Part shown: positions 1 to 64,000 of the stretch, one piece after another
Position numbering within the stretch: position 1 is the first letter of the stretch
How the letters are laid out: each line of letters opens with the position of its first letter
From: Daucus carota subsp. sativus
Lineage: Eukaryota > Streptophyta > Magnoliopsida > Apiales > Apiaceae
Assembly (NCBI RefSeq): GCF_001625215.2
Contig: NC_030386.2
Coordinates: 22,972,545 to 23,036,544, forward strand
Direction: 5' to 3'
DNA: 64,000 nucleotides
Program-made: the position numbers and the translations under genes
Notes under the pieces: generated by a model
What the model was told of the DNA's origin: nothing
What the model saw: the letters and a program-made list of their open reading frames with translations, nothing else
The model's database searches: none

Positions 1-628
1 GTGCAAGTTCTTCTATTCCCATTCACTCCATTGCTGGCTATTGCTCCCCGATCCACGTAATTTATCAAGTTAATCACACAAAATATTAACAGTAACCTGA
101 AAACATAGCAAGCGCAAACAATAAAAACATATTTAATCCTCACTAAATGTATAAAATTTGCAACTGCTTAAACCAGTAGCCAATTACAATTGTTCAGAGC
201 ACACATTGGCCAATTCTTCAAGAACAGAAATTAATAAAACGAAAAAGAAAAGCCTGGTTTACTGTAGTCTACCCTTTTCCACTACTTTCACATCCAAAGA
301 ACAAGAATGTCATCAAGTACAAAACCTTTTCTTGTAAAAAAACAGTCAAGTATTATTCCTCTAAAATCTAAAAAACCCAATTTGTAAATGAGTAGAGTTT
401 TCACCTTTTTGATGACCCAGATGAAAAAGAACACATAAAACATATCAAAAATTAAAATTTTCCACAAAAATCAAGAAAGAAAAGACAATACCTTTTTGGG
501 GTAAACCAAGAAGCATCTGAAGATGAGAGCAAAATTGAAGCTTTCCCCGTGTCTGTATCAACAGGCACAACTGCAGAGTCCTTGGCCTCCTCATTTTCTT
601 GTCTTGCTTTTGGAACTTCTTCTCCCAT
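1..628 (-). CDS. Spinster-like MFS transporter, 5' part (truncated by window edge)
   Basis: This is the first part of a probable sphingolipid-transporter Spinster homologue (major facilitator superfamily). Exon 1 is 492-628 (45 codons plus 2 bases, starting MGEEVPKARQ), with a GT donor at 490-491. Exon 2 is 96 down to base 1, after an AG acceptor at 97-98. The junction is in phase and gives WFTPKRLLLIFCVINLINYV, followed by DRGAIASNGVNG. That INYVDRG..ASNGVNG block at the end of the first membrane helix is a hallmark of plant Spinster-like proteins. The acidic N-terminal tail before the first helix is normal for the family. The rest of the gene lies outside the window, so substrate and completeness cannot be judged. 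The family assignment rests on one conserved block. Confidence 0.8.
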
Positions 629-2680
629 TTATTCACAAAAATATATACTTTCTGAATATATGTATCTACAAGTACAGTGTGATAAAGAATGGAATATAAA
701 GGATGGGATTCACATGCGATATTGTTAGTAGTAGTAATCCAGTTGTAAAATGTAGTGATTCAGAAAGCTTTATATAAATCGTGGGTTAATTGTGCAGTGT
801 CAGAGTTTGAGAAAATATCATTAGTCCAGTGCTTCAACACGATGTCAGATTTGTGGGATATTGTATGTCATCTTAATTTTAAAATTGCTCAAAAGATGTT
901 TAAGGGAATTTAAATTGGATAAAAATTAAAATTTATGTTATATCAATAATTTCTACGTTTTTTATTATATTTATACTTGTATGTAATGATAATAGTAAAA
1001 GGATACCTCATCCAATATGGATGGGAAAAGGTAAAAAGTTACCAATTTTAGGGGACTTTTGTTCATATGCAGAATGGAATGACAAAGTTCATGCCCCTGT
1101 TTTCACCGAGCAGAAGCTGCTTGCAGGTTTTGTTTTATTTTTCAAAAAATAAGTCCAGATCTCATATATTTTGAAAGTAATGTTCTGAATAACAGACATT
1201 AAAAAAGTCTCCAAATATTCATCAGTGGCTAATATGAAAACGCTAGATCGTGTAATGTTTTTGCTGTTTTAACCCAGCAAAACGCTACACCATGCAGCAT
1301 TCTATTAGGCTTAACCTAATTAAACGCTACACTATCTACTATCTAGTGTTCTGTTGGGATAGGAATCATAGGATAACCTAACGGAACACCAGACGATATA
1401 GCGTTTTTGATAAATAATCAAACGTTACACGATGTAACGTTACAAAATGATATTTGGGGAGGGCATTTTTTCGGTTTTTAGCGCATTAATGATGGATATA
1501 TTGATAGTTGGGGCCAACACCCTTATTTTGTCGTGTTCATGTAAATAAGTAGAAGCACTTTCTCCCTTTTTTTTTTGTCGCGTTTATATAAATAAGTAGA
1601 AGCACTTTTAATAAGTTGAGGATGCTAACTTCTCTCTCAGAGCTTATACTTCTTTTCCAAATACTTTATTAACTTTTTTACTTCTAACTTTTAATTAACT
1701 TATTTATTTTAGGTGACTGTTTGGGTAAGTTTAAAATAAGTGCTTATAGCTTAAAGTTAAGAAATAAAGCAGAAGTTATAAGCAAGTTTAGACTTATAAG
1801 TGATTAAAGTGTTTGGAAAAGAAGTAAAAGTCATGAACAAAAGTTAGCATTCTCAACTTTTTTAAGTTTTTTTTTTACTTTTTACACAAATGGTACTAAC
1901 TTATAAACTCGGCTTATAGGTGGTGTCCAAACACCCCCAAATAAGAATTCATTTTATTTTTTTTTAAGTTTGCTCAAACAACTCCCGTATATTATCAGCG
2001 TTAGTAGAGCACAACACAAATCGATGTGTTTTTGGTCTTTGGATAAATCGCACCTGAAACCCAAATTTTTGTTTTAGAAATTAAAATAAATTTTAGATTT
2101 TGACTAATTGTAAAATAATTTTGATTATAATATTTAAAAATTAAGTTAAATCAAAACATTATTCTATGTAAAATAAATATATCAATTTATAGGTAGATTA
2201 TTCTTAATTAAATGGACAATCAGATTAATGATCGGATGTTTACTGCACAAGAGTACTCGTCCAGTCGTCCTACTGGAGAGGAGTACCCATCATAATTCAT
2301 GCAACAATGCAAAGGAGCTATCGAAGCAATTCTTATAGCTAAGAACTTCAACTAGTTCAATTATAATGTCCTCAATCCCAAATAAGATGAATATCAAGAA
2401 CATGTACAAAACTAAGATTTTGTTGATTATGTACAGTAGCTAGCTTGGCCACCAAAACATGAAACTAAGTATAAACTCTGCAGGAACTCTGTTGTCAAAC
2501 TCTGCATGGTCTTTTATGTATCAACACTATTGGCCGGCCTCCTCCCTTAACCAAGACGAAACTGGCTGCACAACGAAGTTGCATGCTCGAGTTCATTCCC
2601 TCATTGTTGAAACAAATTTCCTAGGATAGCAATTGGCAGTACATCAATGGATCTGCGTAGTTTTCTCCATTACAAGATCA
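629..2680. other. Intergenic, repeat-rich
   Basis: No coding signal is visible. About 1220-1440 has several degenerate copies of a word like aacgctacac/gtagcgtttt in both orientations. About 1540-1945 is a run rich in aagtagaagcactt and cttataagt words, with facing ctgtttggg and gtgtccaaacaccc ends that look like an old MITE. 1946-2680 is AT-rich and holds the 3' flank of KEA3. Confidence 0.5.
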
Positions 2681-5600
2681 TTATGGTAGTGGAGAATTGT
2701 CATCTGTATCCAGTTCACAATACAAAACGCCTCGACCAATCTCAGATTGGTCCGAGTCATCCTTATACTCCAACCGATCATCTTCCTTTGCCAGTGTTTG
2801 TACGCGACTTGCATCTCTTTGGTTTACACGACTTCCGTCTCTCTGGTTCACACTCTGTGATTCGTCTTTTATTGCGAGAGATTGTACAAGTGTACGGGTG
2901 TTAACCAAGTCCCCCACTCGTACCTTGTTCAGCAGAGTACACATTACTCAGTGAGGTACATCGAAAGATCTAAGTAGAAGTACATTGCAAAATTTCATAT
3001 ATATAAATCATATGTAACCAAGAGGATATAAACACATTTTTCGTAATACAAGGGCAGGTAGATATAAGTCTGTATGGATAATTCTATTACAGAATGTATC
3101 ATGAAAAATGTGTTTTATATCCTCATAGAGAAAAGTACTGGGATTTGAAGTGTATTTAATCATTATTAGTACCAGATTAAGTGACCAGTCTATCTAAAAC
3201 CTTAAGGTGTGTATGCCTACGAATGCATTATGCACATGGAAGACAATCTAATCAACCACAATTTGGAGGCTAAGAACTACGATCGACCTTCTTAATACCT
3301 GAGCACTGCAGATGACGTTAGACAATTCATCTGCAAATACCCTCGTATGTATGCAAGAGGCTAGAAAATTAAAATTTGTAGAGATAGTAAAATGTAAGTC
3401 ACCAAGTCTAGAGTGCCTGCAAGTAAACTAGACAGCACCAACTGTAAAATTATGTATTTGAGTAATGATACCTGCATAGACTTCATGAGATCAGTTTCTT
3501 TAGCTGCAGTTCTATCAGCGGATTGAGCTTGTTGTTCCATGGAATCTCTAACAAGCTGACTTAAAAAAGAGACGTCATCGGACATTACACCAAGCCCTTT
3601 CAAAAGCTTAGAACCCAGCTGCAGACTTGTCTGCATTAATATATAATATTTTGGTCATAATTTCAAGCAAACATTGTATATATTGGTCAGAACGCCAAAC
3701 AAACAGTGGAGAAAGTTTCCCTGTTTGAGATGATAACAAATTATGAAAGTTTAATACCTCAGCATTTTCAAGAATAGCGTCTGTTGCACCTGCCTCCTTC
3801 AAATCCAAGAGATGGTCGAGGTCTACCGCTCGAGCATAAATTGGGGTCTGCAAAAAAATAGTTTTACCTAGTGATTTACATCAGAAACGTCAACAGCTTA
3901 TAAACATTAAAGATAATATACTTTTATAAAATTCAAAGATTGCACGGTGACATATTCAGTCCTTGACCCTGTGATGAATTTTGGCAACGAAAAAGTCATG
4001 CATTTGAGACAAATAATATAATCAGATGCGAGATATTGCAATTTGATCAAAGTTTTCTTCTAGATAGCTGGTTAGGTGGCATAAAAGATCAGGAGTTCAA
4101 GAATAAATGAATCAATATATTATCTGAATCAAGATATACAGGCTTCTTCCCCCTAGAATGTTAGAGGAATGAATAGCCTGTGTTTTCTTTACGAGAGCTG
4201 AGCAGAGTAAAATTACTGCAGGGAAGGCAAGCCGAATCCTTTGAACAGCCTCAAGTGCCCTCTCCCTTTTACTGTACATGACCATGACAGCTTTTGGATT
4301 AGAAATACCAGCAGACTGCAAAACTGCCGGGCGTGAACCATCACCGTAGAGAACCGGAAAACCAAGATTTGTAGCTCCCTGTTTCAGAGAAATTAGTTGT
4401 TTAATACAGTATATGTTTTGTGCATAAGGTATATTTTTGCAATCAATGATACTAATTGCCTTTTGAAGTTTAATGTGACTAGGTCTAGGTGCAAGTGCAA
4501 GTTTGCTTTAAAGGAAGCACATGCCATATGGCCTTTCTACAAATAGTAAAGAATAAAATATCAACATCTATGACCATGCAAAATATGTCCTTAATGGAGG
4601 ATATATAGCAAAGAAATTGTTAATATAATAATATCTACTATATTCTCTGCCCTACCCATTCAAATGATTACTTGACCTGCAAAGAAGATGGTGCGATGCA
4701 GAGAGACATTTAATAATAAATTGATTGATCATATCTTTCTGCACATAATCCTTCCATTGTTAGGGAATCAAAACTACAAGAAATAAATAAAAGGCATTTA
4801 CCAAAGCTCGTGTATCAGACTAAAGTTCAATACAACCTTTACCTACCTTCACTATAGAAAGATCAAGATCAAAAGCTACACAAGGCCATCCAACAGCATT
4901 ACCATCTCCTCCAGAAGCCAGAGGAGTGGACAAAAAATTGGCAAGGACCTATATCACAATTTGCAATTAGTCAGAGGGAGGGCCCTGCCAGAGAGGCAGA
5001 TTAAAATAACTTTCACAAAAATTCTTTCACCTGTCCCATCTGCCCAAATCCAAGAATAACGACTGGTTCAGTAGCACCAAAATTTACAGCATCAGCAATT
5101 TTCTGTTACAAGTATTATAATCATCAAACAAAAAATTGCCTATATACAAAAGAGAACTTTCATGAGGGAGGAAAAAAAGAAGCAGTTCCTTGCTAAACAA
5201 CTTACATAATCTTTTTCAACGTTTTTAGCAATAAACTCAGAAGCCTTTCGTCCAACATCATTGAGCAGAGGAGTTAGTGCCATAGAGAACACGACGACTA
5301 TAATGAGAAGCTTGTTCAGTTCAAGTGGTAGCACCCCAAGCCTACAATAATCCCGCAATCCACAAATGAAGTACCAAATAAGCATGTATATCACATGATA
5401 TCACATAAAACCATCCATCAACCTGTTTGCTAGTGAAAAAACAACAAATCCGAATTCACCTCCCTGAGACAGAAGCAGTCCAATCCTTACACTTTCTTGC
5501 AGTGTCAGTCCAACGCGAGGACCAATTGCTGTTATAATTAGAGTCTTAATAGCAATTAAACCTGCCAAGAGCGCAATTACATTTGGCCACTCTCGCAAAA

Positions 5601-8600
5601 GAAGCTGTGCATGGAAATGACAAAAGTAAACCTCGGTTCAGCAGAGCTACTTAGTCATCATTCAAGAGAAAAAACAATTTATTAATTAATGGCATGATTA
5701 GTTTAACGCATTAGCAATTAATTTCATAGAACCAATAACGCATAGACATAGTTGAGTCAACTTGTCTTTAAAGTAAGTATATTAAGGAAAGAAAAGGCAC
5801 AGTTCAATTGTGAAAGTTTTATTTGGCTAAGAACAGAAGTACCCTGTGACCAAATAAGAAAAAAAGAAGAGCAAAATACATGTTTTTTCTGTAAGAAAAA
5901 GATATAGGGTTACCTCTGTGTCAATAGAAGTTCCGGTAGTGACAAAAAATAACCCAAGAAGTAAACCTCTAAAAGGTCTTATATCAGCTTCAATTTGCGT
6001 TCGGAAATTTGTTTCTGCCAAAAGAGCCCCAGCCAAGAATGCTCCAAGCTGTATATTAAGTCAGAATTCAATCAATTTAACCGCTTCACTGCAATAATGC
6101 TACATCAATGTTGTCAGTATAAAAGAAATATATACTAAACCGTATCACTGAAGCCCAACTTCTGTGTTATAAGTGATGTCCCAGCAACTGTAAGTAGGCA
6201 GAGAGCAACAAAAGCTTCGGAACTTCTTGCTTCCGCAACAAACTGCAAGATGAATATTTAAAGTGGTAAGCACAATCCAGTTATATCCAATTGTTTCTGG
6301 AGATTTCCATAAACTGAAGAATACTTTCATACCTCAAAAATTCTCCTAAGAAAATACTTTCCTCCAAAAGAAAGCAGACCTAGTCCACCTAAAGCCTTCA
6401 AACTTTCTTTAACAAGCATTGGCCAAATACTTTCCTCAAGTGGATTCTATAAAAAATCATATCAACATTAAGGGAGGAGAAACAAGTACTGGAATGCTTC
6501 TGACAAGCTAAAAACCAACTTCTTTTCATAGAAAAACAGGGTTTTGGCAGGGGCTTTATCTCGATACTCACACACAGATGCCTCCACTGAAGCTAAAAAA
6601 CCCTCTTATTACTAAGGTAAGAGGGTATCTTATGTAGGGATGACATATCTTCACAATAACAAAGGCACACAACTTTTAGAAAAATATGAAGATTTCTTTA
6701 ACATGTTTGTATAAAAAAAGGGTAAAACTCCTAAAATAAATTGCAAATAAAAGATCAAAAAGAAAAAAATTGCAGATGTAGCATATATGGTCAATAATAA
6801 GAGTTTATGTATACCTGGCTCTCCAGCACCGGAAGTATGACTAAAAGAGGAACAACTGCTATATCCTACAAAATTCGAAGTATAGATTCAAAATGCATGA
6901 TGACTCAAATACCTTTCAGAATATTTGCATCATATACTGGTTACTAATACAGCAGACTAAATATAGGGACAACAACTCAGTTACGTAATGCTTTAAGTTT
7001 GGAAGTATTAACGCAAAAAAGTGGAACCTGTAATAGAAGTATCCCTAGAGTTGCTGAGCCGAATCTAGTTGGTAGCTCACCCTTCTCTGCAAGAAGCTAT
7101 ACAACTCTAAATAAGAAAAGTACCATCATCTTATTTTGTTAACTGAAATGACCTTCACTGCATGAGCAAAAGCGAATGCATCTATTTGTAAACAGCAGGG
7201 TTATTTTAACTGGACATATATATAGTTTAGTACCTGAAGGACAAAAGCCGAAGAAGACAATGAGAGTGCAGCACCAATTACTATAGCCTCATCAATACTT
7301 CTGATGTTAACCTGATAGTTGTTATCAATAAGCCAGCAAGGTTAACAATATACAACATAAATCAATTCATGTGAATGAGAAAAACCAATGTAATACTTCA
7401 GAGTAAATACAAAATTTTACTAAAATATTGAAAGATGCTATGTATATGTAATATGTATATTTTAGTAATAACAATTCTAAAAGAATAATAAAATAGGAAT
7501 AACTCACCACGTCAGATCTTGAATGAAACAGAAACTCCAGAATTCGAGTGCCAATAGCCCCATTAGGTGGAAGCTCAAATGCTGTGAAAGCAAGAGTACA
7601 TAATACAACCTTCAATAAGATGAATTGAAGATATTAGGAAATAAAAATACGATAATGCAATTACGGAAGCTAGCATACAATATGATAATGTTCATTTTTG
7701 TTTCTTAAAGTTATAATATCAGTGTCAATTTGCATTTGCACTTGCCAACAAGAAGAGGGCCATCATAAATAAAAGAAGCTATTGGCTTTATGCTAATCTG
7801 CTTCAAGTAGAAGGCATCTGGGAGACAAGAAGGTGAAAGATCTGCAAGATTTTGCTTACACATGTAATGATTATGCAGAGTAGATTCTAATTTGTGCATA
7901 ATATTACATTTGAATTTAGGTCATTATTAGGTTTAACAGGAATTATTAAATAGACTTATTAAATAGACTGACTAACATACTCGAGTACTCGAGCTGTATA
8001 TTGAACATACACGGAGCAGATAAACAAACAAATTTTTAATTAAACGGATGAGAGTGGGAGGACTTGAACCCAAGACCCCTCCCTAAACCAAGCTCCGATA
8101 CCATGTTAGGTAAACAGACCATTTCAAACCTTAAGGTTTTAGAGGAAGGCCCCAACTGGATCTTATATTATTCAACCGATAAAACTTAAAACTTGTACAC
8201 TTTATCCAAGTATACACAGTTTTAGTGAAGCTATCTAGCTTCCAAACTACATAAACACAGTAATAAACTATTACCTGAGTCAATCCCATTCCAAAGGCAA
8301 ATTTTGCAAGAGCTTTTAGACGTGCAAGTGAAAGCTCTAAGCCCATCTCAAAAAGCTGCAAAAATAAAATATTTTAGTCGACCTCTTTACCATCCAAGTC
8401 CTTACACCAACAAAAGACTATTATGTACAAAAACATTGTAAACCTAGACATAGACACCATGAACCAAGTGGATGATGTTTAATATATTCTAAGTACATTA
8501 CTTGTAAAACTTTAGATTTAGGAGGCCACAAATATTCCAATATCTGATCCCAAACCCTGATAATGGAATATCCTTAAAATTTCCCAACTTATCTTTTACG

Positions 8601-11600
8601 TGCTCCTTTTTATTCTAACAGTTGATTTTCCAACTTAAGTATCTTTTGCTATAGGATAATTTCTAAAGAGTTATTACATTAGTAGCATCATACTACATAT
8701 AGAAACTATAACTTGAAACCAGTTTCAATCTTATAGATAAGTAAATAATTCAGAAAACACATTCAGTTCTAGCTATATTTAGTATCAGATTTGTGGGAAA
8801 ATTTTATATCAGAGGCATATATTATAAATAAAGCATAAGATTTACCAAAAAGAGGATCCCCCACTCAGAAAGAACTTTAACATCTGTAAGATTCCTTATC
8901 AAGCCAAACTGATTAAGCACGATCCCAGCAAAGAAGAAACCTAGTATCTGTAAACAAGAATTTAGTCCACATTCTATTCAACATAGGTACTTTGCTATTT
9001 TTTGGAAGAAGAATAAACGATAAAAGAGAGTGCCCGTAATACAAAAGAATTGCTATGTTTAGGTGATATAAAGTTTTTATTTGTAAACACATAATGTTTA
9101 TGTTTAATTATCATAACCGTAATGTTGTTGATTGGATGTAGCCTTTTTTTGTTTTGCTTAATGGCTATAACCTTCTACTTTGTCTAGTTCAATTTTATAT
9201 TTTAATATTGTATGATAGTCATATATTCATGAGCCATACTTGCTGTTCTATAGGTCTTCATGCAATTTGCATACATTTAAACTGTACTAGTGTTGTGTTA
9301 ATAAGTTCACTTATCCCTTTGACATTATATACCTCGGAAATTACAGTTGAAACTAGATAACTTTACTACCTTTTCTCTTCTTTAAACAGGATCAAAGAGT
9401 AAACCAAACATCACTTTAGTCTTTACAAATTTTCATTAATGTTATCGTTTACATGTTGTAAGTACCAGCTGCCAGCAAGGGTAAACTGAATTTCAAAAGA
9501 ACAAATAACTATTTCAAATAGATTTAGATCCTTTATCCTCAAAATTAAGGGATAAATTATTTAGAAAAAAGAGTTGACAGCAAAATATACCATTATCTTC
9601 CAGGTGCAACTAATTAACTACTGTCACAAGAGCTTCCTGTTTTAGCTAAATGCCTCTTTCAGCCAAAGAAGTTAAACCTTAAAATTTGGATCATGTAGAA
9701 CAAGCTAGACTTACGGTCTTAAGATTATACTGGAAAAAAAAAAGTTTTAAAGCTAATAAAAACTGCAGCATTTTAATTTCAAAATAATAGTTACTATTTC
9801 TAAGTACTAAAAAAAGAGTTCACCTCTTGAACTCATAACCAATTTAATAGGAAAACATACTCCTATCATCTTCTTCACTCATTATTAAAATCAGTTAAGT
9901 TCATGCATTATCACATACTTCAGCTTTCTATTCTGAAGTAGTCAGTACTGCACTATTAAGTTCAAAATTCTGTACAGCAATGAGCAAACTCTTCATTGTT
10001 GACCTATTGCATGGTTCCCTTCCTCTAATTGTACAAATGATTTTAATCGTACAAGTTAGATCAATCTAAAGTTTAGCAGACATTAGGTATCTACATGTAT
10101 GAAGATATTATCTTTTCTAGATACAAGTGTATACGCAACACTTACAGGGCTAGCTTTGATGATCTTGAATGCAGGAACAATCATGACTGTAACTATTAAG
10201 AATGTCAAAGTATCCAATCCTAGGTCATTGATGACGTCAATAGCACTCGCAACATCAAGTGCAGCACATATATGAATTTTTTTGTTGCGAGCCTGCTTGT
10301 GGTTGAAATAGTACTCTTTGCCACCAAAAGTTGAAGAAGCTAAAGAGGAAGCATCCCGCAAGACATTAGATGAACTGCTAGAACAATGATTTATTCTGTG
10401 TAATGTAGAGAAAGCAGGTCCACAGACCAGTCTTTGATATGTGCAGGAGACAGTGAAAAAATGACGACTAAAACGTGAAGCATGAGAAGAAACTTTAAGT
10501 GTAATAGCTTCGTATCCCTGCACATGGTCCATAAGGTTTCATTAGCACAGATATCCCCTTACAAGACATTGAGAAATTTACATCAGCAGCTCAAAAGATG
10601 TGATACATGGAAAGACAGATGACACCCTCATTGCAATTAAGTTCACGAAACATCATAAATATGAACACCCTAAAGGCCTAAACTTCCGAAGCATTAGGAA
10701 GGAAAGTTAGACACTGTGAACCATCAAACCACAGCAAAGAATGCTGCAAACTGCAATAAATAGGACCCAATTGTTTAAAAAACCAAACAGTGTCAGGGAA
10801 TTAACAACTTAATTATTAAAGGGCCCCAATATCCGATTGCCTGTATATATTTAAAGCAAAACTTCTTAGTTTGAAAGACATCAGCAGGTACTCAACAATT
10901 AGTCAGTTCCCACTACATCACAAAGGTGATCTCTTTTCTGTATTGTTGTTTTTAAGTATATATGTCCAAAGTGTACACAAGCATTGCTTGGACAATCTTT
11001 TTCAAAGACCAGAATGTGACTTAACAACTTATAATCTGGTAAAGTTAGGCTTACTATTACCAAGAGTCAATTAAGTTTTCATACTAGCACAATATGCTCT
11101 CTATCATCTCATCCTCCTATAATGTGTAGAAATCACACAAATAAAAGCTATTATATGGTGTGTAGATTATAACTATAGGTAATGTTTAAGTGACTAGAAA
11201 TGATGGCTTGCATATCGGTAGCAACCACAAAGTTGTGCTACCGGAATAAAGTTAAAAGGATAATGGCCGGAAAATATAATGCTAACATTTCAGTAGCAAC
11301 TCCAAATCTCAGCAACCTAGACTTGAACTCATGGATACGCTAATATAACTATCCACAAACTTTGAACCTATACATTACAAAATACATACTCAGCTACCAA
11401 TTCAACATATATACATATCACAAATTAAATTTCAGAAAATCACTGTGCACAAACAAACTCAAACAACACTTTCCACAAAATTACATGCTTTAAAATACCA
11501 ATAACTTCATTAGGCATCACATTCATATTCCAAGAATTTGATCAAAGAAGAGACATGAAAGCAATGATTTAGAAGCAATGATGATAAAGATGAAAACTTT

Positions 11601-11650
11601 ACCTTAGGGAGGCTATAGCAAGCAATTGGGTCAAGCAGCATGATGTTCAT
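2681..11650 (-). CDS. KEA3: K+ efflux antiporter KEA3, chloroplast (19 exons, about 799 aa)
   Basis: KEA3 is a CPA2-family K+/H+ exchanger of the thylakoid membrane that relaxes the proton gradient when light falls. Coding exons in transcript order: 11603-11650, 10146-10517, 8846-8947, 8275-8355, 7508-7609, 7234-7311, 7028-7096, 6815-6865, 6333-6446, 6141-6242, 5914-6048, 5423-5604, 5206-5341, 5031-5102, 4847-4948, 4217-4378, 3758-3847, 3472-3630, 2681-2923. All joins keep frame and use AG/GT sites. Residues 1 to about 110 resemble a plastid transit region. The transporter domain follows (about 120-515), with LFEMGLELSLARLKALAKFA, LGAFLAGALLAETNFRTQIE and LLLSQGGEFGFVVFSLANR. A KTN/RCK nucleotide-binding domain starts near residue 535 with the GFGQMGQ loop. 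The 80-residue C-terminal exon is hydrophilic and contains a doubled VNQRD motif. Length is close to Arabidopsis KEA3. A second ATG at codon 4 is possible. Other KEA family members fit less well. Confidence 0.93.
8040..8112 (-). repeat. tRNA-like SINE fragment inside KEA3 intron 4
   Basis: Read on the minus strand, the segment starts acatggtatcggagc and contains gggttcaagtcctcc, an RNA polymerase III B-box-like word. This is the usual look of a tRNA-derived retroelement fragment in plants. It lies in the 664-bp intron between exons 7508-7609 and 8275-8355. No poly-A tail or target duplication could be defined, so it may be a fragment. Confidence 0.4.
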
Positions 11651-12411
11651 AGTAGAGGAAGAAGGGTGAGTTTAAGGAAGATTAAAAGCATTTCAAGAAA
11701 CACCCAGAAATTAATTAACAGGAAAAACAAGAGAAGCTAAGCTAAGCTACTGACTGAAAAGATTTTGTGTTTGGATAAAGAGAAGCTACTGATCAAAATT
11801 TACTGCTGGAGAAGAGGAGGACGTGTGGCCACACCCACACATTTTATCCCATGCATTTTGGGAGAGAGAGATCATTGTCAGTGTTGCTTGTTGAAAATCT
11901 AGTTCAGTATCAGCCTCTCCTTTTTTTTATTTTTTATTTTCATTTTCTTTTTCCTTTTGATTTTGAATTTTAGTAACGTTTAAAGAATGTCTGAAATACT
12001 TAAATAATCAGAAGTGCAATTTCGGCCCATATTCTTAAATTCTCCTATTTATTGAATTTTTTATCAATTTTTTTATGTCTGTATGTTTTGAAGTGTCTTT
12101 AGTTCCGTGAACTTGGATAGTTCGATGGTTGAACTTTTTTATAATGAAGTTTTTATTTATTTGTTTTTTTGTAATATTTTTCTCATTTTAATCTTATTCA
12201 ATTTTGTAATCCAAATTCAATCGAGGTTTCCAAACCCAAAACCGTATTATGGGCTGCGATTGTAATTGCGTTTTTAATATTTTTATGTGTGTTTTCTTTT
12301 TCAGGCCCAGTACTTGACCCAATTGCTTGAACATGCTACTTAGAGTTAAGTTGGTTCAGATAGAAGCTGCCATAATTGTATATTCTGCTGCAAAGAATAT
12401 AGAAGCTCTCC
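11651..12411. other. KEA3 upstream region, intergenic
   Basis: This holds the 5' flank of KEA3. A GA-rich stretch (11780-11880) and a T-rich stretch (11920-11960) lie upstream of the start codon. No further gene is seen. Confidence 0.4.
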
Positions 12412-12769
12412 GAGACCATCTCCAATAACGTTGGTTAAAATCGTTGGCTAAATTGGACCTGTAAGACATTATGTAAAATTTGCTGAACTTGTAAGACATT
12501 TTGTTTCAATGATATTGGCTATAATTTAAAAATAGTATGTTATTAATATTTTAAATTGTTAAAATAGAATATATCAGTTCAATATGATAATAAATTATGT
12601 GCAATCTTCCTATAGGTTCGACAAATTTAATCATCCATAGGAGGTTGGCTAAAATTATAGACAACAGAGTGTGGTTGGAGAATGAGTTTTTAGAGAGGTT
12701 AGCTAAATTTTTTATTTTTAGTATGCCAACTCACATTTTACCTAAAGGTTTTGATAGTTGGAGATGCTC
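12412..12769 (-). mobile_element. Tourist-like MITE, copy A (diverged)
   Basis: This is the reverse-orientation, diverged copy of the family at 50743, 51438, 59881 and 62262. It keeps the internal words ggacctgtaagacattatgt, tcagttcaatatg and ccataggaggttggct, and ends in gttggagatgctc. Its left terminal repeat has decayed to gagaccatctccaa and no target duplication is preserved. It is therefore an older insertion than the others. Confidence 0.75.
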
Positions 12770-13061
12770 TGATCTGGTATATTTTGCATTTTCTCTATCA
12801 TGATAAAACTCAAATTATGTCACACCAAAGAATTTTCTCAATGAATTTTGCAAGGAAAAAAAAAATACAATGCATTTTTTGCATGCAAAACTGTCACTCA
12901 TTTCTCAATGCAGTACATTTGCGGTGCACAATTAAAGGAGCTTCTGGTGATTTTGTTGGAGAAACTGAAAAAATCAATGCATTTATTTAGCCTTATTCCA
13001 GGTACAGGACAATGTGGTTATGACTATATAACGAGGACTTGCTGAAGTAACAATCATGGAT

Positions 13062-13345
13062 TCAATGCTAAGAGTCCAGGCCGTTAACAATGCACAGCAT
13101 AACCAGTTGGAACTAGGTAACCTTATTGAGCAGTGTTGTTCTATCCTTAAAAACAAGATTGGTGTTTCGGTTGTTTTTGCTAGAAAGCAGGCAAACAAGG
13201 TAGCTCATTCTTTGGCTAGACTACCTTTAACGCTTAATAGCTTTGTTGATTTTTTGTCTCCTCCATTATGTGCTTTGGAGACACTCTTGTCATATGCTTG
13301 ATTTTAATGAAATTCTCCCTTATTCAAAACAAAAACAAAAAAAAA
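13062..13345 (+). mobile_element. 5'-truncated LINE: RNase H tail with 13-bp target duplication
   Basis: The sequence encodes the end of a plant L1-type polyprotein. The RNase H-like (RVT_3) C-terminus reads VVFARKQANKVAHSLARLP, then FVDFLSPPLCALE, a stop and a short A-rich 3' tail. The block is flanked by identical copies of AACAATCATGGAT at 13049-13061 and 13346-13358, the target-site duplication expected from target-primed reverse transcription. Only about 80 codons remain, so it is a dead 5'-truncated copy. The same tail occurs at 35587 (plus) and 60759 (minus). Confidence 0.82.
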
Positions 13346-13358
13346 AACAATCATGGAT

Positions 13359-15261
13359 CACTCCCTGCATCATTCCTAACCACTCTACAAGTGCATTGAG
13401 ATTTGGCAGATCTTTTGAGTGCAACAATGATACTGAATCAATTAAGTCGTGACCATGCCATGATACTTAAGGACATCGATATCCATTTGAGAGCCAGACA
13501 GTCACTGAAGGATAGAACTCATGAGGCACTGAGAATTCTCCAGAATATCAGCATAAAAAGTTCAAATAATGGTGCAAATAACATATAAGAAGAAGGTGGG
13601 CTAGTATTATTATTATTATGATTAGAAATAAATAATATGAGCTTTAAAGAGTATGAGAACTGAGAAGTCGAAATCCTTAACAAGGTCAGTTGTGAATACA
13701 AGAGGATTCTTTGTTCCTGGAAATTTTGGAGAAATTCACTGGTGCCTGGTTGTTTGGTAAATTTAGGTCCCACCCTCCACCTCTATTTGCTTCTTGAATT
13801 ATGAGTAAATTTACTAGCAATCTTTCTCTTTTTTGTAAAGAGACATAATGTAGGACCTGCAAAATTTATCAAGATGATCTTCAGATATTTTATTATTTAT
13901 ACATCAAGCTTTTAATGAACTTTTGCTTTAGCTTTGGTTGTTATGAGTCTTGAATCTTTTGCTGATTCTAGTGAGTGAATCTTTTATAAGAAAGTGAAGG
14001 AACCACATTTAGATAATTTGATGAAGAGTTTGTTAATTTTCTTTGCTAAGGTTGGCTTTTTGATATGTTTACAATACTACAGAAACCACTGACGAGGGAT
14101 TCAAACACGAGTCAAACCTAAGACCTGAGACGACACATGGATTATTAAATATCTCAGAGGGCCATAATTATGGCAACACTGATAATTCACATGTAGTTGG
14201 GCCTTAATCGTAACCACTACAACATGTTGAGCAACTTACTAATGTGGAATTATCATTTAAATTGTCTTATTCATTTGGTCTTTCTTTCATGTGAACTTTG
14301 TAGGCCGATGTGTTATATCAGAACTGCCTTTTCTGGTGCAAAACATGATGGGATGTTCAAAGTCTTATCGCGAATCTGCCTTTCTTTACTTTCCATTTTT
14401 GAGTCCCAGATCATCTGAAATCGTGGCTTCTTATGCAACCACATAATTGCACGGCTGTAGCTTCAAGAGAAGTTGAGAACTGTATGCATTTTTCACTCAT
14501 TGAGAATCTGAAGGAAGTGCTCATCTTTAGGTAGCCTGGCAAGATAAAGGTGTATCCTCAGGACTTGGAGTTATTTGTTATCTAAAGCATGTTTGTCAAG
14601 ATTTTGGTAAAATCATACTAGTACTCATTGATTACTTTTTTCATGATGCCTTCTATAATAACCATTATTATGGAACTTTATCTTTTCCAAAATTTAGTTG
14701 TGTTCCCTGGAAATGGTCTTTCTACTCATATACTACTTCCGCCTTCTGAGTGGCTAAATGGTCTTTCTACTCGTAAACTACTTCCGCGTGGGACATATTG
14801 GCTATGTTTGGTTTGATTTGTTAGGTAGTAATAGTGTACTTATAAAAGTTTTGAAAGTATATATTACAGACAGGGGCGTAACTAGGGTCATCTGCACCAC
14901 TGAATTTTAAGTGTATTTCTGTTAGGAATTTTTTTTTTTGTAGTAGTAGTTAATTTTAATCTTGATACCAGTGGATGAAATATTATACATGTATTTTAGA
15001 TGCTTTAAATTTTGACACTACAGGATGAACCTGATTACAGCATTGTAAAAGCTTATCAATATCAAACACTTCAGTAATGAAGGAAATTACAAATAGGAAA
15101 TCATTAACCAAAGATAAAAGAAATATGGCGTAAAAAATTGGGGGGAACAGAAACACTGGATATTGTTAACTGAAAAGAAAAGAACAGAAAGGCAAGAAGG
15201 AACCAAACTAGAAGATAACATTCGAAAATCGGTCTGACAGCACATATGGGCATGGATGGTC
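13359..15261. other. Intergenic; unrecognised short ORFs
   Basis: Between the LINE tail and the NRL gene there is no recognisable gene. One open stretch (about 13403-13588) has a coding-like, helix-rich sequence (DIDIHLRARQSLKDRTHEAL) but no known motif, start context or partner exon. 14710-14795 contains two tandem copies of a word like atggtctttctactcgtaaa. 14092-14135 has a tRNA B-box-like reverse word (gagtcaaacctaagacc). Confidence 0.4.
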
Positions 15262-17981
15262 TTACGAAATGGAGTTCCTCCACCTTCTAGGTGTCTTTCT
15301 AGTATGTTCTGCATTTGGAATATTCTGAGATCCACTTTCATGGTTTTCTAAATTGGTCATCTTAGTCATCTTGCTCAGCTTTTTCCAGCCACTAGTCCAA
15401 GCTGATGTATGCTTTGGCTTCACCAATTTATCAAATTGTCTCTGTAATGTTTCCATGTCATTCTGGAGCTCAAGGTACTTTGTTTTAACAGTCTCGAGTT
15501 CAAACTTGAGAGTGTTGATGTCCTTTTTAGCCGTAGCCCATCCTTCTTGAAATGACAGAGGAGTTGCTTCAAGTAATGTGTTTCTGTTTGAGACAATTGG
15601 CTGATACTGAGTGTCTCCAGCTTCTTTAAGGGAGTTATTCGCTATAGCATTGCTGATCTTAACTTGCTCTGAGAAGAGAACTTGTACCACAACTCTTAGT
15701 GGGAGACGTTCGTTTTGAGCAGCATGCAGACAAGCATCGATGGATAGCTTCTGGCAGTCCATCACACGACATAAACGTTTCCTTTCATGCTCTGAGAGTG
15801 TTGGATGAGCCTACCATTTTTCAAAATTTAGTTAGAAGACAATTGATTGATTCATACCATTTTAGATGACAAAATTTATAAACAAATTAGTACGATTGTG
15901 ATGTGATGTGTGTAACTATAATTGTTCTATGTTTTATATATGGGATCTAATACTTTATCTTCATTAAATGGTTCATGTATAAATTCAGAATCTTTCTGTA
16001 ATAAATCAAGGAAAGCAATTAAAAAGTTTTGAATTACCTTAAGATAGGAATCAATTGCTCGATAAAGTCCATCATCACAAGTTCTCGCTGATTCTGGCAA
16101 AGCCTCTGCTAGTACCTGGAATTTGGTCATCGATAAGTTTCTGTCTCTGGAAACCTCAGTAAGGTAACTGTCGACAAGCCTTGCAACCCTCATTTTAGCA
16201 TTCGGGTTACTGCCTCTTTGAGTCCCGTCATACATTGACTGCCTACCAGGGCTGGAACTTTCTGTTTGTTCTTGAACAAGAAAATGTTCCAAAAGCCTTT
16301 GAACAAGATCCACATCATAAGTACTCTCAGTTTTGCTGTATGACGGTATGAGAAGATCAGACAATGCAGCCTGTTCAAACTGCATTCCGACCCGTTTCTC
16401 CAGTTCAGTAACCAAAGCTGGAGCCACTTTCAACATATTTGCCATCTTCAACAACCGAAGAAGGAAACTGCAAGAAACACTATCCTTTTGTGGAGGAATT
16501 ATACTTATCAGGCTCTCAACAATCATTCGTTGATCTTTTGTGTGAATGGGTGGTGGATCATCTTTTGTTCCTGCTAAGACCATATGAAGCCCCCCTTTCC
16601 AACTACTGCCACTACTATTACTATGGCTGCTATTACTTCCTTCATCTACCACAGGCCCCGATCCATCTTTCATGAACCCCGGGAGCCATTTGACTGCATA
16701 GTGCGTAAGTGAAGCGCCAAGCAATTCAAATCTCATTCCTTTTACTTTGATTGCATTAATGACTCTAACAAAATGATCAATGCGAAGAATGGAAACATCT
16801 TCAAACCACCAATCTGAAGGGACTTGCTGGTTTCTACTTGGGCTTGAATCCTTCATTTCTTTCCAACTTGGGCTAGAAACTTTTGGGGGCTTCCCTGTAT
16901 ACTGCCATCGTATTCCTTTTGGATTGGCACAAGCTTTCCACGCGATGGACTCGCTACATCTCCTTACAATCTGGAGATTTTCAGCCCATGGTGATAACTT
17001 CTCACAGCTTTTCAATACTAGTATAGAGTCTCTCCATGATGACAATACCACATAACTAAGAAAAGCTTCCGTTTTGAATATAAGGTTCCCTTCTTCCAAG
17101 TCCTCAGTCATTTCCAGATATTCTGCTGCACACCGTAGGCCAGATATATTTGTTGCCGTTAAATCAACAGCAATTCCATAGCAGAATTTTGCGGCCAGCT
17201 CAAAAGCCTCCGGTCCACCAGGAAGCTCATCCAAAGCTATTTTGCTCAACTCTACCTCGCGGGATTCATATATGAGTCTGTTCATCTTTCCACTCCTCGA
17301 AAGCAATGGATACTTTCACCAGATCAGTCATAAACAAGACAAAGTAAGATCATTAGTCATGCAACCTGGAGAATTTTGTTTTGGTAATTTGATTTTGATA
17401 AAAAGAAGCTACCTTGTGCAAGTGGAAACTAACATCTCCAATTTGAACTAAAAAATCACTTGGAACATCAGTTGCAACAAACCTAGCAGGAAAAGCACAC
17501 AATTAATTTCCGAAAAATTTATACTTCACTTGTTTAGCTGCATAAAGCAATTTAAGCAGAACATACAATGACATTTATTTATATATACAGACTAATAAAA
17601 TTGGTCCAAAATATAAAGTTAATTTCCATGTAGTGTCTATTTCCAAGGTATGAACAAAACATATCAATCTTCACATTAGACTTGATATCCTGTCATGTCC
17701 ATTTCTATGGCAAGAATTCATTAATATATCAAAAAAAAAAAAAAAAATTCAAGCTCGCAGAAAATTAGCCTTCAAACTAAAAACCAGTGATTTGCAGTAC
17801 CGTGATCGACGATAAAATTAGTGTGACAAAATATTTAACCGAGTTTGTAGTGAAACACGACTACGTACCAAGACTGGCCTCTCTGTTCAAATCCATCAGT
17901 CTTGACTCCATGCTTACTAGTGGTGAGCACCCCATTGCCATAATCTCTGCCACCAACAGATTCACTCTCAGAATCCCACAT
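15262..17981 (-). CDS. NPH3/RPT2-like (NRL) BTB domain protein, 668 aa
   Basis: NRL proteins act in phototropin and auxin-related signalling, typically as CUL3 adaptors at the plasma membrane. Four exons: 17869-17981, 17413-17482, 16038-17312, 15262-15810; all joins are in phase. The start gives [19 protein letters not shown]. The BTB domain spans about residues 36-140 ([18 protein letters not shown] across the exon 2 end, then [12 protein letters not shown]). The NPH3 domain begins near residue 228 with [19 protein letters not shown] and runs past [19 protein letters not shown] and [20 protein letters not shown] coiled-coil stretch follows (about 570-610), and the protein ends in a basic tail, [10 protein letters not shown]. 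Length and exon pattern are normal for the family. It is not RPT2 or NPH3 itself judging by the WWFED region; the exact orthologue is not assigned. Confidence 0.92.
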
Positions 17982-20900
17982 ATTGCCAACCAATACTTGG
18001 ACCAAACAAGACTCAGAAAAAACTCTCAGAGCTCAGAACATGAGCAGAACAACTGGGGAAGTGTGAGTAGAAAAGGGAGAAATTTTTTTCCACATGGGGT
18101 GCTTGGAATTTTCTCTTAATTGTCGGCTTGTATCAAAAATTGTTTCTTACAGGCTGTGAAGTAATGGGCAGTACTGTTCTTGTAACATTTGCTTAATAAT
18201 TCTTTTCTTTTACCCAGAAAAGAAAAGATCACTCTCAATAGTCTTAGCTCATATCACTAATACCTTTAAGCCCTTTTATCTCCCTGTATCTACTTTTTCT
18301 TCCGTAATAATTATGTTGCTCTCCAATTATAGCAAAAAAACTGCATCCTCAACTAGGAGCAGAAATATATATATATATTGAAATAGTACAAATTATAACT
18401 TATGAGCAACTGTAACATGTCAAATTCTCTGCTGTAAAAGCGCATTTCCCAAATCTAAAAATTCAGTTAAATTCTTGTTAATTTAACTGTATCATGCATG
18501 TTGGTCCAGAACAATCATTTATTAATAATATATATAACCAAAAGATCTCGATGAAAGAAATTTTAAAACGAATTAATTTTCCGTTAAATGATACTGATCA
18601 GTATATAATTTTCTTGATCGATAGTATGCAATAACAGGGACTCGACTCTACTATTTTTTTTTGTTAAACTGGTGTCCGGACCGGCTTGCGCGCACCTCGA
18701 CTAATCCGGTTAGACTACTAGCACACTCATAGCCCGAGCATGCTGACTCAACTCTAGTATTATTTGCTACTACATGTGTGTACTCTCATATGCACTTGTC
18801 CGAACATTCTCATGTTTAAGTGGCAGAAGGAATAAAATAGTTTACCATAGCTTGTATGAATAGAAGGAAGATTGAAGATATGCATGATTGCAACTTGGCG
18901 CATTTTGGGCCTCGAGGGCTTGGGGTATTATCACAGGGAAACAAGTTTGGTAATAAAAAATTATTACACAAGAAATTATTCTACTTTATATTTATTTGGT
19001 CTATATTTACTTCGGCTCTCTGCTAATTTATACTCCACTATAATCAAAATATAATTATTCATGAAAAGAAAATTGATCAAGGCCTCGTGCTCGCGTATAA
19101 TTCCTATCCGGTGTGTAGATTGATTTGTTATTATTAATAAAAATGTTTGAGGTTGGAAACATGAGGGCCATGCCCACTAGAGGACTACAATGACATGATT
19201 ATACAAATAGAAAATGGTATGCAAAAGAAGAAAAAATATAATTCAAAACATTTAAACCACAACACGACTATCATTTAAGTTTTGTGGTGCCTCTCTTGTT
19301 GGTCTCTATCATCATAATCTAAAAACTAATGTCTCAAGGATCACGATATTTTAGTCCTTATTATCACAATTTAAAATATTAATGTCTCAAAATCGTGATA
19401 TTAAAAAATGATTCTCAATATCACTTGTTAACGCGATAGGATGTAGTGTTTCCGATATTAATCGAAAATGTTACTTCGTGTAGCGTTTGTTGTAGCTAAA
19501 AAGAACATAACGTTATTTCGTATAGCGTTTTGTTAGGATTAAAAAACAAAAAATTACGATGTGATTAGGGTTAAAAAACCGAAAGCTAGTTTGTGCGGCG
19601 TTTTGTTGAGGTTAAAAGAACAAAACGCTACATTGTTTAACTTTTTTTCTCAAAATTGAAAACATTAGACTATCCGGTTAGTAAAGATAATTTGCAATAT
19701 AACTATATTTTGTGGGAAACATTTCTGGGACTCGTTTTCTAATAAATTAAAGCCAGCATTTCTTGTGAACTATAAAATTCTCGTGTATTTGTGTATATAC
19801 ATTTTTGCGGATGGAAAATTTTTAATTTGGTAGATGTTATCCATAATAAGAATGACAAGGAGAAAAAGGAGGATATATATGTAAGAAATATATTGATGAA
19901 AAAGCCAACATGAAACATGGCATGGAATGTGTGGTGAACCAAGGAGCATGTGCTTGAGGCATTGATATCTTTGTCCACTGACCTAAATTCTCTAGGTTCA
20001 GGTATGGGACTTTTCTGTATTAATATTAGATACCTGCATGCATCAATATTTCAATCAGATTTGATCCGTAACCGAAATCATCAATCAAGTATTGATTTGA
20101 TTACTCCAGCCACCATCACGTTCATAACCCTATCGCATTCATGCTCCATAGACGGGCAGAATCTTTTTTTTCTTCTGCCCATTTTTGGTCGCCCGGGATA
20201 TGTAATTATGTGGGATTAAATTATATTAAAAATTATCAAGAGCGCATAAAAAATTATTTCATTAATATTAACATCATTAGATTTTATTATTTGTACAACT
20301 ACTCAGTCATGTGAGGGTTTATAGTATTGTTGTGTGTCACAAGCGCGCGTCATTACGCGTCACGACTCAGATCGGGTCGAAGGGCGAATGTCTCAGCGTC
20401 TCGCGTATGTCATTCACGAGGGATTTAAATTTGAAAATAATTTAATATACATGCCTCATTGTCACTGTAATAGTCAATATTTCCAGCTTAAAATTCACTC
20501 ATTGAATAAGTAAACAACTAGTTTCATTATTGAATTGGATTCGGTTGGAGGGTACCAACAAAACCCCGTGCTAACTCTCATTTCTTATTTAATGAACTCT
20601 TTGCATCCTCCCGCTGTTTCTTCAACTCGTGTGAGCGCCCGCACTCTTGACTCTTTAGATCAGGGCACGACACTCTTGACTCTTTAGATCAGGGCGTGAC
20701 CCTGTTTCCACAGGGACATGTCTCACACTCTATTTTTGGAAAGATGATATTTTTGAAATTTCACTTTACAAATACATATGGGATTGTTCTAAAAGTTAAT
20801 CTTAATTTACTATAATTATATTAATTTTATATCCAATAAATTAAAAATAGAGGAAAAATCTAAACGTAAAAATCAAAAATTTACTTGCAGGCATTTTCTA

Positions 20901-21578
20901 AATTAAGCCAAAGGAGCCAAAGTGTTCACAGTGGGCCGACATGGGGTTCTGATTGGGACTGCAGACAAGGTATGGCTCACACACGCAACTATTTTCCCAG
21001 ATACTTCTATACAAAGTGTGCATGACTTTCCGATATGTACACTATATACTAATAGACAACATATACCAAGTTACTAACAATGAGGAGCATACTGGGTCGG
21101 GTCAGTATCAGGGTAGTCCAAGTATTATGAGTTCGGGTCCCTGCCGGAGTGCCGGGTCTTCAGTCTTGCCATTGACAATTCTAGTGGCATTGTTGGGTCA
21201 AGGATTCGGGAACTCGACTGGTCTAAGAAAAAAACAGACGTTCATAATTTTATATTTTAGCCAGTTATGTAACTAATAGGTTTTTTACAGAACTTACATG
21301 TACAGTTTTAAGTATTTACATACAGATGATAATCCTCAAGTCTCACAATCATTGTTCACAGGCTGTACAACTCACATGTAACAAAAGGTGATCAAAAGTA
21401 ATCAAGTTTCTAGTTAAAACTTAAGTATTACAACTACCATTTTTGATATCGCCGTCAAAGAGTTGGTCACCTTGGCTTCTGCTTTATCAAGTTGAGAACT
21501 TCAAAGGAGTAAGCGGGTCTCTTCACCAGTTATAACTAATAGTAACCAAGGTCATGTGCTTCTATGTTATAGAGGTAG
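17982..21578. other. Intergenic between NRL gene and PEPKR2, repeat-rich
   Basis: No intact gene is seen. It holds the NRL promoter side, a SINE tail at 18656-18744, a cluster of gtagcgttttgtt-type words at about 19420-19640, and two tandem 31-bp units at about 20644-20702 (cactcttgactctttagatc). A locally GC-richer piece at 21085-21230 shows no recognisable protein. Confidence 0.5.
18656..18744 (-). mobile_element. 5'-truncated SINE tail with about 17-bp target duplication
   Basis: On the minus strand the insert carries ggattagtcgaggtgcgcgc and ccggtccggacacc and ends in an A-run. This matches the 3' tail style of tRNA-derived plant SINEs. It is flanked by GACTCGACTCTACTATT (18639-18655) and GACTCAACTCTAGTATT (18745-18761), which match at 15 of 17 positions. 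The tRNA-like head is missing. Confidence 0.65.
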
Positions 21579-24500
21579 TCAAAATGCAGCACATAGGCTG
21601 TTTACCTTGATGTTAGATGAACATTCTTTTTCAATTGGGTTCGCAGGACTGCATAACCTGCTTCTCTTTGGCTCGGATATCCTCACACGTGAGATTGCCT
21701 CGGCTAAAACATCAACCAAATCATTACTCTTATCGGCAGGTCTCTTGCCTGAGTTGCGGGTTGTTAAAACAGGACCCTGGTCATCACCGGTAAAGCTTCT
21801 TGTTATTGCCTTACTACTGTCAGATTCCAGGCCAGATCTTGGAGTTGCTTGTTTCTTAGTCAACCTAAAGTTACGAGTCAGCTCCGGACTCAAAGTTAGA
21901 GTGTTTATTGTTGGTTCTGTGTAGAATCGTACCCAGGGATGACCTGCAGAAATAGAGTTAATACCATTATGAGGACAAAAATAAGGCTATTAATAATACC
22001 ATAGGAATGGTGGAGTGCAGGATGACTTAAATGAGAAAATTCCTTTATGAAAAATAGTGACGAGGAAACATAACATCTTAGGGCAAGACTAATGATTGTG
22101 CTAGAAGTGTTTAAAAATTCGACAAAGCTAGCTTTATATTTAGAAATTAAAATTATGAAATAACATACAACTGCAAAGCAAGAATATTATATTTTAATTA
22201 AAGTATCAACTCCATACTACTAACTCGGTAACTCCTACATGTCACAAAATTCTCAAATCCATATACCATCTTTATCTGAACGCAAATTAAGTTACTTTTA
22301 CAAATAAAAATAAAAATGATTCAAATTCATTTTCTCAAAGATATTAAGTCTGGTTATATTTTTTTAGAACACAAATTCGACAATTCTCTTTTCATTTAAA
22401 AATCAACTAAACTAAATCCTAACCAAAAAAAAAAAAGCAAACATAAATAAATATAGACTTGCAAGAACATGTATCATATATTTCAGTCATCCAATTTATT
22501 TGACGGGGCATTCAAAGCTTACTTAGTACATCATCAGCTGTGAACCTTGATGAAACATTCCTTGTCAGCATATGTGCAAGTAAATCACGAGCCGGTTGGG
22601 ATATCGACTCCCATTTATCACCCTCGAAATCAAGGTTTACATTCTTCACAGCCTCAAAAACAGATTCAACAGAATTACCATGAAATGGCAGCAATCCAAT
22701 TAAAAGCGCATGGAGGAGGACACCTGCACTCCAGATATCCACCTTGGTTGAATAATTACCCTCTAAAACATCAGGTGCAACATATGCAGGACTTCCAACC
22801 ACACCAGTCAAGGTCTGACCTGTAAGAGCAGAGAGTTGAAAGATATTGTGAGCTGATACAGAGAGTTGAGCACTTTCCAAGCATTACAGAAAGAAAAATT
22901 GCTATCAGAAGTGTAACTAATATTAAACTAAAAGTACGATTCTGACAAATTTGAGCTCATCTGTACTTTCTACGGTCAATTATCTTTGGGGGAAGGGATA
23001 CAAATACAGTGCGATGACACTATTGTTGTAGAGTGAATCATGGCTTCAAATGTTGCTTGGGGCAGAGTAGTTAGGGTTCCATCAACTAGTACCTTGAATC
23101 CAAATTCAAACTTCAGTCTAAAAATATTCCATATCTTTCCTGACAGTATTCTTTTTAAATAACAAAAAATTACTATGTATTTGCATTTTGCACAATTACA
23201 TATCTATTATTTTAAGTTTGAAATGGCAATAAATGCTCACCATGACACTCAAATAAGAAACTCGAGTAGATAATCTATAATCCTAAACCAACGAAGCAGC
23301 ATTCTAGATACTAGAAAGTAGAAACTAATGCTGAAATTATACTGTAGCAACCTTAATAATAACTGGATGAACTGAAAGAGCAGAAAATTATAGACTCCAC
23401 TACTCCCCAGCACAGCATGTACGATACGAACTAAAACTACCGACCACACAAATTTACTTAGCTTCTGCAAACAACAAAAAATTATCATGACGAACTGCGT
23501 CTGCTTGGGTAGAATATTAAAGTTTTGTCAGACTAAAACACACATACTACATTGAAATTTCTAATGTTCGTAATTACATTAAAAATTTATATTCGGAACT
23601 TTTGTTTTTCAAATTTAATATAGCAACAGACGATTGTATGAAATTAGCTTAGTTCAGTGAATTAGTAGAAATCATCTCATACTGTGATACTTAGAACATG
23701 TTATTTTATCACTCATTACTAAGCATGCAATCTCTGTTCCTATAACCATTGAGGTTTTTTAAAAAATTCTCTGTCCTAGTACCTATCCCATTGAAATTAT
23801 ATCTCAAATACAACCATTTCTCACAGAGATGTAATAATCACGGTCTTTGACAAAAATAAATAGTTAGTTCAAGATTAAAACTTAAAAGATATCACCCTCA
23901 AGTCCTCGTAAGCTAATATATAGTGGAAGGAAGAAAAATTATACAGCCGGTCATAGTTATGATATTGCTTCAAAATGATGCTTTAATAGACAACCTTAGT
24001 ATGATGCCAAAATGCATTCATTTAAGTGTCCCTTTAGACATATCACATTCGATTTATATCGCCAAGACTGCTACATCTTGGATTTTAATTATATTGTTGA
24101 TTGCCACCAATCATGTTATACTACATTCAATCGTTTCTTGCCAACATAAATGCAAGATCATCTAAAGAACAAAATAAAGTCACTTTTCAAGGAAAAATAA
24201 GACCTGAGTGTTTGACATTTACTTGAGGATGGAAGAAGAGCTGGCTTCCTACTAAAGTTCAGTATCAGTTACTTTGATTCTTTGAATATTTATGAACACA
24301 TCAGAATATATAAATTGGAATGCAAAGTCTTCTAACAACTCTAAATGCAAAGATTATGGACCGTTAAAAACTATTGAGAAACACAACTATTATGCATAGA
24401 GTTGTAGAGATACAATGACTATATTGCAATAGTTTACTCGAGGTTCTCCATGTATTAGAGGATTTACACCCAAATCATTCAACTACGTAGACAACAAGAT

Positions 24501-25246
24501 CCTAGGCACTCACCATTTGAAATTCTAACAGCCAATCCGAAATCTGCAAGCTTTAGTTTTCCAGATGCTGTATAAAGAATGTTCTCAGGCTTTATATCCC
24601 GGTGAACAACACCCATCTCGTGGCAATATCTTATTACCAGCATTAGTTCCTTCAGAATATTAGCAGCTTTTCGCTCAGAATATAGCCCTTCTTTAGCCAT
24701 ACTGTCAAGCAACCGTCCTCCAGCACAAAGCTCCATCAGAAGATAAAAAGATTCAGAATCCTCATAGACTGCATTCAATGTCACCACACCTTGATGTCCA
24801 GAAAGGTGCTGCATTATCTCTACTTCTCGATGCACAATCTCCTTCCCTTTGCGCACCGTCTTACATGCTACCTCTTCTCCACAAGATTTACTCCGACACC
24901 GCACAACTGACCCAAATTTCCCTTTACCGATAACCTCACCCAACACATAATCCAGTTCAATCTTCTTCTTTCTACCCATTCGCGTCGCTACATCAATACA
25001 GCCAATTTTCCTCTTTAAACCCCTTCCAGGCGGATCCAATGATGAAACCCCACAAACCGGAGCAGTGGCAACGCCCTTAACCAGACTCTTCCCAGATTCA
25101 ACTACCTCTACTTCCTTGCACTTCTTTTTTCGCGTCGAGTACTCATCAAGAGACAAACGTGACCATAATGCTGTCAATGAGATCGTATTCTTCCGACAAG
25201 ATTCAAGAATCTCCCCTCCTTTTCTCTTCCTCCCAGTAAACTCCAT
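21579..25246 (-). CDS. PEPKR2: Ser/Thr protein kinase PEPKR2 (PEPC kinase-related), about 464 aa
   Basis: A calcium-independent relative of CDPKs, related to phosphoenolpyruvate carboxylase kinase. Exons: 24514-25246, 22523-22819, 21579-21943, joined in phase (first join RISN-G-QTLTG; second VLSHPWVRF). The N-terminal 98 residues are a basic extension with GRGLKRKIGCIDVATRMGRK, typical of PEPKR2. The kinase domain shows the glycine loop GKGKFGSV (108-115), catalytic Lys in VACK (K129), HRD (215-217) and DFG (235-237), plus a long C-terminal tail with a PKRSRLC motif. The activation segment ends AYVAPDV, so the usual APE glutamate is aspartate. An upstream in-frame ATG at 25265-25267 would add seven residues; the inner ATG gives the family-like start MEFTGRKRKG. 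No EF-hands are present. Confidence 0.93.
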
Positions 25247-26742
25247 CACTCCAATCACTACCCACAAAATCCCAAATCTTCACCAGAACATCCCACCACA
25301 CAACCTAAATTCAGCTAATCCTAACTACAAATCATTAAAAATCCTCCCATTTCGACACAACCCCACATCTACAAATCAATCAAAACCCTACAATTAATTT
25401 TTAAAAAAAACCATCAAAAATTAACCTCAATCGCTTCACAAATTCTACAAATAAACAACAATACACAAAAACAATCAAACCCCATTTCAATCAAACCAAA
25501 TCTAATCAACAAACACACACTCACATACAAGATCAAGTCAAAGCGGGACCCACCAAACATAGAAAGGCTTCCTGTTGTTCTTGTGACCCATTTGCACAAA
25601 TGACTCATAGTTCCTAGAAACCCATTTGCATCTCCTTGTAGTCACACTAATGATCTGCAAGAATTGAACAGATCAGCTAGAAAAACATATGTAGATGTAA
25701 TAGAGATGATAAAGAGAATTTGCAGTAGAATTATAATTACCTTCATAAAAAGGAAACGTAGGAGTGAAGGAGCAAAGAAGGGGTTGATATGTTGAAAAGG
25801 TAAAGTTAACGTATGTTTGTATAAAGTCGTAGAGTCTGTCTTGTCAATTGCGAGAACAGTGTACGACTGCAAGTCTACTATCAATTGTTTCCCGCAATAA
25901 TTCAGTTAACTTTTTCGTTATATTTCTTTTAGTACTACTTTTTCATATATATTATTTTTATAAACTATTAATTCACGATCTTTTATTTTTAATATTTATT
26001 ATAGACACATGTGAATTATAATATTTGCTATTTGCTATTTGTATATGACTTAACAATTTATCCATATATTCTTAATGCATGCTAGTGAAGGCCCCAAAAA
26101 TACTCCAAAATTTACCCATTTTTTTTTGCCTACTCCACCGACCCGAGACCCGTTAACCCATCTGCCCATGTCAGTTTGTTCCTTAATTTATGCCTCTTAA
26201 TTCAAATTTCGAATCACGGAGATTAACCCATTTACCCATTTCAGTTTTTTCCTTATCTTCCACCTCTTATTTCGAATTTTGAATTACCGATTTTCGTATG
26301 GATCGGGGCTGCGATCTTCAACCATCGCCATACTTTTGATTTCTTCCCACTTTGTAATCCACTGTTTCATTCACTCTGTTCAAAACTATTATTGACAAGG
26401 AGTTTTGATCATAATCAGCAAGCCATGGCAACTGAAATTGCCATGCTATTCCATCCTCGCAGGGAACTCGATCGATAGTGAGCCGTGCCGGCGTTCTGAG
26501 ATGCCGTTTATGTGGCATCCTCTTGGATTCATACGGGCTTCAACCTGTGATATCAAATCTGTGATACAACAATTGATATCAAACGGAGATCAAGCATATT
26601 TCAAGCGGGGACAACTGATTTATCTGTCATATTTTTCCCTCCGTGGGACAGTTAATTGTAAAATCATAACCGTGTCGCCGGTGTGTAGTATCTTCGTGTT
26701 TCATCAAGTTTGATTTAAAGGTCGGAAACGAATTACTCTCAG
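25247..26742. other. PEPKR2 upstream region and intergenic
   Basis: The first several hundred bases are the likely promoter and 5' UTR of PEPKR2, rich in C/A tracts. 26140-26290 contains two imperfect tandem copies of about 70 bp (gttaaccc..cccatttcag..aatttcgaatt). No known protein could be matched to the open frame at 26405-26713. Confidence 0.4.
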
Positions 26743-27858
26743 ATGCCGTCTCTCCCTTCGATAAAAGATGGTAAATTTTTCCACACCCATATTATCCATC
26801 TTGCAATGTTGTGATGTGTTGAATGCTACAATATGGTTCAAGAGAATTTGACTTCTTGCAGATAGTTTTTGATTGATGCATATAAGGTGTTTGATTTGTG
26901 TTCTATGTGAGTTTGTTTGATTTTGTAAGATCTTCTCACACTTTTATACTCTTTTTCATTCCAAGTCCCATGTTTTTTCATTCCAGGTCCCATCTTGGGT
27001 GTTAAGTAGATATGATTGTGTAGTACTTCACCTGCTCAACCTTTTTCATTTTTTTAAATATATGTTCAGGTCAAAAGCCAGTGTCACTAAGTGTCCACTC
27101 TCCTTCGTCGTCAGATAAGGGTATTGGTTTGTCTGTATTTTAAATTCAGTCATTTATTTTACTTTAAATTTTTCTCTTCTGCTCTCAATTTGAGTTCTGT
27201 ATGTAGATATTCATTTTCATCTATAATTAATATCACTTGATATTATTTTACATTGTTTCATAAGGATGTATATATAGTTTTGAACTAAATCAATGGCTAC
27301 AATTCGTGGAAGACAATTGTTTCATAAGGATGTATATATAGTTTTGAACTAAATGTTTCTAATGTATCGTTGTTGGTATCTAATATCAACAATTGTCCTG
27401 TTTCACTGTTATATCTTTTTTTTTTCCAGATTCTCTATAGTCCTGCGTTGTGCACACACTAGAAACAACCCTTACTCGAATAGAAAAAGCAAGTACATTG
27501 TGAGCAAGTACATTATGAGGTACAGAGATTTGATTTATATGAATTTCATCCTGTTTTCATTTACTCTCTATATGAATATATGACTTGCTTAATTCCAATT
27601 TTCAGTTACTTTCTCCTTTTCCATTTTTCTCTTTTAGTTCATCTCCGTGCGTGATTACCATCCTCTGTCGAAGATTAACTTTGCATGCTGTCGAAGATTA
27701 AATTTTAAAAGTCAATTCTGATCAATTTTATCGACTTTGCAGGAAATTTTGAGTGGACTGTAGAAAATGTTGCTAAATCAATTGTTTGCATGATGATGTC
27801 GGGTCCCTGTTTAACCTGTTGCGGCACGCTGCAATGGTGTTCAAATGCATACTTCTGA
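26743..27858 (+). CDS. Hypothetical three-exon ORF, 64 aa, in a gene-fragment block
   Basis: Three exon-like segments join in phase: 26743-26770, 27070-27120, 27743-27858. The first two end at GT and the second and third follow AG. The product starts [20 protein letters not shown], continues [20 protein letters not shown] and stops at TGA. It is Ser-rich then Cys-rich and was not recognised. Phase agreement at both junctions is suggestive, but the short length and the neighbouring gene fragments make this more likely a captured piece or broken gene than a functional locus. Confidence 0.3.
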
Positions 27859-28499
27859 TGTACTACAAGAACAGTGGTGGTCATAACTACAGGAGGCAGG
27901 TAACTATTGTACCAGATGTTATCTAAATGCTTTTATACTGCATATTCATGTTAATTAGCATTGACATTTTGCAAGTGACATGGTAAATGAGATAAGGTAA
28001 TTTATTTATTGTGATTTTGTCACTGTTTTGACTCTGCACCAGTTTTGACTGAGATGTATGTTTTGCCGCGGCATAGTTTTGGGTAAATATTACTTCAATA
28101 GTCTTGGTATGTAATCGAGTTGTGTAAGTTACTTGAGAAGTCCATCATTCTTGCAAGTTGAAATTGTCAAAGCAGAGAACCAGATCACCAGCTTGCTTAA
28201 CTCATCAAATGCTACTGATGTTTTTAGTACTTCATAATTTTGAGCAGTGGCATCCTGATCATGTAACACCTGATCATAAAAATTTAAAAGCGTTACACTG
28301 TTCAAGCCGGGTTCAAGTGAGTCGGGTTAGTTCTACATGGTTTTCCGAAAAATATATAACTATGCAGCATCTCCTTTTCTTACCGTTTAAAAGTTTTCCG
28401 TGGCCTGTAAACGATGTGGGACTATCATGTCAATCTAATGTGGTTTCTAATTGGCTAAACATCATTCATTTATCTTCTGTGTTATTTTTTCACTATCAG

Positions 28500-28625
28500 A
28501 TCACTTGCCTAAAGCTCCTGGTACAACTCTACATCAGTTTCTGAGCAATAGGGCAGAGAGAATTCAAAGACAAAAAACTGATCAACAACCGCAGGATGCC
28601 CGGTCAAAAGCTTCAATAAATAGCG
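28500..28625 (+). pseudogene. Unrecognised exon-like fragment
   Basis: After an AG at about 28499 an open frame reads DHLPKAPGTTLHQFLSNRAE, is hydrophilic and helix-prone, and ends at a GT near 28626. The composition looks like real protein sequence, but no family was recognised and no neighbouring exon continues it. It sits 0.6 kb before an ankyrin exon of a different origin. Confidence 0.3.
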
Positions 28626-29228
28626 GTATGGTATCTAATACAATGATCTTTTGGTTTATTAAGGACTACATGTGAGAGTGTATTGAAGTCACCTTTTGAG
28701 TAGTTTTTGAGTGATAATCATAATTATCGAATGAAACCAGAGGTGTCTTTTGATATAGCTTGACCCATCTCAACACCACCGCAAAAAAACTGTAAAAATT
28801 AGAGTTGGTAGATTATTCTTCTCCAGAACCTCCGCAACTAGCTTGGTTATAGAAATAATGATCAATGGTGTCGTGGGAGCACCTTTCCTGCAGACACAAT
28901 AAAGTGAATATCCTTAGTAGCTATTCATTTTTTGTTATGATAAGAAATTAGTTTGTTTAGGATGGATTCTCAGAATTATCAATAAATTTTGAAGTTTAGG
29001 AATATTCTGTTTGATACAGGGCACCTTTCGATTACAAACCGAGCTATAACCATTTTCCACACAAGTAATCATAATGATACCCTTATTTATTTGTGGTTTA
29101 TTCTTTTTTTAGTATTGTAGTTGTAAAATTTTCAACTTCTGATATATGTAACTTAAAAGACAACATGGTTTATTAATCTGGTACACGGGATTGGATTGAA
29201 ATTGTTCTAATTTTGTATACTATTGTAG

Positions 29229-29404
29229 TTGAACGTTTTGCTATCATTAATTTCTTCTGGCAACATGGGGTAGATGTGAATGCTTCAGATCATACTGGAC
29301 AAACAGCATTACACTGGAGTGCGGTGCAGGGAGCTGTTCAGGTTGCAGAGATCTTGCTCCAAGAGGGTGCCAGTGTTGGTGCTGCTGACATGTATGGATA
29401 TCAG
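29229..29404 (+). pseudogene. Ankyrin-repeat exon fragment, TIP1/PAT24-like protein S-acyltransferase
   Basis: The frame reads [20 protein letters not shown], then [12 protein letters not shown] and ADMYGYQ, ending at a GT donor. This ankyrin repeat block is very close to the plant DHHC-type S-acyltransferase TIP1 ([26 protein letters not shown] is the family pattern). An AG precedes the segment. No other ankyrin repeat, membrane helices or DHHC domain follow, so it is an isolated exon, not a gene. Confidence 0.72.
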
Positions 29405-29954
29405 GTTGATATCTCATTGTATTAACATTATTTATTCTCAGAAGATATTTTCTATTACTGAGTCGAGTTTTATCCAAAGATTATAAACATTGACTTACAT
29501 ATACAAGTGTATATTTTTGTTAAAAGAAATCTATTAATATAAAAGCAGCACTGGTATACATGACTATAAATAAATATTTGAGGATTTTATAATTTACCGT
29601 ACATATGACTCATGCATCTGTGCTCTCATGATTGAAATATGTATTCCAGCTCATGTGATTGGCAGATTTGGAGCTTGATTTTATAAATCTATATGATTTA
29701 GCAACGAGAATTAACAAGGTTGTTATGCTGGAGTTTCTTGCGCTATGTTGAATATTAACATGGAATCCTTGAGACCTAATAATATGCAGGCTGCTAACAA
29801 TAATAATAGGATGGGTAACGATAGTTTTAACTGATACTGCATATTGCAAAGAGTGCTTGGATATCTTTTTATGTACTGTATATTTGCTTTATAATTCATA
29901 TTCTTCCTCTGGACCTCATCTATACAGCAAGAAGTCTTCTTGGCAAATTTCAGA

Positions 29955-30286
29955 CATGGTATGGATGTCTTGGACAGAGAGAAGTGGAGATATATAAGTG
30001 ATTGGTATTGTTTATATATATGTTTTTTTTGCCAATTGACATGAATTGTATTAGTATATTTGTGAAGAAAAAAGTATTAGTATAGGTATTATATTAAATG
30101 CTCTTTTTTCTTTTTCTTCTGATTAGCCGTGGAACCTCCGTTGCTGTAAGCTCAATTTTTCTTGGACTGATATTGGTTGGCAGAGCAGCCTTTGTTCTCC
30201 CCTTATCATTCATTTCCAACTTGGCCAAGAGATCTTCCAGTGATAGAATTGAGCTAAAACAGCACGTTCAATCCTACAGATTCTAG
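29955..30286 (+). pseudogene. NHX-type Na+/H+ antiporter fragment (two exons)
   Basis: Two neighbouring pieces of a vacuolar NHX exchanger are present. The first (to 30004) encodes GMDVLDREKWRYISD and ends at GT. The second (from 30127, after AG) encodes RGTSVAVSSIFLGLILVGRA, then AFVLPLSFISNLAKRSSSDR, matching the family pattern SPGTSIAVSSI..GRAAFVFPLSFLSNLAKK. The intron between them is kept. Homology ends at about 30270 and a stop follows at 30284, before the conserved WWAGLMRGAVS segment. Upstream helices are absent too. It is a captured or degraded fragment. Confidence 0.78.
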
Positions 30287-32725
30287 GTTTTGTTGGTTAT
30301 GCATGAGTTTGCATGGAACTGACTAGCGCTTCCAATATGTAGGTAGGTTACTATATGGTGGGATGGCCTTATGCGAGGTGCCGTTTATGGCCCTTGCTTA
30401 CAATCATGCAAGTATAAATTATTAAAGAAGTGAGCTTTCTTTCATCAAGTACAAAGCAGTCTGCTAAGATTAATAGATTTATGCATTTTAATTTAAGCGT
30501 TATAGTTTCTTTCGGAATGTATTTCAAGTTTATCTACGTTTTACATGGTTGGATTAAGTATCATTTAATTTTCTTTATAACCAGGGATGCTTTTTGATTG
30601 AAACTTGATATTGATTTTTTTTAGCTACTTTGTTATTTTAATACAAATTACTTTTAATTATTTTGGGTGAAGTATCTAAAGGGACTGCTGAAGCCATTAA
30701 AGGCAAAGGAGCTTACCAGAATCATCAAAGTTTGGGTATATGTGCAAGCATCTTATCTCAGTCATCTCCTTCTATTTAGTGTGTTTCACTCTCAGTCCTT
30801 TTATGTCTCCAAATATATTGTATATGCACAATTCAATTTACATGTTTCCATATTATCTTATTGATTTATTCGAGATTTTGAATGTGTTATGGATTTTCTC
30901 ATTAACATTTGTGAATGTGTATTGGCCGTCATGTTTATCGGGTCTTGATACATTAAATTTGTACTCTGGCCAGTTAAGTATAAATCTTCAATAATAAATT
31001 TTTGCATTAGTTTGTGTGAGCAACCTTTAGAAAGTAGCATGGTTGATATTGTCAGTACTGGCACAAGCTCAAAATTCCAATTTTGATCAACTATTTTGCA
31101 AAGGTTTTAAATGACTGTATTCATTTTTCTAATATTCATGTAAAATAACTGTTAAGATATTAATGGTTATTATTAGAAATTTAAATACATAAATATTAGA
31201 AATATTTGTTGCAGCAAGATTTTCAAACAAGTATGATGAATTCAAGTTACAGGTTTTTGCAATAAATTCAAGTTGCGGGTTTTTGCAGGTGCATTCAAAT
31301 TAAAGGTTTTTACGGGTCAATTGATTAGCATTTGGATAAAGTGTGTTTGTGTATCTTTTTTTTTTTTTTTTTTTGTGTAAGGATGTGATTGTGTATCTTT
31401 GATCCTCTGTTTTAACAATATTATTTAGTTTTTAGTTTGGTAAGTGTGGATCAGTGGTGCAGGAGGTGTTGTATTTTCAGTGCTAATTAATGATCAGAAA
31501 GAAATGCATTGCATTTTATTGTTGATCTGCATGCAGTGAGATGGATGAACTCCTGGAAGGAGCAGTTGAAGACTCCTTTGTTGGCAGTCTTGGCCCGGAA
31601 AGGTCCCTCTTTGCGAATGAACTTCCTCTACTGAAGTCTCTGCTGGCACGGTGTCATGTTTCTGCAGCTATCTATTTCTATGTTTAATATTAGTAGCTAT
31701 CTTCTTTTGCTTTAGTTTCTTGGTTTAGTTTCCGCTCAACAGTGTGTTGCTTTTTCAGTTTCCAGGGCAAGCTTTGGTTTCTTTTGGTTTGCCTCTGGTT
31801 TGTTTTTTTTTGTTACTTTGTCACTGCTGTATATTCTTCCCCATTATCAAGTGTGAGAAGCTTTGTTATATAATATAATCCTGACTTATCAAAAAAAAAT
31901 TTGAGAGGTCTAATATGATATCACTATGTACTTCATTTCCAATGTGTTCAGATTATTATTTATTTTTGCGGTAGAAAAAATAATCATGTTTAATACACGG
32001 ACTGCTTAGTTTGATTTTTATTTTTAGCATGTCATCGCATAAAATATTTTAGTAGTTATGTGATTTTAAATTTTATAATTTATATATAGAAGTAAATATA
32101 TTTTTGCTCTGTTCATAAAGCATTTAAATTGAAATTGATATAAAGCTGAAATAAGAAAAGTCAACGTCAATTATAACTGTGAAATTATCTTTTTTAAGAA
32201 AAATTACTTTATTTAATGAATCTGATTGCATTATTATTTTATTTATCATATTTTGTGAGCTTATTTTGAGAAATAGTTTGGGAGATTTACATGTTTTATT
32301 TTAATATTTTTACTTTCTTTTATTTATCTATCATATTTGTTCTGAAATCAATAAGAATGACTTTATAAAATAACTACACAAAAGAGTTCAGAATTAATCT
32401 CTTTTTAGAAAATTGAAAGTTGTTTAAAGTATATATCAATTAATACTATTTTTTAGAATTAAATAGATTAATTATTAATAATTTATACCAATTCAAAACT
32501 TTTTATATTTACTGTAAATTATATATTTATAAATATAAAAACTGATTGCAAAAATTATTAATTTTACAAATCTTTTATCTCATTTATACTAGAGTACGAC
32601 TAATATGTTTCGAAAAAATATACTACAAAAAAGTATTTGTAAGCATATTAATAATTAATACCCGATAAATGTTTTTTTTTTAAATTAAACTATTCAGAAA
32701 TAACGAAGCTCTTAGCACACGTAGG
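30287..32725. other. Continuation of fragment block; weak exon-like pieces
   Basis: Two short coding-like pieces lack a recognised origin. One is at 30668-30731 (VSKGTAEAIKGKGAYQ in one frame). The other is at 31541-31686 (MDELLEGAVEDSFVGSLGPE, preceded by an AG). 31685-32725 is very AT-rich and shows no gene. Confidence 0.35.
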
Positions 32726-33008
32726 ATGGGCATAATATATTTTGAATTTAACAGTGTTTTATCAATGAAGTATACACACATGTCTAATTCTCTACCATTT
32801 TTTATATTTAACGAAGTTAATAAAATTAAGAAATTTTTACGAGGGTCTAAGCACGCGTAGCGCCAGCAAAATTCCATAGCATTTAACCGTGTTTATCGCT
32901 GCAATATACACACATGTATAATTCCCTATATTTTTTGAATTTAATGAAATTGATAAAATTAATATTTTTTTACGAGAGTCCCCACACGCATAGCGCGGGC
33001 AAAATTCC
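32726..33008 (+). repeat. Tandem pair of Helitron-end-like units
   Basis: Two units of about 140 bp follow one another. Each has cacacatgt.taattc, a t-rich middle, acgaggtct/acgagagtc and a GC hairpin-like word (cgcgtagcgccagc; cgcatagcgcgggc) followed by aaaattcc. The second word is nearly the same as the true-looking Helitron end at 34639-34667, but its last bases are ccctgtt rather than ccctagt. Confidence 0.5.
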
Positions 33009-34220
33009 CTGTTACTAAATGTACAGAACTTACATTTAGTACCAACTCAATAAACAATAGCAGAGCTTTGATTTTGAACTCTTCTAATTTGGTTGATACT
33101 TGATAGAGTTGGTGAAGTAGTTTTGTCCCTGCATAGTAATTTTTAGAGTTTAATCCAGTTTTCATCCCTAATTTCTCAACCAATAAGTTTTGTTATACAC
33201 ATTTCCGAAAAAGCATCCCCTAACTTAAAAAAAAGGATCATATTGCAATTTGCAACCATCAAATTTTTTGTTTTAAGTCGCATCGTTAACATTAAATAGG
33301 AAAGTACATTATCCTCAAACAACTTAAAAAGAAAAAGAAAGAAATAATTATCTCCTTGAAACCATCGATCAGCACATATCTTGCTTCCCTCTCAAACACA
33401 CCTAATAAATCCTAGATATCTCTCTAGATTCAACCTCATAAATTATATTTTACTATGCGAAGTCTCTTACAGGTCACTATATATCTAATTTCCCTTTCAA
33501 ACGCACCTAATGATTCCTGGATAATCTCTCTCCACTCATCCTAATAAATAGAATGTAACTACGCAATGTCGCACTAATGGGTCACTGGCTATCCTTCTTT
33601 GGATGCTATTGATGGTAGAGAAATCCCCAATTATGGTGGTAAAAAAATTTCAAGCTGCAATGTGAAGAAAGCAAAAAAGATGGGACAGAACAAACATGCT
33701 ACATATGCAGGATTTGTGGGATGAAAACATGAGCCGAAAGCTGCATATATATATGCACTTATAAAACTAGGGTGCTCCTCCCTGGCCAGGTTATAAAATT
33801 TCCCTCTTCCAAAGCAAGGTACAGAACTTACATTTTGAGGATGTACTAATTTTGAGGAGGTACTAAATGTTAATAGCTGACCATGAAATAGTAACACGTG
33901 GTATTGTAGTATGCAATAGATAACACGTGTTAGTTACTTTTCCAAATAAACCATTTAAGTGGGAATGAGTCTTTTTTTTTTTTTGGTTAAAAAATCTACT
34001 ATAATCGTATATTCCATATTTAATCTATTATGTTTTCTACTATTTTTGGTTAAATTGTTCATTATGTACACAGGTAACAATTAAAATTATTGCACTAAAA
34101 TATAAACCACTCTTTTTTTTTTGGTTGTGTTATTTTCAAAGATACAAATTATTTTTTTGATGCCTTTTATTTATAAAATGTATCAACACATTTTATGCAT
34201 AGCTTTTTTTTTCGGTGGTG
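33009..34220. other. AT-rich interval with tandem duplications
   Basis: 33379-33590 contains two imperfect copies of about 110 bp (ttccctctcaaacacacctaat / ttccctttcaaacgcacctaat). Short inverted words actaaatgta/acatttagt occur at 33015-33045, and a related gtacagaacttacatttt at 33822. No gene is supported; the open frame at 33631-33897 (minus) has no recognisable features. Confidence 0.4.
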
Positions 34221-34667
34221 CAAAAACAGTCAAAACTGTGGCGAGGCGTGTATAATAATTATACTTAAGTTATTTTTCAGGAGAAAGTAAGTATGTTTTC
34301 ATGATTCAATTAATTTACAAAGTAAGTCATAAGTATCTCCGAATGATGCAATTATTTTTCATAAAATAATGTTACTAAACTCTGAATAATTTTTTTGGGC
34401 ATAATAAACAATTGGATGTATAAATCGGCAATGTGAAGAGGCCTGTATGCTAATTATACTTATGTTATTTTTCAAATGAAAGTAAGTATCTTGACATGAT
34501 ATAGTTAATTTGCAAAGTAAGACATAACTATCGCCTAATTATGCAGTACTTTTCATAAAATGTCGTTAATAACCATCACAAATCATTTTTTGCATAATAA
34601 ACAATAGGATGTATAAATTTTAATATTTCGTAAAAGGAGCTCGCGTAGCGCGGGCATAATTCCCTAG
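34221..34667 (+). mobile_element. Helitron 3' terminus with two 200-bp tandem units
   Basis: Two tandem units of about 205 bp (34221-34425, 34426-34630; shared words attatactta.gttatttttca, gcataataaacaa, ggatgtataaat) lead into a 7-bp-stem hairpin, gctcgcg-tag-cgcgggc (34639-34655, one G:T pair). Eight bases later is CTAG followed by T (34664-34668). Hairpin, short spacer and CTAG/T are the textbook 3' end of a Helitron. The 5' TC end could not be located, so the element's extent is unknown; it may include the gene fragments from 26.7 kb. Confidence 0.65.
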
Positions 34668-34861
34668 TTTTTTTTAATTGTTATTAGCGAGTGAACTTTG
34701 GTCTTTATCCTTGGACCTTGAATTACCGATATTGAAAAAGATATTTGTAAGATAAGTCATAATTTTGTCAATCTCATCAAGTTCAGCAAGAGTATATAAC
34801 TTTTCCCGTCAATTTTCAACAATTTTGTCTGATTCATTATATAATCGTCAATTGCTCTATA

Positions 34862-35118
34862 ATACTTTCTCTGTTTGAATTTATAAGTCAGTTTTTACTT
34901 TTTAAAATCAAATTGACTAACTTTTTATCAAATATTAAAAAATATTTATTTGTTGTTTTACAAAATAAAAAGTTACATATTAAAATAGACTTGATTTACT
35001 TTTTTATGATATTTTTTTAAAAAAAATTCAATTATATAATATCTATAAATTTCAGTTAAAATATAATCAATTTAACTAGTCAAAAATTAAAAAAGTTTTA
35101 TATATTGAGAGTGAGCGA
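34862..35118. mobile_element. Degenerate Stowaway-like MITE
   Basis: The left end ctttctctgtttgaatttat faces a right end whose complement is ctcgctcactctcaatatat. Internal sequence is AT-rich. Ends and internal words (ataagtcag, gtcaaaaatt) resemble the better-preserved Stowaway copies at 61653 and 63743. Target TA is not clear. Confidence 0.4.
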
Positions 35119-35559
35119 GTGATCATCAATCATTCTGTAATTTCTATTTAGGAGTTGCGAAACATATCCTTGGTCGGCTCTCGGTGAATTTTCCGAATCA
35201 CTAAAAATAAATAAAGCTAACATAAAGTTATTAATATTATAAGATCGCAAAATTTTGTAATAAAAGGCCTACAAATTATAGTAACGAATGTGAGAAAGAT
35301 CGAGCTAGATATTAAGTTACATACAATAAATATTAAATCTTGGTGGCTATTATGACAAAAAAAAAAAAAAAAATCTTGGTGGCTATCAAGAAATATAAAA
35401 TATAAAAAGTGAGTCTTTATGAAGTGTTTTTTCTCTTTTCTTTTTTTGAAATTTAAAATTAACACATGCTAAAGTTTAACGCATCATCTATGAATAAGAT
35501 TTTGTATCCATTTTTATGTATAAGTCATTTTACAATTTTACAATTTTAAAGAGGTCATA

Positions 35560-36020
35560 GAAGGAGGGTCGAGCTTCAGCCTGGGTATGATTGCTCGAGA
35601 CCATAACGGAGATTGTTGTAGAGCTAGAACAATGTGCTTTGAGGGCATAGTTTCAGTATTTGAAGCAGAGGCAAAGGGAGTTCTGGAAGCGATAAAATGG
35701 GCTGCTGAAAGAGCTATCTCATATGTTACTTTTGAAACTGATTCGATGCAAACGTTTCAGGCCATTACCAAGGGCACAATGAACTACTTAGAGGTGGGAA
35801 ACATGCTTGAAGATTGCCGCAAGTTGTTGAAGGACCGTCCAGACTTTTCTCTTGAATTTGTTAAAAAACAAGCCAACAAAGTAGCCCATAGTTTAGCTAG
35901 GGTTCCTTGTGAAATTGGTTGTTTCATTGATTTCTTGTCTCCTCCTCATTTAGTGTTGGAGAATATTATGTATGATGCTGCTTTGATTGAATAAAAAATT
36001 TCCATTGGTTTCAAAAAAAA
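35560..36020 (+). pseudogene. LINE RNase H tail (135-aa ORF at 35587-35994)
   Basis: The open frame encodes the C-terminal RNase H-like (RVT_3) domain of a plant L1-type retrotransposon. It has AEAKGVLEAIKWAAERAISY, FETDSMQTFQAI with the conserved ExD core, EFVKKQANKVAHSLARVP and FIDFLSPPHLVLE. A short 3' UTR ends in an A-run at about 36009-36020. The reverse transcriptase and endonuclease are absent, so it is 5'-truncated. It is the longest of three such tails in the window. Domestication of RVT_3 domains is possible in principle but nothing here argues for it. Confidence 0.82.
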
Positions 36021-38279
36021 AATATCACTATAACATTTCTATGACTAAATCTACAACATATCGACTTGGATGGACATGTGTTTGGACAAATTTATATCAA
36101 CGTGGATAAACATCTTAAATCTAAACCTACAAATTTATGTATATCGACGCGGGATATCAAAATCGGTTGTGCTATAATAAAATGAGCTGAAGTCAAGACT
36201 ATCCCATGCTTTAAAGCCATTTGAATGAGTTTATGATTTATGAGTTAACGCGACTTATATAATAGAACTTAAAATATCTGTTTAGATAATTTTGACTTAT
36301 TAATGACTTGTGGATTATTAAAAATATAATAATAAAAATAAATGTGATTTAAGCTCAGACAGATGACTCTTTTTATCTGCGTGACCAGTGTTGTAAAAAG
36401 GCAAAAAGCAGAAATCGGAATTAATCAATAAACGGAACAAGGTTTAGCCGGAGATTGATTGGATTAATCAGAGAATAATTGAATCGATAAAAAATTAATC
36501 GGCGAGTTACAAAACACAGATTAATCACCGCCTAAGGTCAGAGGCCGAGACTGAGCTAATTAATGACAGCTGAGAAGCAAGAAAAACAGATAAAACAATC
36601 AAATTAAAGCTGTCAATTTTGTTTGAAAACAAATTAAAATTCTTACAATCAGTACAATGAGATAAGATAGTAAGATACATACTTCGTATTTCGTAACCAA
36701 ACCTCCATACCTGCGATAACCATTTATAGTAGGCAATATTTCAAATTTGTTTTATCTAAAAAAGAAACCACCCCTGTTTTAAAATCAATGTAACCAAGTC
36801 TTCGTGCAATCACACTGTAGCTCCTCAAGTCTCCATCCCTCTTGTTCCCTCTTTTGTTTTTTTGCTTATACCACATTTTCATTAATCATTTGTTGTAAAT
36901 TTTGTCAAGAAACAGACATGTGAATATTTTCCATTATACAAAAAATATTTAACATGTTTGATACTCAAAGACTCGTGTGTTTGCGTGTAACCATCCACAA
37001 CTGAAACCAACATTTGATACATATGATGTATGATATGACCCATTGCCAAAATGTTTGAAATAGTAAGACCACGTAAAATTCAAGTCAAAAGACAAGTATC
37101 AAAGAGTGTATCATCAGAATTCTAAGTTTAGGAAACAAGGAGGTTCTGTGCAAATGAAACTTGTATTGCATGCAAAGCTGAGGTGATGTATTGTCTGTCA
37201 TATACAAAGGATGATATAGGTAGGCTACTTGTTATTTTCATACCTAACTCCACACACTTTCAACTCAATGTCATCAGTGTTTATCCAAATTTTGTAAAAT
37301 ATGAAAACCCTCCTCTGGGAGAGAAGAAAGAACAATATTTTGCATTATTTTAACTTGACTAGATATAGTTAAGTTTTTAGAAATTGAACTATGTTGCCAA
37401 GTAAAGAAATTCTTATTACTTGTATCATCTAATGCTAAAGGCAAGGGGTTTTGGTAATAAAAGAACACACAGTAGTTGTTGAACAGAAACAGATTGTAGC
37501 ATTATGAGCAAACCCCATTGTTTGTTCTTCACAAATTTACATAATTTTGCAGAAAAATTCCAATATTTTTTTTATAAATTATTATCGAATTATCGAATCA
37601 ACCTTTACTAGTAGAGGAGGTAAGATCTGCATAACTCTGAGCCATCTGAGACCTTCTTGGACATACTACTTTTATGTTCCATGCATCTAATGTTGTTGAG
37701 GGGAACTTTGTTCACTGAACAGACAACTAGAATTGGCTCAACCACATGATAATTAAAATATATAGTTTGCTCATATGTTGCTATCGTTGTACAATCGATG
37801 GTCTGCAGTAAATCTTCCATTAAACATAGAATTTAGACTTGGTTAAAATGTAGAGAAGCACAAGAAGCACATAGGTGATAGGTTCATATATCCAATTTCA
37901 CTGGTGCTACATCAAGGAAGCAAACAAGAATACTTTTTCTACTGATATTGCAATTCTTATTAGACACACCTTCAATATGCAAACACATCAGAACATGATT
38001 TCTTCAGCATATATAATACTTCACTTCGTGATCACTTACATGTATGTACAGCCTTTGTCCGAATAATTTAAGTGCCATCTAAAATAGAAATGTTAAAAAG
38101 GCTCCTTTTTTCCGGACGAAGAGGGTACATAATTGTTAACAACCAGTGTTTAACTTATTCATTCTAAAACCTACGAAAAATCTCAACTTCTTGAGACTGT
38201 TTACAGACATCTCAGTTTAAAGATGACTCACTTGTATATATGTGTGTATATGGTAAGCATATGCTGCAAGAAGGCAAAT
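36021..38279. other. Intergenic, no gene seen
   Basis: AT-rich sequence without recognisable coding, RNA or repeat structure beyond short A/T runs. Small open frames on the minus strand (37274-37820) show no motif. Confidence 0.45.
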
Positions 38280-39392
38280 TCAGCTCCTGCTCTGGCTGTT
38301 ATTGTGCCTTGACAACAAAACTTTCCCGCTATAAGAAAACGATCTTTGCATCAAAGATGGTTCTTTTCCCTCAGCCTTTTCTGTTGAAGAACTGCCCACC
38401 AATTTTCCCTCATTAGCATCGACAACATTCTTTACAGCAAACCCTAATCCACCAGAATTTACTGATGAAAAATCCATAGAAACTGATCTTCTTGTTGGTT
38501 GAATCACTTCATTCACCTCCAACTGATCAAGATTTCCCAAATCACCCTTTCTTTCGCTTTCTACCCGCGGTTCGCCTTCTACCCTTAAGCATCCTCTCAA
38601 TTCTAATTCCCCCCTTTCACTTTCACTTCCATTGTCAACCAATCCCACTCGGGCATCCTCCAAAACATTCTCCTCTTCAATCCTCTGTTCCTGAGCAGGC
38701 AAAACCGCCACACTACTCACAATCCCAGCACGACAAAGCGGACAATTAGTATGTGACCTAAGCCAAGTATCAATACAAGGAATATGAAAAGCATGATTAC
38801 ATTTAGGCAACAATCTCAAAGTCTCATTCTCCTGAAACTCACTCAAGCAAACAGAGCACTCTGTTCCTTCAACCAAACCTTCCCCTTTCTTATATTTACA
38901 AATTGTAATCGCACTAATCACAGATGGCTGCAACCCAACAGTTCTTATATACCAAATAGGATGATCCAACACAAACCCATGATCCTCATCAAGAAACTCT
39001 TGATGGGCATCCTCTGTTTGCACCCTCATCTCTCTCCTCACTCTTCTTGACCTTACTCTGTTTCCATACACTCTGTAACACTTGTACATCACAAAACACA
39101 AAACTATAGCAAACAATGTGACAAGCCCAACAATAAAAACTAAAGACCTCGTTGAAACCAGCAGCTGGTGGTGGCTGAATGATCCTTGAGGCGGCGGCGG
39201 CGGTGGTGGTGAAGAAAACAGAGCATCAGGCTCTGGCAAAGATATCTTACAAGACAAATTGCAAACAGAGAAACAGTCAGGGGGGCAGATTCCCCTGGGA
39301 TTTATTATAGCATCACAATATGGTTGACATAGCTGTTGTGTTGTGGGAACAAAGAATGGATCTTTGAAGAGTTTTCTATGAGATAAAGCCAT
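38280..39392 (-). CDS. ATL-family RING-H2 E3 ubiquitin ligase, 370 aa
   Basis: Intronless gene for a membrane-anchored E3 ligase. Residues 1-50 form a Cys-rich N-terminal region ([19 protein letters not shown]). A proline run (62-68) precedes one membrane helix (about 83-103, [20 protein letters not shown]). A basic stop-transfer (RVRSRRVRR) and the ATL GLD-like motif (VGLQPSVI, 152-159) follow. The RING-H2 runs from C179 to C220: CSVC, then [13 protein letters not shown] and CPLC, with a C3H2C3 ligand pattern and the Trp after the sixth ligand that contacts E2. The Ser-rich C-terminal tail is low complexity. Intronless structure and domain order are typical of ATL genes; the Cys-rich head with [12 protein letters not shown] resembles the ATL51-54 group, but the exact member is not assigned. 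Confidence 0.93.
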
Positions 39393-39580
39393 AGATTAGA
39401 AGAGAAAACTAGGAGAAAACATGGGTATAGATGGATGGGTTTTTGGTAGAGGAAAGGTGAAATGGATGAGTTGAGGAAGGTGAGATGTTAAAGTTTGGTT
39501 TGCTTGGAATAATGGGGATAATAAGGAGCTTTTGACTTTTTCGTTTTAAGCATTTACACGGCGGCTATGCAATGTTGCAA

Positions 39581-40713
39581 ATAGAGGTGGCCAAACGGGC
39601 CGAACCGACCGAACCGGCACGCCCCGAACCGACTTTTTAACCGCCCGTAACCGTCTAAACACGGGCCGGTTCAAAACCGACATGAACCGATACTGAGCAC
39701 GTGCCGAATACGGGTTAGGAAATGGAAGACCGAACCGTAACCGGCCCGGAACCGCGGAAACCCGTGGAACCGGCCTGGTTTGAACCGCGGAACCGCGGAA
39801 CCGCGGTTTGAACCGCGGAACCGCGGAACCGTAGACTCGTGCATGGACCACCAATTTTTAGTCCATCAGCAAACTTCACAATGCTTTCTGTTCTTTTTGC
39901 ATGAGTTTTAATTTGTTAGTTTTTGTTTTATTTTGTTAATTTTAGTTGTTGTTTAGTTAGTTTAGTTTATTTTCGTTTACTATATAAAAAATTACTTAAT
40001 TTTATTTCGTTTCGTTTTAGTTTTTAAATTTCAGTAATTTTATTTGCAAAAGAATTAATTAATTTTGTTTCGGTTAAGTTTTTAAATTTAGGTAATTTTA
40101 TTTTTAAAAATAATTTAGTTAGTTTTATTTCGGTTAAGTTTTTAAATTTAGGTAATTATTTATTAGTTTACACTTTATTGATAATTAATTACATAATAAC
40201 ACTAAACAAAAATAATTTCCAAAACTAATATCATATAAAATTTTATTATCCAATTTTTAACATTAAAGAATTGTTAAAATTAGTTACATAATAATACTTA
40301 ACCCATTAATTTATTAATTAGTTGCATAATAATACTTAAACTAAATTAAAAAAAAATAAAAACAAAAAGAAACAAAAAATAAAACAAGTACTATGTGTCT
40401 CTGTTGGACTTGACAGTGACTCAGCCACTGAAAACTGCTGTACTTTAGTTACTAACACAAAGTCACATGCGCACACCCCGTGAACCGTATAACCGAACCG
40501 CAGAACCGCAGCCTGTTATTATTCGGCCCGAACCGCTGAACCGCAAAACCCGTGTAAACCGTATACCACGGTTACGATTTTCTTTTTCCCAGCCCGGCCC
40601 GGGCACGGCACGGACCGCCAGTTTGACGGGCCGGTTACGGTTCCACCGATGACGGTTCGGAACCCGCTTGAACCGGCCCGAACCGGCACGGCCCGCCCGT
40701 TTGGCCGGCTCTA
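39581..40713. mobile_element. Non-autonomous hAT element, 1133 bp, 8-bp target duplication
   Basis: Terminal inverted repeats begin TAGAGGTGGCCAAACGGGCC (left) and, read inward, TAGAGCCGGCCAAACGGGCG (right). The flanks are an exact 8-bp duplication GTTGCAAA (39573-39580 and 40714-40721), the hAT signature. About 250 bp inside each end is dense in ccgaacc/aaccgcgg words. The middle (39850-40460) is AT-rich with no transposase frame. It sits 190 bp upstream of the RING-H2 start codon, so it lies in that gene's promoter region. Confidence 0.88.
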
Positions 40714-41042
40714 GTTGCAAAGCTGGTAGTTGGCAAGTGGAGTTATTAAAATACTCCATTAATCTAATGAGAATCATGTTCTTGCTAGTGACACTATTCT
40801 GTAATATGCCGACTGGGAAACAGGAGTGCAGGAGGAGTATTTAGCAAGTTGACTTCGAATATGGACTCAAATTTAAGATTTGATTTTGTCCCTGCGTTTC
40901 GAGTAAGGTCGCATAACGGGCCATCATTATTGTGAGAGTCGACTCTCCTCACACTTTTATTTCTTTATCGATAAGTCTTCTTTGTTCTTTCATTTTCTTT
41001 TATGTTTAATCGGTTTTCAACAAAATTTAGAATTTTAGATAT
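40714..41042. other. Short intergenic interval
   Basis: No gene. It contains ccctgcgtttcgagtaaggt at about 40890, a word repeated at about 41300 in a Stowaway-like relic. Confidence 0.4.
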
Positions 41043-41242
41043 GAGGAATGTTAGGTATCCCAAAAGATTTTCCCAAAAATTGTTACCAAATGATGTGGCA
41101 AACAAGTGGAGAGTTATGATTGGGTGATGGATGAATCTAAAGGGGGCCTCATTATTTTGGGAATAAATGCAACCAATCAGGATTAGACACCTCATTTGGG
41201 AAAAAAATTTGGGACAATTTTTTGGGGTCCCTAGCATTTTCC
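41043..41242. mobile_element. 200-bp MITE with 9-bp target duplication (Mutator-like)
   Basis: The left end gaggaatgttaggtatccc and the right end, read inward, ggaaaatgctagggacccc are imperfect inverted repeats. The flanks are identical, TTTAGATAT at 41034-41042 and 41243-41251. A 9-bp duplication is typical of Mutator-like elements. No coding sequence. Confidence 0.75.
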
Positions 41243-41285
41243 TTTAGATATTACTCCCTCTGTCATCCTTAATTCTTTAGATATT

Positions 41286-41500
41286 TTAGATATTACTCCC
41301 TGCGTTTCGAGTAAGGTCGCATTCGAATGTATTACAAAATATAGTTTGATAAAAAATTTGAATTTTTTTTTTCTGAATAAATATTTACGGTCTAAATTTT
41401 TATATAAAAAGGAAAAATTCAAAAAAAAAGTTATGAAACTATATTTTATATGCGTTTTAAAATGTGTGTCGAGTAATGCAAAATAAATATAAAGAAATGG
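41286..41500. mobile_element. Stowaway-like MITE relic
   Basis: Starts ctccctgcgtttcgagtaag and contains aactatattttatatgcgtt and tgtgtcgagtaatgcaaaat, matching the inner part of the Stowaway copy at 63743-63997 (aactatattttatatgagca, cgtgtcgagtaataaaaaat). Its right terminal repeat is lost. Confidence 0.5.
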
Positions 41501-43080
41501 GAAATAAATAATTTAATGTAATTGAAAAAAAAATTACATTAAATTATTAATTGAACATAATATGTGGAATATGATTCGTTTTGAAAATATAAAATTGAAG
41601 TATATGATGTACAATTAATTTTGGAAATAACTAACACTAAAAATTAAAGTGGAGTACCTTATTATTAATGTTTGTTAGTCATGTACATATTTTTTAAATG
41701 TCAAATCTGTTATATATTGATATTATTTTTGTCTTACTACGAGTTTCATAGTATTTCGAAAAGAATTATATGATATTTTGAGAAATAACATAACCCGCAT
41801 CGATTTTAGGAGGATGGTCGATATCACTTGAATTCACCTCCCACAATAAAAATTTGCCCATATGTTCTCAGCATCAGACTTTGCATGATGTCTATGTCAA
41901 AGTCAACTAGTATTGGACAGCTTAATATGTCATTATAATATTTTTTTAAAATCAAAAAATTTAGACGTTATATGTGTTAAGGGATCTGAAAATAAAATAA
42001 TTATTTGTTTAGCTCAGTTTTATTTCACAATTGAAGGTTTGAAAATTTGTCCGGACTGAATTTTAATATTTTGTTTGTTAAATATTTTATTTAAATAAAA
42101 TCATTTGTCTTTTCTTAAAAAAAATACTAGCAGAACGGATATGAGATAGCGAGCTCTTGGATTGAGCGAGGTGTATAGGATTTGTTGGAAGCCTTGACGA
42201 ATTTCCAGTGGATCTGGATGATTTAGGATTGGGCGCCCATTGGGTACAAATGTTAGGTAGAGGTGAATGATATTGATATTTTCTTTTTCATTTTGTATTT
42301 TAATAATTTCATTTGAGTAATTATATATACACACACTTAAATCAATATCAATACGTTCTTCAGCAATGTCAAGCGATAGTGGTATTAAAAAAAATGAAAG
42401 TTGTTGCAAGCAAAGGTAGTTATAGATCGTTACGTGGGAGTCGACAAATTCACACACGGGAGAAGGATATAGTCTTGATATGATATTGATGCACGATATC
42501 AATAAAATGATAAATTAACTATTAGTGATGTATGTTTGTTAGTTATTCTTTTATAATATTTGTTTTGTTCATCGGACATGTTTATTGTTGTTAATTTTTA
42601 TATGATTTACTTTGTACACTGGAAAATATTATTCATGCATTATTTGTTTGCTCCGTTCAAACAACTTTTAAGTGAAGACTATTCATACAATATTAAAAAA
42701 ATAAAAGTCGTTACAAGCAAGGATAATTATAGACCGCTATCTCACGGATTCAAGTTAGATGTTTTTGTGCACAATCAATCCAAAAAAATTGGAGTAAGGT
42801 GACAATGTATGAACATGATTTCTTTTCAGAAAAAGAAAACCACAAATAAAATTAAGATTCGTCGTGTTTTAAATTGTTAACTAAAAATTTATTTTCATTT
42901 TTTCACCATGAATTATAGTCCAATTTTACAATTGTATATATTAGTATTGGTATTACATCAAGATTTTTATAATATAAAATTTATTTTATACTAAAAATAT
43001 TAATTTTTAATCATTAATATACTTTTTATAGACACACAAAATTATTGCATTCTACAAATATTAATATTGAATCATTAATA
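41501..43080. other. AT-rich intergenic interval
   Basis: No gene recognised. Two related 50-bp pieces, at 42387-42440 (agttgttgcaagcaaaggta) and 42693-42746 (agtcgttacaagcaaggata), suggest an old duplication. Short tandem words (aatcattaatata..tttttatag) occur at 43005-43092 just before the hairpin below. Confidence 0.4.
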
Positions 43081-43118
43081 TAATTTTTATAGGCCGCCGC
43101 AACACGCGGCTCAGCTAG
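43081..43118 (+). mobile_element. Second Helitron-type 3' end
   Basis: A hairpin gccgc-aacac-gcggc (43096-43110) is followed by tcag and CTAG (43115-43118), with T next. Preceding tandem AT-rich words resemble the layout before the 34.6-kb end. The 5' boundary is not found. Confidence 0.5.
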
Positions 43119-43729
43119 TTATGATCAATTTTTACCATCTTATAAATCACTAATTGTTTTTTATATAAATTATAAAAAGTTATAATTACTTAATTTGTAT
43201 ATTTACTTTTGGCTAGCCACTTTTGATCCCTCTTATCGGGTTTTGTGGACTTGTAATGTCTCCAAATATTACTAGCGGCATGCCACTAAAATTTTAACAA
43301 TATATATAAAAAAAATAAAATCATTTGAAGTTCTAATGTTCAGATCACTCATGAGTCATGACAGAATGATCTTCACCAGTCTGCTGTATCAAAGAAAAAC
43401 CGGAACAAATATACAATATACATCCTGCAGAGTATTCTCCTTGAAGCATTTGATAAGTTATATATAACTTGCAAGGAACCAGGATAGTTGCTTAGATTTT
43501 TTGTACTAAATAAACCTGATTGCTTTTCTAAATGCAACAGAAAACGCTATACATCATACCTTGGCGTGTTTAACCACTTGACAGCCACTAACTTTAGCCT
43601 TAAGTTGCCTTTCTCAACACTTTTTACACACTAAAGCCATAAAAAAGGGTCCAGAATGGCAGATTTTATGAGCTTGATATGCAAGTTTTTCGTATATATT
43701 GGCAAATTTAGCCGAGTACATTGTATTAG

Positions 43730-44981
43730 ATGAAAACTTTAACTTTGTTCAAAATGCCTTCTACAAATGCTTGTAAAGTCGGAAACTGGATCACCCTATT
43801 GTTGTATCGTTATAGAGCGAGTGCTCGTTGTGCTGGCTATTCGTCGTCGTATCCTGGATTAAAGTATGCAGTGCAGATGTGTAGGCAAGGGGGAGATGGT
43901 AGCATTTTGCAGCAAAGACAGAGGTTTTGCAGTTATAGTAGTGCAGGGTTCACAAAACATGAGATCGACATGTAATTAACCTTTCCATAATTTCTATAAT
44001 TTTTTCGATTCTACTTGGTTATGTTGTTCAAAATATGATTAATCTGTAAATTTTAGGTTGAAAAAGGAGAACAACAAGGTTGAAGTTCATTCAGCTACAC
44101 CAGCTCATCCAGGGCATAAAATTTCTACCTGGTATAACATCCGGAACTGATGAACGACTCTATTAGTAAATTTTGGGCGATTTAAGTATCTCTCCAGACA
44201 CTTATTTAAACCTTCGTAATATTGCAGGTTAAAATGGCTTGTGGCATCAGCATTCTCCGTGCTGGTACCATTTCTAAAGCAAAAATGGGACAATTTGTTG
44301 TTGCTAGAAGGTATTTGATCACTACGGGTACACACTTTACAGAACGTGCGTTCTTAAAAAAACTGAAGCAATTAGTAAGCAAATTGAGAAATATACATGT
44401 GTATGTCTCACTCGGAAGTAGGATGTGGGATTTTCGCTAAATGGTGAACTTATATCTGGCGCTTACCTTTAATTATCATAATAAGATAATTGAGCGGATT
44501 TTTAACTAATTTAGGGTGTAAATCATTATAGCTAGAAAAAATGTCAGCGCCGCAGAGGAGATTGAAAATTTAAATGTGAAATTATTTTTGTTTAAACTTT
44601 GGCCAGGGAAGTTGGAGAAGGCAGCAGAAGAGGTGGAATATGTAGCAGAGGTGGTAGAGAAAGTGGCAATCACGACGGAAAAGGTGTCAGCCGAGGTGGC
44701 TAATAATCTCCCCGGAAACAGTAAGCTCAAGGAAACAGCTCTTATTGTTGAACATTTATCAAGTGTTGCAGCTTCCGATGCTCAGCTAGCTGAAAATATT
44801 CTTCACAAGGTACTATCTCTACTTGCTCAGTTTTCTCTACTATCAGAGACTATTGAAAGTCTTTAATTAATTTTCTTTTGGGCATTTTCAGGCTAATGAT
44901 TTGAAGGAAGATGTGGAAGAACTAGAGAAAATAGTTAAGCCTGTAATTGATCAGATTGGACATGTAAAACATGTTAATTAA
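43730..44981 (+). CDS. Unknown plant protein with one membrane helix and long helical tail, 230 aa
   Basis: Five exons join in phase: 43730-43971, 44057-44131, 44228-44310, 44607-44809, 44892-44981. The first 80 residues are Arg/Ser/Tyr-rich with few acids (YRYRASARCAGYSSSYPGLK), consistent with an organelle transit peptide; an inner ATG nine codons in is also possible. A hydrophobic segment follows (about 106-122, WLKWLVASAFSVLVPFLKQK with the junction Trp), then an amphipathic helical tail with heptad-like repeats (EKAAEEVEYVAEVVEKVAIT, VSAEVANNLPGNSKLKETAL, DLKEDVEELEKIVKPVIDQI). I know of plant proteins of this layout but no assigned function. No enzyme motif is seen. Being plus-strand, five-exon and frame-consistent, it is probably a real gene. 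Confidence 0.72.
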
Positions 44982-46361
44982 ATCATTCAATATAATTAAA
45001 TTATTCATTCACATTTGTTAAACGACCAATTCTTATGGAACCGAGGGTCGCAGGGGGTCGGGTTTTTGAGTCTCAGCTCTCATATCATGTTAAATGACCA
45101 ATTTTTCTAAAATCTCAAGGTGTTGGAAGGAAGGTTTTTACCATCATAATATTTTTTAACATCATTTAAGCACAGTGCGAAAAAGGTTAAAATAAAAGAA
45201 ATTTGATATATAATTTTTTCTTCAGGGTGATGGTATGTGATTATAGTCGCGTTATTAATTTTGGTTGTACAATTTTGGTGAATCATACGTTGTTCCATGG
45301 AAGCACTATCAATATCATGGGTCATATTCAAGTTTTAAATATAAGATGGGGTGGAATCTTGAGACTTTTCAGCTCCAGGAATCCAGCAAAGATGATCGAT
45401 GAGTCTGTGAAGGTGAGTGAACAAGGGATTCGGCTTATCTTATACGTGTCATATGCCTAGCTTTCCTTTTTAATGCTTTGTTACTAGGGTTTGTCTAGTG
45501 AATGCCCATGACCACATGCTAAGCACCAATTCTATAATTTTGATGGATTTTAATTAGTGTGGTTGATGAATTTGCAGGGGGTCTACCAAATGAGAGCCAA
45601 TCAAAATCACTAAAATTTATGAATTTTAATGCTTAATGTGTGCCCATGGGCACTCACTGGAAAAACCGTTGCAATATCTAAAGAAGTGGTAGATATTATA
45701 CATAAATATGTCCAGCAGTTCTGTTGTTTATTAGTTGACAATCAAATCGATGAAAACTACTAGTAGCATCCTTTTTTGGCTAAGCATAATACTTTACCCA
45801 ATTTTTACAAGGGAATGGCAAAGAAGATGAGAACACGGGACTAATTCTTGAAATATAGCGCAAAATTTATTTGAAATGTTTTTTTGATATTTTAAAATTT
45901 TAGATGCGCTAATTTTCAATACGATATCAGAGTCAGATTTGACGGAAGTCTCAGGTTCAACTCTCCGTCACCCTAATATTCTCATAGTATAATCTAAACA
46001 CACGTCATCCACTCTTCAACCGAAAGTTGGGAATTCGAGTGAGAAACAGTGTTGAAAATATAAGATTTCAAATGAATCGGTTATATAAGATTTTAGATGG
46101 ACTGATTATCAACACCGACATGGGTGAACTTCCGTATTCGCAATTTGCATGAATAATACCACGTGAGACCCACATCGATTACATAAGCATTTGGTCGTGA
46201 AGTAAGTTCAAAACTCATATCAATGCAACGTCAAGTTTGGTCCCTGTGTCATGCACTCTCCTTTTCAAGTAATTTTCACACCATGTGATCAAGTCAGAAA
46301 TTCATCTGCATGGCCTCACCCTCACATGTGTATCACGGCATTGGAGGATAATTTGTGCGCC
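44982..46361. other. Intergenic and BAHD upstream region
   Basis: Contains a MITE (45488-45667) and a tRNA-like stretch near 45925-45975 (gatatcagagtc ... ggttcaactctccgt). An exon-like open piece at 45355-45412 (ending GT) was not recognised. The rest is the promoter region of the acyltransferase gene. Confidence 0.4.
45488..45667. mobile_element. 180-bp MITE with 40-bp imperfect terminal repeats
   Basis: The left end ggtttgtctagtgaatgccc and the right end, read inward, ggtttttccagtgagtgccc are inverted repeats that extend through cacatgctaagca / cacacattaagca. No clear target duplication was found, so the superfamily is open. Confidence 0.6.
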
Positions 46362-46369
46362 TATATATG
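46362..46369 (+). promoter_or_regulatory. TATA box of the BAHD gene
   Basis: tatatatg lies about 65 bp upstream of the acyltransferase start codon, in a suitable position for a plant TATA box with a short leader. Confidence 0.5.
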
Positions 46370-46430
46370 TACGAGAATCAAAATCAACATGTCATTGCCA
46401 AAACCCAAGTTCTAATACAGGCAAAACAGA

Positions 46431-47723
46431 ATGAAGGTTCAGATTCTAACAAGGGAGTTTGTGAAGCCCTTAATCCCAACTCCTCCTAATCTTCGCAACT
46501 ACAAAATATCTTTCACTGATGAGCTTGCTCCAGTCATTAATGTTCCCAGCATTCTTTACTATCAAGCCCATGAAAAAATCAAAGCCACCTCAATGTGTGA
46601 CATCCTAAAAACTTCAGTCGAAAAGGCCTTGCCTAAATTCTACCCTTTTGCAGGAAGATACGTAAAAACCAGCCGTGTTATTGATTGCAGTGACCAAGGA
46701 GTTGAGTTTGTGACAGCGCAAACAGATAGCCAGCTCGCGGAGATTCTTGGCCTGGGAAAGAAACTGAAGGTTGAGCTTATTGATCAGTTACTTCCATGTG
46801 ATGTTCAAGAAGCTGATGAAGTCACAGACCCCTTGTTATGCATTCAAGTCACTATGTTTGACTGTGGTGGCCTGGCTCTTACTATGTGTTTTGCACATAG
46901 GATTGGTGACGCGTCAACCATAAGCGCCTTCATGGCAGGAATGGTTGCTGCAAGCCAAGGCTTGAGTTTAGAATTATTTCACCCGAGTTTCGATGTGGCC
47001 TCATCCTACCCTGGAAAAGGCCTGCCTCATTGGAAACTAAACTGGACAAATAAGAATGTCACAAAGAGGTTTGTGTTCGACAGTAAGGCGATAGAAATAC
47101 TACGAAACAGGGCCAGGCTTACAGGTGCCAATGGCAAAAGTAAGCCCTCAAGAGTACAATTGGTTAATGCAATCATATTGCAGGCTCTTATTAGCATAGA
47201 CAGGGCTAAATATGGTCATTTCCGCGCCACATACTTTATGCAGACAATGAATTTGAGGGAAAAGGCTAATCCCCCTATACCAACAGAGTCTTTTGGGAAC
47301 CTATTTGGCCTTGCCACCGTAAATCTTGAGGCTGGCCAAGCCAAGGACAAGGGATATGGACACCATGCAGACATGCTAAGTGATTCGGTGAAGGAGGCGC
47401 TTGAGGCCTACAAAACCATGTTGTTGCATCATGAAGATGGTCACAGGAAGGTGATCGATCCGTTCTTGGAGTCGAATGAGAAGATGAGTGATCCGGATGT
47501 GAATGCCATAATGCATACCAGTTGGAGTAGATTTCCTTATTATGAAGCTGATTTTGGTTGGGGAACTCCTGTATGGGCAAGTGCTGCTTCTTTGCCTCTA
47601 AAGAATGTGGGTATTTTGCTGGATACAAAAGACTGTACAGGGATTGAAGCATGGGTTTACTTAGAAGACACTGATGTGCCCTTGTTTGAACAACACCCTG
47701 ATATCTTGGCCTTGACCACATAG
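46431..47723 (+). CDS. BAHD acyltransferase, vinorine synthase-like, 430 aa
   Basis: BAHD enzymes move an acyl group from acyl-CoA to an alcohol or amine of specialised metabolites in the cytosol. The intronless frame starts MKVQILTREFVKPLIPTPPN, a head typical of the vinorine synthase-like clade. The catalytic HxxxD motif is HRIGD (156-160) and the structural DFGWG motif is intact (374-378, ADFGWGTPVW). YPFAGRY (71-77) is a further family block. Length is normal. The acceptor cannot be predicted from sequence. No transit or signal peptide is visible. No neighbouring gene belongs to an obvious specialised-metabolism cluster. Confidence 0.94.
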   Translation: MKVQILTREFVKPLIPTPPNLRNYKISFTDELAPVINVPSILYYQAHEKIKATSMCDILKTSVEKALPKFYPFAGRYVKTSRVIDCSDQGVEFVTAQTDSQLAEILGLGKKLKVELIDQLLPCDVQEADEVTDPLLCIQVTMFDCGGLALTMCFAHRIGDASTISAFMAGMVAASQGLSLELFHPSFDVASSYPGKGLPHWKLNWTNKNVTKRFVFDSKAIEILRNRARLTGANGKSKPSRVQLVNAIILQALISIDRAKYGHFRATYFMQTMNLREKANPPIPTESFGNLFGLATVNLEAGQAKDKGYGHHADMLSDSVKEALEAYKTMLLHHEDGHRKVIDPFLESNEKMSDPDVNAIMHTSWSRFPYYEADFGWGTPVWASAASLPLKNVGILLDTKDCTGIEAWVYLEDTDVPLFEQHPDILALTT

Positions 47724-48628
47724 CTGATTGAGCTGAAGAATCAATTGCAGCCCGTTCACACAGTATACGCATCTTAGTGCTAAAATTTGGTTTGCTATGG
47801 TTTTTTATGACAATTCAGTTTGAGTTCCAAGAATTTGATATGCAGTGTCTGTATGATTGTCATAAAATAAAATTGCCCTGTTAGCTAGCGCAGTTGTGTT
47901 AATGTCTTTTCCTATTTCCTGTCTATTTCCTAGTGTTTTGGTAAATTTGGGAGTCCAGTAAATGTCAACTCACATATTAATATCAAGTGTTTCGACAAAT
48001 TTGGGAAGTTAGCGCGGCTTAAATTAGGTATACGTACAGGCTCACAAATATTTCCTATACTCTTATCTATACTCCTATGAGTCCTATCTAGTATCTAGTT
48101 TAGATAAGAGTATATGAATTACCTGTGGGATTTCTACTGTGTTAGACAGAAATCCTAAACGGTGTTATACTCTTGGATGGAAATACTTGCAACTTGTGCT
48201 TATTAGACCGCTCAGGAAAAGGGGAGCTATGTATCTTCCTTCCCCGGTCCTTGTGGAGTGGGGAAGATAGCTCACACTTCTCATCAATACAGGTTTACTC
48301 ACCTGACGATCTAACAAGTAACATTTCACATTTTAAATTACCACTACTTCTATTGACTACTTCAAAAGACGAAACCATTGTTTTGGTCAAGAATTGGTTG
48401 TACACGATACGATGATGGAAACTAATTTTTTCTTCCAAAAAAGAACGCAATTAAATTGGTGAGGCAAAAAATAATTGCTAGACATGTTAACGATGATGAA
48501 ACTAATTTTTTCTTCTAAAAAACGCATTAAATTCGTTAGGCAAAAAATAATTGCTAGGCATTAATCGAAGAAAGATTTCATATATGTTAATAAATAAATC
48601 TGCAAGTATTACACAACCATTATAGATC
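47724..48628. other. 3' flank of BAHD gene and intergenic
   Basis: No gene. 48412-48565 contains two tandem copies of about 75 bp (aaactaattttttcttcyaa ... gcaaaaaataattgctagrc). Confidence 0.45.
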
Positions 48629-49684
48629 GACTTAATTACCAAAAAAACTATTAAACTTATGTAATTTTTTCATTTTAACCATAAAACTAATTTTGTTGCA
48701 GAATAATGCAACTAACTAATATAAAATCTATTTGAGGGAACCCCATTTTAATGAATCTCTAACCATAGTTAATTCAAAATTGACATGGATGTCACATGCA
48801 GTACAAGACATCAAATTTTTTGATTTAATCTTAAAAATTTACTTAATCAATTATACATGCATCATAAGTGAGCTATATTTACATTATTAATATTTATAAC
48901 AATAAAATTTTAAATTATTATCAAGTAAAAAATTAATTTAATTTAATTTATAATTTGTTTTGACTTGTAAGAATTACTGCCATTTTAAAATTTATATATT
49001 ATATATTAATATCATTATGGAATTTTATTTATTATCAAAAAATATAGAATATAAATTGAATTTTTTAGATGAATACTAGTCGAATGAAATTTTATATTTC
49101 AAAAAATTACTAACAAAATGTATAAAGAATCGTTATAGTTTTGAGATTACTGAAGGGTGTTTGCATAATATTTAATAAAAACTATAACGATTCTTTATAC
49201 ATTTTGTTAGTAATTTTTTGAAATATAAAATTTCATGCAACTAGTATTCATCTAAAAAAATCAATTTATATTCTATATTTTTTGATAATAAATAAAATTC
49301 CATAATAATATTAATATATAATATATAAATTTTAAAATGACAGTAAGTTCTTATAAGTAAAAAAAATTATAAATTAAATTAATTTTTTACTTGACAATAA
49401 TTTCAAATTTATTGTTATAAATGTTAATAATGTAAATATAGCTGACTTTTGATGTATGTATAATGGATTAAGTAAATTTTTAAAATTAAATCAAAAATTT
49501 TGATGTCTTGTACTGCATGTGACATCCATGTCAACTTTGAATTAACCATGGTTAGAGATTCATTAAAATGGGTTCCCTCAAATAGATTTTATATTAGTTA
49601 GTTGTATTATTCTGCAACAAAATTAGTTTTATGGTTAAAATGAAAAAATTACATAAGTTTAATAGTTTTTTTGGTAATTAAGTC
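48629..49684. mobile_element. Foldback element, 1056 bp, about 0.5-kb arms, 9-bp target duplication
   Basis: The two halves are near-perfect reverse complements of each other. The left end gacttaattaccaaaaaaac is mirrored by gtttttttggtaattaagtc at the right end, and matching continues inward to ctataacgattctttataca near 49125-49205, leaving a centre of about 40 bp (around 49138-49180). Exact 9-bp flanks TTATAGATC lie at 48620-48628 and 49685-49693. Long inverted repeats with 9-bp duplications fit Mutator-like foldback elements. There is no coding capacity. The right end lies about 100 bp downstream of the AGP stop codon. Confidence 0.88.
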
Positions 49685-49796
49685 TTATAGATCCAACTAT
49701 TACTAGTACTACTATACTCCTATATAACATTAATATAATTAATTCTAATTATTGATAAATAAAATCCTAATTAAAACCCGATAAAACCTCTTCCAT

Positions 49797-50189
49797 CTAC
49801 GCTGCTAAAGCAACAACTGTCAATATGCTAACCGCCACCAATCCAACAGAGCCTCTGTATACAACGCCGTGCGAAACAGGTGCAGCGGCAGGAACGTCAG
49901 AGATAGACGGAGACTGCGCGGGAGAAACCACCACCCCTCCAGACGGAGATTTAGAGGGAGCGATCACGGAAGGCGGCGTCGGAGCCGGGGAGTGTTCAAC
50001 CGGAGATGGTGTCGGTGTCGGTGAGTGGGCGACGGGAGAGGGGGAAATGGGAGACGCAGAAGGAACATGCGCAGGAGGAGCGAGTGCGGGCTGAGGGGAA
50101 GGAGATCCAGCGGTTACGAGCGTAGAAACGAATAAAAATAAGAGTGTTTGTGTTAAAATCATCGTCGTCATGCTTGATCTCAACGCCAT
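49797..50189 (-). CDS. Classical arabinogalactan protein, 130 aa
   Basis: Small intronless gene for a GPI-anchored cell-surface proteoglycan backbone. Residues 1-27 are a signal peptide (LTQTLLFLFVSTLVTAGS). The mature part is rich in Pro, Ala, Ser and Thr with dispersed AP, SP and TP dipeptides (SPSPQPALAPPAHVPSASP, SPTPTPSPVEHSPAPTPP), the sites of prolyl hydroxylation and arabinogalactan attachment. The hydrophobic C-terminus (VGLVAVSILTVVALAA) is the GPI-addition signal. This order is diagnostic of classical AGPs. The opposite strand is also open only because of the biased composition. Confidence 0.92.
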   Translation of the reverse strand: MALRSSMTTMILTQTLLFLFVSTLVTAGSPSPQPALAPPAHVPSASPISPSPVAHSPTPTPSPVEHSPAPTPPSVIAPSKSPSGGVVVSPAQSPSISDVPAAAPVSHGVVYRGSVGLVAVSILTVVALAA

Positions 50190-50266
50190 TGCTTTTGTGT
50201 TGCGCGGTTGGTTAATGCGTTTTGAGTATAGTGTAAGTAGGCCTTGGTGGATGTACGTGATGTGTG

Positions 50267-50273
50267 TATATAT
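50267..50273 (-). promoter_or_regulatory. TATA box of the AGP gene
   Basis: On the minus strand atatata lies about 78 bp upstream of the AGP start codon, with an acgt-containing word (catcacgtac) just downstream. Confidence 0.4.
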
Positions 50274-50420
50274 TCAAGTTGGCGAAGATTGAGTAGGAGA
50301 AGGAAACTGAAAGATAGAACGTTCCTACGAAACAGGATTCAAGCGGCTATGCCTCCCGTGTCATGGGGATTCTCTTTTTTATTTCTGTTCTTTGATCAAG
50401 GGATTTCTTGTTACCATCTA

Positions 50421-50682
50421 CTCCCTCCGTCCCTTTTTACTTGTCCCTTTTAAAAAAATTAAGCATCTTAAGAAAATGTTAGGTGGATATCTTGTTTTCA
50501 TAGATATCCCTAATAAATGTAATGAATTAGATAGAGTTGTGTGTATATATATACTAGTCAAACATCGGAAGTTGTTACATTTTGAAAAAACATACAAAAA
50601 GTTGCTTTGAAAAGAGAAGTGGACAAGTAATTTGGGACAAAAAAAATTTTCAAAAGGGACATGTAAAAGAGGACGGAGGGAG
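50421..50682. mobile_element. Stowaway-like MITE, 262 bp, TA target
   Basis: Ends CTCCCTCCGTCCC and, read inward from the right, CTCCCTCCGTCCT are inverted repeats flanked by TA on both sides. The inner sequences (tttttacttgtcccttttaa / ttacatgtcccttttgaaa) extend the symmetry. It lies just upstream of the AGP gene. Confidence 0.82.
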
Positions 50683-50742
50683 TATACGCTTCTTTCCTTT
50701 TTGCTATATTTGTTCCTTTTTATTTTTCGACGAAACTACTAA

Positions 50743-51137
50743 GAGCATCTCCAACCATCTAAAACCATTGGCTAAAAAGTGATTTGACATACCTAAAATA
50801 AAAAAATTTAGCCAACAGCTCCAAAAACGTAACTCCAACCATGCTCAGTTGTTGTCTATAAATTTAGCCAACCTCCTATGGATGGCTAAATTTGTCGAAC
50901 CTCTACAGGTCTGTAAGAAAATCTGTAGGAAGATTGTACATCATTTATTACCATATTGAACTGATATATTATATTTTAACAATTTGAAATATTAATAACA
51001 TACTATTTTTAAATTATAGCCAACCAATATAGCCAATATCATTGAAGCAAAATGTCTTACAGGTTCAGTAAATTTTACATAATGTCTTACAGGTCCAATT
51101 TAGCCAACAATTATAGCCAACGCCGTTGGAGATGCTC
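50743..51137 (+). mobile_element. Tourist-like MITE, copy B, TAA target duplication
   Basis: 395 bp with terminal inverted repeats GAGCATCTCCAAC / GTTGGAGATGCTC. Flanked by TAA at 50740-50742 and 51138-51140. The 3-bp TAA/TTA duplication marks PIF/Harbinger-type (Tourist) elements. The interior is non-coding and shared with four other copies in the window. Confidence 0.88.
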
Positions 51138-51437
51138 TAAAAAGGTTATTGCGTGAAAAACAAAACAGCTTTGACGCGCTTTTCCTATCAGAGGATTTCA
51201 AAGTTTTAAGTATGCTTTTTTTTTATCATAATATATTCACTTTAATATCTTTTAGACTTAATTACTAAAAAAACTATACAACTATCATGTTTTTTTTCAA
51301 TTTAACCATAATAGTATATTTATTGCGGGATAATGCAAGTAATTTTAAAAAATTATTTTTAGAAAACCCAATCTCACTAATCCATAATCATGGTTAAGTT
51401 AAAATTGAGATGTATGACACATATATTGTCTAAGTTA

Positions 51438-51832
51438 GAGCATCTCCAACCATCTAAAACCCTTGGCTAAAAAGTGAGGTGGCATACTTAAAATAAAAAA
51501 ATTTAGCCAACAGCTCCAAAAACCCAACTCCAACCATGCTCAGCTGTTGTCTATAAATTTAGCCAACCTCCTATGGATGACTAAATTTGTCGAACCTCTA
51601 CTGGTCTGTAAGAAAATCTGTAGGATGATTGTACATCATTTATTACCATATTGAACTAATATATTCTATTTTAACAATTTAAAATATTAATAACATACTA
51701 TTTTTAAATTATAGCCAACCAATATAGCCAGTACCATTGAAGCAAAATGTCTTACAGGTTCAGCAGATTTTACATAATGTCTTACAAGTCCAATTTAGCC
51801 AACGATTATAGCCAACACCGTTGGAGATGCTC
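51438..51832 (+). mobile_element. Tourist-like MITE, copy C, TTA target duplication, nested
   Basis: Nearly identical to copy B, same length. Flanked by TTA at 51435-51437 and 51833-51835. It is inserted in the left arm of the second foldback element, which dates it as younger than that element. Confidence 0.88.
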
Positions 51833-52106
51833 TTATAAATTAATTAGTATATGAATTTTATTACTTTTTTTACTATCGAGTTAAAAGGTTAAAATCTTAA
51901 TTCATATTTTACACAAATATTGAGCGAATTATAATTTATGTTTGAAGGCAGAGGACAATGTTAGCATGATTTTTATGAAACACCCATAGCCTACTGGCTA
52001 CATGTGTATGATTGTATTGATAATTTTCCATGTGATTTATGATATTTGTATCGAATTTATAAATTATATTATGACGAACCTTGATAATTCAAATAAAAAT
52101 TGACCA

Positions 52107-52380
52107 CAAGGGTTGGTTCAACTGTTTAAAGAGGGGACTTGTATCCTTTTGGTCACAGGTTCGACTTCCGAAGAGAGCAGAATTTGTGATTATGCCTCTT
52201 GGACCAGAGCCTGTCACTTAAGTGCAGTTTGCAGGCTATTATGTGAACTCGTGGGTTTACCCAATGCGCCCTACGGGAAAAAAATTATGCCTCTTGGACC
52301 AGAGCCTGTCACTTAAGTGCAGTTTGCAGGCTATTATGTGAACTCGTGGGTTTACCCAGTGCGCCCTACGGAAAAAAAAA
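52107..52380 (+). mobile_element. tRNA-derived SINE with duplicated 93-bp 3' module
   Basis: Starts caagggttggttcaactg, an A-box-like word, with cacaggttcgacttccg as the B box about 50 bp on, and ends in an A-run. The body after the tRNA head (attatgcctcttggaccaga ... gcgccctacggg, then As) occurs twice in tandem, starting at 52191 and 52284, with only a few differences. Target duplication is unclear. Confidence 0.68.
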
Positions 52381-52618
52381 CTGATTGTTTTGTGTGTGTA
52401 CAATGAATTATGTAAATATTTAAAATAAAATTATAAAAAAATAATATTTTAGTAATGTTGTGTATGACATCCATTTAACCATGGTTAGAAATATTATCAA
52501 ATTGGGTTCTCTCAAATACGTTTTCTATTAGTTAGTTGCATTTTTCTGCAACAAAATTAGATTTATGATTAAAATGAAAAAATCACAATAGTTTAATAGT
52601 TTTTTCGGTAATTAAGTC

Positions 52619-54333
52619 TATATTTTACACGAGTGTTATACTGAAAAGAACGGCTTATTTCATATATAAAAGTCTTTCGTCTAATTAGAGGACATGCAGA
52701 AATATTTAAAGAAAATTTAGATTAAAAATTTTGATATTTGAGAAAACTCAACAAAAAATATAAAATTGTGAAAAAAATGAAAAAAGTAAAGTCTGCCGTG
52801 TAATCAGATGTCATGCATGATACAATTCTAATCTTCTTTGATTTATGTGTCAACTGGACTTGTGTTTGGTTTATTAGGATTGATCGATATCCTTATTCAG
52901 CATGATACAATTCTAATATTTCTTTATCTAAATCACATATCTTTTAGTTTGAAGCTTTCTATGACTCAATTAATTGATTGCAATAATTTAGTTAACTAAT
53001 TAATTCTGAAATTGTCTAATTACATACATTAATTATTGATTGACATAATTTTAGAGTAATATTAATTGGGGAAGTTACATATTTTGAAATAGAGTACTAT
53101 TATATTTCCGTCTTTGTGCCATAATTGGTGGCTCTTGTATCCGTAAAAAGAAGGATCATTTATGATGACTTGTTGCCATTTTATGATGGATTTTTGGACC
53201 TTTCATGGTTAATGAATTAATTGGTGTATACCAAATTTATTGTGTCTTAATAAGGTATATTATAGCGTCATTAATGGTTGGTTGATTGATTGGTGTATAC
53301 CAAACTTGTATTGTATTAATAACAAGAAGCAGGCATAATCGTGATATATTTGTTTGATAAGATTTTGTCTTATATTTGATCAGATATATCTTAACTATGT
53401 TTTCAATATTCAAACTTTATTTTTATTTTAAAAATTTGTTAGTATATATGTCAGTTACTTTCATATGGGGTTTTTATTATGTATCTAACCAAAGAGATCT
53501 CTTATCTCTTTGGTGTAGATTTCTTTAATTTGTTTAATATTAGTTCTGATTTACTCTTTTATTAAATAAAAACTTATATTATATTCTTATATTTTTCTTT
53601 AATTATGGGTTTTTTAAACCTTTTCATCTGTCTTATTAATTAGTTTTATTATTTTATTGTCGGTATGTACTTATTATGTTCTTGTGTATTGTATTTTTTC
53701 AGGGCAGGAGAGTGGAGGAAATAATGATACATACTCCGGATCATCTATTTTTAGTCTGTTTTATAATGGATGTAATTTTGTAGGGCACTCTTTTTCCCCC
53801 TGAGTTTTTTCTCACAGGGTTTTACTCTTGAGGGGTTTTAACGCGATCCTTTTTTGTCGGTTATCTCTTCTGACTTGAAAGGCAATGTTATCTAATCATC
53901 CGGAGTATGTACATACTTTCGGTTAGATGATATACTTTCTTGAACGAAGAAACTCAGTACATCCGGATTTGTAACTTTAGATCTTGCTTATACAACCGTT
54001 TTTTGTGACAAAAAAAAAAAATTGTCATGCATATATGGTTCCCCGAATTTGGTTTAAAAGATATAAGATCCGCAAAAAGGAAGAATAGAAAGAGCGGGAG
54101 AAAAAAACTCCAAATACAAAAGAAAGAGCGAGAGAAATTACTATAAGTGCAAATTGCATAATTAATTTCGACAAGTTAAATAAATTTATGTGCAGATACA
54201 TACATTTTGTAAAAGTTTAATTAGTTCTTTTTAGATGGGCTCTGCGAGTTGTGGAGTTGGGGTGAACTTGAGCATGGTATACTAAAATCTAGTTTTTCAG
54301 AGTAACCTTTAGGTACAAAAACAGAAAGGAACT
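52619..54333. other. Intergenic with retroelement 3' relic
   Basis: 52815-52920 and 53215-53325 each hold diverged tandem words (catgatacaattctaat; ttggtgtataccaaa). About 53760-54022 looks like the 3' UTR of a retroelement: cactctttttccccctgagt, cagggttttactcttgaggg, ending in a 13-A run at 54010-54022. No coding region remains. Confidence 0.45.
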
Positions 54334-54397
54334 TCAGGTGTTGGAACGACCATACATGTTCTTGTATTGGTATTTAGGAACCCCCTCGATTATACGA

Positions 54398-54565
54398 GTG
54401 AAACAAACAAGACGAGGATGGAAGGACTTTCCATCCTCGAACCACCAAGAGCCTCTCCTCAAACCCGGAACTAGACGCGGGTGGAAGGACTCGAACCAAC
54501 CGAGACCCTCTCCTAAAATTCGGAACAAGAAAAGATGGAAGGACTCGAACCAACCGAGACCCAAT
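54398..54565. repeat. Minisatellite, about 60-bp unit, under three copies
   Basis: The unit gatggaaggactcgaaccaa followed by ccgagaccctctcctaaaattcggaacaag repeats, with the first copy diverged and the last cut short. It is open in several frames, giving for example RGWKDSNQPRPSPKIRNKKR, but there is no start context or homology to call it a gene. Confidence 0.6.
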
Positions 54566-54675
54566 ACAGCCCTGCTGCAAAGCTCCTGTGTAGTCTATGT
54601 ACAAGAAGAGTTGTACCTGATCCATAAAACCCTACTAGATGACAAGTCCTTATTGTCCTTTGCATATTACATATA

Positions 54676-55012
54676 GGCCATGTTTGGAGATTAGCGGTTA
54701 GCTGTTAGCGGATTGAATTTGACGTTTTGACTAACTGATTAAAATAGATGTTTTGACTAGCGGATCGGATTAGCGGTTTCGTGTAAAACTGTTTGGTAAA
54801 TAACTGTTTCATTAGCTTTTTATGACACATACCGAAACGGCTAATCCAAAAAACTCCTCAAAGTAGTTTTTTGAAAATTAGCTTTTTAGCCCAAACCTAT
54901 ATTTCAATCCGCTAACTATCAAACACTATTATTAGCGGATTGAAATGGTCAAACCTCTAACTCACCCCAAACTTCTAATTTTTTCCCAAACCGCTAACTT
55001 CCAAACACGGCC
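54676..55012. mobile_element. 337-bp MITE, GGCCNTGTTTGG ends
   Basis: Terminal inverted repeats ggccatgtttggagattagc and, read inward, ggccgtgtttggaagttagc. Internal copies of the word attagcggattgaa occur in both orientations. Flanks share only ATA, so PIF/Harbinger-like or hAT-like origin is undecided. It lies about 390 bp downstream of the RIBA1 stop codon. Confidence 0.75.
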
Positions 55013-55402
55013 ATACTAAATACTATAGTCTAACACCATAATTGACATGCGAACTCGCAACTTCTTCATTGAGAACAAAATATAAGATAAGGATTACATT
55101 TCATCTTGTAGAAGAGATCTCAACATGCAAAACAAAAGCTCCGGAAAGAAGATAAATCTGGTTGCTTTTCATTAGGCGAATCATTTACATGGTTAACTCG
55201 ACAAATCGTAATGGCCGGAATCTGTTTATTAGTTTTTCAATGGACGAAAAACAATGACAAATAAAAGAAATACAAAATTCCGTACTTTCAGTTTCTTTTT
55301 ACCACCTTGATCTCAGCTTCAACTGTAGAAAAAACAAAGTAATTGTGTTTTATTCGATGAATTGCATGCATATCACTTTTCTCTGAAACAAGATGAACAT
55401 AA

Positions 55403-58400
55403 TCATGGCACAGATGTCACTGTGGATGGCTCTTCAGTGCTTACATGACCATTCTCACTAGCAGCACTGCTGTTTCCATTGAGTCCTAGATCATAGTAAA
55501 CATGACCCATTTTCGCACGCTTTGTTTCAAGATATCTCTTATTCTCCTTTGTAATTAGGGTCACAAGGGGAACTCTTCCTGCAACTGCCAAACCGTATCC
55601 CTTGAGACCGACATATTTTGCAGGATTATTTGTCATCAGCTTCATAGTTCGAACCCCAAGATCTCTTAAAATCTGCAACACGTTAGTGGTATTTTAATAA
55701 ACTAAAAAACTTGCTCCAAAGACCCACATTTATTTTGCAGTATAGTGCATACATGTAGTCTGTTTGCATGAGTTGGTATATGCAAGTGTGGAATAATAAG
55801 AAAGTAGTGCTAAACCAATAACTAACAGTTATATGGGTATCACGCAAAGGCGACATCTGTGATAGTGGCTTTTATATAATGTACATTAATAGCGTTTTTA
55901 TAATCCTAATTCGGGTAAAGAAGGCCAGTACCAAGTGGAGTCATCCCACCATTTACAGGCACCCGAGGATCACACTATGATGTAGTTAAAAGTATGATGT
56001 CAACATGATAAATACGCATCTGGAGAGAACATGAAAGTATACTAATACTCCTATGTCACTGTGACCAAAGCAGTACAATCACACAGAAATTAAAAACAGT
56101 CTGGCATGGATGCAGACTTGCACAATAACCCAACCACAATGCTCAGATGATATACATTTCATTAGATGTGTTCTGATAGTTCAAGATGTTAAGCAATACC
56201 TGTGCACCAATACCATACTCTCTTGAATCAACAGGCAGTCCTAGCTCCTCGTTGGCTTCAACAGTGTCACGCCCATCATCTTGCAGATTATACGCACGAA
56301 GTTTGTGGCCCAACCCAATGCCCCGTCCTTCATGACCACGAAGGTATACCAATACACCTCTTCCCGCAGCTTCAATTTGTTGCATTGCCATTCCAAGCTG
56401 GGTACCACAATCACATCTTGCTGACCCAAATATATCTCCTGTAAGGCATTCCGAGTGTACCCTGACAAGAACATCTTCTCCATCCCCTATTTCACCCTGT
56501 TTACAGCAACGAAATGTAAGCATTGTAGATGATCTGGTAAAAATTAAATGCTCGTAATATCGGTCCACTTGTTTATGATGATCTATGCTGTGACCATGCA
56601 GCTCAACTGTTTACAGATATATCTATTACTAAAAGAAGGTTTAGACTTCAGAAACTATATGTTCATTGTGCTACAAGGAAGGAAGAAACATAGAGAAATA
56701 TGAAGCAAAACAAGAGAGTCGAAAAGGATGACCGCTAGATGGTTCCTAAGTTGATTGTAATTAATCAATAGTTACCCTTGAGATCTAAGATAATCCAAAA
56801 CTGATATTGTGAACAAGAAAATTACACAAATTCTTTAAAATTGCTCACCTTGACCATAGCAATATGCTCAATGCCATCTATGATTGATCTGTAACAGTAA
56901 GAAGTAAATGGTCCCCAAGTTGTAGGTATTCTTGCAGCAGAAGAACGCTCTACTAATTGATCCCTCTTTCTCCTATATCTGTAATTTATATTCAATGTTT
57001 GAATTTTGTTCATGTAAAATTCTTACACTATTTATAACATTAGTTAATAGGTTTGAAATATAAAAAGATATAATCACATAAATTTGTCAGTGACAATGAG
57101 AGAAAGGAAGATGAGGAAACCAAAGGCGCTTTACAGGAACTAATGATTTGTTGTGCTTCATATTTGCCATCCATAAACACTATTACACTAGATAAAGTAT
57201 AATTGATAAAACTACTCCCGATATTTCTGTTTTACCACCACCTCCAACTATACTGGACAAATATGTAGTATCACTTCGTCTAAACAACCAACAACCAGCA
57301 ACCTGTTGCTTGCTCATCACCAAATATAATGACCCCTTGTTAATTGCTAACCAGAAGATGGACCTACCTATTGATTGCTGGTCACAACAGTGACGTCCCT
57401 AATTTGTTTCCGCTATAAATAACAGTTATAACCGAGGAAATCAATACACTTAGAATATCATGCCTAGCATCAAAATCTTACTAAGTAAATGATTTCAAAT
57501 CACAGCTGTGCAGTTAAACACGAATGTCACAAAGCGATAATTTGCGTACCTGATCAAATCAGCAATGGACACAATCTTCAAGTTCTCCCTTTTTGCAAAT
57601 TCCCGAAGTTTTGGCAGTCTAGCCATGGAACCATCATCATCCACAATCTCACATAGAACAGAAACAGGTTCGAACCCAGCTAGCACGGTAAGATCTACAG
57701 AAGCTTCTGTATGACCTGCTCTTTTTAGAACACCACCAACCCTATATTTCAAAGGAAATATATGGCCCGGACGATTGAAATCTTGAGGTGTTGAATCCTT
57801 ATTTGCAAGAGCTAGTATTGTTGTCGCCCTATCACGAGCGGACACCCCTGTAGTTGTACCATGTTTCGCATCCTACACATGAATATTTATGTAACAAATA
57901 TTAAATTTAGTTGCAAAATGTAACATTGAGCTGTTTTTATGCTACATTAGGACAATCAAGAAACATATCAGAATTGTAGAAGAGACAAAGAGCAGTCACA
58001 TTGTATATATGACTATGCAGAAGTCGGGAAAATTATGGCATAAAGCTTCATTGGTGTTACTAAAACGAAGATTAATGGTAACATACCACAGTCACTGTGA
58101 ATGCAGTAGACAATATCTCCTCATTGTCTTTGTGAGATACCATGAGAGGAATCTGCAATCTCTCCAAGTCTTCCTCCTTCATACTCACACAAATAATTCC
58201 AGTGCCATGCTTCACAATGAAAGCCATAGATTCTGGAGTAGCCTTTGATGCTGCCATTATTAAATCTCCTTCATTTTCTCGGTCTTCATCATCGACAACC
58301 ACTACCATCTGCAATGTTGATTAAAAAAACACATCAACCATGAACCGCTTTCAAAGTTTCACAACATGATTACTAAAACGATATGACAACCAACCTTTCC

Positions 58401-59550
58401 TTGACGAATATCTTCGATGGCTTCCTGGATGGAGGAGAAACCAGCCGTGGGCTGGTCCAGATCAAATTCATCTCCATCAACAGAAAAGTCACTAGGTATG
58501 GGAATGGTTTCAGCTGCAAGTGTCCCCAGAGCTATTGAATCGGGCTGCATCTCAATCCCAGCAGGAAGAGCATTGAGGAGGAAACCTTTCCTGCCATTTT
58601 GATGGGACAAGAAACCACCTTCTCCAGGTAATAAAGTAGATTTCACTTTTCCATCAACCATGACCATCCCGATAGACGCCTCTGATACTCGTCCATTTTT
58701 GGGAAATACTTTTACACGATGCAGTCCATTCAATATAGTGGACCTGTCCAATGTCCTAGATCAATAACAAAACATCAGAACATCAAAAGACAATGCAGAG
58801 TATTATATAGTTGCATGTTCAAGCTCAAGCTCATTGAAGACCCTTACTCTCCGCTTCTTTGGAAAGACAAAATTTGCTATGTTTTCTGAGTAAATATCTA
58901 AATATACATAACATTGATTTTTCCCCTTCATTCCATATTTCCATTTGTATCACACTGATTAACGGATAGAAGCTAATCCCAACCAACTTAAATTTCTTCA
59001 CAAACCTCATCAGACAAAATCTAAACTCTCTCAACCTAGTCCTTCTTTCCTCCTAAATTTCTCTAACACATTTCATTTTTTCCACAATTATTCATTTCTT
59101 CTATTTTAGCCGAACAGAGCATTGCTCCTGCTAATTAATAAATTAAATGCAAGACTATTGCCCTAAAGATTCCAATTACTGTATCAGCTGCAAAAGAATC
59201 AGGCCAGGAAAAAATTATCCTTCCTATACACTCAACTTCATTTCTAATGCTTTTATTACAAAATGGAATCAATTAACATCTCCAACAAAGTTACAAACTG
59301 CCCATGTTTACAAGTACAAACACAGAAAAATACTTAACCAAAATACCCAAACCAAAAAAAAAGTCAGCAAAACAAAAAAAAGTCAGAACAACAAGGGCCA
59401 GACCAAAAGATTCAGAATATGTCATTACAGAACAGAGAACAACAAAAGACAGAGGTTTTACAAACATACAATTAAAAAAACCGATATAGAATGAAACAAA
59501 ACTTACTGTGATTTGGACAGAATAGTTGAAGACATGGTGATAGAAGCCAT
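55403..59550 (-). CDS. RIBA1: Bifunctional riboflavin biosynthesis protein RIBA1, chloroplast, 548 aa
   Basis: Catalyses the two entry reactions of riboflavin synthesis in plastids: GTP cyclohydrolase II and 3,4-dihydroxy-2-butanone-4-phosphate synthase (DHBPS). Exons: 59507-59550, 58395-58755, 58087-58308, 57550-57872, 56849-56978, 56200-56496, 55403-55672; total 1647 bases in frame. Residues 1 to about 115 are transit peptide and linker. DHBPS follows with [10 protein letters not shown] (141-150), then [10 protein letters not shown] and [18 protein letters not shown]. The GCHII part has the zinc cysteines in [17 protein letters not shown] (C377, C388, C390), [20 protein letters not shown] and MTNNPAKY. 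Both active sites are intact, unlike the RIBA2/RIBA3 type in which one is degraded. Exon 1 is only 44 coding bases, followed by a 751-bp intron. Confidence 0.95.
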
Positions 59551-59650
59551 TGGGATGTTACAAAAGAAGATACTATAATGCTCAAATGTGTTGACCGAGA
59601 AAGAAGGTGCGGAATCTGAAGATATGTTTTCATTGGGGTTTGGGCTTTTC

Positions 59651-59659
59651 CTTTTATAG
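59651..59659 (-). promoter_or_regulatory. TATA box of RIBA1
   Basis: On the minus strand ctataaaag lies about 100 bp upstream of the RIBA1 start codon, a good match to the plant TATA consensus and spacing. Confidence 0.55.
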
Positions 59660-59880
59660 GCGTGTAAGAATGGAAAGAGATGCAAGTAGAATGAAGAATC
59701 AAAGAAACCGCTGATTTGATTTATTTTGGAATTAAATATTGTATACGTGCGGGTCTTTTTTATCTGGATCACCCACCAGTATTTCTGTATGATTCAGTTT
59801 ATACAACATCGTGGACATGTATGATTAACTTCTGTGATGTAGATGATGAGCTCAGGTCAGATTCAGATAATTTGTAGTAA

Positions 59881-60275
59881 GAGCATCTCCGACCATCTAA
59901 AATCCTTGTCTAAAAGGTGAGCAGGTTTACTTAAAATAAAAAAATTTAGCCAACAGCTCCAAAAACTCAACTCCAACCATGCTCACCTGTTGTCAATAAA
60001 TTTAGCCAACCTCTTATGGATGGCTAAATTTGTCGAACCTCTACAGGTCTGTAAGAAAATCTGTAGGAAGATTGTACATCATTTATTACCATATTGAACT
60101 GATATATTCTATTTTAACAATTTAAAATATTAATAACATACTATTTTTAAATTATAGCCAACCAATATAGCCAGTACCATTGAAGCAAAATGTCTTACAG
60201 GTTCAGCAAATTTTACATAATGTCTTACAGGTCTAATTTAGCCAACGATTATAGCCAACGCTGTTGGAGATGCTC
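59881..60275 (+). mobile_element. Tourist-like MITE, copy D, TAA target duplication
   Basis: 395 bp, almost identical to copies B and C, with ends GAGCATCTCC / GGAGATGCTC and TAA on both sides (59878-59880, 60276-60278). It lies about 330 bp upstream of the RIBA1 start codon, in its promoter region. Confidence 0.88.
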
Positions 60276-60758
60276 TAAGGTCTTAAGGCATAGCTTTTGA
60301 GTCAAGCATGTTTTACGTTATCTTAGTTTTCTAATTAATATGTTTCGTTTAAATAGAATTTATTTCAAAGGATAATCTCCGAAGAGACGGGAGGAGTATT
60401 ATTAAATGATATAAAGAGAAACGTTTAAGATATTTTGACCACATATTTAAAAATGTTGTTTTTAATATTTCTTTTCTAAATAAAAGTATTACTATAATAT
60501 TTTTATTTAAAAAAAAAATTTAAAAATATTTTTAATCATATAGTCAAATCACTTTAATATGCGTGTTCAAATAGTCAAAAGACAAATATATAAGAACAGA
60601 GGAAGTCAAGATTATCTGAAATATTACAATTTTAAAATCGATATATCAGTGCAATATGATAGTATATTTTAGTTAACTATTAGTAATTAATTAAAAATAT
60701 ATTATAAATTGGTTTGGGTTTGGATAAGAAAAATCTATATAAAATGGATCGATTACTT
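60276..60758. other. Intergenic; likely Stowaway relic
   Basis: 60380-60606 has facing gacgggaggagtatt and aacagaggaagtc words and an interior (ttttgaccacatatttaaaa ... catatagtcaaat) like the Stowaway copy at 61653. Terminal repeats are decayed. Confidence 0.4.
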
Positions 60759-60775
60759 CTACATGTATGTTTTGA

Positions 60776-61001
60776 GATTTTTTTTTTTTTTGAAAAAGAA
60801 GATTTCATTGAAATCAAACATCCGACATAAATGTCTTTGACACACCGGAGGAGATGATAAATCAATGAAACTCCTCAACATATGAGCAAGCCTGTTTGCA
60901 TGCTTCTTAACAAATTTCAAAGAAACCCATTCTCTACTGTTTAGGATATCACGATATTGTTCTATTAACACTCCTGCTTCCGGCTGATCTTGGATCCTCA
61001 T
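60776..61001 (-). pseudogene. LINE RNase H tail, third copy
   Basis: On the minus strand the frame reads LKFVKKHANRLAHMLRSFID, then LSSPPVCQRHLCRMFDFNEI, followed by an A-run (the T-run at about 60779-60794). It is the C-terminal end of the same L1-type polyprotein as at 13062 and 35560. The LARxP part is partly deleted, so it is degenerate and 5'-truncated. Confidence 0.7.
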
Positions 61002-61652
61002 AGAATAAGAAGAAGTTGTTCACGAGCCACTAGATATGTGTCTGTTTTAAGACTTGATCCTCTAATGTTTGGTCATTTCCACTAAATCTATGTCTGTTTT
61101 AAACCTCAATCCTCTCATATGTGATCTCTTATAAATGTTAGATTTGAATTTGTCAGAATAATGTATATCCTTAGTTAATTATTTTGATTCGTATCTCTAA
61201 AATAAATATTCTAAAATACATAATTCTGAAATAAAGTATGATATATAAGTTATATCTTCTATTTTCTTTAAGGTATTTATGAAACACATTCTCATGATGA
61301 ATATTTATTTTAAAACCCTTCATTTATTAACTTAAAATACATATCATATATACACCATATTTTAATCTACACCTAAATAACTATCTATCTAGCATTATCA
61401 CCATCTCCTCTATCAAAAAATTATAAATATTAAATATGAATAAATCAAGTTATAAAATCAATAAAGAATATGGATGTGTCTATTCAAGAATTTCGTTTTC
61501 ATGGGGAACATTGACGAGAAAAAAGAACATATTAGCAACAAATTTCGAAAAGAATTAAAAAGTTAATTTCAAGTTGATACACAACCGAAAATGAAGTTTC
61601 AGACACGTTCCAATTCCATAATCCACTTGTGTCAAAGGAAGCATGAAAAATA
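61002..61652. other. AT-rich intergenic interval
   Basis: No gene. 61037-61130 has two related pieces (atgtgtctgttttaagactt / tatgtctgttttaaacctca). Confidence 0.4.
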
Positions 61653-61884
61653 CTCGCTCTGTTTTGAAATATAAGTCGTTTGATTTTTTTCACGCATTTT
61701 TAAGCCCTTTGACCACATGGTAAGAATGGTTATTTTTGAAATTTTCTTTGTTTGAATAAAAATATATAATTGATATTATTATTCAGGAAAAAAAAATTCA
61801 AAAATAATGATTTTAAGCATGCGGTCAAAAAACTTAAAAATACGTGAAAAAAATCAAACGAACTATATTTCAAAACGGAGGGAG
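61653..61884. mobile_element. Stowaway-like MITE, 232 bp, TA target
   Basis: Ends ctcgctctgttttgaaatat and, read inward from the right, ctccctccgttttgaaatat are inverted repeats flanked by TA. The symmetry continues inward (gtcgtttgatttttttcacg / gttcgtttgatttttttcac). Confidence 0.82.
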
Positions 61885-62927
61885 TAGGTTATATCATAAG
61901 CATAATTTGTTTATGAACGCGCCTCACCATGAGCAGGGGACCCAGTATATATCTGATAAGCATGATTCATTTGTTCGCAAAATAAGTAAACGTGACCAAA
62001 TCAAATTATGAGAAAAGTTTTTGAACAGGAGAAAGTCCTAAGTGAGAGCCGAGAGGTAAGAAGGCGGCGGTTGTCACCAACGACCTGTGACCAACACGTC
62101 AGATTATCAAAAGGAGCCAATCAGGCACAGGGCACACCACATGAAGGGGCATGGGAATTGCTCAATTAGTCGGGGTTTTTTATTTTATTTTTAAGATCTC
62201 GATAATGAATTGTTGTCTCCTACTATATTTCTTGTTATTGATAAATTTAAATCAGCCCATAGAGCATCTCCAATCATTTAAAACCCTCAACTAAAATGTG
62301 AGTGGTGTACTGAAAATAAAAAAATTAGCAAATTTCTTGAAAAACTCATACTCCAGTCAGACACAGTTGTTGTCTATAATTTTACGTATATAAGAATATC
62401 TATAGAAATATTGCACATCATTTGTTACCATATCGAACTGATATTTTCTATTTTAAAAATTTAAAATATTAATAACATATTTTTTAAATTATAACCAATC
62501 AATATAGCCAGTACCATTGAAGTAAAATGTTTTACATACACAAAACATAAATTAATAATACTATTATAAGAATATAGAACAAAAGAAAAATCCAGCAAGG
62601 ACAACTAGTAATTAATGATGTCAACCTACGATAAACTAATATCTAAATATATAAATAGTTTATATTTGTTTGAATATAGGGCATGATATGGTATATTTAG
62701 AAAAATACTCTCCCATTGGTTGGATCAAAAATTTGGAGTATTATATACTTCATCTCATAATTAACATTCTAATTTTTTAAAATTTTTCCACACATATCCA
62801 AACTTATGAAAAACATATTTGTAGATATTGTTTTTTTCTTGTTTATTGTTTTGTACAAAAATAAGAAGTTCAAATTTTTATACAAAACAAAAAATACGAG
62901 AAAATAATGTCTACGAGTATTGTCATG
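61885..62927. other. Intergenic with truncated MITE
   Basis: Apart from the Tourist copy at 62262 no coding or RNA feature is seen. 62740-62905 is AT-rich with a weak Stowaway-like look. 62904-62927 is the left part of a tandem-duplicated unit that the hAT element interrupts. Confidence 0.4.
62262..62535 (+). mobile_element. Tourist-like MITE, copy E, 3'-truncated and diverged
   Basis: Starts gagcatctccaatcattta and follows the family through cagttgttgtctataattt, tcatttgttaccatat and atagccagtaccattgaag, then stops matching near 62535. The right terminal repeat is missing and there are internal deletions. Confidence 0.7.
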
Positions 62928-63648
62928 TAGGGCTGAGCAAACGGTCGGTTCGGTCGAAAACCGAACCGAACCGAAATAACCGAAAACCGAAGTTTTGTAT
63001 TTTCTGAAACCGAACCGAACCGTACTTGTGTTTCAAACCGAACCGAACCGAACCGAAATTACTTCGGTTTTTTCGGTTCGGTTCGGTTAAAACCGAACTT
63101 TATATAAAAAAAAAAAAATCAGCACAAAGAGACTATCAATTTCACCAGAAAATATAAACCACCAAGGAAGTTGCGACCATTCAATGGAATTACTACTAGT
63201 AAACTACAGAATGCAATGCATCAGAACAGAACAGAACCCAAAACAGAGTATAAGCAAATAAGCAGCAAAGGCAGCAAAACACAAGTACAGGTCAGTACAG
63301 ATGGTGGTGTCGTCGATCTTGGATTCTTGGTGATGGCGCTGGTGGTGTGATGAGTGCTTACAGATGAGATGGGCTTTAGGATTAGAATCTTTAGTTTAGA
63401 CATCAGAATAATCATAAGTAATGTATATAAATTATAAATATAATTTAAAAATATATGTATAAAAAACTTCGGTTATTTCGGTTAAACCGAAATTTTGTGT
63501 TTCAAAAACCGGACCGAACCGAACTTTTAGTTCGGTTATAACCGAAAACCGAACTAACCGGAGTTTTAGAAAAATCCAAACCAAACCGGACCGAATTCGC
63601 ACGGTTCGGTTCGGTTAGTTCGGTTTGGTTCGGTTTTGCTCAGCCCTA
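62928..63648. mobile_element. Non-autonomous hAT element, 721 bp, 8-bp target duplication
   Basis: Ends TAGGGCTGAGCAAACGG and, read inward from the right, TAGGGCTGAGCAAAACC are inverted repeats. Exact 8-bp flanks TTGTCATG lie at 62920-62927 and 63649-63656. Both 150-bp subterminal regions are arrays of cggttcggtt / aaccgaaccg. The middle (63110-63450) is unrelated, AT-richer DNA without a transposase. Confidence 0.88.
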
Positions 63649-63656
63649 TTGTCATG

Positions 63657-63742
63657 TGTGATCAAGTTTAACTAATACATTATACTCCCAATAATGTCTA
63701 CGAGTATTGTCATGTGGGATCAAGTTTAACTGATACATTATA
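63657..63742 (+). repeat. Second unit of a tandem duplication split by the hAT element
   Basis: The unit aatgtctacgagtattgtca ... tgatcaagtttaactratac..attatactccc occurs twice. The second copy is intact at about 63692-63747. The first begins at about 62906, is broken by the hAT insertion after 62927, and resumes at 63649. Confidence 0.7.
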
Positions 63743-63997
63743 CTCCCTCCGTACCCCCGAGTTGTATACATTGGGAGACGGAGACGCGGCACGAACTTTA
63801 ATGCTCCTATAAAGTATAGTTCTATAACTTATTTTTAAGATTTTTCTTTCTAGAATAAAAATTTTGAATGTTATATTTTTATTCATCAGAAAAAGAAAAT
63901 TTTAAAAATAAGTTATAGAACTATATTTTATATGAGCATTGAAATACGTGTCGAGTAATAAAAAATAAACATATAGAATTAAATGGGACGGAGAGAG
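63743..63997. mobile_element. Stowaway-like MITE, 255 bp, TA target
   Basis: Ends CTCCCTCCGT and, read inward from the right, CTCTCTCCGTCCC, flanked by TA (63741-63742 and 63998-63999). The interior has mirrored arms (ataaagtatagttctataac / gttatagaactatattttat). Confidence 0.8.
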
Positions 63998-64000
63998 TAC

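Follow-up and report, generated by a model that had tools for sequence, protein, structure and literature searches.

Fragments of unrelated genes on one strand upstream of Helitron-type 3' ends: a probable decayed, gene-capturing element

How did fragments of unrelated genes, with their introns kept, come to lie on one strand ahead of a Helitron-type 3' end? The block that raises this question (26743-34667) lies within the window, the 64,000-nucleotide stretch of DNA that was analysed. Its surroundings are AT-rich plant DNA with ordinary genes, namely an NPH3 gene (15.3-17.3 kb, minus strand), a Ser/Thr kinase gene whose main exon lies at 24.48-25.28 kb (minus), a RING protein gene (38.3-39.4 kb, minus), a BAHD-type transferase gene (46.4-47.7 kb, plus) and a GTP cyclohydrolase II gene (56.1-56.6 kb, minus). 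The block holds decayed gene fragments on the plus strand, introns included, together with three Helitron-type 3' ends. With slightly better than even confidence, we read it as a decayed non-autonomous Helitron that carries, on one strand and with introns kept, pieces of two or more host genes.

Outside the block, a Pfam scan covering 56 of the 58 open reading frames (ORFs) of at least 88 aa gave one match to DHBP synthase. A 156-aa ORF at 35524-35994, lying 0.86 kb beyond the Helitron end, matched RVT_3 (RNase H-like) with E = 1.9e-22, and there was a second RVT_3 match among the other window ORFs. No Rfam match reached gathering scores, and a tRNA search found none. Several repeats lie elsewhere in the window. 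A dispersed repeat of ~300 bp beginning GAGCATCTCC was found at 50742-51041, 51437-51736, 59880-60179 and 62260-62536 and, inverted, at 12413-12667; two of its copies are just 695 bp apart, and it looks like a small non-autonomous element. Nested inverted repeats at 48605-49685, with arms of 120-208 nt and 92-98% complementarity, are arranged round 49.15 kb and have a related further arm at 52475-52642, together forming a large hairpin-forming element. A 95-bp tandem (two copies, 97% matching) occupies 52189-52379.

Within the block, 85 stop-to-stop ORFs of at least 42 aa on both strands of 25900-35600 were searched against Pfam, and an ankyrin ORF gave the sole convincing match at E <= 0.05; the further matches at this threshold, PRESAN (E = 0.012) and CTK3 (E = 0.037), are probably chance. 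The ankyrin-repeat exon lies at 29229-29404 on the plus strand, has both a splice acceptor and a splice donor, and matches Pfam Ank with E = 3.8e-7 for its 45-aa core. The original prediction had described an ankyrin exon of a TIP1-like S-acyltransferase; the ankyrin part was confirmed (E = 7.6e-9 once upstream codons were added), and the source is presumably TIP1-like, in agreement with plant S-acyltransferase 24.

Separated from this exon by 523 bp, and also on the plus strand, is an NHX-type Na+/H+ antiporter fragment of three exons and two kept introns (29928-30412). Acceptors, donors and codon phases agree across exon A (29928-30004), exon B (30127-30265) and exon C (30347-30412, in phase 0 to exon B), and the frame of exon C is lost between 30385 and 30387. 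Joined, exons B and C matched Pfam Na_H_Exchanger with E = 0.021, which became 0.015 when the continuation in the window itself was added and 0.0038 across the frame break, values none of which reaches Pfam's curated cut-off; exons A, B and C together gave E = 0.051. Exon B by itself had no Pfam match, and all eight PDB sequences that it retrieved at E <= 10 were Na+/H+ exchangers (best E = 0.64). A joined 87-aa NHX query, one residue of which was wrong, had no PDB match at E <= 10, and an NCBIfam search with NHX likewise returned no match. Exon A was recognised by its phase and splice sites, and its family was taken from exons B and C. Together, the Pfam and PDB results and the exon phases make it very likely that this fragment is NHX. 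Both NHX exons and the intron claimed beforehand were recovered, and the frame-broken exon C, which had been missed, raises the count to three exons and two introns. The ankyrin and NHX fragments derive from unrelated genes, the only two source genes identified in the block. Since introns are present, capture from spliced mRNA is excluded.

Upstream of the ankyrin exon lie three phase-consistent, plus-strand exon-like pieces (26743-26770, 27070-27120 and 28500-28625) that are not established as gene-derived and had no Pfam or PDB match. These had been put forward as a phase-consistent three-exon ORF. Their phases do agree, yet this is what chance leads one to expect: when 26000-29228 was dinucleotide-shuffled and chains of up to three exons reaching the ankyrin exon in phase were sought, a chain of at least 205 nt, as long as the real one or longer, was present in 40 of 40 shuffles, and the ORF was rejected as evidence of a gene. 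The longest possible chain in the real region, 649 nt, was matched by 2 of the 40. Within 27252-27354, a 39-bp stretch recurs 64 bp further on as a perfect copy, probably through a recent duplication.

Codon scores were compared with two sets of null stretches, the second being narrower, picked afterwards and drawn so as to exclude two possibly coding regions. Scores as high as those of the pieces at 26743, 27070 and 28500 were reached by 25%, 5.7% and 7.5% of the first set and by 28%, 5.1% and 1.8% of the second. The first set decides little, because 8.1% of its stretches equal even the ankyrin exon, a score reached by 0 of 288 stretches in the second. Pieces at 27.7 kb were equalled by 12% and 23% of the first set and by 3.5% and 14% of the second, while a 105-aa ORF at 26396 and a 135-aa ORF at 28137 scored below most first-set stretches, the second set being too small at these lengths (17 and 2 stretches). 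The additional coding-like piece that had been predicted corresponds to 41 codons at 31538-31660 on the plus strand. Its codon score lends it partial support, being matched by 3.4% of the first set and by none of 871 overlapping stretches of the second, and family matches do not: its best Pfam match (E = 0.2) was unrelated and PDB gave none at E <= 10. The same PDB threshold yielded nothing for any of the unplaced exon-like or coding-like pieces.

Joining seven exon-like pieces leaves 227 codons open, from an ATG at 26743 to a stop at 30431-30433. The block could on this basis be a recently formed chimeric gene that a Helitron assembled from pieces of at least two unrelated genes, perhaps transcribed from captured promoter DNA, a reading to which we give hardly any credence. 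Because both between-source junctions would agree in phase by chance in about 1 in 9 cases, the upstream chain is chance-expected and exon C has lost the NHX frame, we regard the 227-codon frame as a curiosity.

Helitron 3' ends carry CTRR, mostly CTAG, preceded by a GC-rich hairpin of 16-20 nt that lies 10-15 nt before the end (PMC6591975). Both the CTRR and the hairpin spacing are found at 34639-34667 on the plus strand, where a 7-bp GC-rich stem (one T.G pair) closes a 3-nt loop and CTAG comes after a further 8 nt; the 17-nt hairpin (34639-34655) ends 12 nt short of the last base, and CTAG (34664-34667) is directly followed by a T at 34668. Helitrons integrate between an A and a T and do not duplicate their target; of these two bases, the T was observed on the 3' side. 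This Helitron-type end is real and far above chance, as the hairpin and CTAG/T terminus of the original prediction had implied: its exact pattern has one match in the window versus 0.00 expected. Allowing up to 3 mismatches, a 14-nt core had 3 matches versus 0.18 expected, a number reached in 0 of 100 shuffles, and a general scan of the window for a hairpin plus CTRRT found 3 sites versus 0.15 expected (100 shuffles), with CTAG only at 34667. The folding energy of the hairpin is unexceptional (z = -1.02; equalled by 28 of 200 shuffles). Eight contigs in public viral (1) and prokaryote (7) collections matched the 3' end; with GC of 0.54-0.68, they were set aside as GC-rich chance matches.

The other two core matches are the ends of 133-bp tandem units. 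This plus-strand pair (32746-33012) has a decayed Helitron-type 3' end closing each unit, with ATAG at 32876-32879 and CTGT at 33009-33012 where CTAG is expected, and at these ends the canonical 7-bp stem differs from the predicted fold. Within the window, these two decayed ends are the relatives of the 3' end, and they, at 32879 and 33012, are the first Helitron-type ends met 3' of the gene fragments, before 34667. A second plus-strand array, two copies of a ~195-bp unit at 34237-34618, stands just ahead of the intact end, and with it the downstream tandem units that had been claimed were found in both places. The 14-mer TACAGAACTTACAT occurs three times (33022, 33820 and 21286) and 19-nt inverted arms lie at 33032-33050 and 33852-33870, which suggests that the decayed 3' ends and the intact one have a small element between them.

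Base composition bears on where an element would begin. GC falls from 0.41 (31601-31800) to 0.15-0.24 (32001-32800), a sharp drop at ~32.0 kb, as if a separate AT-rich element started there, and both tandem arrays lie within the AT-rich part. The Helitron ends could accordingly belong to a short AT-rich non-autonomous Helitron (~32.0-34.67 kb), or to two nested ones, beside unrelated pseudogene fragments, and the remaining 2.6 kb with its arrays does resemble small non-autonomous Helitrons such as rice Mothra (PMC4683698). We consider this unlikely, while giving it real weight: it offers no vehicle that would have put two unrelated, intron-bearing fragments together on the same strand, and internal pseudo 3' ends also occur in large maize elements (PMC3288121).

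The search for a 5' end singled out no site. A Helitron 5' consensus had 6 matches in the window versus 7.64 expected, none of them in the block; sequence shared with the tandem units was at chance level (13, 56, 20 and 40 of 60 shuffles as high); and none of the A|TC sites between 25300 and 26742, 39 in all, stood out. A direct match of 13 bp (26279-26291 and 34718-34730) was rejected as a target duplication, 66 of 500 shuffles having an equivalent; when the comparison was narrowed, with limits picked after the match was seen, the figure was 7 of 2000. These three unsuccessful 5' searches would fit fragments joined by filler DNA or by segmental duplication as a double-strand break was repaired, a process known to occur in plants, in which case the Helitron ends would be coincidental neighbours of the joined fragments. 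We judge this improbable, given that the identified exons are all on one strand and that the next 5 kb downstream contain three Helitron-type ends.

Plant gene fragments are also captured by Pack-TYPE elements, and we asked whether long terminal inverted repeats surround the fragments. None were found: the longest inverted pair in 25600-35600 measured 47 nt, was 70% matching and contained A/T runs, and between 25301-27000 and 31601-35300 the longest exact shared stretch, direct or inverted, was at most 13 bp. There was no LTR-like direct repeat among 20 of the 28 repeat families listed for 25600-35600, and CACTACA was absent from both strands of 25-36 kb. Capture by a terminal-inverted-repeat element (Pack-MULE or Pack-CACTA) or by a retrotransposon is thus very improbable. 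The 85 block ORFs (at least 42 aa, 25900-35600) also contained no Pfam Rep/helicase or RPA domain, and with no Rep/helicase coding sequence among them the block does not qualify as an autonomous Helitron.

Set side by side, unrelated exons on the same strand with introns kept, three Helitron-type ends downstream and the failure to see long terminal inverted or long terminal repeats argue for one element, and the 5' end that was not singled out, the GC drop at ~32.0 kb and the lack of a Rep/helicase domain in the block ORFs argue against it. The membership of fragments and ends in one Helitron, and the way in which they joined, is therefore stated here as our best reading. The predicted Helitron capture is accordingly supported in part: same-strand, intron-bearing fragments do lie upstream of a textbook 3' end, and the 5' end was not found.

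Were it one decayed Helitron, the element would lie upstream of the Ser/Thr kinase gene and end at 34667, with its 5' TC start falling between the 5' end of that gene (~25.3 kb) and 29.2 kb. Going by the literature, transposition would have started at the 5' TC and run as far as the 3' hairpin, and a weakened terminator could have been skipped, so that flanking DNA was carried along and a terminator further downstream was used. In Helraiser experiments, a missing or skipped 3' hairpin led to transduction of flanking DNA (PMC4778049). Skipped or duplicated termini would each account for the pair of decayed 3' ends that precede the intact one. Since read-through places captured DNA between the old and new 3' ends, and the fragments lie upstream of all three, the gene fragments would be earlier captures. 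A single Helitron would make the block a further case of rolling-circle exon shuffling in an AT-rich plant genome, one in which decayed terminators kept in order would make the capture history readable.

Plant Helitrons are known to capture genes, to carry more than one fragment each and to gather fragments step by step, as described in maize (PMC3288121) and Brassica napus (PMC11986588) and reviewed in PMC13317346. Because these phenomena are already described in plants, the block is likely a case of a known kind, and no feature of it goes beyond the maize and Brassica accounts. Among maize helA Helitrons, multiple termini occur in 28.7%, and 99 of 100 sampled internal pseudo 3' ends were without an intact CTAG (PMC3288121). 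The block is similar in having several gene fragments, an intact CTAG at the last 3' end alone and internal ends without CTAG, whereas its fragments are more decayed and its 5' limit was not found. In the Brassica napus account (PMC11986588), several captured fragments were present in 35.25% of gene-capturing elements, and captured stretches averaged 230 bp (92-1270); the exons of the block measure 66-176 bp and its captured-looking stretches 176 and 485 bp, and it shares an AT-rich setting that is eudicot-like in composition, but the Brassica elements were found genome-wide with their donor genes, while the block was read from one window. Rice Mothra elements (PMC4683698) are high-copy, with defined ends, whereas the 5' end of the block was not found. 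At 1.25-2.7 kb with tandem blocks, one of ~20% GC, they nonetheless share with it a 3' hairpin plus CTAG, tandem-repeat blocks and very low GC.
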